64,000 nt of DNA from Bacteroidota bacterium (lineage in GTDB: Bacteria; Bacteroidota; Bacteroidia; Flavobacteriales_E; Vicingaceae). Every line of letters starts with the position of its first letter. Within the stretch, counting starts at the first letter, position 1. The notes beneath the pieces were generated by a model. The model made no database searches. It was not told the origin of the DNA and saw nothing but the letters and a program-made list of their open reading frames with translations. The position numbers and the translations under genes were made by a program. The stretch lies in contig JABFGJ010000001.1 of assembly GCA_013112545.1 (NCBI GenBank), positions 248,001 to 312,000 on the forward strand, written 5' to 3'. Below, piece by piece: positions 1-64,000 of the stretch.

Positions 1-853
1 AGCTATTTTTACAGCCATAGCTGCTACTATAAACGAAGAAGATGAAGTGATTATATTTACTCCAGCTTATGATTGCTATGAACCTGCTATTGAAATTGTT
101 GGAGGAAAACCAGTATATATAGAATTAAAAGCACCTGATTATCACATCAATTGGGAAGAGGTGAAAAAAGTGATAAATCAACGAACCAAGATGATTATCA
201 TTAATACGCCACACAACCCAACTGGCAGTATTATGAACGGCCAAGATTTAATGCAGCTAGAAAAGCTGACCGATAAATCGGACATCTTAGTATTAAGTGA
301 CGAAGTTTATGAGCATATTTTATTTGATGGTTACGAACATCAAAGTGTGGCTCGTTTTCCTAAACTAGCAAGTCGAAGTTTTATCATTTCTTCATTTGGT
401 AAAACCTATCACACAACCGGTTGGAAAATTGGTTATTGCCTTGCTCCGAAAGCTTTAATGGCTGAGTTTAGAAAAACACATCAATACAATGTTTTTTCGG
501 TTAATACCCCCATCCAAATGGCTTATGCCGATTTCTTAGCCGATCAAGATGCTTATCTGAAACTACGTCATTTTTATCAAGAAAAGAGAGATCTTTTTAA
601 AAGTTTAGTTGAAGGAAGCAGATTTATTACAATGCACACGGCAGGCAGTTATTTTCAACTGCTTGGTTACGAAAAAATAAGCGATGAGCCCGATGTTGAT
701 TTTGCAGTTCGATTAACCAAAGAATATAAATTGGCTTCTATTCCTGTTTCTGTTTTTTACAATCGAAAAACAGATAATAAAGTATTGCGCTTTTGTTTCG
801 CCAAGCAAAATGAAACTTTAATGCAAGCAGCAGAGATTATAAATAGGGTTTAA
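1..853 (+). CDS. Aminotransferase class I/II, methionine aminotransferase-like (5' truncated by window edge)
   Basis: This is a fold-type I PLP-dependent aminotransferase. The frame is open from base 2, so the start lies outside the window; an internal GTG at 47 is not the real start. Visible motifs are NTPHNPTG, the SDEVYEH segment with the PLP-contacting Asp and Tyr, and SSFGKTYHTTGWK, whose Lys (codon near 401) should form the Schiff base. The sequence resembles YbdL-type methionine/glutamine transaminases. The following gene is a YafV-type omega-amidase, the usual partner that hydrolyses the 2-oxo amide product, so a role in methionine salvage is inferred. About a third of the protein is missing from the window. 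The exact substrate is not certain. Confidence 0.88.
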   Translation, partial: AIFTAIAATINEEDEVIIFTPAYDCYEPAIEIVGGKPVYIELKAPDYHINWEEVKKVINQRTKMIIINTPHNPTGSIMNGQDLMQLEKLTDKSDILVLSDEVYEHILFDGYEHQSVARFPKLASRSFIISSFGKTYHTTGWKIGYCLAPKALMAEFRKTHQYNVFSVNTPIQMAYADFLADQDAYLKLRHFYQEKRDLFKSLVEGSRFITMHTAGSYFQLLGYEKISDEPDVDFAVRLTKEYKLASIPVSVFYNRKTDNKVLRFCFAKQNETLMQAAEIINRV

Positions 854-862
854 TATAAAATC

Positions 863-1639
863 ATGCATTCAGAATTAATTGTCAGTCAAATCCAAACCGA
901 CTTAGTTTGGGAAAATGCAGCTGCAAACTTGGCCAAGTTTTCTGAGCTTATACTATCTATTGAGCAAACTGATGTAATCATCTTACCAGAAACCTTTAAC
1001 ACTGGATTTAGTATGAATTCTGCAAAACTTGCCGAAAAGATGGATGGCAAAACCATGCAGTGGATGCGGCAAGAAGCAAAGAAAGCAAATGCTGTAGTTT
1101 GTGGTAGTATCATTATTGAAGAAAACCAACATTACTACAACCGTTTTATATGGATGCAACCCGATGGAAGCCTTAAATACTATAACAAACGTCATTTATT
1201 CCGCATGGGCGAAGAACATAAAAACTTTAGCCCCGGTAGCGAAAAAATAATCATTGAATACAAAGGTTGGAAGATTTGCCCCATGATTTGTTATGATTTG
1301 CGATTCCCAGTTTGGAGCAGAAACCAAGAACAATACGACTTGCTAATTTATGTAGCCAATTGGCCCGAAGTGAGAATCAATGCTTGGGAAAAATTATTGT
1401 TTGCAAGAGCCATAGAAAATCAAAGTTATGTTGCTTCTGTCAACCGAATTGGAATGGATGGTTTGGGAGTTAATTGCTCAGGTAGTTCGATGCTTATCGA
1501 CCCCAAAGGCGATTGTATTTGGAAAGCCAAAAACCAAACCGAATCCATAAATACTACTTCCATTTCTTTGGATGATTTGAATGAATTTAGAAATCGATTT
1601 CCAGTTGGAATGGATGCTGATGCGTTTGAAGTGAAGTAG
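863..1639 (+). CDS. Omega-amidase, carbon-nitrogen hydrolase family (YafV-like)
   Basis: A nitrilase-superfamily amidase of 258 aa, the normal length for YafV/Nit2. The catalytic triad is visible as Glu43 (ILPETF), Lys109 (YYNKRHLF) and Cys143 (MICYDLRFP). Family members hydrolyse alpha-ketoglutaramate or alpha-keto-gamma-methylthiobutyramate, removing the product of the transaminase encoded just upstream. It starts 9 bp after the aminotransferase stop, so the two are probably one transcript. Its last 83 bases before the stop recur almost unchanged at 4224-4306 (see the repeat entries). Function is confident at family level; the physiological substrate is inferred from the neighbour. Confidence 0.9.
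   Translation: MHSELIVSQIQTDLVWENAAANLAKFSELILSIEQTDVIILPETFNTGFSMNSAKLAEKMDGKTMQWMRQEAKKANAVVCGSIIIEENQHYYNRFIWMQPDGSLKYYNKRHLFRMGEEHKNFSPGSEKIIIEYKGWKICPMICYDLRFPVWSRNQEQYDLLIYVANWPEVRINAWEKLLFARAIENQSYVASVNRIGMDGLGVNCSGSSMLIDPKGDCIWKAKNQTESINTTSISLDDLNEFRNRFPVGMDADAFEVK
1553..1635 (+). repeat. Direct repeat copy 1: 3' end of the omega-amidase gene
   Basis: These 83 bases encode the last intact codons of the omega-amidase (from TTSISLDD to DAFEV). They match 4224-4306 with two differences, ttt/ttc and cca/ccg, both silent in this reading frame. Weaker similarity extends about 25 bases further upstream in both copies. The T9SS genes lie between the copies. Confidence 0.95.
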
Positions 1640-1641
1640 AT

Positions 1642-1800
1642 AGCGAGCTAAGTTCTCAATCTCAATTATTGCATATTGATTTAAAATTCCTAATTTTAAA
1701 TCAAATCCAAATTGTATTACCTGAAAATTCAGGGTTCTACTTTTTAAAAATAGAATTTGTGAATGGTAAGTCACTCATTAAAGAAGTAATTAAAATCTAA
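1642..1800 (+). pseudogene. Remnant of a T9SS type A C-terminal sorting domain
   Basis: Directly after the omega-amidase stop, a frame with no start codon runs to a TAA at 1798. Its end reads LPENSGFYFLKIEF, then NGKSLIKEVIKI and stop. This is the C-terminal half of a T9SS type A sorting domain and closely parallels the ends of the two intact genes that follow (LPKARGIYFLRIE.. and LPIDKGVYLIRIK..). No body, signal peptide or YPNP motif is present, so the rest of that gene has been lost. It sits 4 bp before the next start codon. Interpretation as a decay product is inference; the domain match is read directly. Confidence 0.75.
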
Positions 1801-1804
1801 GAAA

Positions 1805-3283
1805 ATGAAAAAACTAGTGTTTATCCTTTTAATAATGGTTGGTTCTGCCGCATATAGCCAAGAGTGGAATTTATTTAAAAATCAAGAGATCTATCACTTC
1901 AACGAAAGCGATATACATAGCTTAAAAGTTGATTCTATTCAAAGTAAGTTAACTGATACTATTTATTACTTTAATGAAATTATTAATGACACCATTTACA
2001 ACAATCATTATAATTCATTTATTGATACTACTCAAAATTTGGGAAAACCCAATCTCTTTGGTAGATCTGTTTTAAAACGTAGAGATTCTTTATTTATATC
2101 CAATCAAAATGGACAAAGCATACTTCTTCTTGAAAAAGCAACATTAAATCAGAGCTGGACATTTTTAAAAGATAGTCATTTAGTTTTTATTGCAAAAATC
2201 GACAGTATTTATACGGATTCTTTAAATGGTATAATTGACAGTTTAAAACGTGTCAAATTCTTAGTTTACGATTCATCTGGTACACTTGTAAATCATTATG
2301 TGTCTAAGTTTAATCTTATTCTTTCAAAGAATAATGGATTGGTTAAAACACTAAATCTATATCATTTTCCAAATCACATCTATATTAACCATTATGCTGC
2401 TATTTTTCAACGAATTTTTTATTCTATAGCCAAAACAAGAGGAGAAATGTATGATTTTGATATTGGTGATGAATATCATTTGACAAGCAATGAATTTTCC
2501 AGCGGAGGGTTTAGTCTTTTTCCCACAGATTATATAAATGCAACAATCTTATCCAAGAGGTATTCTGCAAATGCAGACACTATATTTTACACACAAGGAA
2601 TTAAAAAAGAAATCAATACGGCTACTGTAGATTATAGCACATCCCCTCCTACAATTGTTTTCCAAACGAGCTACATGCAAAGAATTGATAGTTTCTTTGT
2701 AACTCAATTAACAAATGCATTTAGTTATTACTTAGGAAATGGAGTAAATCCAAGTATAAGTTCTAATACCGTTCCTATTTATAAGTATTCAAAAAGCATA
2801 TACAACAATAGGCTTAAAATAGAACAAAACCCTATGTTTTTTTATGATTCATCAAGATTTCATTCATGGATGTTTGGTAGTGCAGAATATACATATATTA
2901 ATATTGAAGGTGTATGCTATTATAGAGATAGATACTGGTCAACAGGTGGTGGCCAAATTAGTAAAACCTGGTATGATTTAATTTACTTTAAAAAGGGCAC
3001 AGAAACTTGGGGTACACCTAGAGTTGTTACTGCAATAGAAGCATTTGAAAATAGAATTGATAATCCTGTAAGCATTTACCCAAATCCGACTATGGGTATG
3101 GTAAATATTGAAACAAGTTTAAAAATTAAAACCGTTATTATATATAATGCCCAAGGGCAAACTATAAAGGAAATAAAAAACCCAACCAGTCAATTTGAAT
3201 TGCCGAAAGCAAGAGGCATTTATTTTTTACGAATAGAAACAGATTCTGGTAAAATAATCAAACAAAAAATCATTAAAAATTAA
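1805..3283 (+). CDS. Secreted protein with T9SS type A sorting domain, unknown function
   Basis: A 492-aa protein with a clear signal peptide (MKKLVFILLIMVGSAAYSQ) and a C-terminal sorting domain over roughly residues 418-492. That domain begins with SIYPNPTMG and ends RGIYFLRIE...KIIKQKIIKN, so export by Sec and then T9SS to the cell surface or medium is expected. The body is rich in Asp, Ser, Tyr and Asn and shows no recognisable catalytic motif or PKD repeat. The next gene, 4 bp downstream, encodes a second protein of the same plan, so they form a pair. The block is bounded by the omega-amidase tail repeat. Function unknown. Confidence 0.85.
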   Translation: MKKLVFILLIMVGSAAYSQEWNLFKNQEIYHFNESDIHSLKVDSIQSKLTDTIYYFNEIINDTIYNNHYNSFIDTTQNLGKPNLFGRSVLKRRDSLFISNQNGQSILLLEKATLNQSWTFLKDSHLVFIAKIDSIYTDSLNGIIDSLKRVKFLVYDSSGTLVNHYVSKFNLILSKNNGLVKTLNLYHFPNHIYINHYAAIFQRIFYSIAKTRGEMYDFDIGDEYHLTSNEFSSGGFSLFPTDYINATILSKRYSANADTIFYTQGIKKEINTATVDYSTSPPTIVFQTSYMQRIDSFFVTQLTNAFSYYLGNGVNPSISSNTVPIYKYSKSIYNNRLKIEQNPMFFYDSSRFHSWMFGSAEYTYINIEGVCYYRDRYWSTGGGQISKTWYDLIYFKKGTETWGTPRVVTAIEAFENRIDNPVSIYPNPTMGMVNIETSLKIKTVIIYNAQGQTIKEIKNPTSQFELPKARGIYFLRIETDSGKIIKQKIIKN

Positions 3284-3287
3284 AGAC

Positions 3288-4193
3288 ATGAAAAAGCTTT
3301 TAACTATCTGCATATCGGTCGTTTTGTTTCTTAATACAAATGCACAATCATTAGCACCTGCGGGTGCTCAATGGAGTTTTTCGTTACGAAGCAACTTTAA
3401 CTCTACTGTTGAGCCCTATACCATTCAGATGGGCAATGACACTTTGGTTTATGGAAGAAATTCCCGATTTACATATATGCCTATACCAAGAAATCCTTTC
3501 CCTTGTCCTACTGGTATAGAAAATACCTATATGTCTGAGTCAAATGATTCTATATTTATTTATGAAGACAACAAGTGGCAAATGTTAGTAAACTTTAATG
3601 CAATTACACCTGACACCTTTAGTATATTGATAGGAGTTAGTAATCCTAGCGGAACTCAAACAGCGTATAATAGAATTCATATTCAAGTAGATTCTACAAA
3701 AACAGATACAGTTAATGGTTTTCCATTAAAATCAGTTTACTTAAGAAGATTTAATTTTCTTCCAATGGAACCATATACTTTTTATGATGGTTGGTTTACA
3801 CAGCGAATTGGCGCAAGGTATGGCTTTATTCCATGGGTGAATACAGGTTGTGCATATTCAAATTATTATATAGCAGAGATGAGATGCTATGCAGATGGGA
3901 GCTTAGGAAATATTCAATTTTCTAATTATGCTTGTAATGCAATCATTACCAATTTAGAAACAAAAATGAGCTCTAAACTAACGTTATACCCAAACCCAAC
4001 ATCTAAATCATTCTTTTTAAACAATATATCAAATATTGAAGAAGTCTTCATTTATGATTACACGGGAAAATTTATTCTATCAACAAAAGGTTCATTTCAA
4101 GAAATTGAGCTTCCAATAGATAAAGGAGTTTATTTAATTCGCATTAAAATGAATGACGGCCTATTTTATACTCAAAAAATCATAAAGACTTAG
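3288..4193 (+). CDS. Secreted protein with T9SS type A sorting domain, unknown function
   Basis: A 301-aa protein with a signal peptide (MKKLLTICISVVLFLNTNAQ) and a sorting domain from about residue 228 (TLYPNPTSKSFF, ending KGVYLIRIK..TQKIIKT). The body has several Cys residues and aromatic-rich strands but no family I recognise. It follows the 492-aa T9SS gene by 4 bp and is very likely cotranscribed with it. Its stop is followed within about 15 bp by the degraded second copy of the omega-amidase 3' end, so this gene is the last of the inserted-looking block. Confidence 0.85.
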   Translation: MKKLLTICISVVLFLNTNAQSLAPAGAQWSFSLRSNFNSTVEPYTIQMGNDTLVYGRNSRFTYMPIPRNPFPCPTGIENTYMSESNDSIFIYEDNKWQMLVNFNAITPDTFSILIGVSNPSGTQTAYNRIHIQVDSTKTDTVNGFPLKSVYLRRFNFLPMEPYTFYDGWFTQRIGARYGFIPWVNTGCAYSNYYIAEMRCYADGSLGNIQFSNYACNAIITNLETKMSSKLTLYPNPTSKSFFLNNISNIEEVFIYDYTGKFILSTKGSFQEIELPIDKGVYLIRIKMNDGLFYTQKIIKT

Positions 4194-4206
4194 CTGATCC
4201 CTTAAT

Positions 4207-4349
4207 AAACCAAAAGCATTAACACTACTTCCATTTCTTTGGATGATTTGAATGAATTTAGAAATCGATTCCCGGTTGGAATGGATGCTGATGCGTTTGA
4301 AGTGAAAAGGATTAATTGCCACAAACTTTTTAAACAAATTCCCTGGTAA
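4207..4349 (+). pseudogene. Second, non-functional copy of the omega-amidase 3' end
   Basis: Bases 4224-4306 repeat codons for the end of the omega-amidase, with only two silent changes. The flanking stretch from about 4207 is recognisably related but has short deletions. The copy lacks the original stop: after the GTG-AAA codons the frame runs on through AGG ATT AAT to a TAA at 4347. No start codon or enzyme core is present, so it cannot make an active product. It marks the downstream border of the T9SS gene pair and suggests duplication or insertion at the 3' end of the amidase gene. Confidence 0.85.
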
Positions 4350-4379
4350 AGTGTCTAATCTTGACCAATATTTAGTTAG

Positions 4380-4408
4380 TTGTATCAACATCTAAATTCA
4401 TAATTTTG
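4380..4408 (+). promoter_or_regulatory. Bacteroidota-type promoter for the RND efflux operon
   Basis: A TTG at 4380-4382 is followed after 18 bases by TAATTTTG (4401-4408). This fits the Flavobacterium-type consensus TTG-N17-23-TAnnTTTG. Transcription would begin around 4415, downstream of a possible TTG start at 4413, so it favours the ATG at 4437. Confidence 0.6.
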
Positions 4409-4436
4409 GTACTTGCTATTTTTTAAAATTCAATCG

Positions 4437-5495
4437 ATGAATTCATTTTATTCTACGCTTTTCTTTTGGCTTTGCCTAGTTAGTTTATTTGCTTGTGGCA
4501 CCAAGGAAACAAATACCCAAACTAATTCAGGCTCCTCTAAGACTCTAGTGGATGTAACAGTTGCCAAAAAAGAACAAGTGAAAGAAACAGTTGACGCTAT
4601 TGGGAATATTGTTGCTAATGAATCAGCTCAATTGGCTGCGGAACAAAGCGGCAGGATATCTAAAATTTATTTTGATGAAGGAACTAAAGTAAATAAAGGC
4701 AAGCTATTGCTTGAACTCAACAATGCCGATTTAAAAGCCGATTTAAAAGAAATTGAATCAAAATTAAATTTGGCAAAAATTCAGTTAGACCGTACCAAAG
4801 AACTGTTAAAATTTGAAGGTGTTAGCCAAAACCAATTGGATGAGGCGGAAAGCAAATACGCAGAATTAAATGCCCAATTCCTTAAAACCGAAGCTGAAAT
4901 TAACAAAACCAAAGTTTTTGCCCCGTTTGACGGAGTCATCGGTTTGCGAAAAGTAAGTGAGGGCGACAACCTAAACGCTTCATCGAGTTTTGCCACTATA
5001 GTTGATTTAGAAAATCTAAAAATTGAGTTTGCCATTGCTGAAAAATACCTCAATCAAATTAAAATAGGCGATACAATTCAATTTACAAGTGCTAGCAACT
5101 CAGAAATTCAACAAGCTAAAATTTATGCAATCAATTCTACTATTGATGAAAGTTCTAGAAAAGTTGCACTTAAAGCCCTGTATAAAAATAGTGATGGCAA
5201 GTTAATTCCAGGTGGATTTGCCAATGTAAGATATGTCATAAACATCTCTGAATCAAGCATCACAATTCCAAATCAAGCCATTGTTCCTGAGCTAAATGGG
5301 AAGAAAGTTTTTATTGTTAAAAATGGTGTCGCTCAAGCAAAAAAGGTTGTTTCAGGCATAAGAATGGTTGATCAAATTGAAATTTTAGAAGGCTTGAATG
5401 ATGGTGATACAATTATTACAACAGGCTTACTTCAAGTAAGGGATGGCATGGGTGTAAGTACAAAAATGGCATCAAAAATCCAGTCAGGGCTATGA
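4437..5495 (+). CDS. RND efflux periplasmic adaptor subunit (membrane fusion lipoprotein)
   Basis: A 352-aa AcrA/MexA-type adaptor. The chosen ATG gives a lipoprotein signal with lipobox SLFAC, Cys20 being the lipidated residue; a TTG 24 bases earlier would bury it and lies at the predicted transcription start. The biotinyl-lipoyl-like half (AQLAAEQSGRISKIYFDEG), a coiled-coil hairpin (about residues 90-140), the second lipoyl half (KVFAPFDGVIGLRKVSEGD) and the beta-barrel and membrane-proximal regions follow in normal order. Its stop overlaps the start of the permease gene by ATGA. It should link the inner-membrane pump to the TolC channel encoded two genes downstream. Substrate unknown. Confidence 0.92.
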   Translation: MNSFYSTLFFWLCLVSLFACGTKETNTQTNSGSSKTLVDVTVAKKEQVKETVDAIGNIVANESAQLAAEQSGRISKIYFDEGTKVNKGKLLLELNNADLKADLKEIESKLNLAKIQLDRTKELLKFEGVSQNQLDEAESKYAELNAQFLKTEAEINKTKVFAPFDGVIGLRKVSEGDNLNASSSFATIVDLENLKIEFAIAEKYLNQIKIGDTIQFTSASNSEIQQAKIYAINSTIDESSRKVALKALYKNSDGKLIPGGFANVRYVINISESSITIPNQAIVPELNGKKVFIVKNGVAQAKKVVSGIRMVDQIEILEGLNDGDTIITTGLLQVRDGMGVSTKMASKIQSGL

Positions 5496-8400
5496 GTTTA
5501 TCATCCATTAGCATACGAAGACCAGTTCTTGCAACGGTCTTTAGCTTAGTAATATTACTCTTTGGTATTATCGGATTTAACTTTTTGGGAGTTCGTGAAT
5601 ACCCAAGCGTTGACCCACCAATCATTACCGTAGCTACCAATTATACGGGAGCAAATGCCGATGTAATTGAAACTCAAATTACAGAACCACTTGAGGAATC
5701 CATTAATGGAATAGCGGGAATCCGAACTTTATCTTCAGTGAGTAGAGATGGCAGAAGCACCATAAGTGTTGAATTTGATTTAAGCTTTGACTTAGATGAT
5801 GCGGCAAACGATGTAAGGGATAAAGTTTCAAAAGCAGTGGGAGACCTCCCAGAAGATGCTGACCCACCTATTGTTTCTAAGGCTGATGCAGATGCAAGTC
5901 CCATTATCTTTTTAAACATACAATCTGAAAGAAGATCCTTATTAGAATTAACTGAAATTGCTGAACGTACTTTTAAAGAACGCCTACAAACTATACCTGG
6001 GGTTAGTGAAATCCGGATTTGGGGTGAGAAAAAGTATGCCATGCGCTTATGGCTAGACCCAGCCAAAATGGGTGCTTTAAAAATCACTCCAGTTGATGTT
6101 AGAACGGCTTTATTAAAACAAAATATTGAATTACCCACAGGTAGAATTGAGGGAGACAATGTAGAGCTAAGCGTTAGAACCATTGGAAGACTTAGTACTG
6201 TTGAAGAATTTAACAATCTTATCATAAAAGCGAGCAGCAATCAGCTAATTAAATTTAAAGACATCGGTTATGCAGAACTAGGCCCTGAAAATGAAAGAAC
6301 TAGTTTAAAGCGAGATGGTATTCCCATGGTTGGAAATGCGATTGTTCCACAGCCTAACTCCAATCACATTGAAATTGCCGATGAATTTTACAAGCGTTTA
6401 GAACTCATCAAAAAAGACCTTCCCGAGGACATTAAAATTGGTATTGGCTTTGACACAACAGAGTACATCCGAGATTCCATTACTGAAGTAAAGCAAACCA
6501 TCTATATTGCCTTTATTATGGTAATCTTGGTCATTTTCGTTTTCTTGCGGGATTGGAGGTCCACCATTATACCAGTTATCGTTATACCGATTGCGCTTAT
6601 TGGTTCTTTCTTTATCATTTACATCTCAGGGTTTTCTATTAATGTATTAACGCTTTTGGGTATCGTATTAGCGATTGGCTTGGTAGTGGATGATGCCATT
6701 GTAGTTTTAGAAAATATTTACAGTAAAATAGAATCTGGAATGCCATCTGCGAAAGCAGCAGCTGAAGGTTCTGTAGAAATATTTTTTGCAGTAATTGCCA
6801 CAACTTTAGCTTTGGCTTCTGTTTTTATGCCAGTTGTCTTTTTGCAGGGAGTTACGGGTCGTTTATTTAGAGAGTTTGGTGTTGTCATTGCCGGAGCTGT
6901 TATTATTTCTTCTTTTGTTGCGCTAACACTGACCCCAATGTTAGCTTCCAACTTGCTTAAAAAGGAAAAAAAGCGCACACGATTTTATGTAAAAACTGAA
7001 GGGCTATTTAAGAAACTAAATGAAGCATACCGACGGTCGTTGGAATCATTTATGCAAAAAAGATGGATGTCTTTTGTTTTTCTAATTGGCTCATTTCTTC
7101 TCATCTTTTTTGTTGGAAATGGCCTTAAATCCGAATTAGCTCCACTTGAAGATCGGGGAAATCTAAGAGTTTTTAGTTCAGCACCCGAAGGGATGACATT
7201 TGATTATATGTCTGAATACATGGAGGAATTAGTTGCTTTAATACAAGATGAAGTTCCCGAAAGAAATGGCATTATAAGCGTTACTTCTCCAGGCTTTGGC
7301 GCTTCTTCTTCAGTTAATTCTGGATTTGTTAGGTTGCGACTAAAAAATTCTAGTGAACGAAATAGAAGCCAGCAAGATATTGCCAATGCCCTTACTAATC
7401 GTATGAAGGAATTACCTGGTGCTCGAAATTTTGTTTCTCAGGAGCAAACCATTGGAGATAAAAGAGGTGGGTTGCCAGTCCAATTTGTTATACAAGCTTC
7501 TACTCTTGAACAACTAAAAGAAACACTTCCTAAATTTATGTCAACAGCTTCTGAAAGTAAGGTGTTTTCCGTAGTTGATCTAAATTTGAAATTTAACAAA
7601 CCAGAATTAGAGATTCGAATAGACCGCGAAAAAGCATTAAGCATGGGAGTTTCTGTCATAGATATTGCCCAAACCCTACAACTTACTTTAAGCGGTCAGC
7701 GCTTTGATTATTTTATAATGAATGGAAAACAATACCAAGTAATCGGGCAAATGGAGCGAGAAAACAGAAACGAGCCATCAGATTTAGCTTCCATTTATGT
7801 GCGAAACAATCAAAATGAAATGATTTCTTTAGGCAATATTATCAGCCTAGAAGAGCAGAGCACTCCACCGCAATTGTTTCGCTACAACCGCTATGTTTCT
7901 GCTACCATTTCTGCTGGTTTAACTCCTGGCAATACCTTGGGTACAGGCATCGAAGAGATGGAAAAAATTGCATCTACAACATTGAGCGATAACTTTTCGA
8001 CTTCCCTAGCAGGAACATCCAAAGAGTTTCAAGAGAGTTCTTCGTCCATTTCTTTTGCATTCTTTTTTGCCCTAATCTTAATTTATTTAGTTTTAGCGGC
8101 GCAATTTGAAAGCTTTAGAGATCCTTTAATCATTATGTTAACTGTTCCATTAGCTATTGCTGGAGCAGTTGTGTCGCTTTCAGTTTACGGAGAAACATTA
8201 AACATTTTCAGCCAAATTGGAATCATTATGCTGATTGGACTTGTTACAAAAAATGGAATTTTGATAGTAGAGTTTGCCAATCAACGGAAAGCAGATGGCT
8301 TAACCAAGTTAGAAGCTATTGTTGACGCATCCACCTCTAGGTTTCGCCCTATTTTAATGACAACCCTCTCAACTGTTTTGGGAACACTTCCAATAGCGTT

Positions 8401-8560
8401 GGCCCTTGGTGCTGGCTCAGAAAGTAGAGTTTCTATGGGTATTGCAGTTATCGGAGGACTATTATTCTCAACCCTATTAACCCTTTATGTGATTCCAGCT
8501 ATATACAGCTATATTTCGTCTAAAGATAAACTTGTAAGCAATGTTGAAAAGGAAGAATAA
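5492..8560 (+). CDS. RND multidrug efflux permease, AcrB/HAE1 family
   Basis: A 1022-aa inner-membrane proton-driven pump of normal AcrB length. It opens SLSSISIRRPVLATVFSLV, has two six-helix halves each preceded by a large periplasmic loop, and carries the GLVVDDAIVVLENI motif around residue 405, with the paired Asp of the proton relay. The second half has the matching GLVTKNGILIVEFAN helix. It is translationally coupled to the adaptor (ATGA overlap), and its end overlaps the TolC gene by 20 bp, so the three genes form a compact tripartite efflux operon. Class HAE1 (hydrophobic/amphiphilic efflux) is inferred from overall similarity; the actual substrate is not predictable. Confidence 0.95.
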   Translation: MSLSSISIRRPVLATVFSLVILLFGIIGFNFLGVREYPSVDPPIITVATNYTGANADVIETQITEPLEESINGIAGIRTLSSVSRDGRSTISVEFDLSFDLDDAANDVRDKVSKAVGDLPEDADPPIVSKADADASPIIFLNIQSERRSLLELTEIAERTFKERLQTIPGVSEIRIWGEKKYAMRLWLDPAKMGALKITPVDVRTALLKQNIELPTGRIEGDNVELSVRTIGRLSTVEEFNNLIIKASSNQLIKFKDIGYAELGPENERTSLKRDGIPMVGNAIVPQPNSNHIEIADEFYKRLELIKKDLPEDIKIGIGFDTTEYIRDSITEVKQTIYIAFIMVILVIFVFLRDWRSTIIPVIVIPIALIGSFFIIYISGFSINVLTLLGIVLAIGLVVDDAIVVLENIYSKIESGMPSAKAAAEGSVEIFFAVIATTLALASVFMPVVFLQGVTGRLFREFGVVIAGAVIISSFVALTLTPMLASNLLKKEKKRTRFYVKTEGLFKKLNEAYRRSLESFMQKRWMSFVFLIGSFLLIFFVGNGLKSELAPLEDRGNLRVFSSAPEGMTFDYMSEYMEELVALIQDEVPERNGIISVTSPGFGASSSVNSGFVRLRLKNSSERNRSQQDIANALTNRMKELPGARNFVSQEQTIGDKRGGLPVQFVIQASTLEQLKETLPKFMSTASESKVFSVVDLNLKFNKPELEIRIDREKALSMGVSVIDIAQTLQLTLSGQRFDYFIMNGKQYQVIGQMERENRNEPSDLASIYVRNNQNEMISLGNIISLEEQSTPPQLFRYNRYVSATISAGLTPGNTLGTGIEEMEKIASTTLSDNFSTSLAGTSKEFQESSSSISFAFFFALILIYLVLAAQFESFRDPLIIMLTVPLAIAGAVVSLSVYGETLNIFSQIGIIMLIGLVTKNGILIVEFANQRKADGLTKLEAIVDASTSRFRPILMTTLSTVLGTLPIALALGAGSESRVSMGIAVIGGLLFSTLLTLYVIPAIYSYISSKDKLVSNVEKEE

Positions 8561-9857
8561 GTTAATTTTTAGTGTTTTGGTGATCTTATTTCCAATAATT
8601 ACCATTGCTCAAAACCAATTAAGTATTGAGCAAGCCATACAACTTGGCTTGGAAAATAACTTCAATATCAAGTTTGCTAAATTAGATAAGTCCATTGCGG
8701 AGAATCAAAATGAGTATGGTAATGCTGGGTTTTACCCAGAAATAAACGCCAATGGTTCGTATAGCCAAAATATAGAAAACACGAAGCTTGATTTTGCCGA
8801 TGGCAAATCTGTGAATCAAGACAATGCCGTTTCTTCCAATTTGAATGCTAATCTTGCTATGAACTGGATTATTTTTGATGGCACTAAAATGTTTATTACT
8901 AAAAGCAAATTAGAAGAATTAGAAAGCTTATCGGAATTAAACCTTCAGTTAAACATAAACAATAAGGTAGCTGAAATTATAACTACTTACACACAAATTG
9001 CAGCTGAGCAGCAAAACCTGGAGGCTTATCAGAGTCAGCTTGAAATAACTAAACAGCGATCTAATTTAAGCAAAAAGCAATTGGAAATTGGTAGTGGCTC
9101 CGCACTAGCTTTGTCTAAAGCTCAGGTAGATCAAAACGCCGACCAGGCATTGGTGACTAATCAAGAAGTTAATGTACTAAGAGCCAAAGTAAAATTAAAT
9201 CGGTTGCTAGGACGAAATGTGGAAGAAGAGTTTTCAATTTCGGATACGATTTCTTTTACAAACAACTTAAGCCTAGAAAATTTAATGCAGGCTGTAGAAC
9301 AAAATCCCAACCTCAGCATGTATAAAAAAGAAATTGGAATAGCTGTATTAGAGAAAAGAGAAATTTCTGCACAACGATTGCCAAAAATTGGAATAAGTGG
9401 CCGTTATAATTATGGCAAATCAGAGTCTGAAGCAGGTTTTGTTCGCTCGAACCAGGTTGATGGAATAAACTACGGCGCAAGCATTAGCATTCCTATTTTT
9501 AATGGCATGAATCTTAATCGACAAGAGCAAAATAATCGGATAAAAGTAGAGCAAAGTAAGCTTGCATACGAAGAAACTCTGTCTTTTATTAAGGAGCAGA
9601 TATTAGTTAATTACAAAACTTATGAAAGTAATTTAATCCAAATCGACTTTGAACAAAAAAACGTAATCCTTGCAAAGAAAAATGTAGATTTTGCTATTAA
9701 AAATTATGAACTAGGTGGAATTTCATCGCTTGAACTTCGTGAAATTCAGTTGGCCTATTTGAATGCAAAGCAACGATTAATCGACGTAAAATACTTGACC
9801 AAAACTGCGGAAACGGAATTGCTTCGATTGAGCAATCAATTAGTTAGTGGGCAATAA
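8541..9857 (+). CDS. TolC family outer membrane efflux protein
   Basis: A 438-aa outer-membrane factor. It has a signal peptide (hydrophobic to about residue 24, ending TIAQ), then SIEQAIQLGLENNFNIK, the typical start of the first TolC repeat, and a second repeat with long amphipathic helices. The start overlaps the last 20 bases of the permease gene. It would provide the outer-membrane exit duct for the upstream adaptor and pump. It is last in the operon; a perfect hairpin lies beyond its stop. A second, diverged TolC-family gene occurs at 46477-47853. Confidence 0.92.
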   Translation: MLKRKNKLIFSVLVILFPIITIAQNQLSIEQAIQLGLENNFNIKFAKLDKSIAENQNEYGNAGFYPEINANGSYSQNIENTKLDFADGKSVNQDNAVSSNLNANLAMNWIIFDGTKMFITKSKLEELESLSELNLQLNINNKVAEIITTYTQIAAEQQNLEAYQSQLEITKQRSNLSKKQLEIGSGSALALSKAQVDQNADQALVTNQEVNVLRAKVKLNRLLGRNVEEEFSISDTISFTNNLSLENLMQAVEQNPNLSMYKKEIGIAVLEKREISAQRLPKIGISGRYNYGKSESEAGFVRSNQVDGINYGASISIPIFNGMNLNRQEQNNRIKVEQSKLAYEETLSFIKEQILVNYKTYESNLIQIDFEQKNVILAKKNVDFAIKNYELGGISSLELREIQLAYLNAKQRLIDVKYLTKTAETELLRLSNQLVSGQ

Positions 9858-9975
9858 GACCAATTAAACGATTCAATGAGCTAAAAACTTTAAACTAGAA
9901 AAACTCTTTTAAGGTTATAAGAGGCAAGTCCATCGCTGCGGAGGTTTGCCGAGCTACTTTCAAATTAAGCGAATG

Positions 9976-9996
9976 AGTTCTAGTTAATCTAGAACT
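9976..9996. terminator. Hairpin between convergent genes (possible bidirectional terminator)
   Basis: AGTTCTAG and CTAGAACT form an 8-bp perfect stem around a 5-base loop, in the 184-bp gap between the convergent TolC and pth genes. Neither side has a strong T run, so termination activity is only plausible. Nothing else recognisable lies in 9858-10041. Confidence 0.4.
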
Positions 9997-10041
9997 TGAC
10001 AAAATAAGCTTAGTTCATTTTAGATTTAATCGGTATAACAC

Positions 10042-10605
10042 TCACTTTCCGTTAAAATCTGACATAACTCTACCTAATGTATTTACGGCGAATGCTTTAA
10101 TAATTTGACAACATTTGTCGAGTCTTTCACTTAGCTTTTCTTGCTCTTCTGAGCTCCATTCGCCAAGCACATAATCAACCTGTTTTCCTTTGTCAAATTC
10201 GTTTCCTACACCAAACCGCAAGCGTGCATATTGCTGAGTGCCCAAGGTTTCATTAATGCTTTTTAAACCATTATGTCCACCATCGCTACCTTTGCCTTTA
10301 ACACGAAGCGCACCGAAGGGCAATGCCAAATCATCCGTAATGATTAACACTTTATCGAGTGGTATTTTTTCGGCTTGCATCCAATAGTTGACTGCTTTGC
10401 CGCTTAAATTCATATAGGTGCTTGGTTTTACCAATACAAGTGTTCTTCCCTTAAATTTTAGGGTAGTTGTATCGGCATAACGATTTGGGCTAAAAACAAC
10501 ATTGGATGCCTTAGCTAAGGCATCCAATGTTTTAAATCCTATGTTGTGCCTTGTATTTTCGTACTCAGAACCAATATTTCCAAGTCCTACAATCAGGTAC
10601 TTCAT
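10042..10605 (-). CDS. pth: Peptidyl-tRNA hydrolase
   Basis: A 187-aa enzyme that releases tRNA from stalled peptidyl-tRNA. The start at 10605 gives the canonical opening [12 protein letters not shown], with His20 in the NTRHNIG motif as the catalytic base, matching E. coli numbering. The motifs [20 protein letters not shown] and [12 protein letters not shown] (substrate binding) are intact. A longer in-frame reading back into rplY gives a Lys-rich stretch that is only the shadow of the rplY acidic tail. The start lies 10 bp after the rplY stop. The pairing with rplY is widespread in bacteria and supports a prs-rplY-pth unit. Confidence 0.96.
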
Positions 10606-10615
10606 ACTAATATAT

Positions 10616-11245
10616 TTACTCAGCTGCAGCTTCTTCAGTAGTCGCTTCAGCACCTTCTTCTCCTTCACCTTCTTCTTCTTCTTCGTCAATATCTACAGCA
10701 ACTCTAGAAGTTTTAACTGCAATAATAACTGCGTTTGGAGAATTCAATAATTCAACGTTCTCAATAGAGATATCTTTCACCTTGATATCTTGACCAATTT
10801 TCAATTTGGTAATATCAATTGTAATGACCTCTGGTAAATCTTTCGCTAAGCCCTTGCAAAGGATTTTTCTAAGCTTTTCTCTACGCTTACCACCATTTAG
10901 CACACCAATAGATTTTCCTGTAAATTCAACTGGAATACCAATGGTAACTGGTTTGTTATCTACTACTTCAATGAAGTCGATGTGAATCGCTTTATCCGTT
11001 AAAGGGTCAAACTGTACATCTTTAATTGCTGCTTTTATTGTTTTGTCTTCCATCACTAGGTCAACAAAAAATACATCCGCAGTATGGATTAGCTTAGAAA
11101 AAGCAATTTCATCCACGTGGAAATTAATATTATTCTGTGCGCCATATACAACAGCAGGCACTCTACCCTCCTTTCTTAGTGCTTTTAGTGCAGACTTTTT
11201 TCTGACTTCACTTCGGCTAGTAGCTTTTAATTCAACAGATTTCAT
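10616..11245 (-). CDS. rplY: 50S ribosomal protein L25/general stress protein Ctc
   Basis: A 209-aa two-domain L25 (TL5/Ctc form) that binds 5S rRNA. The N-terminal RNA-binding beta barrel (about residues 1-92, with [12 protein letters not shown]) is followed by the C-terminal domain. The last ~35 residues are an acidic Glu/Ala tail encoded by runs of GAA/GAG, a common feature of Bacteroidota L25. The gene lies 33 bp downstream of prs and 10 bp upstream of pth, so cotranscription is likely. The GAA-rich tail is mildly slippage-prone in sequence, but the frame here is intact. Confidence 0.96.
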
Positions 11246-11278
11246 TTTGATCTATTTATGATTAAGTATTAAAAAAAA

Positions 11279-12211
11279 TTAAAATATAAAGTTTGAGCTG
11301 ATAGACTCATAGTTGTGTACCGCATTAATCACTTTGCCAAATAATTTAGCAACACTGACAACTCGTATTTTATCACTTTCTTGTTTTAAAGGAATTGAAT
11401 CTGTAACAATAAGCTCAGTTAAGGCTGATTGTTCAATTCGCTCATAAGCTTGACCTGATAAAATAGCGTGGGTACAGATGGCTCTAACGGAATTAGCTCC
11501 TTTCTCCATCATAATATTTGCTGCTTTGGTTAAAGTGCCTGCCGTATCAACCATATCGTCAATTAACACCACATCTTTACCTTCAACCTCACCAATCACA
11601 AACATTTTATCAATTTGATTGGCTTTTTTTCTTTGTTTATAACAAACGACAACATCACATTCTAAATGTTTTGCATAAGCGTATGCTCTTTTAGAACCGC
11701 CCATATCAGGCGAAGCCATAATCAGGTTAGGTAACTTCAATTCTTTAATCGCTTCTGAGAAAACAGCAGATGCATACAAATGATCTACAGGCACTTCAAA
11801 AAAGCCTTGAATTTGATCGGCATGTAAATCCATGGTCATTACACGGCTTACTCCAGCTGCGGTTAGCATGTTTGCAATTAACTTAGAACCAATTGGAACT
11901 CTCGGTTGATCTTTTCTGTCTTGTCTTGCAAAACCAAAATATGGTATAACTGCTACAATTCTTTTAGCTGATGCTCTTTTAGCAGCATCAACCATTAAAA
12001 GCAATTCGAATAATTTATCCGTTGGTGGAGGAGTTGACTGTATGATAAAAACATCACATCCTCTAACAGATTCTTCAAAAGCTGGTTGAAATTCACCGTC
12101 TGAGAAATAACTTAAAGTTGATTTGCCAAGCTCTTTGCCCATTGCTTCAGCAATTGACTCGGCAAGTACTTTACTTGCAGAACCTGAAAAAATTTTCACT
12201 TCATTTGTCAT
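11279..12211 (-). CDS. prs: Ribose-phosphate pyrophosphokinase
   Basis: A 310-aa enzyme making PRPP from ribose-5-phosphate and ATP for nucleotide, His and NAD synthesis. It shows the ATP-binding flexible-loop segment FARQDRKDQPR, the MDLHADQIQGFF metal site and the PRPP loop VVLIDDMVDTAGTLTKAA. The ATG at 12211 (TNEVKIFSGSAS) is chosen because a TAnnTTTG promoter box sits at 12239-12246, overlapping any longer reading. The first gene of the prs-rplY-pth unit, divergent from tRNA-Leu. Confidence 0.96.
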   Translation of the reverse strand: MTNEVKIFSGSASKVLAESIAEAMGKELGKSTLSYFSDGEFQPAFEESVRGCDVFIIQSTPPPTDKLFELLLMVDAAKRASAKRIVAVIPYFGFARQDRKDQPRVPIGSKLIANMLTAAGVSRVMTMDLHADQIQGFFEVPVDHLYASAVFSEAIKELKLPNLIMASPDMGGSKRAYAYAKHLECDVVVCYKQRKKANQIDKMFVIGEVEGKDVVLIDDMVDTAGTLTKAANIMMEKGANSVRAICTHAILSGQAYERIEQSALTELIVTDSIPLKQESDKIRVVSVAKLFGKVINAVHNYESISSNFIF

Positions 12212-12238
12212 TGTCTCTTCTCGGAATTTTAAGGGGTG

Positions 12239-12270
12239 CAAATTTATCAATTAATTCAATCTATACCAAA
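12239..12270 (-). promoter_or_regulatory. Bacteroidota-type promoter for prs
   Basis: Read on the minus strand, TTTG (12270-12267), 20 bases, then TAAATTTG (12246-12239) match the TTG-N17-23-TAnnTTTG consensus. Transcription would begin about 20 bases before the prs ATG. Confidence 0.6.
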
Positions 12271-12360
12271 CAAATATTACACACAATAGAATAAAAAATG
12301 AAAATTGATTTCAAGATATCAAAACTAATGAATAATTTCGCAATCCAATTTCAAGTATTT

Positions 12361-12442
12361 GCCCGGATGGCGGAATTGGTAGACGCGTTGGTCTCAAACA
12401 CCAATGTCTTCGGACGTGCCGGTTCGACCCCGGCTCCGGGTA
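12361..12442 (+). tRNA. tRNA-Leu (anticodon CAA)
   Basis: The acceptor arms GCCCGGA and TCCGGGT pair (last pair G-T). The anticodon arm TTGGT-CTCAAAC-ACCAA gives anticodon CAA for UUG codons. The long variable arm around TGTCTTCGGACGT is the class II feature of tRNA-Leu, and the T arm GGTTCGACCCC is intact. The CCA end is not encoded. A strong terminator follows immediately. It is the only tRNA in the window. Confidence 0.96.
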
Positions 12443-12443
12443 C

Positions 12444-12488
12444 AAAACCGTATTTTTTACTAATTAGTTAAAAAATACGGTTTTTTCT
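12444..12488 (+). terminator. Strong intrinsic terminator after tRNA-Leu
   Basis: A 16-bp perfect stem (12444-12459 with 12469-12484; core ACCGTATTTTTTA) encloses a 9-base loop and ends in a T-rich run. The A-rich side makes it usable on both strands, so it may also stop minus-strand transcripts. The following 12489-12654 has no gene I can support. Confidence 0.9.
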
Positions 12489-12654
12489 TCAATATAATTA
12501 GATGTTTACATTTTTAAACCCCTTACACAAGGAGCAGTCAATTTAACTCATAAATAAACTATGGCTGAAACACAAAGTATAAGTCATTACCTTGTTTGAA
12601 AATCTTACTATATCCTGAAAGGTTTAACTTAGAAATTATACTTTGCAATATCTA

Positions 12655-13322
12655 TTATAAAATGATGACCTTTTTTTGAAACACCATATTATCTCTGCTT
12701 ATAAGCCTTAGAAAATAAGCTCCTTTTGATATTTTTGAAACGTTTATTTGATTAGTCACTAATTCTTGTACTAAAACTTTTTGACCTTTAAAATCCACTA
12801 TTTCAGCTTTAACTATATTTTCTATTTGCCCTATGTTCTCAATAGTTAATACATCTTTTACTGGATTAGGATAGATATTAAATTTCCTTTTATTGATTTT
12901 TTGTATTGTATTCGCATTTTGAACATGAATTTGTACAGTATCTGAACCGTATCGACTTCCGATTAATGGTGGGGCACTGCCATTATCTATCCAATTCCAA
13001 TGGCATATAAGATTATAATTGCCTGCTTGCAAGGGGTAATACTCAAAGGTATCTTTTCGTCCAAAACATGACATCTGCCAAACACCTGTAAAATCAAAGA
13101 TTAAATCAAAAATAATGTCTGGCCTTTTATCGAATCTGTTTGATTATATAAGGGGCTACAAAAATGAGGCGACCTACCATTATCCCTTAAAACAGAAAGA
13201 GTCTCAAATACTAATGTATCATTAACCGAAATTGTATCGGGAAATGTAGGCGTGATTTGAGCAGATGATGACGATTGGGAATGTCCAGTTATACTAAAAC
13301 ACATAAATAATAAATGTCTCAT
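12655..13322 (-). pseudogene. Frameshifted gene for a T9SS type A sorting domain protein
   Basis: Two minus-strand frames join into one protein if one base is gained or lost between 13104 and 13143. The first part (from ATG 13322) has a short signal peptide-like start ending ITGHSQS and runs to TAA at 13101. The second is open from 13143 and reads PDIIFDLIFDF, GVWQMSCFGRK and a 130-residue tail. That tail contains FNIYPNPVKDVLTIEN and ends SKGAYFLRLISRD..FQKKVIIL, a complete T9SS sorting domain. The whole would be about 220 aa. It may be a true frameshift or a sequencing error. It lies next to a second decayed T9SS fragment. Confidence 0.75.
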
Positions 13323-13325
13323 AAT

Positions 13326-13468
13326 TTACTGGATTGCATCAGTTTTTGTATCTGTGATAATACCATTTACCACTAAACTAAGTATATAAACCCCTGTTTT
13401 AAGTTGGAAATAGAGATACTGGAACTGTTTTGATTTGTGTTTATCGAAGATAATGAAAAAAAATCTTG
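13326..13468 (-). pseudogene. Fragment of another T9SS sorting domain, frameshifted
   Basis: Minus-strand reading gives NQNSSSISISNLK in one frame and then, after an apparent one-base loss in the A run at 13397-13400, TGVYILSLVVNGIITDTK and a stop at 13326. Together these are the C-terminal half of a T9SS type A domain. No signal peptide, body or YPNP motif remains. The stop is only 3 bases before the ATG of the next broken T9SS gene, as in a former tandem pair. The upstream limit is a stop codon at 13469. It is shorter than genuine CTDs, so this is a remnant. Confidence 0.65.
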
Positions 13469-13539
13469 TTACACAAAAAAGACCAGAGCAAGGTATTGCA
13501 TTTTGTGTTGTCCTAAATTTTCGTTTTTATAAAAAATAC

Positions 13540-14547
13540 TTATTGTGGTTTATTCTTCTTATAAAGTCCGCAAGTCTCTTTAATACTAAGCTCCAAATCT
13601 TCAAATTCAAAACCTAGCTGTTCTCTAATTTTTTGACTGGAAAAAGTTTTAGTTCGATAAGCCGTATCTACACTTTCTTTTGTTAAAACCATAGGTTTTC
13701 CTGTAAGCTTAGATCTTATGAAATCCAGGTAAATTAAACTTTGAGCAAGTTTTTTTGAAACTAATCTCTGAGGTGCTTTTCGATTAAAGCCCTTTGCAAT
13801 CATCGTGAATAAATCAATAAAGCGCATGTTTTTAGAAACCAATAAAAAGCGTTCATTTTTAACATCGCCATTCATAAGTTTAACCATGGCTTTCACTACA
13901 TCATTCACACTTACAAAACCATTTGCTCCACTCGGATAAAAATACAAGCCATCATATACTTTTTTAAGAATTGCGGTACTGCTCTCCTGCCAATCGCCAA
14001 ATCCAATAATTGTAGCCGGATTAACAATAACCACATTCAAGCCTTCTTCAGAAGCTCGCCAAACTTCATTTTCTGCATAATATTTACTAACCGAATAATT
14101 GCTTGTATTTTTATTCATCTGCCAGATCGCCTCTTCATCTGTTGGTTTGTTATTCGGATAAGAACCCAAAGAGGCCACAGAGCTCACATAACACAGTTTT
14201 TGTATTCCTTTTTCTAATGCTAAATTTACGAGATGTGCTGTTCCTTCTACATTTACTTTCATCAATTCATCAAAATCATTGGATGAAAATGAAACCTTTG
14301 CCGCTGCATGATACACATGCGTGATGCAGTCAAGTGCTTTCTCTAATTCAAAATAATCTAACAAATCTGCTTGATACCATTCAATCTTCTCAAATTGATT
14401 ATCAATTTTTAATGCCTTGAAAACGATTTTAGTTTTCTCTATTGATTTTTTTGAACGATAAATCGCTCTGACAGAAGTTTCAGTTTTAGTGAGTTTAGCC
14501 AATAAATGACTCCCTACTAATCCCGTACCTCCTGTAACTAAAATCAT
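13540..14547 (-). CDS. NAD-dependent epimerase/dehydratase family protein (extended SDR)
   Basis: A 335-aa extended short-chain dehydrogenase. The N-terminal Rossmann motif is ITGGTGLVGSHL-like (VTGGTGLVGSHLLAKL), Asp in WYQADLLD should contact the cofactor adenine, and the catalytic YSVSKYYAE (Tyr-x3-Lys) follows the SSVASLG serine segment. The closest general types are dihydroflavonol reductase-like or 3-beta-HSD-like NAD(P) oxidoreductases of Bacteroidota. Substrate unknown. It stands alone between the T9SS relics and the sigma-factor locus. A CAAAGATA at 14565-14572 (minus-strand TATCTTTG) could be its -7 element, but no -33 partner is clear. Confidence 0.88.
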   Translation of the reverse strand: MILVTGGTGLVGSHLLAKLTKTETSVRAIYRSKKSIEKTKIVFKALKIDNQFEKIEWYQADLLDYFELEKALDCITHVYHAAAKVSFSSNDFDELMKVNVEGTAHLVNLALEKGIQKLCYVSSVASLGSYPNNKPTDEEAIWQMNKNTSNYSVSKYYAENEVWRASEEGLNVVIVNPATIIGFGDWQESSTAILKKVYDGLYFYPSGANGFVSVNDVVKAMVKLMNGDVKNERFLLVSKNMRFIDLFTMIAKGFNRKAPQRLVSKKLAQSLIYLDFIRSKLTGKPMVLTKESVDTAYRTKTFSSQKIREQLGFEFEDLELSIKETCGLYKKNKPQ

Positions 14548-14612
14548 TTGTTATCTCTTTCGGACAAAGATAATTGAATTCTATAAACCTGAGTTCGGTT
14601 ATTCATGAAAGA

Positions 14613-15986
14613 CTATTGAGGTCGCCACATCAACCAAAGCCCTAAACCATACTGGTTAAACTTGCTGGAATACTCTTTTGTAAAAGAATTTAAATCCTTT
14701 TCATAGTTAAACCGAGTACCTATTAATACAAATTCATTCAATGAATAGCCAATACTTGCCGCATAGGTGTTGCTGATTACAAACTGCTTAATTTGATTGC
14801 CTTCCTCAAAAGAATTGATCCGATTGAAATCATTTGAAATGTAGGCTCCAGATTGTTGAAGTGAATAATTCAAATTAATTGAGGTTCTAATATTTCCATA
14901 GAAGCGACCAATGAATTTTTGAGCTCCAACTATAATGGGCACTTGAATTCGCTCAAACTCATTCCGAAAAAAGACATCTTTACTTACCGTAATTCCTTTT
15001 TCGGTTTCAATTCGCTCAACCTCTTGGCGAATTAAAATAACTGGAACTCCATTGCTATTGTAGTTTCCATTTACTACATAATAGCTGGTGTCAAAACTAA
15101 CATCATACCCAATTCCTGAAGCATTAACCTGATAACTAACTCTTTCGCTGTATTTACTATGGCGAATACCAATACCAAATTGTAAAAATTGATAATTGGT
15201 CAATAGGTTTATCCCAACATTGGTTGAGGAGTTTGATTTCTCCGCTTGAATTCGATAGCTTTCTAGTGTTGGGTTTTGTATAGAAACTTCTTTGTTTAAA
15301 ACCACACTTCTACTCGCCTCTATTTCATAATAATATTGGCGCTTTTTATATAGCTTGTTTTTGTTTTCAACTCCTTTTGCTTGAATTATTTCTTGCTTTT
15401 CATATCTATACGGCAAACTATTTAATAGAAAAAGCGGTTCAAGTGTTAATTCGACCTCAGCTACCATTAATTCGGAGTTCATAATTGCGGTATTCTTGGG
15501 TAAAACCAAAGTCTTGTCTTTTCGCTTTAAGCGATCAATTTTTTGGCTAATTCCTGTTGTATTGCTAACTCCTGATTCACGGCTTGCGATATTCGTAAGA
15601 CTAATTTGTTGATTGGTGTTTGCTGTTAAGGCATTGCCTTTTGAATTGTTTTCAATGGGTTTAATTGTTTTATTTTCAATGCGTACTTGCTTTGTATCTA
15701 CTTCACTTAAACTCGAAAGCTGAGTATTCTCAGTGTTTATCGATTCATTCTCGTTTATTGATAACTTAGGTTTTACATCAATGTCAGTATCTGTTTTTAA
15801 GATCATAGATATTGACAACAAAGCTAAAACCCAAAGGCTATTTAATTGAAAGTGCCAAAACCCTCTATGAGATTTTGATGCGTTAGGTAAGCTACTTTCT
15901 ACTTGATTCCACAAGTTTTCATCGTATTGAAAATCTTGTTTTAAACCCTGTTGGAAAAGCTCATCTATGTTGTTTTTTTCTTCCAT
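14613..15986 (-). CDS. Membrane-anchored anti-sigma-like protein with C-terminal outer-membrane beta-barrel-like region
   Basis: A 457-aa protein, 2 bp downstream of an ECF sigma gene. Residues 1-40 are charged and look cytoplasmic (NIDELFQQGLKQDF, ENLWNQVESSLP), like the N-termini of Bacteroidota anti-sigma-type proteins. One hydrophobic segment follows (about 43-63). Then comes a long polar linker, and from about 215 a series of alternating aromatic strands ending LGLWLMWRPQ, resembling a porin-family barrel. The context suggests it controls the sigma factor. Whether one chain spans both membranes or the barrel call is misleading cannot be decided from sequence. No catalytic motif. Confidence 0.65.
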   Translation of the reverse strand: MEEKNNIDELFQQGLKQDFQYDENLWNQVESSLPNASKSHRGFWHFQLNSLWVLALLSISMILKTDTDIDVKPKLSINENESINTENTQLSSLSEVDTKQVRIENKTIKPIENNSKGNALTANTNQQISLTNIASRESGVSNTTGISQKIDRLKRKDKTLVLPKNTAIMNSELMVAEVELTLEPLFLLNSLPYRYEKQEIIQAKGVENKNKLYKKRQYYYEIEASRSVVLNKEVSIQNPTLESYRIQAEKSNSSTNVGINLLTNYQFLQFGIGIRHSKYSERVSYQVNASGIGYDVSFDTSYYVVNGNYNSNGVPVILIRQEVERIETEKGITVSKDVFFRNEFERIQVPIIVGAQKFIGRFYGNIRTSINLNYSLQQSGAYISNDFNRINSFEEGNQIKQFVISNTYAASIGYSLNEFVLIGTRFNYEKDLNSFTKEYSSKFNQYGLGLWLMWRPQ

Positions 15987-15988
15987 AA

Positions 15989-16537
15989 TTATGTTTTTTC
16001 ATGATAAACTTCAAGCATAGCTCTTAGCTTAATTCTTGCTTCTCTTAAATGCCACTTAGAGGTGTTTTCATTCATGTCTAGCATTTCTGCAATTTCACGA
16101 TGCTTATATCCATCTATAGCGTATAAATTAAAAACCTGAGCAGATGCTTCAGGTAACTTTTTTATCATTTGTAATAAATATTCTGATTCCATTTCAGCTT
16201 CTCTAGTATGGTATGTAGCTTGCTTGACTCCCCACTGTTCTTTGTCAGAAAAACTCAATTTACTCCGCTCTCGTTTTTCTTTTCTGTATTCGTCTATCAA
16301 ATGATTTACTGCAATTCTCTTTATCCAAGCAATAAAAGAATCTTGATGTTCAAATCGGTCGAGGTTGTTTAGTATTTTTAAATAAATGGCGTTTAAACTA
16401 GCACCTGCAGTATCGTAGTCGTTTTTATAACGCATACAAATATTCATAAGATAAGAAAATAGCTCCTTGTAAAGTTGATTTTGAGCAACTCTCTCTTGTT
16501 TTAAACAAGCTTCTAACAAGGATTTTTCTATCTTCAT
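15989..16537 (-). CDS. RNA polymerase ECF sigma factor
   Basis: A 182-aa sigma-70 family ECF factor. Region 2 covers about residues 15-90 (YLMNICMRYKNDYDTA, DSFIAWIKRIAVNHLID). Region 4 covers 125-180 (LPEASAQVFNLYAIDGYKHREIAEML), with the helix-turn-helix ending NTSKWHLREARIKLR. It starts 11 bp after the stop of a large PKD-repeat protein gene and ends 2 bp before the putative anti-sigma gene, so the three are likely one transcript. The regulon is unknown. Family assignment is secure; coupling of its activity to the neighbour is inference. Confidence 0.93.
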   Translation of the reverse strand: MKIEKSLLEACLKQERVAQNQLYKELFSYLMNICMRYKNDYDTAGASLNAIYLKILNNLDRFEHQDSFIAWIKRIAVNHLIDEYRKEKRERSKLSFSDKEQWGVKQATYHTREAEMESEYLLQMIKKLPEASAQVFNLYAIDGYKHREIAEMLDMNENTSKWHLREARIKLRAMLEVYHEKT

Positions 16538-16548
16538 TGAGACCTCTA

Positions 16549-18843
16549 CTACTTGTTTTGTTTGATTAACTTTTTTACAATCGACTCCTTACCATTACTA
16601 ATCCGAATAAAATAAACTCCTGCTTTAAGCTCTGATAAATTAATAATGTTCCCATGCATTTTTCCTTCGGTCATAACTTGGCTATTTATGTTGAATAGCT
16701 GATAGAAATATGATTCATTCATCTTGATATTAAAGCGAATAGCATCAACAACAGGATTCGGGTAAATAGATAATTTGCTTAATGGATTCGATTCTTCTAC
16801 CCCAATAAAATCGCCTTCCAAAACCTTGATTGTATAGCCTCTTGATTTTACTATTTTGCCAGTTGAGTCTAATCCAACAGTATCGCAATAAGTTGAAGTG
16901 CAATTCATAACGGTATCATAAATGGTTAAACAAACTTCATGAGGACCATAATTTTGGTAAACGTGAGTAGGCAATCTTCCAATGTCAAAGCTACCATCAC
17001 CAAAAGACCAACTGTAACTGTGGGTTTTATCGTTTGAAGATGTATTAATGAGGTACAGTGTTCCAATATTGTTTGTGTCTATTCCAATTTGAAAATTTGC
17101 AAAACAAGAAGTGGAAACACTTACTGAAATAGTATCTCTAAACACATCTACACATGATCTAGAAATGTTTAATACGGTTTGTTTCACTACATAAGTTCCG
17201 CTATTGGTGTAATGGTGTAAGGGGTTGGCCTGACTTGAACTTGAGCCATCGCCAAAATCATATTGTATGCTGGTATAGTTTGTAGCAGTGTTATAAAAAT
17301 AAATCGAATCTCCTTGTTGTTGGTAAGTAAACCCAGCATTACAGGTGTTGATAGCAACTAATAAAGTATCACACTTTGTATCTGAACAGCCATTCGAATT
17401 GTAAACTGTTTGGCAAACAATGTAAGTTCCTGCTTGACTATATATATGTGTAGGGTTGAGCAAAGTGCTATAGTTTCCATCACCAAAATCATATAGAAGC
17501 GAATCAAAATTTTGAGCTAAATTTTGAATCATTAAAGTATCTTGAGATAAGAAATACCCATAATCGGCTTGACATGGCTGCGAGATATTCACAGAAATTG
17601 TATCGCAAAATGTATCGCTGCATCCATTTGAATTGCTTACCGTTTGACAAACAAGATAATTTCCATTTTGCAAATATGTATGTGAAGGATTCGGTTGATT
17701 GGATGTGCTACCATCACCAAAATCATAAAAAATACTGCTGTAATTTTGAGCTGTGCTGCTAAATTGTACTGAACCTTGGTTGACTGTATAATTAAAACCT
17801 GCTTGGCATGCAGGAGAGATACTGACAGTAATTGTATCAGTAAAAACATCTACACATGAAAGCTTTTTTACTATTTGCCACACGACATATGTTCCACTTT
17901 GAGCATAAGTATGAACTGGGTTTGGAAGACTAGAAGAATCACCATCACCAAATACATATTTAATCGAATTATAATTACTTGCTGTGTTTGTAAAACTTAC
18001 GGTAGCGTTAGAAATCGTGTAAGTATATCCAGCAACACAATTTGGTGGTACATTAATATTTATCGTGTCTTTATAAGTATCTGAACAATTGTTCGATGCA
18101 TTAAAAGTTGATAAACTAACAACATACGTACCTGAGTTTAAATATGTATGAGTCGCATTTCTTTGATATACTCTAGGGCTTCCATCGCCAAAGTCCCAAG
18201 CAAAAGTAGTTTGTGGTGGCACTATAGATTGGTTTGTAAAATTAACAGAGCCAGAACCTGATATATTAGAAGTAAATATAGCCTCGCAACTATTTACAAA
18301 TACGCTATCGATCATATTACACGACAATCCATTGGCTGTATTTACGGTTAAACTCACAACATAGACACCTGAATTATTATATCCATGAATTGGGTTTGCT
18401 TGAGAAGAAACGCTTCCATCTCCAAAGTCCCACTGATAAGTTAAAGGAGCTAAGCCACCTGTAATACTTGTGAAATAAACATAATTAGTCGTATCTGTAG
18501 TATAGGTGAATGAAGCAGAGCAAGGAGGATTTACGATGCTTCCAACTTGAATGGTATCACAATAAGTGTCTCTACAACCAGTCGTAGAGATAATGGATAA
18601 GCAAACGACATACAATCCATTTTGGTTGTAAGTATGCCCTGGATTCGAAAGAGTAGAGCTTCCTCCATCACCAAAATCCCAAGCATAAATTAAGTTTCCT
18701 GAATTAGTCCATGAACTATCAGAAAACTGCATAGTTGTACCACCTCCACTATAGCTATAAAAGTATGCTTGACAATTTTGAGCACTACTTTTTATTAGAA
18801 ATAAACTTAGAAGTGACATTATTAATATGAGTTTTTTCTTCAT
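16549..18843 (-). CDS. Large PKD-repeat surface protein with T9SS sorting domain
   Basis: A 764-aa secreted protein: signal peptide (to about residue 21, ending SSAQ), about eight PKD modules of 75-80 residues, and a C-terminal sorting domain from roughly 690 (SIYPNPVVD..., ending KAGVYFIRISN..IVKKLIKQ). Each module carries the PKD core (WDFGDG, YDFGDG or similar). Most also have a paired-Cys tail of the type GCSDTFCDT, suggesting intramodule disulfides. Such proteins are usually adhesins or scaffolds. The four central modules are most alike, indicating internal duplication. It is a tandem paralogue of the next gene upstream and lies 11 bp upstream of the ECF sigma gene. Confidence 0.9.
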   Translation of the reverse strand: MKKKLILIMSLLSLFLIKSSAQNCQAYFYSYSGGGTTMQFSDSSWTNSGNLIYAWDFGDGGSSTLSNPGHTYNQNGLYVVCLSIISTTGCRDTYCDTIQVGSIVNPPCSASFTYTTDTTNYVYFTSITGGLAPLTYQWDFGDGSVSSQANPIHGYNNSGVYVVSLTVNTANGLSCNMIDSVFVNSCEAIFTSNISGSGSVNFTNQSIVPPQTTFAWDFGDGSPRVYQRNATHTYLNSGTYVVSLSTFNASNNCSDTYKDTININVPPNCVAGYTYTISNATVSFTNTASNYNSIKYVFGDGDSSSLPNPVHTYAQSGTYVVWQIVKKLSCVDVFTDTITVSISPACQAGFNYTVNQGSVQFSSTAQNYSSIFYDFGDGSTSNQPNPSHTYLQNGNYLVCQTVSNSNGCSDTFCDTISVNISQPCQADYGYFLSQDTLMIQNLAQNFDSLLYDFGDGNYSTLLNPTHIYSQAGTYIVCQTVYNSNGCSDTKCDTLLVAINTCNAGFTYQQQGDSIYFYNTATNYTSIQYDFGDGSSSSQANPLHHYTNSGTYVVKQTVLNISRSCVDVFRDTISVSVSTSCFANFQIGIDTNNIGTLYLINTSSNDKTHSYSWSFGDGSFDIGRLPTHVYQNYGPHEVCLTIYDTVMNCTSTYCDTVGLDSTGKIVKSRGYTIKVLEGDFIGVEESNPLSKLSIYPNPVVDAIRFNIKMNESYFYQLFNINSQVMTEGKMHGNIINLSELKAGVYFIRISNGKESIVKKLIKQNK

Positions 18844-18895
18844 TTAATAAGTGTTTTAGTTAAGACGGAAAGAAGTCCTAATTGGTTGGGGTAAT

Positions 18896-18930
18896 TAAAA
18901 AAAAAGCCCGTAATCCTAAGACTACGGGCT
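18896..18930 (-). terminator. Intrinsic terminator after the shorter PKD gene
   Basis: On the minus strand AGCCCGTA and TACGGGCT form an 8-bp GC-rich stem with a 10-base loop, followed by nine T residues. It ends the transcript of the gene at 18950-20353 and separates it from the larger PKD gene, which must then have its own promoter. Confidence 0.9.
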
Positions 18931-18949
18931 CTACATCTTGTGTAAAAAG

Positions 18950-20353
18950 CTAGTTATTTACAACTATTTTTTCTACTCTTCTTTTGTTTCCATCATTTAA
19001 TATCATAAAATAAAACCCTGAGTTTAACTTGCTGATATCTATCGTTTCTACTGAACCTGAATTTGTTCTATGTTTAGAAACAACTTCCTTACCAGAAATA
19101 TCTACAATTTGAATTTCAACTCGCTCACTTGAATTTCGCAAATCAATCGAAATTTGATTCGTAGCTGGATTAGGATAAATACTCAATGTTTCCAAAGTCA
19201 CATTTTCTTCAACGCCAACTGTAGTTGGGATTCGAACCTCTAAACCAAAGCCTTGTGATTTTAATCTTCCTAAAGAATCCATTCCAACTGTATCACAAAA
19301 GGTAGAAGTACACTGTAATTGATTATCTGTAATGGTTAGACAAACTACATAAGAGCCAAAATTCTGATATTGGTGTTGTGGAATTCTTCCTGAACCTGTT
19401 GTTCCGTCACCAAAGTCCCAAAAATAAGTGTGTGAGCTTGCATTGCTAGAAGTATTATACAATATCACTTTAAAGCTTGCAGAAGAATCTAATGCCACAT
19501 AATAACTTGCACTACAGCCCTGAGGTTGTGTATTTATGTTAACAATGATGCTATCGGTGTAAGTACTAAAGCAACTATTTAAAGAATCATATGAATTTAA
19601 AGTAACATTATAAGTCCCAGAGGCTGTATAAGTATGAGAGCCATTTTTTCGATAATCCAAGTTGCTTCCATCTCCATAATTCCACCAATAACTTACTCCA
19701 TACGAAGGATTTGCAGAATAGTTTGTAAAGCTTACAGCTCCTGTGGCACTTGGGGTTGATGCTATAAAGTAAGCATTACAATAATTAACATAAACAGTAT
19801 CGTAGGCCATACAAGTCACCCCGTTTGTATCAACTACACTAAAAGTTACTCCATAAGCTCCAGGACTATTATATAAGTGAGTAGGGGTAGCTTGAGTTGA
19901 AACAGGACTCCCATCTCCAAAATCCCAAGAATAAGTAAATGGTGCTGTACCACCCGTCGCTTGGCCTGTGAAATAAGCATTATTTAGAGTATCAGTATTA
20001 TAATAGAAATATGCTTGACAAGGAGGATTGATAATAATCCCACCAACTTGAATGGTATCACAGTAGGTATCTCTACATCCTGTTGTTGAAGTAATTGATA
20101 AGCAAACTAAATACATTCCGTTTTGATTATACGAATGGCTTGGGTTAGATAATGTGGAAGAAGCTCCATCGCCAAAATCCCAGGCATAAGTTAAATTTCC
20201 AGTTGCTGTCCAAGAACTATCTGCAAATTGCATGGTAGTACCACTGCCATTACTATAGCTATAAAAATATGCTTGACAGTTTTGTGCTTGAGTGCTTAAA
20301 CTGATTACCATCAGTAAACAAAAGCTAAATAAAAAGGTAATTTTTTTCATCAT
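18950..20353 (-). CDS. PKD-repeat surface protein with T9SS sorting domain
   Basis: A 467-aa secreted protein from the ATG at 20353 (MMKKITFLFSFCLL, signal peptide ending TQAQ); a more distant ATG at 20398 would add 15 residues before the signal and is unlikely. Four PKD modules (WDFGDGASS, WDFGDGSPV, WNYGDGSNL, WDFGDGTTG) lead to a sorting domain (SIYPNPATNQISIDL, ending NSGFYFMILND..RVEKIVVNN). The first two modules and the last one are strongly similar to those of the 764-aa neighbour, including the opening NCQAYFYSYS and the GCRDTYCDT motif, so the two arose by tandem duplication. A terminator follows its stop. Confidence 0.9.
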   Translation of the reverse strand: MMKKITFLFSFCLLMVISLSTQAQNCQAYFYSYSNGSGTTMQFADSSWTATGNLTYAWDFGDGASSTLSNPSHSYNQNGMYLVCLSITSTTGCRDTYCDTIQVGGIIINPPCQAYFYYNTDTLNNAYFTGQATGGTAPFTYSWDFGDGSPVSTQATPTHLYNSPGAYGVTFSVVDTNGVTCMAYDTVYVNYCNAYFIASTPSATGAVSFTNYSANPSYGVSYWWNYGDGSNLDYRKNGSHTYTASGTYNVTLNSYDSLNSCFSTYTDSIIVNINTQPQGCSASYYVALDSSASFKVILYNTSSNASSHTYFWDFGDGTTGSGRIPQHQYQNFGSYVVCLTITDNQLQCTSTFCDTVGMDSLGRLKSQGFGLEVRIPTTVGVEENVTLETLSIYPNPATNQISIDLRNSSERVEIQIVDISGKEVVSKHRTNSGSVETIDISKLNSGFYFMILNDGNKRRVEKIVVNN

Positions 20354-20446
20354 TATAAATTTTAATTGTTTGATGATAGAACGATTGCCTAAGTGCAACA
20401 GTTGGTAAATATATAAAATAAAAAGTAAACTGTTGATTCTAAAAGG

Positions 20447-22381
20447 TTAGGCGCTAGCTTTTTGCTCATCAATTTGTTTCCCTAACATTTCTATAGCTGC
20501 TTTTTTTATACCCACAACATCAAAATTACATTCAGCATATAATTGGTCTTGCGACCCATGTTCAATTATTTTATCAGGAATTCCTAATCGCTGAACTTTA
20601 GCATGATAACCGTGGTCAACCATAAATTCTATAATTGCGCTGCCCATACCGCCTTGCAAACATCCATCTTCAACGGTAATTATTTTATCAAATTTCGAAA
20701 ATACTTCGTGCAATAAAATTTCATCTAAAGGTTTTACAAATCTCATATCGTATAAAGCTGCATCAATATTAGATTCTTCTAATTCTTGAATTGCCTTTAG
20801 TGCATAATTTCCAATATGTCCAATGCTCAATATAGCAATGTCATTCCCAGATTTTATTTTTCTTCCTGTACCTATCTTAATTTTTTTAAATGGTGTTTTC
20901 CAACTTGGCATAACTCCTTCTCCCCTAGGATATCTTATTACAAAGGGGCCACATTCATCTGCTTGCGATGTAAACATTAGGTTTCGTAATTCTTCTTCAT
21001 TCATAGGAGAAGCAATTACCATGTTTGGAATGCACCTCATGTAGGCAATGTCATAGGCTCCGTGATGTGTTGGGCCATCAGCGCCGGCAAATCCAGCTCT
21101 ATCAAGGCAAAAAACTACGCTTAAGTTTTGCAATGCAACATCATGTACAACTTGGTCAAAGGCTCTTTGCATAAAAGAGGAATAGATATTGCAAAATGGT
21201 AAGATACCGGTTGTTGCTAAACCTGCTGAAAATGTAACGGCATGTTGTTCGGCAATTCCAACATCAAAAGCTCTATCTGGCATGGCTTCCATCATAATAT
21301 TCATAGAACTTCCCGATGGCATAGCTGGAGTAACTCCAACAATTTTTTCGTTTTTTTCGGCTAATTCAACAATCGTGTGGCCAAATACATCCTGATATTT
21401 TGGTGGTTGTGGGTCTTTTGGGGTTACTTTAATAATCTCCCCTGTTTCTTTATTAAATAAGCCTGGAGCATGCCATTTTGTTTGATCTTTTTCAGCTAAA
21501 TCATAGCCCTTTCCTTTGGTGGTTACAATGTGTAATATTTTTGGTCCAGGTATATTTTTTAAATCCGACAATACCTCAACCAAGTGAGTTACATCATGCC
21601 CGTCTATAGGTCCAAAGTATCTAAAATTCAACGATTCAAATAAATTACTTTGTTTTAAAACTGCTGACTTTAACCCATTTTCAATTTTCTGAACAATGGC
21701 TTGAGCATTGGGTCCAAATTTTGAAACCTTCCCAAGTAGCGTCCAAATCTCATCTTTTACCTTATTGTAAGTATGAGAAGTAGTGATATCCGTTAAGTAT
21801 TCTTTTAGTGCTCCTACATTCGGGTCAATCGACATGCAATTGTCATTTAGAACAACCAATAAGTTTGAATCTTCAACTCCGCCATGGTTTAAGCCTTCAA
21901 AAGCCAAACCTGCGGTCATTGCTCCATCACCAATTACGGCGACATGTTGTCTTTCTCGATTGTTTTGAATTCTAGAGCCAACGGCCATACCCAAAGCACC
22001 AGAAATAGACGTTGAACTATGGCCAACACCAAATGTGTCATAAATGCTTTCACTACGTTTAGGAAAGCCGCTAATCCCTTTATAAATTCGATTTGTATGA
22101 AAAACGTTTCTTCTACCAGTAAGGATTTTATGCCCATAAGCTTGGTGTCCAACATCCCAGACTATTTGGTCTTCTGGTGTGTTAAATACATAATGTATAG
22201 CTACTGTTAGTTCTACAACCCCTAAACTAGCTCCAAAATGCCCACCTTTAACAGACACGATATCTATGATAAAATCTCTTAATTCCTTAGATAATTGAGG
22301 CAATTGAGCTCTATTAATTTTAGCCCTTAAATCATGAGGAAATTCTATTTGAGAGAGTAGTTCTCCAGCTTTAAAATCCAT
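20447..22381 (-). CDS. dxs: 1-deoxy-D-xylulose-5-phosphate synthase
   Basis: A 644-aa TPP enzyme that condenses pyruvate and glyceraldehyde-3-phosphate, the first step of the MEP isoprenoid pathway. The TPP motif GDGAMTAGLAFEGLNHGG, the DVGHQAYGHKILTGR N-terminal motif, the transketolase-type segment DVGIAEQHAVTFSAGLA and DRAGFAGADGPTHHG are all present, with the C-terminal domain complete. The length is normal (about 620-650). It reads away from the PKD gene and follows purF by 94 bp; a CAAATATA at 22407-22414 (minus-strand TATATTTG) may be a -7 element, though no -33 is evident. Confidence 0.97.
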   Translation of the reverse strand: MDFKAGELLSQIEFPHDLRAKINRAQLPQLSKELRDFIIDIVSVKGGHFGASLGVVELTVAIHYVFNTPEDQIVWDVGHQAYGHKILTGRRNVFHTNRIYKGISGFPKRSESIYDTFGVGHSSTSISGALGMAVGSRIQNNRERQHVAVIGDGAMTAGLAFEGLNHGGVEDSNLLVVLNDNCMSIDPNVGALKEYLTDITTSHTYNKVKDEIWTLLGKVSKFGPNAQAIVQKIENGLKSAVLKQSNLFESLNFRYFGPIDGHDVTHLVEVLSDLKNIPGPKILHIVTTKGKGYDLAEKDQTKWHAPGLFNKETGEIIKVTPKDPQPPKYQDVFGHTIVELAEKNEKIVGVTPAMPSGSSMNIMMEAMPDRAFDVGIAEQHAVTFSAGLATTGILPFCNIYSSFMQRAFDQVVHDVALQNLSVVFCLDRAGFAGADGPTHHGAYDIAYMRCIPNMVIASPMNEEELRNLMFTSQADECGPFVIRYPRGEGVMPSWKTPFKKIKIGTGRKIKSGNDIAILSIGHIGNYALKAIQELEESNIDAALYDMRFVKPLDEILLHEVFSKFDKIITVEDGCLQGGMGSAIIEFMVDHGYHAKVQRLGIPDKIIEHGSQDQLYAECNFDVVGIKKAAIEMLGKQIDEQKASA

Positions 22382-22475
22382 ATATTGGGGTTGTTACCAT
22401 TTGAAACAAATATAGTATTATTTAATTTTTAGGAAGATTGATTTAAACGATTTGAATTTTATAAAAGTATATGGA

Positions 22476-24377
22476 TTAATATGCCCTTTCGTCTTTCCCT
22501 TCATAAAAATTGATAAAACTCTTATTTACAACTCTATTTCCACCGTGTGTTGGGTAATTGCCTGTAAAATACCAATCACCAGAATGCTCTGGAACCGCAG
22601 CATGCAGGCCAGCTATGGTTTGATATATGATCTGAACTTCTGCATTAATTCCTGTTGGTGTTAAAAGTTCTGAAATCTTTAAAGAAATTTCTTCAGCAGT
22701 AAATGGCTTGTATATTTCTTTTACATAGTTTCGAATTTCATTTGCGGGAAGATCAACTTGTGCTTTACAGAGTTTATAAACATCTTTAATTAATTTTTCC
22801 TTCCCGTTGTCTTTTAACAATTCTATTGCTGCTTGAAAAGCAATAAAATCTCCAAGTTTAGCCATATCTATTCCATAACAATCTGGATATCGAATTTGAG
22901 GCGCAGAAGATACTATAACAATCTTCTTTGGTCCTAAACGGTCTAAAATTCTTAAAATACTTTGCTTTAAGGTTGTTCCCCTAACAATAGAATCATCAAT
23001 TATGACTAGATTGTCTTGCCCCTCTTTTACAGCACCATAAGTTATATCATAAATGTGCGTAACTAAGTCATCTCGAGCTTCGTCTTGAGTAATAAACGTT
23101 CTTAGCTTAGCGTCTTTGATTGCTATTTTTTCTACTCTAGCTCGAATTGAAAGAATCTCCTCTAGTTTTTTTTCATCAGGGTTAGACCCCAATTCTAATA
23201 TTTTTTTCTTTTTTACTTGGTTTAGGTAACTTTCTATTCCATTTACCATTCCGTAAAATGCAGTTTCTGCTGTATTTGGAATAAATGAAAAAACTGAGTT
23301 TTTTACATCATTGTTTATCCCTTTTAATACTTCAGGAACTATAGATCGACCAAGCTCTTTTCGTTCTTGATAGATGTCTTTATCACTACCTCGAGAAAAA
23401 TAAATCCGTTCGAAGGAACAAGCTGTTTTTTTAAGTGGTTCTCTAATTTTCTTAAGGTAAATTGATGCGTCTTTTTTTATAATTATAGCTTGCCCAGGTT
23501 CAATTTCTTGAATTTTTGATATAGGTACATTAAAAGCTGTTTGTATAGCAGGTCGTTCAGACGTAACCACCACAACTTCCTCATCTTCATAATAAAAAGC
23601 TGGTCTAATTCCTGAAGGATCTCTTAGAACAAATGCGTCTCCATGACCAATCATGCCTGCCATAGTATAGCCGCCATCCCAATCTTCTGATGCATTTTTA
23701 AGAATACGATGTACCTTCATGTTCTTCGCTATCAATCCTGAGATATCGTATTTTGAATAGCCTAAAGTTTTGTATTTTTTATATAATTTTTGGTTTTCTA
23801 AGTCTAGAAAATGTCCTATTTTCTCGAGAACGGTTACCGTATCTGAACTTTCTTTAGGATGTTGACCTACCTGCACTAAAAGATTAAATAATTCGTCAAC
23901 ATTGGTAAGGTTAAAGTTACCTGCAACAACAAGGTTTCTTGTCATCCAATTATTTTGTCTTAAAAAAGGATGACAATTTTCTATGCTATTTCTTCCAAAG
24001 GTGCCATACCTCAAATGACCTAAAAGCACCTCTCCAGTAAATCCAACGTTCTTTTTTAAATAATCTACGTCTTTCAACAATGCTGGATTCTCATCCTGCA
24101 CTTCTTGTAAACGTCCGTTTATTTTTGCAAAAATTTCCTTAATCGGCTGAGCATCATTCGAACGAACCCTGCTTATATACCTTTCTCCCGGGCTAACATC
24201 TAGCTTAATGTTTGCAACTCCAGCACCATCTTGGCCTCTATTGTGTTGTTTCTCCATGAGGAGATACAACTTGTTTAAGCCATAAGTTGCCGTGCCGTAT
24301 TTTTCAAGGTAATATGCTAATGGTTTTCGTAATCGGATAAATGCAATGCCGCATTCGTGCTTAATTTGATCACTCAT
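22476..24377 (-). CDS. purF: Amidophosphoribosyltransferase-like protein, long (633-aa) form
   Basis: This is a class II glutamine amidotransferase fused to a phosphoribosyltransferase domain, as in PurF, which starts purine synthesis from PRPP and Gln. The N-terminal nucleophile should be Cys9 (HECGIAF), after an 8-residue leader. LLGHLRYGTFG and the PRPP loop NLVIIDDSIVRGTTL (about residues 443-457) are clear. It is over 100 residues longer than E. coli PurF (505 aa), with extra sequence in the middle and at the C-terminus. I recall such long PurF-like proteins in many Bacteroidota, sometimes beside a standard copy, so it may not be the main PurF. Confidence 0.85.
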   Translation of the reverse strand: MSDQIKHECGIAFIRLRKPLAYYLEKYGTATYGLNKLYLLMEKQHNRGQDGAGVANIKLDVSPGERYISRVRSNDAQPIKEIFAKINGRLQEVQDENPALLKDVDYLKKNVGFTGEVLLGHLRYGTFGRNSIENCHPFLRQNNWMTRNLVVAGNFNLTNVDELFNLLVQVGQHPKESSDTVTVLEKIGHFLDLENQKLYKKYKTLGYSKYDISGLIAKNMKVHRILKNASEDWDGGYTMAGMIGHGDAFVLRDPSGIRPAFYYEDEEVVVVTSERPAIQTAFNVPISKIQEIEPGQAIIIKKDASIYLKKIREPLKKTACSFERIYFSRGSDKDIYQERKELGRSIVPEVLKGINNDVKNSVFSFIPNTAETAFYGMVNGIESYLNQVKKKKILELGSNPDEKKLEEILSIRARVEKIAIKDAKLRTFITQDEARDDLVTHIYDITYGAVKEGQDNLVIIDDSIVRGTTLKQSILRILDRLGPKKIVIVSSAPQIRYPDCYGIDMAKLGDFIAFQAAIELLKDNGKEKLIKDVYKLCKAQVDLPANEIRNYVKEIYKPFTAEEISLKISELLTPTGINAEVQIIYQTIAGLHAAVPEHSGDWYFTGNYPTHGGNRVVNKSFINFYEGKDERAY

Positions 24378-24453
24378 TAAGGTAGATTATTTGTTCTTTA
24401 GTAAAAGCATTAGATTGGGCAAATTTACACATTACCAAATTTATACGCTCTAT

Positions 24454-24474
24454 AAAAAATGAATTATAATTCAT
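24454..24474 (-). terminator. Intrinsic terminator overlapping the nhaA stop
   Basis: The perfect palindrome ATGAATTATAATTCAT (24459-24474) folds on the minus strand to a 6-bp stem with a 4-base loop and is followed by six Ts. It includes the nhaA stop codon (24464-24466). The stem is AT-rich and only moderately stable. Confidence 0.6.
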
Positions 24475-25804
24475 CAGCCGTTTCGCTAATGCTTTTTGGT
24501 TTAATGGAATATTTTATAATTAAAAACCCAATTAAACCTGATAAAAACGATGCTAATAAAATAGCCATTTTTGCTTGGTCTTTCATTTCTTGATCATTTA
24601 AAGCTAAATCTGAAATAAAAATACTCATCGTAAATCCGATTCCTCCCATTATTGCAGCACCTGCCAAAATACCCCAGTTTGTTCCTTTAGGCAATTTTGC
24701 AACACCAAGTTTAATCAGTATCGTAGTAAATCCAAAAATTCCAAGAAATTTTCCAACAATAAGCCCTAGAATAATCCCTAAGCTAAGATTGTTAGTTAGC
24801 ACTTCAAAAATATCTCCATCTAGTACAATTCCTGAATTACTCAAAGCAAAAAGTGGTAAAATAATAAAAGAGACTAATGGGTGTAATGCATATTCAAGTT
24901 TTTGAGACGGAGTTTCTACATCGGCTCTAATTTCTTTTATTTCTTCTAAAATTTCTTGTTGTTCTTCACTTACAAATGCCCCGTCAAGATTTTTTGCAAT
25001 TCTAAACCGCTCTAATAAAACTCCAATCTGTGTTAAAAAATTAGACTTGTTTATTTTAGCTTTAGCCGGTATTGTCATTGCCAATAAAACACCTGCAATG
25101 GTTGCATGCACCCCCGAGAACAGAAAAGCCACCCATAAACCACATATCCCAACTATGGCATAAAACATTACATTTCTTACACCCATCCAGTTTGCAAAGG
25201 CTAAAATCAGGAAGAAAACTAGCCCATATTCTAGATAAATCAAGAGCAAATTTTCGGTATAAAAAAAAGCGATTACTAATACAGCACCAAGGTCATCAAC
25301 AATAGCTAATGCCGTCAAGAAAATTTTCAAACTCAGAGGAACTCTTTTTCCAAGAAGTGAGAGCACACCCAATGCAAAGGCTATGTCTGTCGCCATGGGT
25401 ATTCCCCAACCAGACTCGGATTCGCTATTGATATTAAAAAACATAAAAACTAGCGCCGGAACAGCCATTCCACCTATTGCTGCTGCAATAGGTAGCGTTG
25501 CTTGTTTTATAGTTGATAATTCTCCTGCGAGTATTTCTCGTTTAATTTCTAAACCAACAACAAAGAAAAAAATGGCCATCAACCCATCATTTATCCACAA
25601 GTGGAGAGGCTTATCTAGTATAAAGTCCCCAATGCCTATTTTGAAATGTACATGCCATAAGTCATGGTAGGATTGCGCATATGGTGAATTAACCCAAATT
25701 AAAGATGCAATCACAGAAACAAAAAGCAATATGCCTGATATCGGCTTGTTTTTCAGCAAATTATCTACAGGCATTAAAATTCTATCAATTGGAGATCTTT
25801 TCAT
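24464..25804 (-). CDS. nhaA: Na+/H+ antiporter NhaA
   Basis: A 446-aa polytopic inner-membrane antiporter with about 12 helices. It shows the NhaA signatures VGLEIKRE, GVLSLLGKRVPLSLKIFLTA and the ion-binding VDDLGAVLVIAFFY (the E. coli Asp163/Asp164 pair), and GIGFTMSIFISDLA near the C-terminus. It exchanges Na+ (or Li+) for protons in pH and sodium homeostasis, which fits a marine or saline habitat. It is longer than E. coli NhaA (388 aa) because of a charged cytoplasmic segment around residues 270-300 (EEQQEILEEIKEI). The start is 4 bp after the M14 peptidase stop, so read-through is likely. Confidence 0.96.
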   Translation of the reverse strand: MKRSPIDRILMPVDNLLKNKPISGILLFVSVIASLIWVNSPYAQSYHDLWHVHFKIGIGDFILDKPLHLWINDGLMAIFFFVVGLEIKREILAGELSTIKQATLPIAAAIGGMAVPALVFMFFNINSESESGWGIPMATDIAFALGVLSLLGKRVPLSLKIFLTALAIVDDLGAVLVIAFFYTENLLLIYLEYGLVFFLILAFANWMGVRNVMFYAIVGICGLWVAFLFSGVHATIAGVLLAMTIPAKAKINKSNFLTQIGVLLERFRIAKNLDGAFVSEEQQEILEEIKEIRADVETPSQKLEYALHPLVSFIILPLFALSNSGIVLDGDIFEVLTNNLSLGIILGLIVGKFLGIFGFTTILIKLGVAKLPKGTNWGILAGAAIMGGIGFTMSIFISDLALNDQEMKDQAKMAILLASFLSGLIGFLIIKYSIKPKSISETADEL

Positions 25805-25808
25805 ATAA

Positions 25809-27527
25809 TTATTTTATTTCTATTCTATAAATTGGGAATCTATAAGCTGATTTTTCAAAATACCTTGATCGCTTGTAGATATAATACAATTGAGCAAAAT
25901 TATTTGTTCTAAATTCAGAGTCATTTTCTTTTTTTATTCTAAATTCTTTTGCCAAATCTTTATCTTCTTTTAGCATCTGTTCTGCTATGGGTTCGAATGC
26001 ATAATCTGAAAACCATTCTTTTTGTTGCAATACTCCATCAAAAAAATTCCATGCAAAAAAACCATCAACCGACTGCGGCTCCATCACATGCATCAAGTAG
26101 TAGATGTTTTTTTGATTGCTTGCAACTAAAACATCTCCTTTAAAAAACTGGATTTTTTGTGTCTCCTTTCTTACTTGTATAGCTGAGTGAAGAAAGTGTG
26201 CCTCATAAGGACTTTTTGGAGATTTATAATCTTCAATATAATAAGCCTCTACTTGCATGATAGTGTCCGAAAGAATGGTTTGATAATCAATTTTGTTCCA
26301 CTCTAAGCGATTAATCACCTCATCATAAGCCTGAGAAAAAACATAAAACTTAGGTTTAGTAACAGAAATAATGGCTTTATATGTATTGTAGTTTTTTATT
26401 GATTTATTATATGGTTTTTGAGTGTCATAAAATCTCATTTCTTGTCCAGTTACTTCACTTTTTCGATTTATAACTTCATATCCTTTAAAGTCAATTTTTG
26501 AATAAACTGAAGTGTCTAAAGTCCAATTCAAAGAAAAAGTTGATTGCTTTAAACTATACTCATTTGCACGTTTTCTAGCCTCTTTTATGTCTGAGTTATT
26601 CTTAATTGCAAAGTGAATCATTGATTCTAAAAATACTTTGGTATGATTCACTCGCTCTTGAAAAGGCTTATAAACATGCGCTTCAGTAATAAAACTAAAA
26701 CAATTAAATAATGCTGCGTAGCCTGATGAATAACGTGGTGTTTCTAGAAAGCCCATAATACCACTATCAGGACTATTATGTATAGAATAAACATAAGGTG
26801 TAGTTTCCACTCCTTTTTGCTTCAAAGATGTATATACACCTGGAAGCATCTTTTCATTCATAAATTCTCCAATAATTGGATTTAACTTATCTTTTTGGCT
26901 AGCAATTATGGTAAGGGTATATTGATGATCAGATCCATTTGTTGTGTGTGTGTCAATAAAAATATCGGGATTCCAGCTTGTAAATACACGATTAAATGTT
27001 TTTGCATTTTTAGAATCACACTTAATAAAATCACGGTTTAAATCTAAGTTTTTTGCATTTCCTCGAAAGCCATATTCTTTTGGTCCATTTTGATTTGCCC
27101 GACTAAATGACCCTCTATTTAGCATTCCACCGACATTATAAACAGGAATGATTAGAAGTACTGTATTTTCAAATAGCTCTTGATTTGTTTCTTTGTTTTT
27201 TAAAATCTCTTGAGCTAATTCAAAAGAAGCATTGATTCCACAAGCTTCTCCGGGGTGAATTCCATTATTGATGAAAACAACACTTCTGGAATTGTCTTTT
27301 AAATCTTCTGGTTTCTCAATCCCTTCTTTTGAGATTATTAAAAGGTGTATCGGTTTGCCAACATCACTTTTTCCTATTTCAACCAACTTGGCTTCGGCAT
27401 GTGCCGAAGCTAGCGCTTCATAGTTTGAAATTAATTCACTATAAGTATATGTTACATTGGCTGGTAAAGTTTGTGCTTTCAGCAAGCTAAAAACACAAAC
27501 GAGGTAGAGTAAACTAATCTGCCTCAT
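25809..27527 (-). CDS. Secreted M14 family zinc carboxypeptidase
   Basis: A 572-aa metallocarboxypeptidase-like protein with a signal peptide (ending LLKAQ, about residue 18). The zinc ligands fit HPGE (in NNGIHPGEACG) and the later His in DIFIDTHTTNG; LDLNRDFIK carries the substrate-binding Asn-Arg, and the catalytic Glu fits FITEAHVYK. The remaining ~250 residues form a C-terminal region of unknown role. No T9SS sorting domain is seen, so it may be periplasmic or a lipid-free secreted enzyme. Its ATG overlaps the stop of the upstream T9SS protein gene (ATGA), so the two are translationally coupled. Confidence 0.88.
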   Translation of the reverse strand: MRQISLLYLVCVFSLLKAQTLPANVTYTYSELISNYEALASAHAEAKLVEIGKSDVGKPIHLLIISKEGIEKPEDLKDNSRSVVFINNGIHPGEACGINASFELAQEILKNKETNQELFENTVLLIIPVYNVGGMLNRGSFSRANQNGPKEYGFRGNAKNLDLNRDFIKCDSKNAKTFNRVFTSWNPDIFIDTHTTNGSDHQYTLTIIASQKDKLNPIIGEFMNEKMLPGVYTSLKQKGVETTPYVYSIHNSPDSGIMGFLETPRYSSGYAALFNCFSFITEAHVYKPFQERVNHTKVFLESMIHFAIKNNSDIKEARKRANEYSLKQSTFSLNWTLDTSVYSKIDFKGYEVINRKSEVTGQEMRFYDTQKPYNKSIKNYNTYKAIISVTKPKFYVFSQAYDEVINRLEWNKIDYQTILSDTIMQVEAYYIEDYKSPKSPYEAHFLHSAIQVRKETQKIQFFKGDVLVASNQKNIYYLMHVMEPQSVDGFFAWNFFDGVLQQKEWFSDYAFEPIAEQMLKEDKDLAKEFRIKKENDSEFRTNNFAQLYYIYKRSRYFEKSAYRFPIYRIEIK

Positions 27528-28867
27528 TCAAGAATCATAATTTTCTTAAATATAATCCCTTGTTCGGTTTTTAATTGCAATATATAATATCCCGACTTAA
27601 TGTTTGGCACTACAAAATTTAAGGGTAATTTATTATTCAACTTAATGTTTTCAACCAATTTCGAATTTATATCTAATATAGATGCGGCCTGAATTGCAAG
27701 CTGATCTTCAAACTTAACATAAGCAAGGCTTCCTTTCTTTAATGGATTAGGATACAATTCAAAATCTTTATTTACAATTATTTCTCGCACACTGTTAGGC
27801 TCATTTATCTTTATGTATTTTTTACGTAAAAGGGTATCAGCTCCATCCGAATTTCTAGCTATCAATTGCACATCATAATAACCAGTATCAGTAAATTGAA
27901 CAAACAAACTATCAGTAGTAGCAGAAGTATTGTTTATATATTGGAATTTATTTGGTGTTATATTCCATTTGTAAGATGCACTTTTAAAACTAATGCTCAA
28001 GTTGTTAAATTCAACAGTATCGTTTACTTCATATGTAGTAGGATTGGCATTAAACAAAGCGGTTGGAGCAAAAATAGAAGGCACATTCCTAACACTATCT
28101 CTGTATTCTACGGTTGCTGGAACAAATATTCCTGCAGCTACAATACCTGACACTGTTAAAACAGGAATTCTTAATTGTGGGCTAAGCCATTTATACTCTC
28201 TTCTGTGTGTGCTTAAACCGAAATTCGTCCCACTAAAACTTATTGAATCTGAACTAACAATATCAGTTATCACTCTAATACAACTAAATGTGCCAAAAGG
28301 GGTTTTTATAGTTCCCCAAGCATCTACTTGATTTATTCGATACCCTTGATTAATAATATAAGCACCTGCTAAAGCATTTGAAAACTCAAATTTAAAAGTA
28401 GAACTATCTCGATCTAAAAAGTTTAAGGGAAATTGATAAACTTCATCTTTATCTTGAAAAGATTGTGCTATAGGAAATGGGAAAGCAGCTAGTGTAAACC
28501 CACGATGAGTTGTTCGATAAACACTTGAAGTGGTTTCACTAAAATCATATAAATTGTAAAGTTCTACTGGACCCAGAGCCAAGGTGTCTGCAATTTTTTT
28601 ACCTACTTTATTCGGCACAAAAAAAGAATAGGGAGTTTGAGAAGAAGCTTTATGTTCTGAAACACCTTGTCTTAAAGCTACTAAGCTATCAAAATTCCAA
28701 GTTAAATTTGCACCTGCATTTTGATAATTTAATAACACTGAAGTATCTAAAACCGCAACACTGTAGCGAATAGTATCACCATTAATAGGCATATGTGAAC
28801 TATTTATACTTACCTGTGCGGTTAGAAATATAGGTGTAAGAAGCAGTAGAAATAAAACTCGTTTCAT
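27524..28867 (-). CDS. Secreted protein with a PKD-like domain and T9SS sorting domain
   Basis: A 447-aa protein with a signal peptide (MKRVLFLLLLTPIFLTAQ). The N-terminal two thirds have no family I recognise (GANLTWNFDS, then RVITDIVSSDSISF). From about residue 265 a PKD-like domain (FNANPTTYEVNDTVEFNN to SDGADTLLRKKYI) precedes a sorting domain (FELYPNPLKKGS, ending KSGYYILQLKTEQG..FKKIMILE). It is expected on the cell surface. It overlaps the M14 peptidase start by 4 bp and may act with it. Upstream, 56 bp separates it from the NifU-like gene, with no clear promoter. Confidence 0.85.
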   Translation of the reverse strand: MKRVLFLLLLTPIFLTAQVSINSSHMPINGDTIRYSVAVLDTSVLLNYQNAGANLTWNFDSLVALRQGVSEHKASSQTPYSFFVPNKVGKKIADTLALGPVELYNLYDFSETTSSVYRTTHRGFTLAAFPFPIAQSFQDKDEVYQFPLNFLDRDSSTFKFEFSNALAGAYIINQGYRINQVDAWGTIKTPFGTFSCIRVITDIVSSDSISFSGTNFGLSTHRREYKWLSPQLRIPVLTVSGIVAAGIFVPATVEYRDSVRNVPSIFAPTALFNANPTTYEVNDTVEFNNLSISFKSASYKWNITPNKFQYINNTSATTDSLFVQFTDTGYYDVQLIARNSDGADTLLRKKYIKINEPNSVREIIVNKDFELYPNPLKKGSLAYVKFEDQLAIQAASILDINSKLVENIKLNNKLPLNFVVPNIKSGYYILQLKTEQGIIFKKIMILE

Positions 28868-28923
28868 GATTCTAATTTTGAATAAAAATAATCAAATAGT
28901 TGAGATTATAGATAATAAAAGAT

Positions 28924-29541
28924 TTAGCCGTTTATAGCAATCACCTCATTTATCTGTCCAGGTAACATTTCCTTCAACATATTTTCTATCCCTGCTTTTA
29001 AGGTCATGGTAGAAGAAGGACAGCCACTACATGCTCCTTTTAAAACAACACTAACTTTTCCCTCATCATAAGAATGAAAATGGATAGCTCCACCGTCACT
29101 TTCTACTGCAGGGCGAATATACTCATCTAAGATATCAGCTATTTTTGCATCAATACCTTCTAATACTTCTCTTTTAGGTGTGGCAATAGTTGACTTTTTA
29201 AGCTCCGGTTCTATCTCAGTTGACGATTTTTTAATAACAACACCATTTGAGTTTAGAAAATCACCTATAAAATCTCTCAGCTGATGTATTACATCTTCCC
29301 ACTCAATAATATCCGTTTTAGTAATGGTTACAAAATTGCTTGCGATAAAAACTTTAGAGATAAAAGGGAAATTTAAAAGCTTACTTGCTAAAGGCGAATT
29401 TTCTAAGTCATCCTCTAAGCCATATTCATAAACTTGTCCATCGATAACAAGGTATCTGTTGGAAACAAATTTCATGGTGGCAGGATTAGGAGTACTTTCG
29501 GCGTATATATTGTGGGGAGCTATTGCTTTTTCCATAGTCAT
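28924..29541 (-). CDS. Nfu/NifU-type Fe-S cluster scaffold protein
   Basis: A 205-aa protein. The N-terminal half (residues 8-95; AESTPNPATMKFVSN, a Scaffold/Nfu N-terminal type domain) is followed after a linker by a NifU C-terminal domain (from about 130). The latter has CSGCPSSTMTLKAGIENML; its two Cys in CSGC would bind a transient [4Fe-4S] cluster for delivery to apoproteins. It is separate from the suf operon but should act after it. Two ATGs are possible (29541 and 29535), differing by two residues. It is followed by the T9SS/M14 pair, which may just be downstream on the same strand. Confidence 0.92.
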   Translation of the reverse strand: MTMEKAIAPHNIYAESTPNPATMKFVSNRYLVIDGQVYEYGLEDDLENSPLASKLLNFPFISKVFIASNFVTITKTDIIEWEDVIHQLRDFIGDFLNSNGVVIKKSSTEIEPELKKSTIATPKREVLEGIDAKIADILDEYIRPAVESDGGAIHFHSYDEGKVSVVLKGACSGCPSSTMTLKAGIENMLKEMLPGQINEVIAING

Positions 29542-29792
29542 TTTTTTGGCAAATTTAACCCGAATTATGCATTAGAAATTAAAATGGCTTAATCGATTAA
29601 AAAAATACAAGCATTTTGATACAAAAGCTAAATAACAAAATGCCTTGTAATTAGTTTATCGTAAAAGTGATTTTCTAATTCAGAGTTTACCCAATTATAC
29701 ATGCCGTAGCTATATATTTATAGAGTTGTATAGTATGAGCTAACGATACTAATTCATTTAATTCGAAAAGGAATACCTCTACGATTTCAAAA
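29542..29792. other. Divergent intergenic region
   Basis: This 250-bp AT-rich gap between the divergent Nfu and carbonic-anhydrase genes contains no open frame or hairpin that I can support. The plus-strand promoter for the downstream gene is at its right end. Confidence 0.5.
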
Positions 29793-29826
29793 TTTGGGTT
29801 TAATAATCAAATCATTATTAGCTTTG
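29793..29826 (+). promoter_or_regulatory. Bacteroidota-type promoter for the gamma carbonic anhydrase gene
   Basis: TTTG (29793-29796), 22 bases, then TAGCTTTG (29819-29826) fit TTG-N17-23-TAnnTTTG. The transcription start would be near 29833, so the ATG at 29845 rather than an upstream codon at 29794 is the true start. Confidence 0.6.
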
Positions 29827-29844
29827 TTAGATAAGAATATAGAA

Positions 29845-30363
29845 ATGGCTTTAATTAAAACTGTAAGGGGTAAAACTCCAAAAAAAGGGACTAATTGCTA
29901 CTTTGCCGAAAATGCTACAATTATTGGCGAAGTGGAAATGGGAAATGATTGTAGTGTGTGGTTTAATGCCGTGATTAGGGGCGATGTGCATTATATAAAG
30001 ATGGGAAACCAAGTGAATGTACAAGATGGGGCTGTAATCCATTGTACATATCAAAAGTCGCCCACAACAATTGGGAACTCAGTTTCGATAGGGCACAATG
30101 CTATCGTTCATGGTTGCACCATACATGATCATGTTTTAATTGGAATGGGCGCTATTGTTATGGATGACGTTGTGGTTGAAAGTGGTTCTATCGTGGCTGC
30201 TGGAGCGGTGGTTTTACAAGGAACTCACATTGCAGCTGGTTCTATTTATGCGGGTGTTCCGGCTAAATTGGTAAAGCAAGTAAGTCCTGATTTAAGAACT
30301 GGAGAAATTAAAAGAATAGCCGATAATTATCTAACCTATTCATCTTGGTTTAAAGAAGATTAG
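29845..30363 (+). CDS. Gamma-class carbonic anhydrase family protein
   Basis: A 172-aa left-handed beta-helix protein built from hexapeptide repeats. It has the family signatures VIRGDVHYI, NVQDGAVIH and IGHNAIVHGCTI, in which three His residues (VIH, IGH, VHG) would bind the metal at the trimer interface. Family members include CaiE/YrdA-type proteins with low or no measured anhydrase activity, so the catalytic role is uncertain. The start is set by the promoter and by the opening ALIKTVRGKTP. Its stop overlaps the end of the convergent murI gene by 4 bp. Confidence 0.92.
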   Translation: MALIKTVRGKTPKKGTNCYFAENATIIGEVEMGNDCSVWFNAVIRGDVHYIKMGNQVNVQDGAVIHCTYQKSPTTIGNSVSIGHNAIVHGCTIHDHVLIGMGAIVMDDVVVESGSIVAAGAVVLQGTHIAAGSIYAGVPAKLVKQVSPDLRTGEIKRIADNYLTYSSWFKED

Positions 30364-31148
30364 AAATCCAACTCTGTAATGGAGTAATGCTTTCCTATTA
30401 ATTCACTAAGCACAGTAGGATTTTGATTGGTAAAAAATTGAATTTCTGGGTATTCACTCTGTTCATTCAATAAATTATTTGCTTCAAGCACAGCTCTTGT
30501 TTGTCTTGCAACAGCATGCCCCGAATCAATGATTTGAACATAATCTGGTAGTATTAATTCTAGTTGTGGTTTTAAATAGGGATAATGAGAGCAGCCTAAA
30601 ACTAAATAATCGATGTTCGCATCTATCATCGGTTGAAGATAATAGTGCAATAAAGTGCTCATTTCTTTTGAGTCAATCTTCCCACCTTCAATTAGTTCTA
30701 CAATTCCAGATCCATGCTGTTCAATTAAAGTTATTCCTTTACTGTATATGGATGAGGTTTCTAAAAACAATTCACTCGAAAGTGTTCCTTTTGTAGCTAA
30801 AATTCCCACTTTCTTGGTTTTAGAATTTAACGTTGCAGGTTTAATTGCTGGTTCTATCCCAATAAACGGCACATTGTACTTTTCTCTTAAAAAGCTAATG
30901 GCATTTGTTGTTGCAGTATTACACGCAACAACTATAATCTTACAGCCTTTTTCTAAAAGTAAGTCGGTGTTTTTTACACATAAATCACGAATTGCGCTTT
31001 TAGATTTTATACCATAAGGGGCATTTTTACTATCGGCTAAATAAATTGTATTTTCATTCGGTAAAAGTTTGTGAATTTCTTTCCAAATCGAAGTTCCACC
31101 TACTCCAGAGTCAAATACTCCAATTGCTTGTTTTGCTAGATTATCCAT
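30360..31148 (-). CDS. murI: Glutamate racemase
   Basis: A 262-aa cofactor-independent racemase making D-Glu for peptidoglycan. The opening GVFDSGVGGTSIW and the two catalytic Cys, Cys76 (VACNTATTNA) and Cys186 (LGCSHYP), are intact. It is the last gene of the conserved envelope cluster. An intrinsic terminator ends only about 3 bases before its start codon region (see 31151-31185), so its expression probably depends on read-through. It converges with the carbonic anhydrase gene, overlapping by 4 bp. Confidence 0.96.
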   Translation of the reverse strand: MDNLAKQAIGVFDSGVGGTSIWKEIHKLLPNENTIYLADSKNAPYGIKSKSAIRDLCVKNTDLLLEKGCKIIVVACNTATTNAISFLREKYNVPFIGIEPAIKPATLNSKTKKVGILATKGTLSSELFLETSSIYSKGITLIEQHGSGIVELIEGGKIDSKEMSTLLHYYLQPMIDANIDYLVLGCSHYPYLKPQLELILPDYVQIIDSGHAVARQTRAVLEANNLLNEQSEYPEIQFFTNQNPTVLSELIGKHYSITELDF

Positions 31149-31150
31149 AT

Positions 31151-31185
31151 AAAAAAAGCAGTTTATTTATTAAAATAAACTGCTT
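31151..31185 (-). terminator. Intrinsic terminator directly upstream of murI
   Basis: On the minus strand a 13-bp perfect stem (31185-31173 with 31168-31156; core AGCAGTTTATTT) and a 4-base loop are followed by seven consecutive Ts (six in 31151-31156). The T run ends two bases before the murI ATG. It must end or attenuate the bamA-ompH-ompH transcript. Confidence 0.88.
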
Positions 31186-31207
31186 CCTAAATTATTTAAA
31201 ATTGTGC

Positions 31208-31711
31208 TTATAACAAACCTAATTTCTTTTTTACCATTGGCATAATATCATCAGAATCTTTTTGGTAAAGTAATACCCCTACTCCTGAATCAAAAATGTA
31301 TGTGTAATTATTTTCTTTTGCTACATCTTCAATCGCCTTTTTCGCTTTGTCAATAATCGGTTTTAAGAGCGACTCTTCTTTGTTTTGCAAATCATTTTGA
31401 GCTGTTTGTTGAAACTCTGTTATTCTTGTTTCAAGATTTGTGATTTCCTTGATTTTATCTTTCTTGATTGCATCGGTCATGGTAGCTTCTTTTGCTTGAT
31501 AATCTTGAACTTTTGCTTGATACTCTTTTGACATTGTTCCCAATTGAGTTTCTAATTCTTGTGCATAAGACTTAATTTGTTGCTCCACAGCATTTCTCTC
31601 AGGCATTGCCAACAATAACTCGTTTGAGTTGATGTGACCTAATTTTTGTGCAAAAACTGATGTTGATAACACCATAACTGCTATTAATAATATGTTCTTC
31701 ATTGTTTTCAT
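31208..31711 (-). CDS. OmpH/Skp family periplasmic chaperone
   Basis: A 167-aa Skp-like protein with a signal peptide (ending STSVFAQ, about residue 22) and a long coiled coil (about 45-130, rich in Glu, Lys, Gln). The ends form the small oligomerising body (KLGHINSNELLLAMPE; YTYIFDSGVGVLLY). It should escort outer-membrane proteins to BamA, which is encoded two genes upstream. It is the second of two tandem paralogues and is followed by the terminator before murI. The ATGs at 31711 and 31702 are both possible. Confidence 0.92.
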   Translation of the reverse strand: MKTMKNILLIAVMVLSTSVFAQKLGHINSNELLLAMPERNAVEQQIKSYAQELETQLGTMSKEYQAKVQDYQAKEATMTDAIKKDKIKEITNLETRITEFQQTAQNDLQNKEESLLKPIIDKAKKAIEDVAKENNYTYIFDSGVGVLLYQKDSDDIMPMVKKKLGLL

Positions 31712-31747
31712 CTTGTTTAGGGTTTTACTTTATTATCTATTTACTAT

Positions 31748-32272
31748 TTATTTTTCACTTCCAGGCTTAAAGCCCATTCTTCTTAATACATCATCACTTT
31801 TGTCGTATTTAGGATTAGAATAGACCATTGAAAGCCCACTAGCTTTATCAAAAATTATTGCATATTTACTAACATTTGCAGTTTCTTGCACTGCTTTATA
31901 TATTTTTTCTTGAATTGGTTTAACAAGTTCTTTTCGTTTTTTAAACAACTCTCCATCAATTCCAAATTTTTCTTTTTTGAACTCGATTACTTCTTGCTCT
32001 TTTTCAAGAATGTCTTCTCTTCTTTTATTCTTCATTTGCTCAGTCAGTAGAATTTCTTCTGCCTGATAGTCTTGATACATTTTCTCAATTTTCTTCTGCT
32101 TAGCTTCAATTTCTTTTTGCCATTGCGAAGAAAAACCATCTAGTTGCTTTTGAGCTTCCTTGTAGTCTGGAATGTTTTGCAATATATACTCTGTATCTAT
32201 ATATGCAAACTTTTGAGCATATATATTGCCAATACTTAGCAACAATAATACAATAAATGCGATTCGTTTCAT
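31748..32272 (-). CDS. OmpH/Skp family periplasmic chaperone
   Basis: A 174-aa Skp-like protein: signal peptide (ending GNIYAQ), KFAYIDTEYILQNIPDYKEAQ at the start of the body, a highly charged coiled coil over about 50-125, and a C-terminal KYAIIFDKASGLSMVYSNP body strand. It follows bamA by 28 bp and precedes its paralogue by 36 bp. The tandem pair after bamA is a usual arrangement in Bacteroidota. The two copies have diverged, so they may have different clients; that is inference. Confidence 0.92.
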   Translation of the reverse strand: MKRIAFIVLLLLSIGNIYAQKFAYIDTEYILQNIPDYKEAQKQLDGFSSQWQKEIEAKQKKIEKMYQDYQAEEILLTEQMKNKRREDILEKEQEVIEFKKEKFGIDGELFKKRKELVKPIQEKIYKAVQETANVSKYAIIFDKASGLSMVYSNPKYDKSDDVLRRMGFKPGSEK

Positions 32273-32300
32273 ATTAATCAGTTTAATTTTTTAAATCCAA

Positions 32301-34823
32301 TTACCATCCACCAATATTTCCACCAATTGTAAAGTGGAATTCTGTTTTCTTTGTCGGATCGGTAACTCCTGGAATGTCATCAAATCGATATCCCCAATCT
32401 AATCCCAATAAGCCAAAGAACGGCATGTAAATTCTTACACCTACACCGGCTGATCTTCGAACTTCAAATGGAGAAAAGTCATCGAAATCAAACCATGAGT
32501 TTCCCGCCTCTACAAAACCTAGGCCATAAATTGTAGCCGTAGGATTTAATGATAAAGGATAACGTAATTCCATGGTATATTTACTAACAACAGAAGCTCC
32601 TATACTTGGTGATAAAGCTCTATCTCCATATCCTCTTAAAGCAATTATTTCACTACCGTCCAAGTTAAACCCACTCAATCCATCACCTCCTAAATAAAAT
32701 CGTTCAAATGGAGATTGCCCTAAACTATTATCATAAGAGCCCAAGTAACCAAAACCAACTTTTGTATTCATGACTAGTTTACTCGTTAAAGATGTAAACC
32801 ATGATGAGTTAAATTTCCATTTGTGGAACTCAATAAAACGATAACGATCTTGATTGCTTAATTCATCATAGCTTTCTCTACCATCAAATTTTGAATATGG
32901 CGGTGTTAGTTGTAACGACAATGAAGTTTGTGAACCATTTCTTGGATAAATAGGGGCATCAACAGAGTTTCTTGACAATATAGTTTTGAAACTTAAATTG
33001 TTGGCGAAACCAGTCCCAAAGATAAAATTACCCCAATTATCTAGGTTATAATATTGATAACTTAATTCGTTATACAAAGTAAAAAAATCATCTGGCCAAG
33101 TTAATCTTCTTCCTAAACCAACAGAAGAACCCCAAATTCCAAGAGCCTGTCTATTTGGGTTTTTAATACTATTTCCATCAGAATCTTGTATGGTTTTTGT
33201 TGCTCCGTTAGTTTGTACAGAATAATAGCCACTAATGCTTAAACTATTTGGTTTTCTTCCGCCTAACCAAGGTTCTGTAAATGAAATATTATAGGACTGA
33301 AAATAAGCTCCGTTGGTTTGAGCTCTTAAACTCAATCGCTGACCATCTCCTGCAGGTAGCGGACGCCAAGCATCCTTTTTAAACATTCTTCTAGCTGAGA
33401 AATTATTGAAAGAAAGTCCTAAGCTCCCTACAATTCGGCCACCACCCCAACCTCCTGATAATTCAACTTGATCTGAAGGTTGTTCTTCTACCACATATTC
33501 TATATCAACTGTTCCGCTTGCTTGGTCTGGCACCGGATTTACACCTAATTTCTCTTGGTTAAAATAGCCAAGCTGAATCAATTCTCTTTGCGTTCTAATG
33601 ATGTCTGCTCGACTAAATAAATCTCCCGGGTTGGTCCTAATTTCTCTACGAATAACATGGTCGTTTGTCTTCGTATTTCCAACAATGGTTACCTTGTTTA
33701 TTCTTGCTTGTTTTCCTTCTCTCAAACGAATTTCAAAATCTATAGTATCTCCTCTAACTTCTGTTTCAACAACATTTGGCTGAAAAAATAAATAGCCATC
33801 ATCTAAATATAAGGAGCTAATATCTCTCCCATTGGGGTCTTGAAATATACGTTGATCAAATAAATCTTGGTTAAATCGATCTCCTTTGTCAATTCCAAGT
33901 ATTCGGTCTAACTCTTCAGTAGTAAATTTGGTGTTACCAACCCATTTTATATTTCCAAAATAATACTGTATTCCCTCAACAAGTTCTAACTCTACGACAA
34001 CTCGTTTTTTACTAATTTGATATACAGTGTCTTTTACAATCTTGGCATCTCTATACCCTTTTGAATTGTATTTGGCAATAATGCTTTTTTTATCGGTAAG
34101 ATAATCTGACTTTATAAATTTTGAGGCTTTAAATATTCGTATGAATTTTTTCCTTTTGGTATTTTTCATAGCTCTTCTAAGCTTCTTATCGCTTAATGCT
34201 TCATTGCCCTCTATATGAATATCTTTAACCTTAATTCGTTCGTTGCGTTTAATTTTAATGGTGACGACAGTGCTGTTTTTAAGACTTGAGTCAGGTTCTT
34301 CTATTATTTCAACTTCAGTGTTATAAAATCCTTTATCTACAAAATAGTTCGTTATCTTGCGTTTGGTATTAGCAATTAAATTGGGAGTAATTACTTTTCC
34401 TCTGATTAATTTAATTTCATCTCTTAATGATTCTTGAGTCCCTTTTCGAACTCCTTTAAATCTAAATTTAGATAAACGAGGTCTTTCTTCAACTTCTATA
34501 TTTAAAAAGATTAAATCTCCTTGTATTTTACTTGCAGAAATTTTAATATCAGTAAACAACTCTTGTTTCCACAGATTTTTAATCGCATTAGAAATCTCGT
34601 CACCAGGAACTTTTATCTCTTGACCAACTTCAACTCCAGCAATAGCCTTTAAAGCAGTGTGATCTAAGTTTTGAGTGCCAATTATAGTAATACCCCCTAT
34701 TTCGAAACTCCTCGGGTTTTTATAGTCTAATACATCAAGTGCGTTAGAACCAGTTATTTGTGCTTTAATGTTTGGAAGAAAACCCAAAAGTAGAAGGCCT
34801 ATAGCCAGAAATTTTTTAATCAT
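32301..34823 (-). CDS. bamA: Outer membrane protein assembly factor BamA
   Basis: An 840-aa Omp85 protein: signal peptide (ending NIKAQ), a run of POTRA domains over roughly residues 38-450 (one of which contains RKGTQESLRDEIKLIRG), and a C-terminal 16-stranded barrel. The barrel has the lid-lock loop motif region (LRGYGDRAL) and ends FHFTIGGNIGGW. It inserts and folds outer-membrane proteins. The first ATG overlaps the end of uppS by 8 bp. Downstream are two Skp-like genes. It is essential in studied bacteria; length is typical for the phylum. Confidence 0.96.
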   Translation of the reverse strand: MIKKFLAIGLLLLGFLPNIKAQITGSNALDVLDYKNPRSFEIGGITIIGTQNLDHTALKAIAGVEVGQEIKVPGDEISNAIKNLWKQELFTDIKISASKIQGDLIFLNIEVEERPRLSKFRFKGVRKGTQESLRDEIKLIRGKVITPNLIANTKRKITNYFVDKGFYNTEVEIIEEPDSSLKNSTVVTIKIKRNERIKVKDIHIEGNEALSDKKLRRAMKNTKRKKFIRIFKASKFIKSDYLTDKKSIIAKYNSKGYRDAKIVKDTVYQISKKRVVVELELVEGIQYYFGNIKWVGNTKFTTEELDRILGIDKGDRFNQDLFDQRIFQDPNGRDISSLYLDDGYLFFQPNVVETEVRGDTIDFEIRLREGKQARINKVTIVGNTKTNDHVIRREIRTNPGDLFSRADIIRTQRELIQLGYFNQEKLGVNPVPDQASGTVDIEYVVEEQPSDQVELSGGWGGGRIVGSLGLSFNNFSARRMFKKDAWRPLPAGDGQRLSLRAQTNGAYFQSYNISFTEPWLGGRKPNSLSISGYYSVQTNGATKTIQDSDGNSIKNPNRQALGIWGSSVGLGRRLTWPDDFFTLYNELSYQYYNLDNWGNFIFGTGFANNLSFKTILSRNSVDAPIYPRNGSQTSLSLQLTPPYSKFDGRESYDELSNQDRYRFIEFHKWKFNSSWFTSLTSKLVMNTKVGFGYLGSYDNSLGQSPFERFYLGGDGLSGFNLDGSEIIALRGYGDRALSPSIGASVVSKYTMELRYPLSLNPTATIYGLGFVEAGNSWFDFDDFSPFEVRRSAGVGVRIYMPFFGLLGLDWGYRFDDIPGVTDPTKKTEFHFTIGGNIGGW

Positions 34824-35574
34824 TTGATGAGTTTTCCTCTAATTGTTCACTTGTTTTGCCAAATCGCCTTTCTCGATTTTGAAAATTAATTATTGCATCC
34901 CTAAGATCTTCTTTTCGAAAATCTGGCCATAACTTTTCTGTAAAATAAAGTTCAGCATAAGCTAATTGCCATAAAAGGAAGTTACTAATCCTTAATTCAC
35001 CGCTAGTTCTAATCAAAAGTTCAGGGTCGGGAAAATCGGAAGTACAAAGATAACGGCTGAAATCTTGTTCAGTTACATTTGATGATTCAAAATCTCCAGC
35101 TTTAACATCATTTAACAGCTTGTTAACTGCAGTTGTGATTTCCCATCGAGCACTATAACTTAATGCAAGAATTAAGGTCATCCCTGTATTATGTGAAGTT
35201 TTATCGATAGCTTTCTGTAACTCTGAATAACAATTCCCTGGTAGGTTTTCTAGGTCTCCTATCGCTTTTAATCGAATGTTGTTTTTGCTGAGCGTTTTCG
35301 TTTCTTTAGAAATAGTGGTTACTAATAATTGCATCAAAGCTGTTACTTCAGCTTTTGGTCGATTCCAATTTTCTGTAGAAAAAGCATAAAGCGTTAAGTA
35401 CTTAATTCCAAGTTCGGCAGCTCCTTCAGTTACCTCTCTTACAGATTTAACACCATTTCTATGGCCAAAAACTCTGGCTTTACCATTCTTTTTTGCCCAT
35501 CTACCATTACCATCCATGATGATGGCAATATGCTGAGGTAGCTTTTCTTGATCTAAGTTCATTAGATTTAACAT
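34816..35574 (-). CDS. uppS: Isoprenyl transferase (undecaprenyl diphosphate synthase)
   Basis: A 252-aa cis-prenyltransferase making the C55 carrier lipid for peptidoglycan and O-antigen-like polymers. HIAIIMDGNGRWAKK carries catalytic Asp21, LTLYAFSTENWNRP and the C-terminal ELLIRTSGELRISNFLLWQ (with the usual Arg-x-Ser substrate-binding motif) are present. Two ATGs (35574, 35562) are possible and do not affect the domain. It overlaps bamA by 8 bp; the uppS-bamA link is common in this phylum. Confidence 0.96.
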   Translation of the reverse strand: MLNLMNLDQEKLPQHIAIIMDGNGRWAKKNGKARVFGHRNGVKSVREVTEGAAELGIKYLTLYAFSTENWNRPKAEVTALMQLLVTTISKETKTLSKNNIRLKAIGDLENLPGNCYSELQKAIDKTSHNTGMTLILALSYSARWEITTAVNKLLNDVKAGDFESSNVTEQDFSRYLCTSDFPDPELLIRTSGELRISNFLLWQLAYAELYFTEKLWPDFRKEDLRDAIINFQNRERRFGKTSEQLEENSSND

Positions 35575-35619
35575 GGACGTTTTTTAAAAGTTTGCAAATA
35601 TCTGATTAATCAATTGATA

Positions 35620-36324
35620 TTAAAAATTATAGGCAGGACATGAACTGATTCTATTTAACTTATATGTTAACATAAAACCAGAAACAACATACCAGTCATT
35701 ATCATAGTTTTTACCTAATTCATAAATATCTAAAAATCGGTTTGGAAGTCCGTCTATTGCATCGTTTGATGTTTTTCTAAATCCCCATTCAAAAGCCAAA
35801 CTCAAACGATTGCCAATACTCAATTTTAAACCAGGACCAAATGGCATAGCAACTTTTGTGGCGGATTCACTTTCTGGCGCTGTTACTTCTATATCGTTTA
35901 AAGTGGTTTCTGGTGCATATCTATATACGCTTGCACCTATAAATAAATAAGGACTAAAAATAAATTTGCTATCACCTGTTTCATAAGGCAAAAAGTTAAA
36001 TTCAATTTGAGTTGAAAACTCTGTTAAGCTCGATTGAAAATGTGCATTCCTAGCTTTGTTGAATTGAAAATCAACAGTTTCATCGTTTCCTTTCAACTTC
36101 CCTTTGATTAAAGAAGCTTTTAGCGCATAGCGTTGATTTAAGTTTAATCTAAAAACTCCTCCAATTGCTACACTTCCAACACCATTTCCTAAATGAGTTT
36201 TAGGATTCATTTCACCTATGTAATATGACCGTCCTAAAAACAGGCCTAATTCTGTAGTCTTTTGAGAAAAAACATGAAAGATTAATATAAATTGTAAGGC
36301 TAGGAAAAAGCAAATTCTTTTCAT
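35620..36324 (-). CDS. DUF6089-type outer membrane protein (porin-like)
   Basis: A 234-aa protein with a signal peptide (ending HVFSQ) and beta-barrel-like alternation; the opening ELGLFLGRSYYIGEMNP is typical of DUF6089 family proteins in this cluster. It lacks a T9SS domain or catalytic motif. The protein after it, encoded by the gene upstream, has the same overall plan. It sits between that gene (32 bp away) and uppS (45 bp away). The conserved link of such proteins to uppS and bamA hints at an outer-membrane assembly or envelope role, but the function is unknown. Confidence 0.8.
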   Translation of the reverse strand: MKRICFFLALQFILIFHVFSQKTTELGLFLGRSYYIGEMNPKTHLGNGVGSVAIGGVFRLNLNQRYALKASLIKGKLKGNDETVDFQFNKARNAHFQSSLTEFSTQIEFNFLPYETGDSKFIFSPYLFIGASVYRYAPETTLNDIEVTAPESESATKVAMPFGPGLKLSIGNRLSLAFEWGFRKTSNDAIDGLPNRFLDIYELGKNYDNDWYVVSGFMLTYKLNRISSCPAYNF

Positions 36325-36356
36325 CTCTTTTGAACGTAATCTTGAGATTTTTAGTA

Positions 36357-37340
36357 TTAGAATTTTGGACGACTTCTTCTACGTTTTACTATTTTCCTAG
36401 AAATAGTAACCAAACCAGTCATAAAGGCATCGTTATCCGTTTTATCACCACGAATACTTATAAAGTTTTCATCAACACCGCGCTGCTCATTATAAACGTT
36501 ATCCTTTCCTAAATCACTAACCGTTAAATCTTTTCCCCCTGCATTTATAAAAGTTAAATTTGGATCAGACAAATAAGCCCTTCTTGTAGCTTCTGCTTTA
36601 GACATCCCAGAATTAATTGATTCGTCATAAATTCTCTGACGTCCGTAATAGTTCCCACTAACATCATCTATATAATCAGTGAAGGTCATTCGCATGGTAA
36701 ATTCTACATTAACAGCCCAGTATCTATCAATTGACTTACCCACACCTATCCCATATGGAATTGTAAAAGTATGTCTTTTATATTTTTCAGGACCATTTGG
36801 CAAACCCTGCCCTTCAGTTCCAATTGGCTGTAAGGCAACCCATTGTCCCTGATATTTCGTTTTAGGATTAAACATCATAAATCCAACACCTGCAAAAACA
36901 TACAAATCTACTTTTAAGCCACTTCGGCCCCTAACTCCTCTAAGTCGGTATAGGTTATTTCTAGAGTTTTGCAAAAAGTAAAATTCAGCCATGGCATTTA
37001 ATTCTCCATAGCCTGTTCTAAAGTGTAAATTTCTTTCGTGTCTAAACGTTTCTAGAGTGTTTTTATCGTGCCCGTGAAGGATTCCCCAAGTTAAATTCGC
37101 TCTTAAAAATATAAAACGGTTTAACTGATAACGGTAGCCTACAAGTAAAGACGGTCTTGTAGAAACAAATTCTAAATCAACCAAGCCATCCCTTCCGATG
37201 TCGTTTGCGCCTCCAAGATCTCCTAAAAAATTGGTTACCCCAACCCCTCCAATCACTTGACGTCTATACTGTTTCCAACGCTGTGCATCTGCAAGCATTG
37301 GTATAAATAAAATAAAAATTACAAAGAGAGTCTTTTTCAT
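36357..37340 (-). CDS. DUF6089-type outer membrane protein
   Basis: A 327-aa protein with a signal peptide (ending MLADAQ) and a predicted barrel. GVTNFLGDLGGAND and AMAEFYFLQNSRNN are typical of the DUF6089 group. The C-terminal tail is basic (SRKIVKRRRSRPKF). It lies 60 bp downstream of nadK and 32 bp upstream of its smaller relative. A CAAATATA at 37361-37368 (minus-strand TATATTTG) sits in the nadK gap and may be a -7 element for this gene, but no -33 was found. Function unknown; family placement from the motifs and neighbourhood. Confidence 0.8.
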   Translation of the reverse strand: MKKTLFVIFILFIPMLADAQRWKQYRRQVIGGVGVTNFLGDLGGANDIGRDGLVDLEFVSTRPSLLVGYRYQLNRFIFLRANLTWGILHGHDKNTLETFRHERNLHFRTGYGELNAMAEFYFLQNSRNNLYRLRGVRGRSGLKVDLYVFAGVGFMMFNPKTKYQGQWVALQPIGTEGQGLPNGPEKYKRHTFTIPYGIGVGKSIDRYWAVNVEFTMRMTFTDYIDDVSGNYYGRQRIYDESINSGMSKAEATRRAYLSDPNLTFINAGGKDLTVSDLGKDNVYNEQRGVDENFISIRGDKTDNDAFMTGLVTISRKIVKRRRSRPKF

Positions 37341-37400
37341 GGGTAAGATTCTACGAAGCGCAAATATAAAAAGATAAATCTAATAATAAAGGCTTTAAAT

Positions 37401-38285
37401 CTAAATATTTCGCTTATCAAGTCCCCAGTTTAGCTTATTCCTCAAGCTTTGTATAAAACTGTCATTTGTAAAATGAACAATAGAAATTTGATGCTTGGCT
37501 TTTTTAACTAGTATTGTTGCACCGTTCTTTAGCTCTTTTGACCTTGAGTCTAATGCGACTAAATTTCTATCTGCTCTACCTTCTACCTTTAGTTTTAAAA
37601 TAGAATGATCGTTTATAACTATAGGCCTAACGTTTAAGTTATGCGGTGCTATTGGAGTTAACACAAAGTTACCAGACCCAGGCATTAAAATAGGACCGCC
37701 ACAACTCAAGGAATAAGCGGTTGAGCCGGTTGCAGTTGAAATAATAAGTCCATCAGTCCAATAAGTATTTAAATGAATCCCATCTAATTCAACTTCTATG
37801 TTAATCATAGATGAAGTGTCCTTTTTCAAAACACTAATTTCGTTTAAGGCGAAGCATTCATCTCCAAAAATTTTATCCTCATCTTCAAGCTCTATGAGTG
37901 ATCGTTTTTCGATTTGAAACTCCCCTTTACTAATAGCATCAATAGCTGTTTCAATTTCGGATGTAGCTGTGGTAGAAAGAAAGCCAAGACGACCTGTATT
38001 AATTCCTAGAATTGGAATATTACTATCCTTAACGAGAGAAATAGTATCTAAAAATGTCCCATCACCTCCTAAGCTAAAAAGAAACTGCACCTCGTTTTTA
38101 ATTTCTTGGTGTGTTTGAAATACTTGAACGTTTGATTTTAATTCCACATTTTTGCTTCTCAGAGCATTGTAAAATCGCTGATGTAGTGTTACTTCTGCAC
38201 CAACACGTTCAATTTTATCCAACATAGAACAAACAATTGTAATGTCTTCTTCGTCTATTGATTTCCCGTAAATAGCTATTTTCAT
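37401..38285 (-). CDS. nadK: NAD kinase
   Basis: A 294-aa ATP-NAD kinase that supplies NADP. The GGDGT motif is at residues 73-77 (LGGDGTFLDT), followed by GINTGRLGFLST, the NE/D element (FALNEISVLKK) and the glycine-rich C-terminal TGSTAYSLSCGGPI. The length is normal. It lies 6 bp after the BamA/TamA-like gene and leads to the DUF6089 pair. This gene order is common in Flavobacteriia and suggests cotranscription with the envelope genes, though NAD kinase itself is cytoplasmic. Confidence 0.96.
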   Translation of the reverse strand: MKIAIYGKSIDEEDITIVCSMLDKIERVGAEVTLHQRFYNALRSKNVELKSNVQVFQTHQEIKNEVQFLFSLGGDGTFLDTISLVKDSNIPILGINTGRLGFLSTTATSEIETAIDAISKGEFQIEKRSLIELEDEDKIFGDECFALNEISVLKKDTSSMINIEVELDGIHLNTYWTDGLIISTATGSTAYSLSCGGPILMPGSGNFVLTPIAPHNLNVRPIVINDHSILKLKVEGRADRNLVALDSRSKELKNGATILVKKAKHQISIVHFTNDSFIQSLRNKLNWGLDKRNI

Positions 38286-38291
38286 AAGAGT

Positions 38292-39725
38292 TTAAATTGG
38301 TGCTACAAAGTGAAAGAATATTCCGGTTTCTCCAAATTTATTTATAGAAAACTCCGTTCGAATTACAACATCATAATAAGAAACAAAATCTAATCCGATT
38401 CCTGAACTATACAAAAAGTCGTTTGCCAATCTATTATTATAAAAACCAGTGTTATCTTCAACGTAAGCAAAATCTGAAAAAACGCCTAAGTAAAACGCAT
38501 AGTGAAATTTACTAATTTTTTCATATCGAATAAATTGCAAATCCACCTCACGGGGTTTTACAAGTTGATATTTAATCTGCGCTTTTGCTAAACCAATGTT
38601 TTGCCCATCTATAACATAGAGTTCGTATGCTCTTATGCCATAGCTTGACGAATACCCCAGTCCGTTTTGAAGTAAATAAGGTTGATTATTATTCAGGGCA
38701 TATTCTCCTCGCAGGCTTCCTGCTAAGTACATCCGTTTACCTAAATCCCAATACTTTTTAATGCGTGTATCGATGTTTGTTAGGTCTAATCCCTTTTTAG
38801 AAATCCCCAAACCTGATTTTTTAATATTAAAATAAAAAAGTCGGCCTGATAATGGATAATTTTTAGAATCGCGTTTATCATTTACAAAAGTATAGTATAA
38901 GCTGAAAAAATTAGTTCGAGTTCTGTTATATCCTAAAAAATTGGGATTTAGTATTCGAACTGTATCTAAGATGCGATATTGGTCATATTCTATCCCAATA
39001 GCATGTGTATTGAATATTTCGTTTCGAAAAGTATAATTTATACCATAAGAGAAATTCTTAATGGCATCGGTTCCAAAGCTTTTATATTGCTGACGTTCAT
39101 TGCTTTTTGATGTAAAACTAATCTCATCTTTTCTGTTGTAAGAAAATTCTAATCCCAAACCCCCTCTTTGATTTTTGTTGACATAAGGTATAGTGTATTT
39201 AACTCTAATTCTCTCTGTAAAACCAAATTGGGCTAAAATGTCTAGTTTTTCTTTTCTACCTCTAAAATTATTTCGCACTAGATTAAAGCCATAGTTTATT
39301 CTAGAGAAATCTTTGCTCTGCCACCAAGTATTAAAATTATTATCATCAATTTCGAAAATCGGAACAGGAAAAGTGTACCACCTTTCTGTAACCGTAACGA
39401 TGATGAAAACATGACTTGGGTCTAAAAGAGCCCATTCAATTTTGGCGAAATTAAATAAGGAGGTATTTAGGATATTCTTTTTGGATTGCTCCAGCACATT
39501 GGCAAAGTCACTCGTTTTTATGGTATCGCCAATGTCAAAAAGCAACTCTCTTTTAATTATCTGCCCTTTGGTAACCTGATTACCAACAACCTGTATGCTT
39601 TGAATAACTTTAATTGGCGATTCATATATATTGCTATCCATTCGTATGGGATCAAGTTTAAAGGCCTGAGATGATGCTTGAGTCCCAATAATTATGATAG
39701 TAAAAAGCAATAAAAAGCGAAACAT
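38292..39725 (-). CDS. BamA/TamA family outer membrane protein with one POTRA-like domain
   Basis: A 477-aa Omp85-family protein: signal peptide (ending SSQA), one POTRA-like domain (about residues 38-115, IQSIQVVGNQVTKGQIIKR), and a barrel of about 350 residues with LVRNNFRGRKEKLDIL, a TamA/Toc75-type signature. It is smaller than BamA and lacks the five POTRAs, so it is not the main assembly factor. It may export or insert a particular protein or lipid. It sits 3 bp downstream of the CBS gene and 6 bp upstream of nadK, in a conserved gene order. Confidence 0.82.
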   Translation of the reverse strand: MFRFLLLFTIIIIGTQASSQAFKLDPIRMDSNIYESPIKVIQSIQVVGNQVTKGQIIKRELLFDIGDTIKTSDFANVLEQSKKNILNTSLFNFAKIEWALLDPSHVFIIVTVTERWYTFPVPIFEIDDNNFNTWWQSKDFSRINYGFNLVRNNFRGRKEKLDILAQFGFTERIRVKYTIPYVNKNQRGGLGLEFSYNRKDEISFTSKSNERQQYKSFGTDAIKNFSYGINYTFRNEIFNTHAIGIEYDQYRILDTVRILNPNFLGYNRTRTNFFSLYYTFVNDKRDSKNYPLSGRLFYFNIKKSGLGISKKGLDLTNIDTRIKKYWDLGKRMYLAGSLRGEYALNNNQPYLLQNGLGYSSSYGIRAYELYVIDGQNIGLAKAQIKYQLVKPREVDLQFIRYEKISKFHYAFYLGVFSDFAYVEDNTGFYNNRLANDFLYSSGIGLDFVSYYDVVIRTEFSINKFGETGIFFHFVAPI

Positions 39726-39728
39726 AAC

Positions 39729-40391
39729 TTACATGTTGAGGTAATGAAGAAATGCATCGTAGCGTTTTTTTAAATCATCGTCTGAATCAATTTTATGAAA
39801 AGAACCTGAAATGACATAGTTGTATCGTTCAAAAGTTTGAATAATTGCTCCTAGATTTGTTTGATTAATTTTTATAGTAACATCCATCTTGGTGGAATCT
39901 TCATGAACATAAATATAAGAGCTTAATACTTTTGCATCGTTACTTTCAACTATTCTAGCAATTTCAGAAAGGGAATAGTCATTTACATTTACTTCTAATT
40001 GCAAAATACCACCTGGATCTTTAACTGCCCCAAGTTGAGCCATTTTATCAATTAACATTTCTCTAGAGATAACTCCTAAATAATTATCCGCTTGGTCAAG
40101 TACTGGAATTACACTCAGTTTTTTAACCGCCATCTTTTCTATAATTTCAAAAATATGATCATTTTGATATACAAAACCTTTTTCCAATGACAAAGAATGA
40201 TTGCCAATAGGCATATCTGGGTCATTAATATCATAGATGTCACTTTCGGTAATTAATCCTAAAAATATTGAATTATTCACAATGGGCAATTCATTGAGTT
40301 TAAAATCTTCCATATACTGCAAAGCCAAACTTGCTGTGTCTGAAGTTTTTATTGGGGGTATTTCTTCGCTTATTAAATCAATTGCAATCAT
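39729..40391 (-). CDS. CBS-domain pair protein with C-terminal ACT-like region (AcuB-like)
   Basis: A 220-aa cytoplasmic protein. Two CBS motifs span about residues 1-135 (IPPIKTSDTASLALQYM; LSVIPVLDQADNYLGVISR), a Bateman module likely to sense an adenosyl nucleotide. Residues 140-215 resemble an ACT fold (LQLEVNVNDYSLSEIARIVE). No enzymatic domain is attached. It is the first gene of the conserved minus-strand cluster and divergent from pdxJ. A regulatory role is inferred; target unknown. Confidence 0.85.
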   Translation of the reverse strand: MIAIDLISEEIPPIKTSDTASLALQYMEDFKLNELPIVNNSIFLGLITESDIYDINDPDMPIGNHSLSLEKGFVYQNDHIFEIIEKMAVKKLSVIPVLDQADNYLGVISREMLIDKMAQLGAVKDPGGILQLEVNVNDYSLSEIARIVESNDAKVLSSYIYVHEDSTKMDVTIKINQTNLGAIIQTFERYNYVISGSFHKIDSDDDLKKRYDAFLHYLNM

Positions 40392-40416
40392 CTAGAAAAT
40401 GCCTAAAATTTAGCTG

Positions 40417-40424
40417 TAACTTTG
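40417..40424 (+). promoter_or_regulatory. Possible -7 element for the pdxJ operon
   Basis: TAACTTTG matches TAnnTTTG and lies 28 bases before the pdxJ ATG, giving a transcription start near 40431. No good TTG partner was found 17-23 bases upstream, so this is weaker than the other promoters called here. Confidence 0.4.
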
Positions 40425-40452
40425 AGGTTTAGCACAATATTACATATTTATC

Positions 40453-41178
40453 ATGAGCAGATTGAGCGTAAATATTAACAAAATTGCAACATTAAGAAAT
40501 GCGAGAGGTGGCAATGTTCCAAATTTAGTTCAAGTGGCTAAAGATTGTGAGCGATTTGGGGCTGATGGAATAACGATACATCCAAGGCCTGATGAAAGAC
40601 ATATTCGATATCAAGATGTTTTTGATTTAAAAAAAATTGTTTCCACAGAGTTTAACATTGAAGGTTATCCAAATCAAAAATTTATTGATTTAGTATTAGA
40701 GATTAAACCAGAACAAGTAACTCTTGTACCAGACCCACCTGGAGTGCTTACTTCAAATGCAGGCTGGGATACCATAAAAGAAGCTCAATTTTTGGAAAAA
40801 GTCATCGAAAGATTTAAAAATGCAGGAATTCGAGTGTCAATTTTTATGGAAACAGATGAGCTATTAATTCGAAAAGCAAAAGAACTTGGAACTGACCGTA
40901 TTGAGTTATACACTGGCCCTTTTGCAGAAGCTTATTCTACAAATAAAAAAGCAGCGGTTTTACCATTTACCATAGCATCTAAACTAGCAGCCGAACTTAA
41001 CTTGGGATTAAATGCAGGTCATGATTTAAGTCTTGAAAACCTGAAATTCTTTAAAGAAAACACCCATCAATTATTAGAAGTTTCTATTGGGCATGCATTA
41101 ATTTCAGATGCCTTATATCTGGGATTGGAAAACACCATACAACTATATAAAAGAGCGTTAAACATGAATCAAGAATAA
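40453..41178 (+). CDS. pdxJ: Pyridoxine 5'-phosphate synthase
   Basis: A 241-aa TIM-barrel enzyme condensing 1-deoxyxylulose-5-phosphate (made by Dxs, also in this window) with 3-amino-2-oxopropyl phosphate to give pyridoxine phosphate. [17 protein letters not shown] at the start, the [14 protein letters not shown] active-site segment, VTLVPDPPG and [13 protein letters not shown] are typical; the enzyme is of normal length. Its stop codon overlaps the start of the next gene as TAATG. It is the first gene of a coupled plus-strand block. Confidence 0.96.
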
Positions 41179-41942
41179 TGGAATTAAACTATAAGAAATT
41201 AGGTAATGGCCAAGCATTGTTAATCCTTCATGGTTTATTTGGATCGTTAGACAATTGGATGAGTCACGCAAAAACATTGAGTGAAGATTTTGAAGTTTGG
41301 TTAATTGATCAACGAAATCACGGTCAATCTCCACATGATTCAGAATTCGACTATCCATCGATGTCAAACGATTTGTTAGGGTTTATTCAACAACATGAGA
41401 TTAAAAACCCCATCTTATTAGGTCACTCAATGGGTGGGAAAACCGTAATGGAATTTAGTGTGAATTATCCCCAAATGGTCGATAAATTAATTGTTGTAGA
41501 TATTGCTCCTGTTAAATATCCAGTTCATCATTATACCATAATAGAAGCATTAGAAAGTATAGACTTTGATTTTGTAACAAGCCGAAAGGAAGCTGATGAT
41601 AATCTTTCTAACTATATCAATAATGTTGGGATTCGCCAGTTTTTGCTAAAAAATTTATATTGGATAGAAAAGGAAAAGCTTGCTTGGCGTTTTAATTTAG
41701 ATGTTATTAAAAATGAAATTATTCCAATCAGTGAGTTTAGCATTTCGGATGGCAAATATGAAGGAAATACGCTATTTATAAAAGGTTCTAATTCCGAATA
41801 CATTTTGCCAAGTTATGCGATGCAAATTGCCGAAAAGTTTCCAAACTACGACTTAGTTGAAATAGCAGAAGCTGGCCACTGGGTTCATGCAGAAGCACCT
41901 AAGCTTTTCTTGGAGGCAATTCAAACTTTTATGAAAGATTAG
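41178..41942 (+). CDS. Alpha/beta hydrolase (YbfF-like esterase)
   Basis: A 254-aa alpha/beta-hydrolase. LHGLFGSLDNW marks the oxyanion-hole loop, GHSMGGKTV the nucleophile elbow (Ser), DQRNHGQSP is typical of the YbfF type, and AGHWVHAEAP supplies the catalytic His. The likely activity is esterase or thioesterase on small acyl substrates; the physiological substrate is unknown. It is translationally coupled to pdxJ (TAATG at 41176-41180), a pairing I recall in other Flavobacteriia. A 55-bp gap follows before the mannosyltransferase. Confidence 0.9.
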   Translation: MELNYKKLGNGQALLILHGLFGSLDNWMSHAKTLSEDFEVWLIDQRNHGQSPHDSEFDYPSMSNDLLGFIQQHEIKNPILLGHSMGGKTVMEFSVNYPQMVDKLIVVDIAPVKYPVHHYTIIEALESIDFDFVTSRKEADDNLSNYINNVGIRQFLLKNLYWIEKEKLAWRFNLDVIKNEIIPISEFSISDGKYEGNTLFIKGSNSEYILPSYAMQIAEKFPNYDLVEIAEAGHWVHAEAPKLFLEAIQTFMKD

Positions 41943-41997
41943 GATTTCGCTGTTTTGAATTGTATCTAGATTCATTATTTTTAGGTTTTTAAATTAG

Positions 41998-42729
41998 ATG
42001 CCTAAAAAGCTTGTTATCATACCCACTTATAATGAGTTAGAGAATATCCGACAAATTATTGATGCGGTATTAACTCTTCAAGAAGAGTTTCACGTTTTAA
42101 TTGTTGACGATGGATCTCCAGACGGAACAGCTGATATTGTTAAAAGTCTATTTGACAAATACCCTAATCGACTATTTATTGAAGAGCGAAAAGGCAAGCA
42201 AGGCTTAGGAACCGCTTACATTCATGGTTTTAAATGGGGCTTAGCAAATCAATTCGATTATTTGTTTGAGATGGATGCTGATTTTAGCCACAATCCAAAT
42301 GATTTAATTCGCCTTTTTGAAGCATGCCATATTGATGGTGCTGATTTGGCTATTGGTTCTCGATATGTAAAAGGAGTAAATGTGGTCAATTGGCCAATGG
42401 GCAGAGTGCTAATGTCTTACTACGCTTCTGTTTATGTACGTTTTATAACTGGCATGTCTATCCATGATTCAACAGCCGGTTTTAAATGCTACAAAAGAGT
42501 TGTTTTAGAAACAATCAATTTAGATCAGGTTAAGTTTAAAGGGTACGCGTTTCAAATAGAAATGAAATTTACAACTTGGAAATTTGGATTTAAGATAAAG
42601 GAAGTGCCAATTATTTTCACCGATAGACAAGAAGGAACGAGTAAAATGAGTACTGGAATTTTTAAAGAAGCATTTTTAGGTGTCATTTATTTACGTTTAT
42701 CTTCACTTTTTAAAAAATACAAACGATAA
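41998..42729 (+). CDS. Polyprenol monophosphomannose synthase (DPM1-type GT2)
   Basis: A 243-aa family-2 glycosyltransferase. IPTYNELENI and the VDDGSPDGTADIV nucleotide-binding segment, the metal-binding DADFSHNP (Asp-x-Asp), GSRYVKG and FKCYKR are typical of DPM1-like enzymes that transfer mannose from GDP-mannose to a polyprenyl phosphate. There is no C-terminal membrane domain, so it is the soluble or peripheral form. The donor and acceptor are inferred from family similarity. It overlaps the dihydroorotase start by one base (TAATG at 42727-42731). Confidence 0.9.
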   Translation: MPKKLVIIPTYNELENIRQIIDAVLTLQEEFHVLIVDDGSPDGTADIVKSLFDKYPNRLFIEERKGKQGLGTAYIHGFKWGLANQFDYLFEMDADFSHNPNDLIRLFEACHIDGADLAIGSRYVKGVNVVNWPMGRVLMSYYASVYVRFITGMSIHDSTAGFKCYKRVVLETINLDQVKFKGYAFQIEMKFTTWKFGFKIKEVPIIFTDRQEGTSKMSTGIFKEAFLGVIYLRLSSLFKKYKR

Positions 42730-44069
42730 TGGGTTCAACCTTATTAAAAGGCGGTACACTTGTAAATGAAGGAAAAGTATTTCAAGCCGATATTCGAATA
42801 ATAGACCAAAGGATTTCTGAAATTTCTACACAAGGTTTATTAGCTAAGCTTCATGAAACAGTTATTGATGCTGCTGGAAAATATATTATTCCGGGCATGA
42901 TTGATGATCAAGTTCACTTTCGTGAACCAGGATTAACTCATAAAGCAGAAATTTATACCGAAGCAAAAGCTGCGGTTGCAGGTGGCATAACTTCATTTAT
43001 GGAAATGCCAAATACAGTTCCCAATACATTAACCCAAGAATTGCTTGCCGACAAATACGAAATAGGGAAACAAAAATCGTTGGCCAACTATTCGTTTTTT
43101 ATGGGTGCATCTAATACTAATTTAGAAGAGGTATTAAAAACAAATGCAGCTGATGTTTGTGGTATAAAAGTTTTTATGGGTTCTTCAACTGGAAATATGT
43201 TGGTTGACCAAGACGAGGTTTTGGAAGAGTTGTTCAAAAACTGTCCGATGTTAATAGCCACACATTGTGAAGATGAAGCAAGCATTCGAAATAATATAGA
43301 AAAAGCAAAAGCAACTTATGGCGAACAAGTTCCAATCGAACAACATCCGATTATTAGAAGTGCAGAAGCTTGTTATTTGTCCTCTTCAAAAGCTGTTGCT
43401 TTAGCAAAAAAACACAACACTAGACTACATATTCTACACATATCAACTGCCAGAGAGTTAGACCTATTTAGCAACACTTTACCTTTAAGTGAAAAAAGGA
43501 TAACTGCGGAAGCGTGTATTCATCATTTGTGGTTTAACGATGAGGATTATAAAAAGAAAGGAACTTATATAAAGTGGAATCCTGCTGTAAAGACTAAAAA
43601 TGATCAGCAGCATATCTTAAAAGCAGTGTTAGACAATCGCATCGATATTATTGCTACTGACCATGCCCCACACACGATTGCAGAAAAAGAGGGCAGTTAT
43701 TTCAATGCTCCCAGTGGAGGGCCTTTAGTGCAACATGCCTTAGTTGCTTTGTTTGAAATGCATGCTGAAGGAAAAATTAGTATTGAGGACATTGTTAGAA
43801 AAACTAGCCATGCTGTTGCGGATTGTTTCCAAATAAAAGATAGAGGATATCTAAAAGAAGGCTATTTTGCTGATCTCGTTATTGTTGACACAAACAGGCC
43901 TTGGCTAGTAGAAAAATCAAATGTATTATCAAAGTGTGGCTGGTCACCTTTTGAAGGACAACGATTTAAAACAAGCATTGAAAAAACATTTGTAAGTGGA
44001 CATCTAGCATATAACAACGGTCTGTTTGATGAAAGCAAAAAAGGCGAACGATTAAGTTTTAATCGATGA
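42729..44069 (+). CDS. pyrC: Dihydroorotase
   Basis: A 446-aa amidohydrolase of the class I type that closes carbamoyl aspartate to dihydroorotate in pyrimidine synthesis. The metal site has an odd feature: IDDQVHFREPG gives Gln61 where the first His of the usual HxH is expected, while His63 and Arg65 remain. Lys147 (GIKVFMGSS), His179 (ATHCEDE), His237 (LHILHIST) and Asp311 (ATDHAPHT) are all present. I recall Gln at this position in other Bacteroidota, so activity is probably retained. It is coupled at both ends (TAATG before, ATGA after). Confidence 0.92.
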   Translation: MGSTLLKGGTLVNEGKVFQADIRIIDQRISEISTQGLLAKLHETVIDAAGKYIIPGMIDDQVHFREPGLTHKAEIYTEAKAAVAGGITSFMEMPNTVPNTLTQELLADKYEIGKQKSLANYSFFMGASNTNLEEVLKTNAADVCGIKVFMGSSTGNMLVDQDEVLEELFKNCPMLIATHCEDEASIRNNIEKAKATYGEQVPIEQHPIIRSAEACYLSSSKAVALAKKHNTRLHILHISTARELDLFSNTLPLSEKRITAEACIHHLWFNDEDYKKKGTYIKWNPAVKTKNDQQHILKAVLDNRIDIIATDHAPHTIAEKEGSYFNAPSGGPLVQHALVALFEMHAEGKISIEDIVRKTSHAVADCFQIKDRGYLKEGYFADLVIVDTNRPWLVEKSNVLSKCGWSPFEGQRFKTSIEKTFVSGHLAYNNGLFDESKKGERLSFNR

Positions 44070-44449
44070 AAAAAACAGCATACCTTTTAGCCTTGTTTCT
44101 ATTCTTTTCTGCTTGCGAAGAGGAAGAAAAATTACCTGATTATTTATTAAGTGAAGAGCGTTTTACAGAGGTTTTAACTGAAGTGCAGATTGCAGAATCT
44201 ATCGTACGGCTTGGTTATCATCGTTATCCAGATAGCCTCTATAGAAACGACAGTATTTACGGTGCTGCTTTTCGAAAAATGGAAATATCTCAGGCCATTT
44301 TTGACAGCAATATGAATTACTATTTAGATCATCCAAAACAATTAGCTAAGATATACGATCAGGTTTTGATTAACTTAAGCACCCGTACTGCTGAATTAAA
44401 AGCCAAACAAGTTCCTCTTTTAGAAGATCTCCCAAAAGAAACTCCCTAA
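44066..44449 (+). CDS. DUF4296 family lipoprotein
   Basis: A 127-aa protein with a lipoprotein signal (LFFSACEE, Cys about residue 17) and a helical body (SEERFTEVLTEVQIAESIVR, YRNDSIYGAAFRKMEISQ). This fits DUF4296, which is found in Bacteroidota, commonly after dihydroorotase and a glycosyltransferase as here. Function unknown; the lipid anchor suggests a periplasmic location. It overlaps dihydroorotase by ATGA and ends 2 bp before the convergent tsaB stop. Confidence 0.85.
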   Translation: MKKTAYLLALFLFFSACEEEEKLPDYLLSEERFTEVLTEVQIAESIVRLGYHRYPDSLYRNDSIYGAAFRKMEISQAIFDSNMNYYLDHPKQLAKIYDQVLINLSTRTAELKAKQVPLLEDLPKETP

Positions 44450-44451
44450 TT

Positions 44452-45138
44452 CTAGACTAATTTTTTTGACTTTATTGCCAAAAACTCTTTTAAATAATAG
44501 GGCTCGAAATATGCTAAATCTTCAAACTGCTGTAACTCATATTTTTGAAAAGCCAAATTTCCCATATGCCTGGCCGATGTTTCTCCAGAATATGAAAAGT
44601 CAGCATTAGTAGCATTTAAAATAGATTGACATTTAGCCGCTCCATCACCAAAAAAATAGACTTTTTGGCTTTTCAATTTTTCTTCGAAGCTCGTTTCATC
44701 TATAATTTTTGCAGTAACTGCCTCCAGCTCTTCACCATTAGCATGAAATAGAGAAACATAGACTTCCATTCTTCTTGCGTCAATCATTGGACAATAAAGT
44801 GCATTGTTGTCTTTTAATTTTTCAATGGCTCCATAAGCCATAGCTTCAAGTGTATTGATAGCAATTAAGGGAATTGAATTGCCATAACAGATGCCTTTGG
44901 CAAAAGCAACCCCAATTCTTAACCCAGTATATGAACCAGGGCCTTTAGAAACTGCAATAGCATTTAAGTCGGCTATCTTACATCCGTTTCTTTTTAATAA
45001 GGTGTCGGCAAAAGGAGCTAACAATTCTGCATGAGAATATTGCCCACCCAATTCCTCACAATCGATTAGTTCATTGTTTTTAAATAGTGCAACAGAACAA
45101 ATCTTCGTTGCCGTTTCAATTGCTAAAATGAGGGCCAA
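44452..45138 (-). CDS. tsaB: tRNA threonylcarbamoyladenosine biosynthesis protein TsaB
   Basis: A 228-aa ASKHA-fold protein that works with TsaD and TsaE in making t6A on ANN-decoding tRNAs. ILAIETATKICSVAL, VSKGPGSYTGLRIG and AFAKGICYG are typical. The normal length is about 220-230. It starts 2 bp after the efflux-adaptor stop and converges with the DUF4296 gene. TsaB lacks the catalytic metal site by nature and serves as scaffold. Confidence 0.95.
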   Translation of the reverse strand: MALILAIETATKICSVALFKNNELIDCEELGGQYSHAELLAPFADTLLKRNGCKIADLNAIAVSKGPGSYTGLRIGVAFAKGICYGNSIPLIAINTLEAMAYGAIEKLKDNNALYCPMIDARRMEVYVSLFHANGEELEAVTAKIIDETSFEEKLKSQKVYFFGDGAAKCQSILNATNADFSYSGETSARHMGNLAFQKYELQQFEDLAYFEPYYLKEFLAIKSKKLV

Positions 45139-45140
45139 TT

Positions 45141-46469
45141 TTAATCTTTTTCTTTAGAAAATAATTTGTCTTTAGTAACCACCTCTATCTTGTCACCATC
45201 TTTCAATTTCTTAGAAATAGATGTGTAGGGGCCAGAAACCACCTCGTCGCCTTCAGTCAATCCAGAAGTAATTTCAATATGCATGGTATTCTGAATTCCT
45301 GTTTCTACATAAACTTGCTTTACAACATCACCATCTACTATAAAGACACACTCTTTTAATTCTTCATCTTCCTTTTCTCCGGCTAGCGACGTTTTAAGTG
45401 TTTTAGCTTCTGATGTATCTTTTTCAGCTCTAGTGGTTACCGCTTGAATTGGAAGTGTCAACACATCTGTAGCTTCTGTGGTTCGTATGTCAACCGTTGC
45501 AGACATACCAGGTCTAAATGGCGAAAAATTAACATCTTTCCCATCCATCAATTTTTTATAAGAGCTCGGCAATATTCTAATTTTCACATCAAAGTTTGTG
45601 ACTTGATCGGCACTAGTTCCTAAAATATTAGCAGAGTTTGCAATTTCCGTAACCAACCCCTTAAACTTTTTTCCCAAATAGGCATCAACTTCGATTTCAG
45701 TTGTATCTCCAATGTTTACACGAACAATATCATTCTCATTTACCTCAACAGCTACTTCCATCACAGATAAATCAGCAACAGTTAATATCTCTGTACCAGC
45801 CATTTGTGCCGTTCCAACAACTCGTTCTCCTTTTTCTTTATTTAATTTGGTTATCGTACCATCCATGGGTGAATAAATCGATGTTCTTCCTAAGTTTTCT
45901 CTTGCTTCTTTCAATGTCGCTTCTGAACTTTTTACATTAAAAATACCTGCTTGCACACTTTCTTCAGCCGCATTCACATCCGCACTAGCTACTTCATAAG
46001 ATGCCTTTGCATTATCAAACTCAGATTGAGAAATCACATTGTCCTTATACAGTTTCTCGTTTCTTTCAAAGGTGGCTTTTGCATTCACAAATTGCGATTT
46101 AGATTGGGCAAGTCTGGCTCTTGTTCCAGCTAAATTTGCTCTAGTTGTGTTTAAAGCTGCTTCGGCTCTACTTAATGCCGACTCTACTAAATCTGGGTTT
46201 ATTTTTAAAAGCAAATCACCTTTCTTGACTAAATCGCCTTCCAAAACTGCCATTTCAATAATTTCTCCAGACACATCCGAGCTTATTACAACTTCTGTTT
46301 CTGGTTGTATTTTTCCGCTAGCAGCTACCGTTTCAACAATGGTTCTTTTCGTCACTTTTTCGCTCGTAACTTCTATACTTTTATTGGAAGAACCACCTTT
46401 TAATACACCCATTACGATTAGCAATGCAGCTGCAGCTAAAAGTATGATGATCCATTTTTTTGATTTCAT
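45141..46469 (-). CDS. Efflux periplasmic adaptor subunit (HlyD/MacA type)
   Basis: A 442-aa membrane-fusion protein with one N-terminal transmembrane helix (about residues 6-24, IILLAAAALLIVMGVL), lipoyl halves around EVVISSDVSGEIIEMAVLEG and YSPMDGTITKLNKEKGE, and a long alanine-rich coiled coil between them. The barrel and membrane-proximal regions follow. It is 7 bp downstream of a TolC-family gene, but no ABC or RND permease gene is adjacent; tsaB follows directly. It is therefore an adaptor/channel pair whose pump must be encoded elsewhere or lie outside the window. Confidence 0.9.
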   Translation of the reverse strand: MKSKKWIIILLAAAALLIVMGVLKGGSSNKSIEVTSEKVTKRTIVETVAASGKIQPETEVVISSDVSGEIIEMAVLEGDLVKKGDLLLKINPDLVESALSRAEAALNTTRANLAGTRARLAQSKSQFVNAKATFERNEKLYKDNVISQSEFDNAKASYEVASADVNAAEESVQAGIFNVKSSEATLKEARENLGRTSIYSPMDGTITKLNKEKGERVVGTAQMAGTEILTVADLSVMEVAVEVNENDIVRVNIGDTTEIEVDAYLGKKFKGLVTEIANSANILGTSADQVTNFDVKIRILPSSYKKLMDGKDVNFSPFRPGMSATVDIRTTEATDVLTLPIQAVTTRAEKDTSEAKTLKTSLAGEKEDEELKECVFIVDGDVVKQVYVETGIQNTMHIEITSGLTEGDEVVSGPYTSISKKLKDGDKIEVVTKDKLFSKEKD

Positions 46470-46476
46470 GATAGTA

Positions 46477-47853
46477 CTATTTATTGAAACTTATTGCTTT
46501 TCCTTGGTAAAAATCTAACACTTTTGTCTTAAAAATGTATTCGTATTTCGCTTGTAATAACTCAGATTCAGCATTATTCAACCTGTTTTTTTCATTGTTA
46601 AACTCAAAAGAATTTAACATCCCCACATCAAATCGTTGCTTGGTATAATTAAAAGATAAATTCAATGCGTCAACTGATTTTTCAGCTGCCTTATATCTTT
46701 TTAATGCTGCTATTGCGTCATTATGCGCTGATTCAATTTTTTGCCTTAACTGCAATTTTGTGTCTTCTAAATTTAACTCTGCAATCTCCAAACTTAATTT
46801 AGCTCGTTGCACATTTGACCTTGCGCTCATCCCATTAAATATTGGAATGTTAATTCTAAATCCGACAGATTTATTAAAGTTATCGTCTAGCTGGTCATTA
46901 AAAGGCTTTACCCTTAATTCTCCATCAGCAAATTCTTTATTGTTTTCAGAAAACCCTGAACCTATAGAGCCAGTTGCACTTAAATTCGGACTATAAGCCC
47001 CTCTTGCAATATCCTTAGATTTTTCTGCACTATAATAACTGTATTCCGCACTTTTTACTTCTGGCATTGTTTCAAGTGCAGTTAAGTATAAAGCTCCAGG
47101 AGTAATCAATTCAGAAACACCTTGAAAACTCTCTAAGTTTGGCATTACAACATCAAAATTGGATGCATCTTCTAGTCTTAATATTTGGGCTAAATTGAGT
47201 GTTGTAATGTTTAATTGATTTTCAGCATTGATTTTTTGTAATTCTTCTGAAGCGTATTGCGCTTGAATTTCGCGTAAATTCCCTTCCGGAAGACTGCCCG
47301 CATCTACTAATTTTTGAATTCTAGTAATTTGTCCGCTTGTAACTTGTAATTGACGTTCGGCATTTTTGACCAATTCATGACTAAATAAAATTTGCAAGTA
47401 AAAATTCGCAATATTTAATGAAATATCATTTTGCATTTTTTCCATATCAAATCTGCTTGCTTGCAAATCAGCTTGGTTTTTCTTAACTGTATTTAATGTT
47501 TGAAATCCATTAAATAAAGTAACTGAGGAAGACAAGGATAGTGAATTTGAACGCACTTGTGAAGTCGCAAATTGATTGGTAAATGGATCAATTGTCTGTC
47601 CAAAATTATAGGTATGACTTGCAAAGCCATTTATATTGGGCAACATTCCATATTTTGATTGCGCTAAATTTTGATTGGTAATCAAAAGATTCAATTCGCT
47701 TTGTTGAATTTGGATATTGTTTTCTAAAGCATGATTGATACACTCTTCTAAAGTCCATTGTTTTGTTTCAGGTTGAGCCTGAACGCTAATGCTAAGAAGG
47801 GCAAATACTCCTGTCAAAAAATAAGATTGAATACTTGATTTTATATTTTTCAT
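46477..47853 (-). CDS. TolC family outer membrane protein
   Basis: A 458-aa outer-membrane channel with a signal peptide (ending ISVQAQ). QWTLEECINHALENNIQIQQ begins the first TolC repeat; a second repeat starts near residue 245 (TPGALYLTALETMPEVKSAE). It is first of a TolC-adaptor-tsaB run on the minus strand. It differs clearly from the TolC of 8541-9857, so the two serve separate systems. Confidence 0.92.
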   Translation of the reverse strand: MKNIKSSIQSYFLTGVFALLSISVQAQPETKQWTLEECINHALENNIQIQQSELNLLITNQNLAQSKYGMLPNINGFASHTYNFGQTIDPFTNQFATSQVRSNSLSLSSSVTLFNGFQTLNTVKKNQADLQASRFDMEKMQNDISLNIANFYLQILFSHELVKNAERQLQVTSGQITRIQKLVDAGSLPEGNLREIQAQYASEELQKINAENQLNITTLNLAQILRLEDASNFDVVMPNLESFQGVSELITPGALYLTALETMPEVKSAEYSYYSAEKSKDIARGAYSPNLSATGSIGSGFSENNKEFADGELRVKPFNDQLDDNFNKSVGFRINIPIFNGMSARSNVQRAKLSLEIAELNLEDTKLQLRQKIESAHNDAIAALKRYKAAEKSVDALNLSFNYTKQRFDVGMLNSFEFNNEKNRLNNAESELLQAKYEYIFKTKVLDFYQGKAISFNK

Positions 47854-47970
47854 GCTAAAAGATAATTTAAGGAAGCTAATATAAAACTATTCTAAGTGGC
47901 TAATTGATTTGATTTTATAATCGGTCGAAGGATTCATTTAAATGGCAAAATCGCCTTTTAAATGATCGAC

Positions 47971-48849
47971 TTATAAAAATCGGCGTTCCACCAAAAGATG
48001 TAATGCTTTTGACATTTCACTACTTTTATTCCAATTATGCTTATTGGCTAAATTGTTAAAGTGTTTAAGTGCATCTTCTCTATTGTCAAATGTGTTTAAG
48101 GTATTTAATTCATTTTTGAATTCATCTAAATCTCCATCAAACAATTCATTCGCATAGAAATACCGCTCATTTAGGCCAATAGCAGAAACTAAATCAGTAA
48201 TGGGTTGTTTTTGTAATTGATCGCCAAGACTTGCGTCTGCTTCGGCATACTGTTCATTAATGTCAGGAAGATTACCAATGTTTTCGTCTTCTAAATTCTT
48301 TATAATTTCATTAACAACCTCTTCATCTGCACCATCAATCGTAGATACAATGGTTTCCTCAACTTCTATGTTGATTTGATTTTCTTCGTTTAAATCCTCA
48401 TCTTCTTGCGAGTCTCCATGAATATAGTCCTCTTCATCTTCATCGGATTCCACTTCCATTTCAATGAAAATCTCTTCATCATCTTCTAAGTCAATTGATT
48501 TAACATCAGACTCATCAACTTCCATTTCAACATAAATTTCATCTTGATCGTCACTTTCGTTCATAGATTGAACTTGAGCCTCCGCATCTAAACTCCTTTC
48601 TTCTGATGGCCTAGCCTTTTGTTTTGCTTTAAACAATATATCCGAACTAAACTCTTCAGCTTCCCAACCTTGCTCTTGGGCAATGAGGTATTTTAAAATT
48701 ACTGTAGTTTCGTGTAGTCTATTAATTTTTGATAAAATCACGCTTAATTCCAACATCGGAATCGTTTTAACATCAGATAATCTGTCTGAATGTTGCTTAA
48801 TGTTATCAATTAATGCATTTATTTCTTTTCTTTTGCTATTACTATCCAT
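47971..48849 (-). CDS. Acidic conserved hypothetical protein
   Basis: A 292-aa protein with no signal peptide or membrane segment. Residues 1-80 are ordinary and helical. Residues ~95-190 are strongly acidic, with two related blocks (EIYVEMEVDESD and EIFIEMEVESDE) and long Asp/Glu runs, so probably disordered. The C-terminal ~75 residues form a small helical domain (PITDLVSAIGLNERYFYANELFDGD; REDALKHFNNLANKHNW) of a kind I recall in other Bacteroidota proteins of unknown function. It is divergent from tdk. Function unknown; possible scaffold or chaperone-like role is speculation. Confidence 0.75.
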   Translation of the reverse strand: MDSNSKRKEINALIDNIKQHSDRLSDVKTIPMLELSVILSKINRLHETTVILKYLIAQEQGWEAEEFSSDILFKAKQKARPSEERSLDAEAQVQSMNESDDQDEIYVEMEVDESDVKSIDLEDDEEIFIEMEVESDEDEEDYIHGDSQEDEDLNEENQINIEVEETIVSTIDGADEEVVNEIIKNLEDENIGNLPDINEQYAEADASLGDQLQKQPITDLVSAIGLNERYFYANELFDGDLDEFKNELNTLNTFDNREDALKHFNNLANKHNWNKSSEMSKALHLLVERRFL

Positions 48850-48855
48850 CGGATT

Positions 48856-48888
48856 TTTGCTAACTCTAGTTGTTAAATAATATCTTTG
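48856..48888 (+). promoter_or_regulatory. Bacteroidota-type promoter for tdk-alr
   Basis: TTTG (48856-48859), 21 bases and TATCTTTG (48881-48888) match TTG-N17-23-TAnnTTTG. The transcription start would be about 48895, leaving a 28-base leader to the tdk ATG. This is one of the best promoter matches in the window. Confidence 0.65.
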
Positions 48889-48922
48889 CAGGCATCAAAT
48901 TTAATACTTCTATTTAAAGAAT

Positions 48923-49510
48923 ATGTTTCTCGAAAATACAATTAATTCTAAAAAAAGAAAAGGATGGATAGAAGTTATCTGTGGTTCTATGTTTTCTGGA
49001 AAAACTGAAGAACTAATCAGAAGGTTAAAACGAGCTAAAATCGCCAAACAAAAAGTTGAAATATTTAAGCCAAGCATAGATACTCGATACGATGAAATAG
49101 CTGTTGTCTCTCACGATGACAATCAAATTAGATCAACACCTGTGCCTGCTTCGGCTAATATTCCACTATTAATTAATGATGAAGAAGTCATCGGAATTGA
49201 CGAAGCACAGTTTTTTGATATGGAATTAGTTGGGGTTTGCAATCGATTGGCTAATCAAGGTATTCGAGTTATTGTAGCCGGTTTGGATATGGACTATAAA
49301 GGCAAACCTTTTGGGCCAATTCCAGCATTGTTGGCCACTGCCGAATATGTAACTAAGGTGCATGCGATTTGCGTTGACTGTGGCAATTTAGCCAATCATT
49401 CGCATCGAATTACAGACAATGAAAAATTGGTAATGCTTGGAGAAACAGATAGCTATGAACCTCTTTGCAGAAATTGTTTTGTAGAAAAGACTTCAAATTA
49501 TAAACTATGA
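48923..49510 (+). CDS. tdk: Thymidine kinase (type II)
   Basis: A 195-aa deoxynucleoside kinase of the human TK1-like type that phosphorylates thymidine for salvage. The Walker A motif is [10 protein letters not shown] (residues 21-30), IDEAQFFD gives the Walker B region, and the Zn-binding Cys pairs are CVDCGN and CRNCF. The C-terminal lasso region is intact. Its stop overlaps the start of alr by 4 bp (ATGA), so the two are coupled despite unrelated functions. Confidence 0.96.
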
Positions 49511-50643
49511 AGAAGTCTGAATTTTTGAATGAGTCGGGCACTAACCTTGTCGTAAATAAATCCTTACTCCACGAAAACTTATCCTTTTTTAAGTCTAAAT
49601 TAAAAAAAGAGACCTTAATAATGGCTATGGTAAAAGCGGTTGCTTATGGCCATGGTAGCTCCCTTATTGCAAATGAGCTGCAAGCAAGCAATTTGGTGAA
49701 TTACTTTGGAGTTTCAAACATCGATAAAGGGATTGAACTTCGAAAAAATGGGATTACACTACCTATAATGGTTACCAATCCGATTTCTGAAAATTTTGAT
49801 GCACTTATCGTTCATAAACTTGAACCAGTTTTACATAATTTAGAACTAGCTCAAGCATTTGATGCCTATATCAAAAACAAAGGCATTATACCCAATACTT
49901 TTCCTGTTCATGTCAAATTTAATACTGGCATGAATCGCTTTGGAATAGAGCCAAATCAAGTTGAAGAATTTATAGCAATGAACTCCACAGCTTCCTGGCA
50001 TTTAAAGTCAGTGATGAGTCATTTGGCTTGTAGCGATATGGAAAGTGAAGATGAATTTACAAGGAATCAATTTTCTTCTTTTAAGGCGATTCGAAGGAAG
50101 TTAAATCTTGCATTAGAGCAGGCTCCAATATATCATATTTTAAATTCCAATGGCCTCATTCGTTTCCCAGAAGAACAGCATCAAATGGTGAGAATTGGGA
50201 TAGGATTATATGGAGCAACAGAATTTGAACCCGCTAGACCACTTTTAAAACCAATTGCTTATTTAAAAACGAAAGTTGCACAGGTTCGCTTTGTTAAAAA
50301 GGGGGAATCAATTAGTTATGCGAGAAGTGGTAGTGCAACAGAATCGTGTTATATCGGCACTTTAACAATCGGTTATGCCGATGGATTTCCCCGAAAACTG
50401 GGAAATGGAAATTGGCATTTTGAATTAGCAGGAAAACTATATCCTACCATAGGGAATGTGTGTATGGATTACACCATGATTAACTTTGGTACAGAAAAAC
50501 CTGAAGTAGAATTAGAAGAAAATGTATTTGTTTTTGGAGGTCAGAAATCTATTTACGATTATGCGGCAGCACAAGGCACAATATGTTATGAAGCCATGAC
50601 CAATATTGGCACTCGAGTGCATCGTTTTTTTATAATCGATTAA
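49507..50643 (+). CDS. alr: Alanine racemase
   Basis: A 378-aa PLP enzyme making D-Ala for peptidoglycan. The PLP Lys is Lys43 ([11 protein letters not shown]), the N-terminal TIM barrel carries [12 protein letters not shown] and HILNSNG, and the C-terminal domain has the catalytic Tyr in [10 protein letters not shown], then [10 protein letters not shown]. The length is typical. It is coupled to tdk and its stop overlaps by 4 bp the end of the convergent glycosyltransferase gene. Confidence 0.95.
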
Positions 50644-51716
50644 GTTTTTGATAAAAACTCGTGAACCGAATTCTTGAGTAAATCATCGTCCCATTCTATT
50701 CCTAATCCCGAAAAATTTAAAGCTTCTTCATATTGCTCATCAATTGACAATTTACTGCGAGTTGTATAAAAGGCCAATCCCTGTTTCATTAACTTACTTG
50801 CTAAATACTCCTGTTCTGTTTGGCCGTTGGTTGGCACAAAAAAAGCCTTCTTTTGAAGTTTTGATAAGTCCATAATGGAAGAATAACCTGAGCGACACAA
50901 AACCATTTTAGACATTAAAATTGCTTTTTGCAATTTATTAGAAGTCAGGTAGGCTAAACGAGTTATGTTTCCGATTACCTCTTCTTGCTCCGACTCTGCG
51001 TCAACTAAACCTCTAACCACAAGTGATTTTAAATTACTTTTTCTCAATTGAGCCATAATGTTGTTTTCTAGCATTGTTCGGCTTGGTTCTGGCCCCGATA
51101 AAACAACAAGTAAATCATACCGGACTTCTGGTTTATAATAAGCAGGAATGGCAAAACGAGAAAGAGGGCCAACAAACCTTAAGTTTTCCAATTTTGATTT
51201 TCGATGAGATAAGTCTCCACTTAAATTTGGTTCTCCAATAAAATCTGGTACCCAGCAAAAATTATATTTTGACGCATAAAACTGAGTTAGATTTTTAAAA
51301 ACAAATGAAAAAATTGAGGCTTTGATAAATAATTGATGTGTAATTAAGACACAAGGAATTTTCGAAGTAAATAAGCCATAACGATTATCCGAAATAATTC
51401 CATCAATATTATAACTCTGAATAATAGACTGAATGATATCTTGCTCTTCACGAACCCATTTCAAAAACTTAGGCGCTCTTCTAGCCATAAAAAAACTCAT
51501 CGGCATTCGTTTGGGATAAGCGACGTTCATTCCCGGCATATAAACATGCTCAATATTCGGAAACTCATGCAACAGTAGCTTCAGGGGTTTATTGGCTGCA
51601 CCTACAATAACCTCAGCTCCTTGAGCCTGCAACTCATGTATAATAGGAATACAACGGCTTGCATGTCCCAAACCCCAATCTAAAGGAGCAACTAAGATTC
51701 TTTTTTGTTGATTCAT
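50640..51716 (-). CDS. MurG-like glycosyltransferase family protein
   Basis: A 358-aa GT-B fold protein. LVAPLDWGLGHASRCIP at the start is the GT28/MurG-like N-terminal loop (Gly-rich, His). The C-terminal half includes VLSGPEPSRT and MSKMVLCRSGYSSIMDLSKLQKK, the donor-binding region, and QTEQEYLASKL. The ATG at 51716 is preferred to a TTG at 51725 because of a -7 box between them. Family members act on cell-envelope glycans; donor and acceptor unknown. It converges with alr and is divergent from the SDR. Confidence 0.82.
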   Translation of the reverse strand: MNQQKRILVAPLDWGLGHASRCIPIIHELQAQGAEVIVGAANKPLKLLLHEFPNIEHVYMPGMNVAYPKRMPMSFFMARRAPKFLKWVREEQDIIQSIIQSYNIDGIISDNRYGLFTSKIPCVLITHQLFIKASIFSFVFKNLTQFYASKYNFCWVPDFIGEPNLSGDLSHRKSKLENLRFVGPLSRFAIPAYYKPEVRYDLLVVLSGPEPSRTMLENNIMAQLRKSNLKSLVVRGLVDAESEQEEVIGNITRLAYLTSNKLQKAILMSKMVLCRSGYSSIMDLSKLQKKAFFVPTNGQTEQEYLASKLMKQGLAFYTTRSKLSIDEQYEEALNFSGLGIEWDDDLLKNSVHEFLSKT

Positions 51717-51740
51717 TCCACTCAAAGTTAGTTAATTTTG
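51708..51740 (+). promoter_or_regulatory. Promoter for the SDR gene, apparently near-leaderless
   Basis: TTG (51708-51710), 22 bases and TAATTTTG (51733-51740) match the phylum consensus. The box ends six bases before the ATG at 51747, so transcription probably starts at or beside the start codon. A TTG start at 51738 would fall inside the -7 box and is rejected. Confidence 0.55.
51723..51730 (-). promoter_or_regulatory. -7 element for the glycosyltransferase gene, near-leaderless
   Basis: The minus-strand TAACTTTG matches TAnnTTTG and ends six bases before the ATG at 51716. It is 2 bp from the plus-strand -7 element of the divergent gene. A TTG partner at the normal distance was not found. 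Confidence 0.45.
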
Positions 51741-51746
51741 AAACCT

Positions 51747-52433
51747 ATGAAAGCATTAATTAGCGGCGCAACAAGAGGAATTGGAAAAGCAATAGCAAAA
51801 AACCTCAGTGAAAAGGGCTATGATTTAATCTTGCTAGCAAGAAATAAATCTGATTTAGAGAAACTTAAAGAAGAACTAATGCCCTTTGGAAATACTATTC
51901 AAATTTTTTCAATTGACTTAAAAAATGATGCTGAATACTCTGCTTTAGCAACAAGTTTGTCAAATGAAGAAAGTTTAGATGTTCTTATTAATAATGTAGG
52001 AATATTTAACACCAACAATGCTGATTTAATAAACCCAGACGATTTGGTTGACTTGCTAAAAATTAACTTGCTTGCAGCAATTAAGCTAAGCAATCTTTTT
52101 ATTCCAAAAATGAAAGAAAAACAAGAGGGAAGCATTATCAACATTGGTTCTGTAATGGGCTTGAAAGCTGCACCCTTTGCAAGCAATTATTCCATAACAA
52201 AACACGCTTTTAAGGGTTGGAACGATGCTTTGCGCGATGAATTAAGAACTGATGGAATAAAAGTAAATGCCATTTATCCTGGCGCAGTAAACACCTCATC
52301 TTGGGATGGAATGAACGTTGACCGAACTGCGATGATTCAACCTGATGATATTGCAAAAATTGTAAATACTCTACTGGATTTGCACGACAGCACTTTGGTA
52401 GAAGACATTGTTTTATCTCCTTTGCAGTTTTAA
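51747..52433 (+). CDS. Short-chain dehydrogenase/reductase (SDR)
   Basis: A 228-aa classical SDR. The ATG at 51747 gives ALISGATRGIGKAIAKNL with the Gly motif of the cofactor site, NNVGIF (the NNAG equivalent), catalytic Ser in INIGSVMG and the YSITK Tyr-x3-Lys. The Asn of the NNVG site and Lys suggest an active reductase. Substrate unknown; the nucleotide preference cannot be read with confidence. It is monocistronic as far as can be seen and divergent from the glycosyltransferase gene. Confidence 0.9.
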   Translation: MKALISGATRGIGKAIAKNLSEKGYDLILLARNKSDLEKLKEELMPFGNTIQIFSIDLKNDAEYSALATSLSNEESLDVLINNVGIFNTNNADLINPDDLVDLLKINLLAAIKLSNLFIPKMKEKQEGSIINIGSVMGLKAAPFASNYSITKHAFKGWNDALRDELRTDGIKVNAIYPGAVNTSSWDGMNVDRTAMIQPDDIAKIVNTLLDLHDSTLVEDIVLSPLQF

Positions 52434-52492
52434 TAAACTAAGCTGAAATAAATTTGACTCGTTATAGATTTATTGGGAGTGAATACTCTTTT

Positions 52493-52539
52493 TGGCCCCT
52501 TATATTTGGGATAAATAAACGTTTGAGCATAAGGGGCTA
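52493..52539 (+). promoter_or_regulatory. Long inverted repeat after the SDR gene
   Basis: GCCCCTTAT (52495-52503) and ATAAGGGGC (52529-52537) pair perfectly across a 25-base loop, and the stem extends by a G-T and A-T pairs to about 12 bp. It may be a weak terminator of the SDR gene or the border of the following orphan-gene cassette. There is no T run. Confidence 0.4.
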
Positions 52540-52586
52540 AAGGTTTGGGCTTTTGCTATGTTTGGGTGTTGTGCAACAATTAAAAA

Positions 52587-53108
52587 ATGAGAATAACAAT
52601 TACAATTCTATTTTTACAATTCTTCTTGAATGCGAAAGCTCAGTCTAAGGAATATATATCCTTCATCTCAGATTGGGAATCAACCTATTCAAAATTACCT
52701 GAATTTAATGGGTTCGATTTATATGTTGATGCAAATTTCTTTGGGATAATCGGTGATTTTTTTGGAGACAATATAAATGACCATGTATTCTATATTATAG
52801 ATAGTACAAATAAGGTTAAGTTGGCATTAATTGACAAAGGAATAAAACAAAAAGTGTACATTCTAGGATTGCATGATGATCCATTTGATATTGATGACTA
52901 CAAGTGGGCAGAAATAATTAAAAAGGTAAATAGAGGTGAAGTTTTGTGGTCGAATTTTACAGACGATTTTAGAAAATTAAGCGAAGTCCCAGAGAGTGAA
53001 AAAATTTATCTGAATTATGATGCTCTTTATCTTCATGCTGCTGAATCTTGTGGTAGAGGTTTCGTTTATTGGAAAAGTGGAAAATTTCATTGGTTACAAC
53101 AAGAATAA
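52587..53108 (+). CDS. Hypothetical secreted protein
   Basis: A 173-aa protein with a signal peptide (MRITITILFLQFFLNAKAQ). No known family was recognised. The body is acidic and aromatic (SFISDWESTYSKLPEFNG; CGRGFVYWKSGKFHW near the end) with one Cys. It stands alone: 153 bp after the SDR gene and 170 bp before the DUF486 gene, with imperfect inverted repeats on both sides (GTTTGGG near 52544 and 52560; CCCAAAC near 53135). TATGTTTG at 52557-52564 could be its -7 element. Function unknown. Confidence 0.7.
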   Translation: MRITITILFLQFFLNAKAQSKEYISFISDWESTYSKLPEFNGFDLYVDANFFGIIGDFFGDNINDHVFYIIDSTNKVKLALIDKGIKQKVYILGLHDDPFDIDDYKWAEIIKKVNRGEVLWSNFTDDFRKLSEVPESEKIYLNYDALYLHAAESCGRGFVYWKSGKFHWLQQE

Positions 53109-53278
53109 AAAGAATTAATATTCAAACCCAACAACCCAAACCTACAACAGCAGATTATTAAATCCAACAATCTTAAAGAACTTATTTATATTTATCATTT
53201 CTAGGTGCAAGACACTGTATTAAAAAAGCAATGCCTAAGAAACTTGTAAAAAACCCGAATTAAATTATTGAGGTAAAA
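53109..53278. other. Intergenic region around the orphan gene
   Basis: Near its left end the sequence has CAAACCCAACAACCC then AAACC (53123-53142), partly inverted relative to 52543-52571. Beyond this I see no gene or hairpin. Confidence 0.45.
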
Positions 53279-53647
53279 ATGAAAGTAGCATTAACTATTG
53301 GTCTTCTAATTTTGAGCAATACATTTATGGTTATTGCTTGGTATGGGCACTTAAAATTTGCTGAATTAAAATGGTTTAGCAAACTAGGAATAATTTCAAT
53401 TATTCTCATAAGTTGGGGAATTGCACTCTTTGAATATCTGTTTCAAGTTCCCGCAAATAGAATTGGTTATAAAGAAAACGGTGGGCCATTTACACTGATT
53501 CAACTTAAAGTAATTCAAGAAGTCATAACCTTAGTTGTGTTTGCTGTTTTTACATTAATCGTATTCAAAACAGAAACATTTAGAATAAACCACATGATTT
53601 CCTTTGTATTTATAATCTTGGCAGTTTATTTTATGTTCAAAAAGTAA
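53279..53647 (+). CDS. DMT-superfamily small membrane protein (DUF486)
   Basis: A 122-aa four-helix membrane protein. It opens with a hydrophobic helix (MKVALTIGLLILSNTFMVIAW), has the YGHLKF turn, the helix around SIILISWGIALFEYLFQVPANRIGY, and FTLIQLKVIQEVITLVVF, which match the DUF486 family of the drug/metabolite transporter superfamily. Transport activity and substrate are not known. It stands alone on the plus strand, with 170 bp upstream. Confidence 0.88.
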   Translation: MKVALTIGLLILSNTFMVIAWYGHLKFAELKWFSKLGIISIILISWGIALFEYLFQVPANRIGYKENGGPFTLIQLKVIQEVITLVVFAVFTLIVFKTETFRINHMISFVFIILAVYFMFKK

Positions 53648-53690
53648 TTCAATAAAGGAAACAGCCTTCAAACACATTGTTTTCAAGCAG

Positions 53691-54137
53691 TTAAATTCTA
53701 AACTTAGGAGTTATAATCGTGTTGCTGTGATTGCCAGCTCGGTCAACTAAATATCCGCTGTAGTAAGCAGAGTCAATTCCAACAATTTTATACAAACTAT
53801 AATCAATTTTTAAGGAAATTTCTCCTTCTACTCCATTTTCTGTTACCACTCCTTTTATGATAGGCACTCTGTAGTTCTGCCCCTGCACCAAAGAATCTTT
53901 CCCGTTTTTGATGCTAAATATCGTTACAATAAAATTGTCAGGGTCATCTACATTTCTAACTCCTACATCACCATCACCATCTTTAAAGCCTATTTTCCAA
54001 ACAGCTTCCTCGCTCGTTATTTTATAAAAATCACGCAGTTTTATCTCTGGAATATTCGAGAATCCATTATCCTTTTTACAAGCCGAAAAGCCAATAAAAA
54101 TGAATGCACTAATGAGTATTTTTGAAATTAAATTCAC
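53691..54137 (-). CDS. Hypothetical lipoprotein
   Basis: A 148-aa lipoprotein. The only usable start is GTG at 54137; it gives a signal sequence with lipobox FSACKK (Cys about residue 20). The body has GDGDVGVRNVDDPDN, an Asp-rich loop that could bind Ca2+, and ends TPKFRI. No family recognised. It is divergent from the LuxE-like gene, whose likely start at 54191 leaves 53 bp between the two. Function unknown. Confidence 0.75.
   Translation of the reverse strand: MNLISKILISAFIFIGFSACKKDNGFSNIPEIKLRDFYKITSEEAVWKIGFKDGDGDVGVRNVDDPDNFIVTIFSIKNGKDSLVQGQNYRVPIIKGVVTENGVEGEISLKIDYSLYKIVGIDSAYYSGYLVDRAGNHSNTIITPKFRI
54117..54124 (+). promoter_or_regulatory. Possible -7 element for the LuxE-like gene
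   Basis: TATTTTTG matches TAnnTTTG and lies about 67 bases before the ATG at 54191. It overlaps a TTG codon at 54122 that would otherwise be a longer start. No -33 element was found. Confidence 0.35.
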
Positions 54138-54190
54138 CCTATAAAATTAATGGAAAAAGTTCAGTCTTAACAGAACTTCCAATCAAGGTA

Positions 54191-55174
54191 ATGAACGACT
54201 TCTCTTCCAATATATTTCAAGTAAAACCTGCAAATTTTGAAACCCTTGCTTTAAGTGTTTTTCAATTCCAATATGCTCATAATCCCATTTATCAAAGCTA
54301 TTGCAAATTGCTCAACCGTAAGCCTAGCGAGGTAAATTCGCTTTTAGATATTCCATTTCTTCCCATCTCATCTTTTAAAACTCATGCTGTAAAAACTACT
54401 GACTTTAACGAAGAAGTTGTTTTTTCAAGTAGTGGAACGAGCGGTCAAGAAACAAGCAAACATTTTGTAAAGGATTTAAATCTTTATAAAAAGAGTTTTA
54501 AAAAAGCATTTCATTTAAATTATGGAAATGTAGAAGATTATACTGTTTTGGCTTTATTGCCATCTTATTTAGAACGATCTGGATCGTCACTAATATACAT
54601 GGTTGAGTCTTTAATAAAAGAAAGCAATCATCCACAAAGTGGCTTTTACCTTTACAATCATGATGCTTTAAAAAACACCTTGAACACGCTAGCCAAGAAA
54701 CAAGAAAAAACACTTTTAATTGGTGTCTCTTTTGCCTTATTGGATTTTGTTGAAGCAAATATGGTTGCAAAAAACAGCAACTTAATCGTGATGGAAACTG
54801 GTGGAATGAAAGGCAAACGCAAAGAGCTTATTCGGGAAGAATTACATCAAATTTTACAACAATCTTTTCAAACAAACACCATACACTCAGAATATGGAAT
54901 GACAGAATTACTTAGTCAAGCATATTCAAAAGGGGAAGGAGAATTCACAACTCCGCCTTGGATGAAGGTTCTTATAAGAAAGCAAGATGACCCTTTCAGC
55001 TATTGTAAAGAAGGTAGAACTGGAGGAATTAATGTCATTGATTTGGCAAATATTTATTCTTGTTCCTTTATACAAACAGATGATTTAGGAAGAAGAACTC
55101 AAAATCAGAATTTTGAGGTTTTAGGTCGTTTTGACCAGTCGGAAATTAGAGGGTGTAACCTACTTTCGCTTTGA
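54191..55174 (+). CDS. LuxE-like acyl-protein synthetase/acyltransferase family protein
   Basis: A 327-aa member of the LuxE/PaaK-type adenylate-forming group. FSSSGTSGQETSKH carries the Ser/Thr/Gly-rich ATP-binding loop, and HSEYGMTELLSQAYSKG the later Tyr-Gly-Met-Thr-Glu motif of the superfamily. DDLGRR is close to the usual hinge. Typical reactions activate an acyl group for transfer to a protein or carrier; the substrate is unknown. The start ATG at 54191 is preferred to the TTG at 54122. It converges with the next gene, overlapping by 15 bp. Confidence 0.82.
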   Translation: MNDFSSNIFQVKPANFETLALSVFQFQYAHNPIYQSYCKLLNRKPSEVNSLLDIPFLPISSFKTHAVKTTDFNEEVVFSSSGTSGQETSKHFVKDLNLYKKSFKKAFHLNYGNVEDYTVLALLPSYLERSGSSLIYMVESLIKESNHPQSGFYLYNHDALKNTLNTLAKKQEKTLLIGVSFALLDFVEANMVAKNSNLIVMETGGMKGKRKELIREELHQILQQSFQTNTIHSEYGMTELLSQAYSKGEGEFTTPPWMKVLIRKQDDPFSYCKEGRTGGINVIDLANIYSCSFIQTDDLGRRTQNQNFEVLGRFDQSEIRGCNLLSL

Positions 55175-55900
55175 TTTCCTTTTTCTTTTTACTTTAAACT
55201 GCGCTTCCTTGGTTTCATTAAACTGCTCTATTTTAAACTGAATATCTTTAAGCAATTCACGATGGCCACCATTCAATTCGCTTAGCAATAATCCCTTCAT
55301 AAAGTAATTTTCAAGGGTCGGGGCATTGGGTTTTATTTCAAATTCTCGGGCCATTGCTACCAAATTCTCTTCCGCGTTAATTAGTTCATAATCCAATAAG
55401 TGACTCGACCAAGCTATGGCATACGAGCCATCAAATGAACGACCAGAAGTATATAGCTTTTTATCAATTCTATAATGAGTCAGAAAAAGCACATAGTCGA
55501 TATTAAAGTTTTTTAATAAGGTTTGAAATGATTGTGAGCTTTTTAGTTTCGATAAGTCAATTCCATAACGTCCAGTGGGTTCCGCAATAAATTCAGGATC
55601 AATCAAGTGCTTAATCGCTTGGTATTCGTTTGGTGGAATTGTTGTAAAATTAAATTTTGATTTACTAGTTGCAATTCCTTTCAGCAAACCATCTTGAACG
55701 GCATCTACTACATCTCCTGGACTTGATAGCTTGTTAAAATTGGCCATTTCTTGTAAGTCGAATGAACTTAGAAAATGATAAGGTGCAAAAGGAACCACCA
55801 AGATATTTTTTTTCTCTTCTTGTGCAAGCACAGAAATAGATGCAAAGCTAAAAAGCAGTATTACAAGATATGTGCGGACAGCAATTTTCACTTTCGTCAT
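55160..55900 (-). CDS. Hypothetical secreted protein
   Basis: A 246-aa protein with a signal peptide (ending SVLAQ). It opens with KNILVVPFAPYHF, which resembles the start of some lipoprotein or nucleotide-independent periplasmic folds, and ends in a basic tail (FKVKRKRKSKRK). No family is recognised. It overlaps the end of the LuxE-like gene by 15 bp and lies 54 bp before the tyrS stop. Function unknown. Confidence 0.7.
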   Translation of the reverse strand: MTKVKIAVRTYLVILLFSFASISVLAQEEKKNILVVPFAPYHFLSSFDLQEMANFNKLSSPGDVVDAVQDGLLKGIATSKSKFNFTTIPPNEYQAIKHLIDPEFIAEPTGRYGIDLSKLKSSQSFQTLLKNFNIDYVLFLTHYRIDKKLYTSGRSFDGSYAIAWSSHLLDYELINAEENLVAMAREFEIKPNAPTLENYFMKGLLLSELNGGHRELLKDIQFKIEQFNETKEAQFKVKRKRKSKRK

Positions 55901-55954
55901 GTTTCTTTTAATTGTATAAGACTCATTCGAAAGTTAGACTTTTTTTTGACATGT

Positions 55955-57232
55955 TTATACAACAGTTACTAAGTAGTAATTCTTTTTCCCTTTTTGCAAA
56001 AGAATGTATTTATCAAGTAATAAGTCTGTTGAAGAAATTGTTTTATCCAAGTTCACCTTTTCTTTGTTAATGCTAACTCCGTTTCCTTGTATCATTTTCC
56101 TTGCTTCACCTTTAGAAGAAAAAGCTTGAACTTGTTCAGCAGCAAAATCAATAATTCCGATATTATCAATCAATACTTTTCGAGAAACGTTAGCTTGAGG
56201 AACACCAGAGAAAACGCTTAATAAATCATCCTCCGATAATTTTTTTAAATTTTCTGTTGTTGAATTTCCAAACAATATATTTGATGCTTCTATGGCATTT
56301 TCCAAGTCCTCTTGCGAATGAACTCGAACAGTAATGTCTTCTGCCATAGACTTCTGCAAAACCCTTAAATGCGGTGCAGCTGCGTGTTCCTTTTCAATGG
56401 CTAAAATCTCTTCTTCTGATTTTAATGTAAAAATGCGGATGTACTTTGAAGCATCTTCATCAGATGCGTTTAACCAAAACTGGTAAAATTTATACGGAGA
56501 CGTTTTTTCTTTATCTAGCCAAACATTTCCACCTTCTGACTTTCCAAACTTAGAGCCATCCGACTTAGTAATTAGTGGACAAGTAAGTGCAAAAGCTTCA
56601 CCATCCGACTTTCTTCTAATCAACTCCGTTCCAGTAACTATGTTTCCCCACTGATCGGAGCCACCCATTTGGATTTTACAATTTTTATGCTGGTTCAAAT
56701 GATAGAAATCATAGCCTTGAACCAATTGATACGAAAACTCAGTAAACGAAATGCCTGTTTCCATTCGATTTTTTACCGAATCTTTAGCCATCATATAATT
56801 TACCGTAATGTGTTTTCCAACATCACGCATAAATCCTAAAAATGAAAAATCTTTAAACCAGTCATAATTATTGACGATTTCAGCTGCATTTGGCTTCGCT
56901 GAATCAAAATTTAAAAACTTTTCAAGTTGCTTTTTCTGACAAGATAAGTTGTGATTTAATACCTCTTCGGTCAAAAAGTTCCGCTCTTCAGACTTCCCAG
57001 ATGGATCGCCAATCATACCAGTAGCACCGCCCACCAAAGCTATAGGTTTGTGACCTGCATTTTGAAAATGCGTTAACAACATAATCGGCACCAAGTTACC
57101 AATGTGCAAAGAATCGGCTGTTGGGTCAAAGCCCACATAACCCGAAGTTATTTCTTTTAGCAATTGCTCTTGTGTTCCGGGCATAATGTTGTGTATCATA
57201 CCTCTCCATTTCAACTCCTTTACGAAATCCAT
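55955..57232 (-). CDS. tyrS: Tyrosyl-tRNA synthetase
   Basis: A 425-aa class I synthetase. [16 protein letters not shown] holds the HIGH motif (HIGN), and KFGKSEGGN the KMSKS-like motif. The tyrosine pocket segment ([14 protein letters not shown]) and the C-terminal S4-like tRNA-binding domain (from about 355, [16 protein letters not shown]) are complete. The ATG at 57232 is chosen over a TTG at 57238. The length fits the usual 400-430. Confidence 0.97.
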
Positions 57233-57536
57233 TTTCAAATTTTTTGCAAAGATAAAGAATAGGCTTAGTTATACCAATTGAACGTTTAAATGAACTTTGT
57301 AAATACCAATCAATTTTTATTTAATCTTTCAAATGACAAATCCACCACTGCAGATAAGTTGCTGAGCTACTAATAAATTTAGACATAATTGTGACTCTAA
57401 TTATTTGTTAATCGGTATTATGCCTTTTTGAAGGAGAGAATTCTTGTTTTGATTGCAACTTATATTTAGCCTGCAGCGAGAAACACGATTTTAGAATTAA
57501 AACCCTCTAAGGTTTTTTTGTTAGAAACTTAGTCGA
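57233..57536. other. Intergenic region between tyrS and the suf operon
   Basis: About 300 bp, AT-rich. AAAACC-CTCTAA-GGTTTT (57499-57516) forms a small stem followed by a T run on the plus strand, a weak candidate terminator for the DUF2480 gene or read-through from it. No other gene or repeat was seen. Confidence 0.4.
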
Positions 57537-58049
57537 TTAACTCTTCGGTTTCTTCCAAAGTGGTACAGTAGAGCATGGCTCTCCGTACATGATTACTTTT
57601 ACGTAAGGCTGCAATTTTTCAGTTACTTTAACATATATGGAAGGAGAAATAACTTTATTGCTACAACCTTTAATCACAATTCGAGCATCTTGATATTCAG
57701 AGAAATCTATTTTATTTATGGCTTCCTCTAACAATAGCGTTTCTAAATAATTTAAATCGCCAAATACAACCCGCTTGGCAAAAGGAGCAATTGCTGTAGT
57801 TAATAACATGTAAGCCCAAGTAGGTATAATGGCATCAACAGAGCAAGTTAAAGCCACATATTTGTCTTGATAAACCGACCAATCGGTTTCTTTAATGTAT
57901 TGTCTAAAATCTTTTTCTTTTAATGCAATTTCTTGCCAAAGTTGCTGCTTTATATCCAGCAATACTCTTTCTCCTGTTGGAAGAAAGTCCTCTAAATCTA
58001 TGGTAATTAAGCTGCTGTTTGCAACTCTATTGATTATTTCTTCAGCCAT
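57537..58049 (-). CDS. DUF2480 family protein
   Basis: A 170-aa protein that matches the DUF2480 family of Bacteroidota, commonly found in the suf operon. ITIDLEDFLPTGERVLLDIK and LTCSVDAIIPTWAYMLL are typical; several Cys (CSNKV, CSTV) could bind metal. No catalytic role is known. Its neighbour is a VapBC-like pair, not the suf gene it normally follows. Confidence 0.82.
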   Translation of the reverse strand: MAEEIINRVANSSLITIDLEDFLPTGERVLLDIKQQLWQEIALKEKDFRQYIKETDWSVYQDKYVALTCSVDAIIPTWAYMLLTTAIAPFAKRVVFGDLNYLETLLLEEAINKIDFSEYQDARIVIKGCSNKVISPSIYVKVTEKLQPYVKVIMYGEPCSTVPLWKKPKS

Positions 58050-58050
58050 A

Positions 58051-58446
58051 TTAATTGGTCCAATCTTCTATATTTATTCCATCAAGTTTAATAAAATCTT
58101 TTAAATTTTGAGTAACTAGTACCAACTCATTTGTTATTGCTGTAGATCCAATTAATATATCAAAGTCAGGAATTAAATTTCCTTGTTTCCTTAATAAAGA
58201 TTTCTGCTTTGCAAATTCTTCAATACTTGAAGAATTTGATAACACTCTCACTTTTTTTATAAACTGTTTAATTAAATTTTCGTTTTGTTTGTAATTGTTA
58301 CTTAATTGTGCTCCATAATAAAGTTCAGCTAAAGTAATTTCTGAAAAAAACAAATTGTCCTCTTGGATTTCAGAGAATTTAGCAGCCAAATTAAATTGAT
58401 TTCTAAAAAAATAAATAACAATATTCGTATCTAATAAATAAGTCAT
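58051..58446 (-). CDS. VapC-like PIN-domain toxin
   Basis: A 131-aa PIN-domain RNase. Conserved acids are Asp6 (LLDTN), Glu41 (ITLAELYYG) and Asp96 (PDFDILIGSTAI); the fourth position (VTQNLKDF, Asp117) is partly conserved. The TLAELYYGA core is typical of VapC. These acids would bind Mg2+/Mn2+ for cleavage of RNA, often a tRNA or rRNA. It overlaps the antitoxin by 4 bp and is followed 1 bp later by DUF2480. Its position inside the suf operon is unusual. Target unknown. Confidence 0.85.
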   Translation of the reverse strand: MTYLLDTNIVIYFFRNQFNLAAKFSEIQEDNLFFSEITLAELYYGAQLSNNYKQNENLIKQFIKKVRVLSNSSSIEEFAKQKSLLRKQGNLIPDFDILIGSTAITNELVLVTQNLKDFIKLDGINIEDWTN

Positions 58447-58694
58447 TTATCAAATGAAATTGGGTCTAGGCCTGTACTGTGAGTGTGAATATCTTTTAAT
58501 ATTTCTTCAGAAGTTCTGTCGTCTTGCCATTTTCCAGCTAATTCTGAGATATCAAAATCCTCGTTCTTATTCAATTTTTTATTTAATGACGCTTGTAGTT
58601 TTTCAATCACATATTTCTTTGTTTTTTCATCTAACATTAAAAGTTTAGATAGAAACGAGTCAACGTATTTTGAATTGAAATTAATCGCTTTCAT
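58443..58694 (-). CDS. VapB-like antitoxin (putative)
   Basis: An 83-aa small helical protein (MLDEKTKKYVIEKLQASLNKKL; then SELAGKWQDDRTSEEILKDI). The Trp-x-Asp-Asp-Arg and Glu-Glu-Ile segment is typical of the C-terminal toxin-binding tail of some antitoxins that pair with PIN toxins. No clear DNA-binding fold was identified in the N-terminus. Assignment rests on its size, overlap with the vapC-like gene and tail motif. It begins 17 bp after the DUF59 gene. Confidence 0.7.
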   Translation of the reverse strand: MKAINFNSKYVDSFLSKLLMLDEKTKKYVIEKLQASLNKKLNKNEDFDISELAGKWQDDRTSEEILKDIHTHSTGLDPISFDK

Positions 58695-58711
58695 TTGTTA
58701 AAGATACACAA

Positions 58712-59047
58712 TTACATAAATCCAAGCTCATACCTAGCTTCTTCGCTCATCATCTCTTTGTTCCATGGTGGATCCCAAACTACTTCAACCTTAGAAGATT
58801 TAACCGACCACAAACTGCCAGTTTTTACTTCAACTTCGTTGGGTAAGGATTCGGCAACTGGACAGTTTGGTGAAGTCAATGTCATATCAATAAGCACATT
58901 AAATTCTTCGTCCACTTTTACTTCATAGATTAATCCTAAGTCGTATATGTTAACTGGAATTTCAGGGTCATATATTGTTTTCAGAATTTCAATAACATGG
59001 CTTTCTACTTCCCTAGAAGTCATTTCTGTAACGTCTTTCTTTTCCAT
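58712..59047 (-). CDS. DUF59/MIP18 family Fe-S assembly protein (SufT/PaaD-like)
   Basis: A 111-aa protein of the MIP18 family. IYDPEIPVNIYDLGLIYEV and MTLTSPNCPVAESLPNEV carry the conserved Asp-Pro-Glu and Cys-Pro motifs, and WDPPWNKEMMSEEARYELG the C-terminus. It helps in maturation of Fe-S proteins, downstream of Suf. It sits 2 bp after sufE and 17 bp before the inserted toxin-antitoxin pair. Confidence 0.9.
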   Translation of the reverse strand: MEKKDVTEMTSREVESHVIEILKTIYDPEIPVNIYDLGLIYEVKVDEEFNVLIDMTLTSPNCPVAESLPNEVEVKTGSLWSVKSSKVEVVWDPPWNKEMMSEEARYELGFM

Positions 59048-59049
59048 AA

Positions 59050-59469
59050 TTAAACTTGTGTTTGAAATGCAATGGCATACATTTTCATTTGTTTTATCAT
59101 ACTCACCAATCCATTTGATCGAGTTGGTGATAAGTGTTCTTTTAATCCAATTTCATCAATAAAAGTCAAGTCTGAAGCAATAATTTCTTGAGGGCTGCTA
59201 TCAGTAAACACCCGAATCATCAAAGCGATAATTCCTTTGGTTATGATAGCATCGCTATCGGCTGTAAATACGATTTTACCATCTTGCAATTGTGCATCTA
59301 ACCAAACTCTAGATTGGCAGCCTTTGATTAAATTATTGTCTTGTTTTTTAGCTTCATCAATAATTGGGAGTTCTTTGCCCAAACTTATTAAATGTTCGTA
59401 TTTGTCCATCCAATCTTCAAACATTGAAAATTCTTCGACTACTTCATCCTGTCTTTCTGCTATACTCAT
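59050..59469 (-). CDS. sufE: Cysteine desulfuration protein SufE
   Basis: A 139-aa sulfur-transfer protein. The accepting Cys is Cys51 (LIKGCQSRVWL), matching SufE of E. coli. It takes persulfide sulfur from SufS and passes it to SufBCD. It overlaps the sufS stop by 1 bp. A typical suf operon member. Confidence 0.95.
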   Translation of the reverse strand: MSIAERQDEVVEEFSMFEDWMDKYEHLISLGKELPIIDEAKKQDNNLIKGCQSRVWLDAQLQDGKIVFTADSDAIITKGIIALMIRVFTDSSPQEIIASDLTFIDEIGLKEHLSPTRSNGLVSMIKQMKMYAIAFQTQV

Positions 59470-60695
59470 TATCTTAACATTTGTAATGCCCTTTTTAAAG
59501 CAACTACTAGCAAATCTACTTCTTCTTTTGTGTTATAAAATGCAAAGGAAGCCCTTATTGTTCCAGGAATTTTAAACCAATCCATTAAGGGTTGTGTGCA
59601 ATGATGACCTGTACGAACAGCTATACCCATTTTATCGATAATAACCCCTACATCATAAGGATGAACTCCGTCTATAACAAAAGAAATTACACTTGCCTTT
59701 TCTTTGGCTTCTCCTATAATTCTAAGTCCATCAATCAATTTTAATTGAGCTGTTGCATAATCAAGCAATTCTTTTTCGTGAAGATGAACAGCATTCCAAT
59801 CCAATTGATTCATATAATCGATTGCAGCACTTGTGGCAATTCCAGCAGCTATGTTTGGAGTTCCTGCTTCAAATTTGTGTGGTAATTCATTGTAAGTTGT
59901 TTTCTCAAAAGTCACTGTTTTAATCATATCTCCACCACCTTGATATGGTGGAATCACTTCTAACAATTCTTTCTTACCATACAAAAATCCTACTCCGGTT
60001 GGACCAAAAACTTTGTGCATCGAAAAAACCATAAAATCACAATCTAAAGCTTGAACATCAATTTTTAGATGCGGGGCAGATTGTGCCGCGTCAACGATAA
60101 ACTTGGCTCCAACTTCATGTGCCATAGCAATCATCTCTTGAATTGGATTAATCGTTCCAAGTGTGTTACTAATGTGAACGATAGAAACTAATTTCGTCTT
60201 TGGATTTAATAATTTTTTATACTCTTCAAGGATAATTTCACCCCGCTGGTTGATCGGTGCAACTTTTAAAACTGCCTTTTTTTGTTCGCAAAGCATTTGC
60301 CAAGGAACAATATTCGAATGATGCTCCATTGCAGAAATGATAATTTCATCTCCTTCTTGAACAAAGTCTCTACCTAAAGAAAAAGCCAATAAATTTATTC
60401 CATCGGTAGTTCCTTTTGTAAAAATGACCGATTCTTTTTCAGGTGCATTTATAAAACCCTGTATTTTTTCACGAGTAAGTTCATAAGCCGAAGTGGCTTC
60501 TTGACTTAAGGTGTGAACCCCTCTGTGAATGTTGCTGTTTTCATGAGTATAATACTTAGTTAAAGCATCAATTACAGTTTGGGGTTTTTGTGCGGTTGCT
60601 CCATTGTCTAAATAAACCAAAGTTTTCCCATTCACTTCCCTTTTTAAAATTGGGAAATCTTCTCGAACTTTCGCTACATTAAACACTTTAGTCAT
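59469..60695 (-). CDS. sufS: Cysteine desulfurase SufS
   Basis: A 408-aa group II cysteine desulfurase. AMEHHSNIVPWQ, the PLP Lys in FSMHKVFGPTGVGFLYG and the active Cys in RTGHHCTQPLM are intact. It produces persulfide for Fe-S assembly and hands it to SufE. It begins 8 bp after sufD stop and overlaps sufE by 1 bp. Confidence 0.97.
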   Translation of the reverse strand: MTKVFNVAKVREDFPILKREVNGKTLVYLDNGATAQKPQTVIDALTKYYTHENSNIHRGVHTLSQEATSAYELTREKIQGFINAPEKESVIFTKGTTDGINLLAFSLGRDFVQEGDEIIISAMEHHSNIVPWQMLCEQKKAVLKVAPINQRGEIILEEYKKLLNPKTKLVSIVHISNTLGTINPIQEMIAMAHEVGAKFIVDAAQSAPHLKIDVQALDCDFMVFSMHKVFGPTGVGFLYGKKELLEVIPPYQGGGDMIKTVTFEKTTYNELPHKFEAGTPNIAAGIATSAAIDYMNQLDWNAVHLHEKELLDYATAQLKLIDGLRIIGEAKEKASVISFVIDGVHPYDVGVIIDKMGIAVRTGHHCTQPLMDWFKIPGTIRASFAFYNTKEEVDLLVVALKRALQMLR

Positions 60696-60703
60696 TTCAT
60701 TTC

Positions 60704-61993
60704 TTATTTTATCGATTGATAATTTCGATCAATAAATGCTTCTATTTCTGTTTTTACAGCTTCTACCCCAATGTGTTCTACAACATCAGAGGCAAAGGCA
60801 TTTAACAATACAGCTCTCGAACTTTTTTCTGACATCCCTCTTGAGCGTAGATAAAACATGGCTTCTTCATCCAATTGACCAGTTACCGATCCGTGGCTGC
60901 ATTTTACATCATCAGCATAAATTTCTAGTTCTGGTTTAGAATATGCCGAAGCATTATCCGTTAAAACCATATTGGCATTCGACTGATAGGCATTGGTTTT
61001 TTGTGCTTCTCGATATACAAATACTTTCCCGTTAAAAACGCCAGTTGATTGGTCATCTAAAATGCCTTTATACAATTCATGAGAAACACAATTGGGTTCT
61101 TGGTGAAGCACATAGGTGTGATTGTCAACATGTTGCTTGCCTTTAAGTGGATATAAGCCATTTAACCAAGTCTCGATGTTTTTTCCTAAAAGCTCGATGT
61201 TAAGGTTGTTTCTTACCAAGGCTCCATTCAAGGTAAAAGTGTTGATTTTAAATCGACTATCATCCAATTGTCGTACTTGTTCGTTTGCAATTTGATAATC
61301 TCCTTCTTGCTCGTCTTGAATTTTATTAAGTTCCAAGAATGCATTTGCATCAACAAAAATTTCTGACACCATGTTGGTAAAAGAACTGCTTGTTGACATG
61401 GATATGGTTTTTAAAACCACATTGGCTTCACTTCCACTTTCTAAGTAAAAGAAATTTCTAGGATGTGCTAACACATTAGAGTCATCAACAATGTTAACAA
61501 CATAAAAAGATTCTTCAACCTTTACATTTTTTTCCACATGTAAAAATGCTCCATCTTGATGATATGCCGTATTAATCGCCGTAAAAATTTCATGTTCATT
61601 TCGAGCGATACTGTCAAATTTATCTTTCAAAATAGGCTCAGTTTCCTTGGCTTGAGAAAGTGAAGAAAAGGTAACGCCAACTTGCTTGTCGAACCAACTT
61701 AATGCTTCATTATAATAGCCATTTACTAAAACAATGCAATTCTTTGAAGGCACAGCTAAGTCAATTTCTATTTCATTCTCTGGAAAGTTTACTTGGTAAT
61801 TCCCCTTTATTATTTTATTGATTCTAGTGTATTTCCAATATTCAGTTTTTGAAGTAGGAAATTCCATCTCATCAATAAAGGATTTAGCTTTTTTCCGTTT
61901 TTCTTTAGAAAAATCAGCATCAAACGAAAAATCCAAACGCTCAAAATGCGCTAAGAATTGATCTTTTGTGCTTAATGTAAGTGTTTCGTTCAT
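60704..61993 (-). CDS. sufD: Fe-S cluster assembly protein SufD
   Basis: A 429-aa beta-helix scaffold subunit that forms the SufBC2D complex with SufB and SufC. The C-terminal SufBD region includes HSVTGQLDEEAMFYLRSRGM-like sequence (CSHGSVTGQLDEEAMFYLRS), and earlier SGSEANVVLKTISMS. The ATG at 61993 (NETLTLSTKDQF) is chosen over a TTG at 62017. It begins 10 bp after the sufC stop. Confidence 0.94.
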   Translation of the reverse strand: MNETLTLSTKDQFLAHFERLDFSFDADFSKEKRKKAKSFIDEMEFPTSKTEYWKYTRINKIIKGNYQVNFPENEIEIDLAVPSKNCIVLVNGYYNEALSWFDKQVGVTFSSLSQAKETEPILKDKFDSIARNEHEIFTAINTAYHQDGAFLHVEKNVKVEESFYVVNIVDDSNVLAHPRNFFYLESGSEANVVLKTISMSTSSSFTNMVSEIFVDANAFLELNKIQDEQEGDYQIANEQVRQLDDSRFKINTFTLNGALVRNNLNIELLGKNIETWLNGLYPLKGKQHVDNHTYVLHQEPNCVSHELYKGILDDQSTGVFNGKVFVYREAQKTNAYQSNANMVLTDNASAYSKPELEIYADDVKCSHGSVTGQLDEEAMFYLRSRGMSEKSSRAVLLNAFASDVVEHIGVEAVKTEIEAFIDRNYQSIK

Positions 61994-62003
61994 CTTTATT
62001 TTT

Positions 62004-62759
62004 TTAAGCTGAAACAATTTCTTCTTTAATCCAATCGTACCCTTTTTCTTCTAATTCCAAAGCCAATTCTTTAGTTCCTGTTTTTACAATTCTACCATTG
62101 TATAAAACATGCACAAAGTCAGGTACAATATAATCTAACAAGCGTTGATAATGCGTAATAACAATGGATGCATTTTCAGGGGTTTTTAATTCATTAACTC
62201 CATTTGCAACAATTCTTAGGGCATCAATATCCAATCCTGAATCTGTTTCATCTAACAAAGAAAGCTTAGGTTCTAACATGGCCATTTGAAAGATTTCATT
62301 TCTCTTTTTTTCTCCCCCCGAAAAACCTTCATTCACAGATCGATTAGCCAATTTTCCATCCAATTCAACTAATTTAGATTTCTCTTTTACCTTAGCTAAA
62401 AATTCTTTCGCTGTGATAGGCTCAAGACCTTTCTTTTCACGCATTTCATTAATCGCTGTTTTCAAGAAATTAATGTTGCTAACCCCCGGTATTTCTACAG
62501 GATATTGAAACGCTAAAAAGATTCCGGCTCTAGCTCGATCTTCTGGCTCCATTTCCAATAAGTCTTCTCCTAAAAAATTAACCGAGCCTTCCGTTATTTC
62601 GTATTCTTCTCTTCCTGCCAATACAGAAGCTAGAGTACTTTTGCCTGAGCCATTTGGTCCCATTATCGCATGAACTTCTCCGGCTTTAACTTCTAAGTTA
62701 ATTCCTTTTAAAATCTCTGTGCCTTCAATTGAGGCGTGTAAGTTTTCTATTTTAATCAT
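62004..62759 (-). CDS. sufC: Fe-S cluster assembly ATPase SufC
   Basis: A 251-aa ABC-type ATPase. Walker A is GPNGSGKSTLA, the signature motif is the SGGEKKRNE segment, and Walker B is LSLLDETDSGLDIDALR. It powers SufBC2D. The ATG at 62759 is used; a GTG three bases earlier is also open. It lies 198 bp downstream of sufB, a gap with a long hairpin. Confidence 0.96.
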   Translation of the reverse strand: MIKIENLHASIEGTEILKGINLEVKAGEVHAIMGPNGSGKSTLASVLAGREEYEITEGSVNFLGEDLLEMEPEDRARAGIFLAFQYPVEIPGVSNINFLKTAINEMREKKGLEPITAKEFLAKVKEKSKLVELDGKLANRSVNEGFSGGEKKRNEIFQMAMLEPKLSLLDETDSGLDIDALRIVANGVNELKTPENASIVITHYQRLLDYIVPDFVHVLYNGRIVKTGTKELALELEEKGYDWIKEEIVSA

Positions 62760-62887
62760 CACTTTATCTAATGTTGAACTTTGTCTTAGACTTCGCTTTT
62801 CCTCCTTAGGGCTGATAAATTGCTATGTCTGACAAAATTTTTATTCCAATTTTTAAATTTTTTTTTGAAGAAATCTATTTGCAATTC

Positions 62888-62938
62888 AAAAGGTCGCTGA
62901 GTTTTCCGATGTAATCGGGAAGTTTCGATTGACCTTTT
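62888..62938 (-). promoter_or_regulatory. Long hairpin between sufB and sufC
   Basis: AAAAGGTC and GACCTTTT pair at the base (62888-62895 with 62931-62938), and TTCCGAT with ATCGGGAA near the tip, with a bulge and a mispaired middle. There is no T run right after it on the minus strand, so it is more likely an mRNA structure or processing site than a terminator. It sits 19 bp after the sufB stop. Confidence 0.5.
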
Positions 62939-62957
62939 AAAAAATTGAATTCCTCTT

Positions 62958-64000
62958 TTAACCAACTGAGCCTTCTAAGCTTATCTCTAATAATTTTTGT
63001 GCTTCAACTGCAAACTCCATTGGCAATTGATTCAATACTTCTTTACAATATCCGTTTACAATTAAATTTATTGCGGTTTCTTCGTCCATTCCCCGTTGCT
63101 TGCAGTAGAAAATTTGATCTTCTCCAATTTTAGATGTTGTGGCTTCATGCTCAACTTTCGCCGATTTATTTTTGACTTCGATATAAGGGAAAGTATGTGC
63201 TCCACAATCATTTCCCATCAATAATGAATCACATTGTGTAAAATTTCTACTATTTGTAGCTCCTTTAGCAATACTGACCAAGCCCCGATAAGAATTATTG
63301 CTTTTACCAGCCGAAATTCCTTTTGATATAATGGTGCTCTTCGTGTTTTTTCCCAAATGCAGCATTTTGGTTCCAGTGTCTGCTTGTTGGTGGTTTGCTG
63401 TAACAGCTACAGAATAAAACTCACCGACTGAATTATCTCCTTTCAAAATACAACTTGGATATTTCCATGTAACCGCAGATCCTGTTTCTACTTGAGTCCA
63501 TGAAATTTTTGCATTTTCTAAACACAAACCTCGCTTGGTTACAAAATTATAAATCCCACCTACTCCCTCTTTATTACCTGGGTACCAGTTTTGTATCGTT
63601 GAATATTTAATTTCTGCATCGTCTTTAGCAATCAACTCAACCACAGCGGCGTGCAATTGATTTTCATCTCGCATTGGTGCAGTACAACCTTCTAAGTAAC
63701 TCACATAACTTCCAGGTTCAGCCACAACCAAGGTTCGTTCAAACTGCCCAGTGTTTGCTTCGTTTATTCTAAAATAAGTCGATAGTTCCATTGGACAGCG
63801 CACCCCTTTAGGAATATAGCAAAACGATCCGTCAGTAAAAACAGCGGCATTTAAAGCTGCATAGAAATTGTCTGTTGGCGGTACAACTGATCCCAAATAT
63901 TTTTGAACTAATTCAGGGTGTTCTTGCACTGCATCACTAAAGGAACAAAAAATAATCCCTAGCTCGCCCAACTTCTTTTTAAATGAAGTCGCAACCGAAA
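62958..64000 (-). CDS. sufB: Fe-S cluster assembly protein SufB (5' truncated by window edge)
   Basis: The scaffold subunit of the Suf complex. The frame is open to the window edge ([16 protein letters not shown]), so the start lies outside. [42 protein letters not shown] and [17 protein letters not shown]-like ([18 protein letters not shown]) are typical of SufB, as is the Cys/His set for cluster building. At least 337 residues are visible of the usual about 480. It is the first gene of the suf operon. Confidence 0.96.

Follow-up and report, generated by a model that had tools for sequence, protein, structure and literature searches.

A Dma-like ECF sigma/anti-sigma pair conserved next to T9SS-exported PKD surface proteins and a predicted common promoter motif in Bacteroidia

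In the 64-kb stretch of Bacteroidota DNA analyzed here (the window), the gene of an ECF sigma factor is enclosed by the gene of a PKD-domain surface protein and that of a 457-aa hybrid protein, which combines an anti-sigma-like N-terminal part with a predicted outer-membrane barrel. Most probably, the hybrid is a Dma-type anti-sigma factor that would release the ECF sigma factor upon a change at the outer membrane or cell surface, and thereby switch on the PKD paralogue PKD2 and the PKD1-ECF-hybrid operon. Such tethers as a class are already known from gut Bacteroides; what is new is the conserved pairing with secreted surface proteins via a predicted common promoter. The gene order PKD, ECF, hybrid, found at about 13 loci in two Bacteroidia lineages, is likewise new.

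All three genes lie on the minus strand, with 11 bp between PKD1 and the ECF gene and 2 bp between the latter and the hybrid gene. This order and both gaps had been described in an earlier note made from the sequence alone, and they agree with the ORF positions and the Pfam/NCBIfam domain matches. The unit is, however, wider than the three genes delimited there, as it also comprises PKD2 (18950-20353) and two promoter-like sites. Its features are as follows:

14613..15986, minus strand: Dma-type hybrid protein, 457 aa (ORF, AlphaFold model, structure matches)
15989..16537, minus strand: ECF sigma factor, 182 aa (Sigma70_r2 and r4_2 above cut-off)
16549..18843, minus strand: PKD1, 764 aa, first gene of the operon (Pfam/NCBIfam domains)
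18865..18889, minus strand: predicted ECF promoter of the PKD1-ECF-hybrid operon, CCAACCAATTAGGACTTCTTTCCGT (CCAAC-N17-CGT motif)
18903..18932, minus strand: hairpin followed by a T run, resembling an intrinsic terminator, downstream of PKD2
18950..20353, minus strand: PKD2, paralogue of PKD1 (domains, promoter position)
20381..20405, minus strand: predicted ECF promoter of PKD2, CCAACTGTTGCACTTAGGCAATCGT (CCAAC-N17-CGT motif)

PKD1 is composed of a signal peptide-like start, eight PKD_4 stretches and a Por_Secre_tail, while PKD2 carries four PKD_4 stretches and a T9SS tail; the two share 53% identity over 357 aa. Both reveal C-terminal Por_Secre_tail/TIGR04183 matches above cut-off, which mark them as T9SS type A cargo. 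Translation of PKD2 more likely begins with the ATG at 20353, because the listed TTG would fall inside the promoter. A literature search joining ECF sigma, PKD domain, T9SS and Bacteroidetes returned nothing beyond work on PorZ. Elsewhere in the window, a tRNA-Leu (caa) gene is located at 12361-12443 on the plus strand, and a 139-aa ORF with a T9SS tail (12655-13490) appears to be the leftover 3' end of a larger gene, the upstream part of which runs on in other frames.

The sigma factor shows both the Sigma70_r2 and the Sigma70_r4_2 Pfam region above cut-off, and its match to TIGR02985 stays below cut-off. The genome from which the window derives contains 15 Sigma70_r4_2 matches, 12 of them above cut-off.

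We followed the arrangement from the same family to higher taxonomic levels. Single-sequence search identified the hybrid in only nine of 46 same-family genomes; profile search gave matches in 11 of the 46, some of them weak and to other hybrids. Eight family loci keep the order PKD, ECF, hybrid, often next to dxs, while the other neighbours vary. Among 395 Bacteroidia genomes, the hybrid profile matches in 126 at E up to 0.01, and an ECF gene lies directly upstream of the distant hybrid relatives at every locus that has upstream DNA (29/29). A search of contigs with the hybrid alone yielded no relative; the search with an ECF alignment succeeded. A PKD gene again precedes the ECF gene in a second lineage, at L032 and at the outgroup loci L101-L104, and Acidiluteibacter ferrifornacis (Flavobacteriales) is among the carriers. 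Since the three genes keep their order in eight same-family genomes and in this second lineage, the arrangement is far beyond chance. In a phylogenetic tree, the PKD-associated ECF sigma factors group together in a single clade (support 96/95).

Two local deviations were observed. At L102 and L104 (5900-6000 in each), the PKD and ECF genes are separated by a G+C-rich hairpin with T after it, possibly an attenuator, whereas the window has only the 11-bp gap at this place. At L014, one of the eight family loci, the ECF frame (about 8413-8960) contains an in-frame TAG, due to either a sequencing error or a recent loss; its PKD genes, promoter motifs and hybrid gene seem undamaged.

The hybrid itself remained without a match in Pfam and NCBIfam, with E-values of up to 1 allowed. 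The anatomy proposed for it in the earlier note is borne out: the protein has one main hydrophobic segment, at about 43-63, followed by a polar linker and a predicted barrel. The structure prediction suggested there was run and gave a very confident eight-stranded barrel for the C-terminus rather than a non-barrel fold: AlphaFold models residues 217-454 as an eight-stranded outer-membrane barrel with a pLDDT of about 95-98 over most of its length. Ten-residue blocks from 221 on have a mean pLDDT of 79-98, mostly above 90, in the run with 31 Bacteroidia sequences, and the barrel is already confident with eight family sequences. Its solved neighbours are small outer-membrane barrels, the best natural structures being OprF (Z 17.6), NspA (Z 15.7), OmpA (Z 15.5) and OmpW (Z 15.1).

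Ahead of the barrel, the linker 64-208 (about 145 residues) is disordered in the 31-sequence model (pLDDT below 50), and its polar fraction is 0.67-0.80. The N-terminal helices (aa 5-15 and 23-32) and the membrane helix (41-62) are modelled with moderate confidence, with block means of about 52-81, and of about 58-81 for the N-terminus alone. The membrane helix has a modest hydrophobicity (Kyte-Doolittle 1.53) and a weak flanking charge bias in the window protein; a single membrane helix or hydrophobic segment at about 43-68 was found in 12 of 12 relatives tested. Hybrid relatives also conserve an N-terminal motif, IDxLFxxG...PxxExxW.

Strands 3 and 4 of the barrel (268-309 and 315-359) reach far past the membrane as a long hairpin. 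In the model this hairpin would be extracellular, because the short turns at 266-267, 360-361 and 416-419 fit the periplasmic side. It holds many of the hybrid residues that are invariant in the family (D299, T300, Y302, N312, G313, P315, L318, I319). A hairpin signature specific for PKD-associated hybrids was considered and dropped, as some relatives that lack a PKD neighbour have parts of it as well.

This layout corresponds to Dma, a family of dual membrane-spanning anti-sigma factors described for Bacteroides (PMC13088901; PMC9308784). According to the former, which cites Pardue et al. 2024 (doi 10.1073/pnas.2321910121), Dma proteins consist of an N-terminal sigma-binding region, a membrane helix, a long disordered tether and a C-terminal barrel, and adjoin an ECF21 gene. 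The hybrid shares the four-part layout and the neighbouring ECF gene: it has the predicted C-terminal barrel, a single membrane helix after a short, putatively cytoplasmic N-terminus and the disordered tether. We therefore call it Dma-like, filed by architecture and gene context, with sequence comparison confined to its other Bacteroidia relatives. The claim of the earlier note that one chain across both membranes could control the ECF sigma factor is plausible, as it matches the Dma family and the predicted barrel.

Dma2 belongs to a three-gene operon, deletion of dma2 raises the expression of its neighbours, which carry DUF4858 and DUF4943, and the phenotype depends on the cognate sigma factor (PMC13088901). 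The third gene here, in contrast, encodes a T9SS-exported PKD protein. Reported effects of Dma concern vesicles and polysaccharide utilisation loci, and the Dma2 paper calls for identification of the sensed substrates (PMC13088901). A further parallel is the sigma/anti-sigma pair M0N98_03760/03761 of Phocaeicola vulgatus, which is induced by envelope damage; its large anti-sigma factor is likewise predicted to cross the periplasm and to carry an outer-membrane barrel, with the sigma gene upstream. The regulon of this pair is tied to O-antigen length and NigD-like genes, and a PKD or T9SS partner is not mentioned in the excerpted text of that report (PMC9308784). As in signalling by FecI, FecR and a TonB-dependent transducer, a surface state would be passed to an ECF sigma factor, but here barrel and anti-sigma region are united in one chain. 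Pfam search at E up to 1 detected no FecR domain in the hybrid, and the listed neighbouring ORFs include no TonB-dependent receptor. Hence, of the proposed surface-signalling unit distinct from known systems, the separation from FecR stands, while its novelty as a class does not, given the match to the experimentally studied Dma proteins.

The evidence for PKD genes as targets comes from the promoter regions. The motif CCAAC-N17-CGT is located just upstream of 18 of 19 PKD genes, where 0.011 were expected by first-order resampling. The same loci contain 159 ORFs that encode 150 aa or more; it precedes 16 of these, all of them PKD genes, and none of the 143 others. The motif had been picked by eye from the region before the PKD genes at L012-L019, a part of this set, so that it is tested independently by the outgroup loci, L079 and the window's PKD2. 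It was afterwards present in all four outgroup loci L101-L104, and the 64-kb window contains exactly two sites, one before each PKD gene. Known ECF promoters have a similar spacing and a similar CGT element, and the sequence evidence strongly suggests that CCAAC-N17-CGT is the promoter of this very ECF sigma factor. A scan of the region for sigma-70-type promoters gave fewer sites than shuffled sequences. As a terminator-like hairpin separates PKD2 from the PKD1 operon, the two promoters would drive separate transcripts. Regulation of the PKD protein, one of the two roles considered for it in the earlier note, gains strong sequence support from the common motif.

Genome-wide, CCAAC-N17-CGTM occurs at 16 sites in the genome of the window, fewer than the 38 of the reversed control. 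The sites that were compared with ORFs are, PKD1 aside, mostly intragenic or unconvincingly placed, and we therefore claim no wider regulon. A stricter pattern in nine genomes retrieved PKD sites and a few others, one of which precedes a PKD2-like gene of genome G034. At L043 (799), CCAAC-N17-CGT is found before the ECF gene of a Dma-like pair, with no PKD gene in the DNA examined at this locus.

The PKD proteins may be more than targets. A tentative and rather doubtful extension is that they are also the sensed ligand, such that their docking on the strand 3/4 hairpin, or their absence from it, makes the tether hold or release the sigma factor. The lasting linkage of the PKD genes to the sigma/hybrid pair, in one clade and two lineages, points in this direction, as do the single promoter type of PKD genes and pair and the many invariant residues of the hairpin; similar hairpin residues in some relatives without PKD neighbours speak against it. 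On this basis the cell could conceivably, at similarly low probability, sense its own T9SS-delivered PKD coat via the hairpin and adjust PKD through the common CCAAC-N17-CGT promoters in a closed loop.

Membrane anti-sigma factors are usually inactivated by regulated cleavage, and the chain might accordingly be cut after the membrane helix, leaving a separate outer-membrane barrel and a plain anti-sigma factor without mechanical communication. We regard this as improbable, since the N-terminal part and the barrel remain fused in the aligned relatives and the long linker persists throughout them. Very unlikely, finally, is an adjacency by inheritance only, with the hybrid as a non-regulatory outer-membrane protein with an uncleaved signal anchor: the ECF gene is directly upstream at each of the testable distant loci, and the published Dma2 phenotype requires the cognate sigma factor (PMC13088901).

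Under the preferred reading as a Dma-type anti-sigma factor, the N-terminal helices of the hybrid would keep the sigma factor encoded next to it at the inner membrane, with one helix crossing this membrane and the disordered tether of about 145 residues spanning the periplasm. The confidently predicted barrel would reside in the outer membrane, its long hairpin outside. Points that weigh against this reading are the moderate model confidence of the N-terminus, the modest hydrophobicity and weak charge bias of the membrane helix, and the small share of family genomes with a match. Judging from the work on Dma, a change in the outer membrane or at the surface may be passed down the tether or trigger cleavage, and so free the sigma factor. 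The freed sigma factor would read CCAAC-N17-CGT and switch on PKD2 and the PKD1-ECF-hybrid operon. The outcome would be a self-limiting loop, in which T9SS-exported PKD surface proteins are made on demand.

In both lineages, then, the Dma-like pair is accompanied by the same secreted partner; the promoter motif that goes with it is short and exact in its spacing, and the predicted regulon is small. This suggests a route for the regulation of T9SS surface proteins that is separate from FecR-type signalling.
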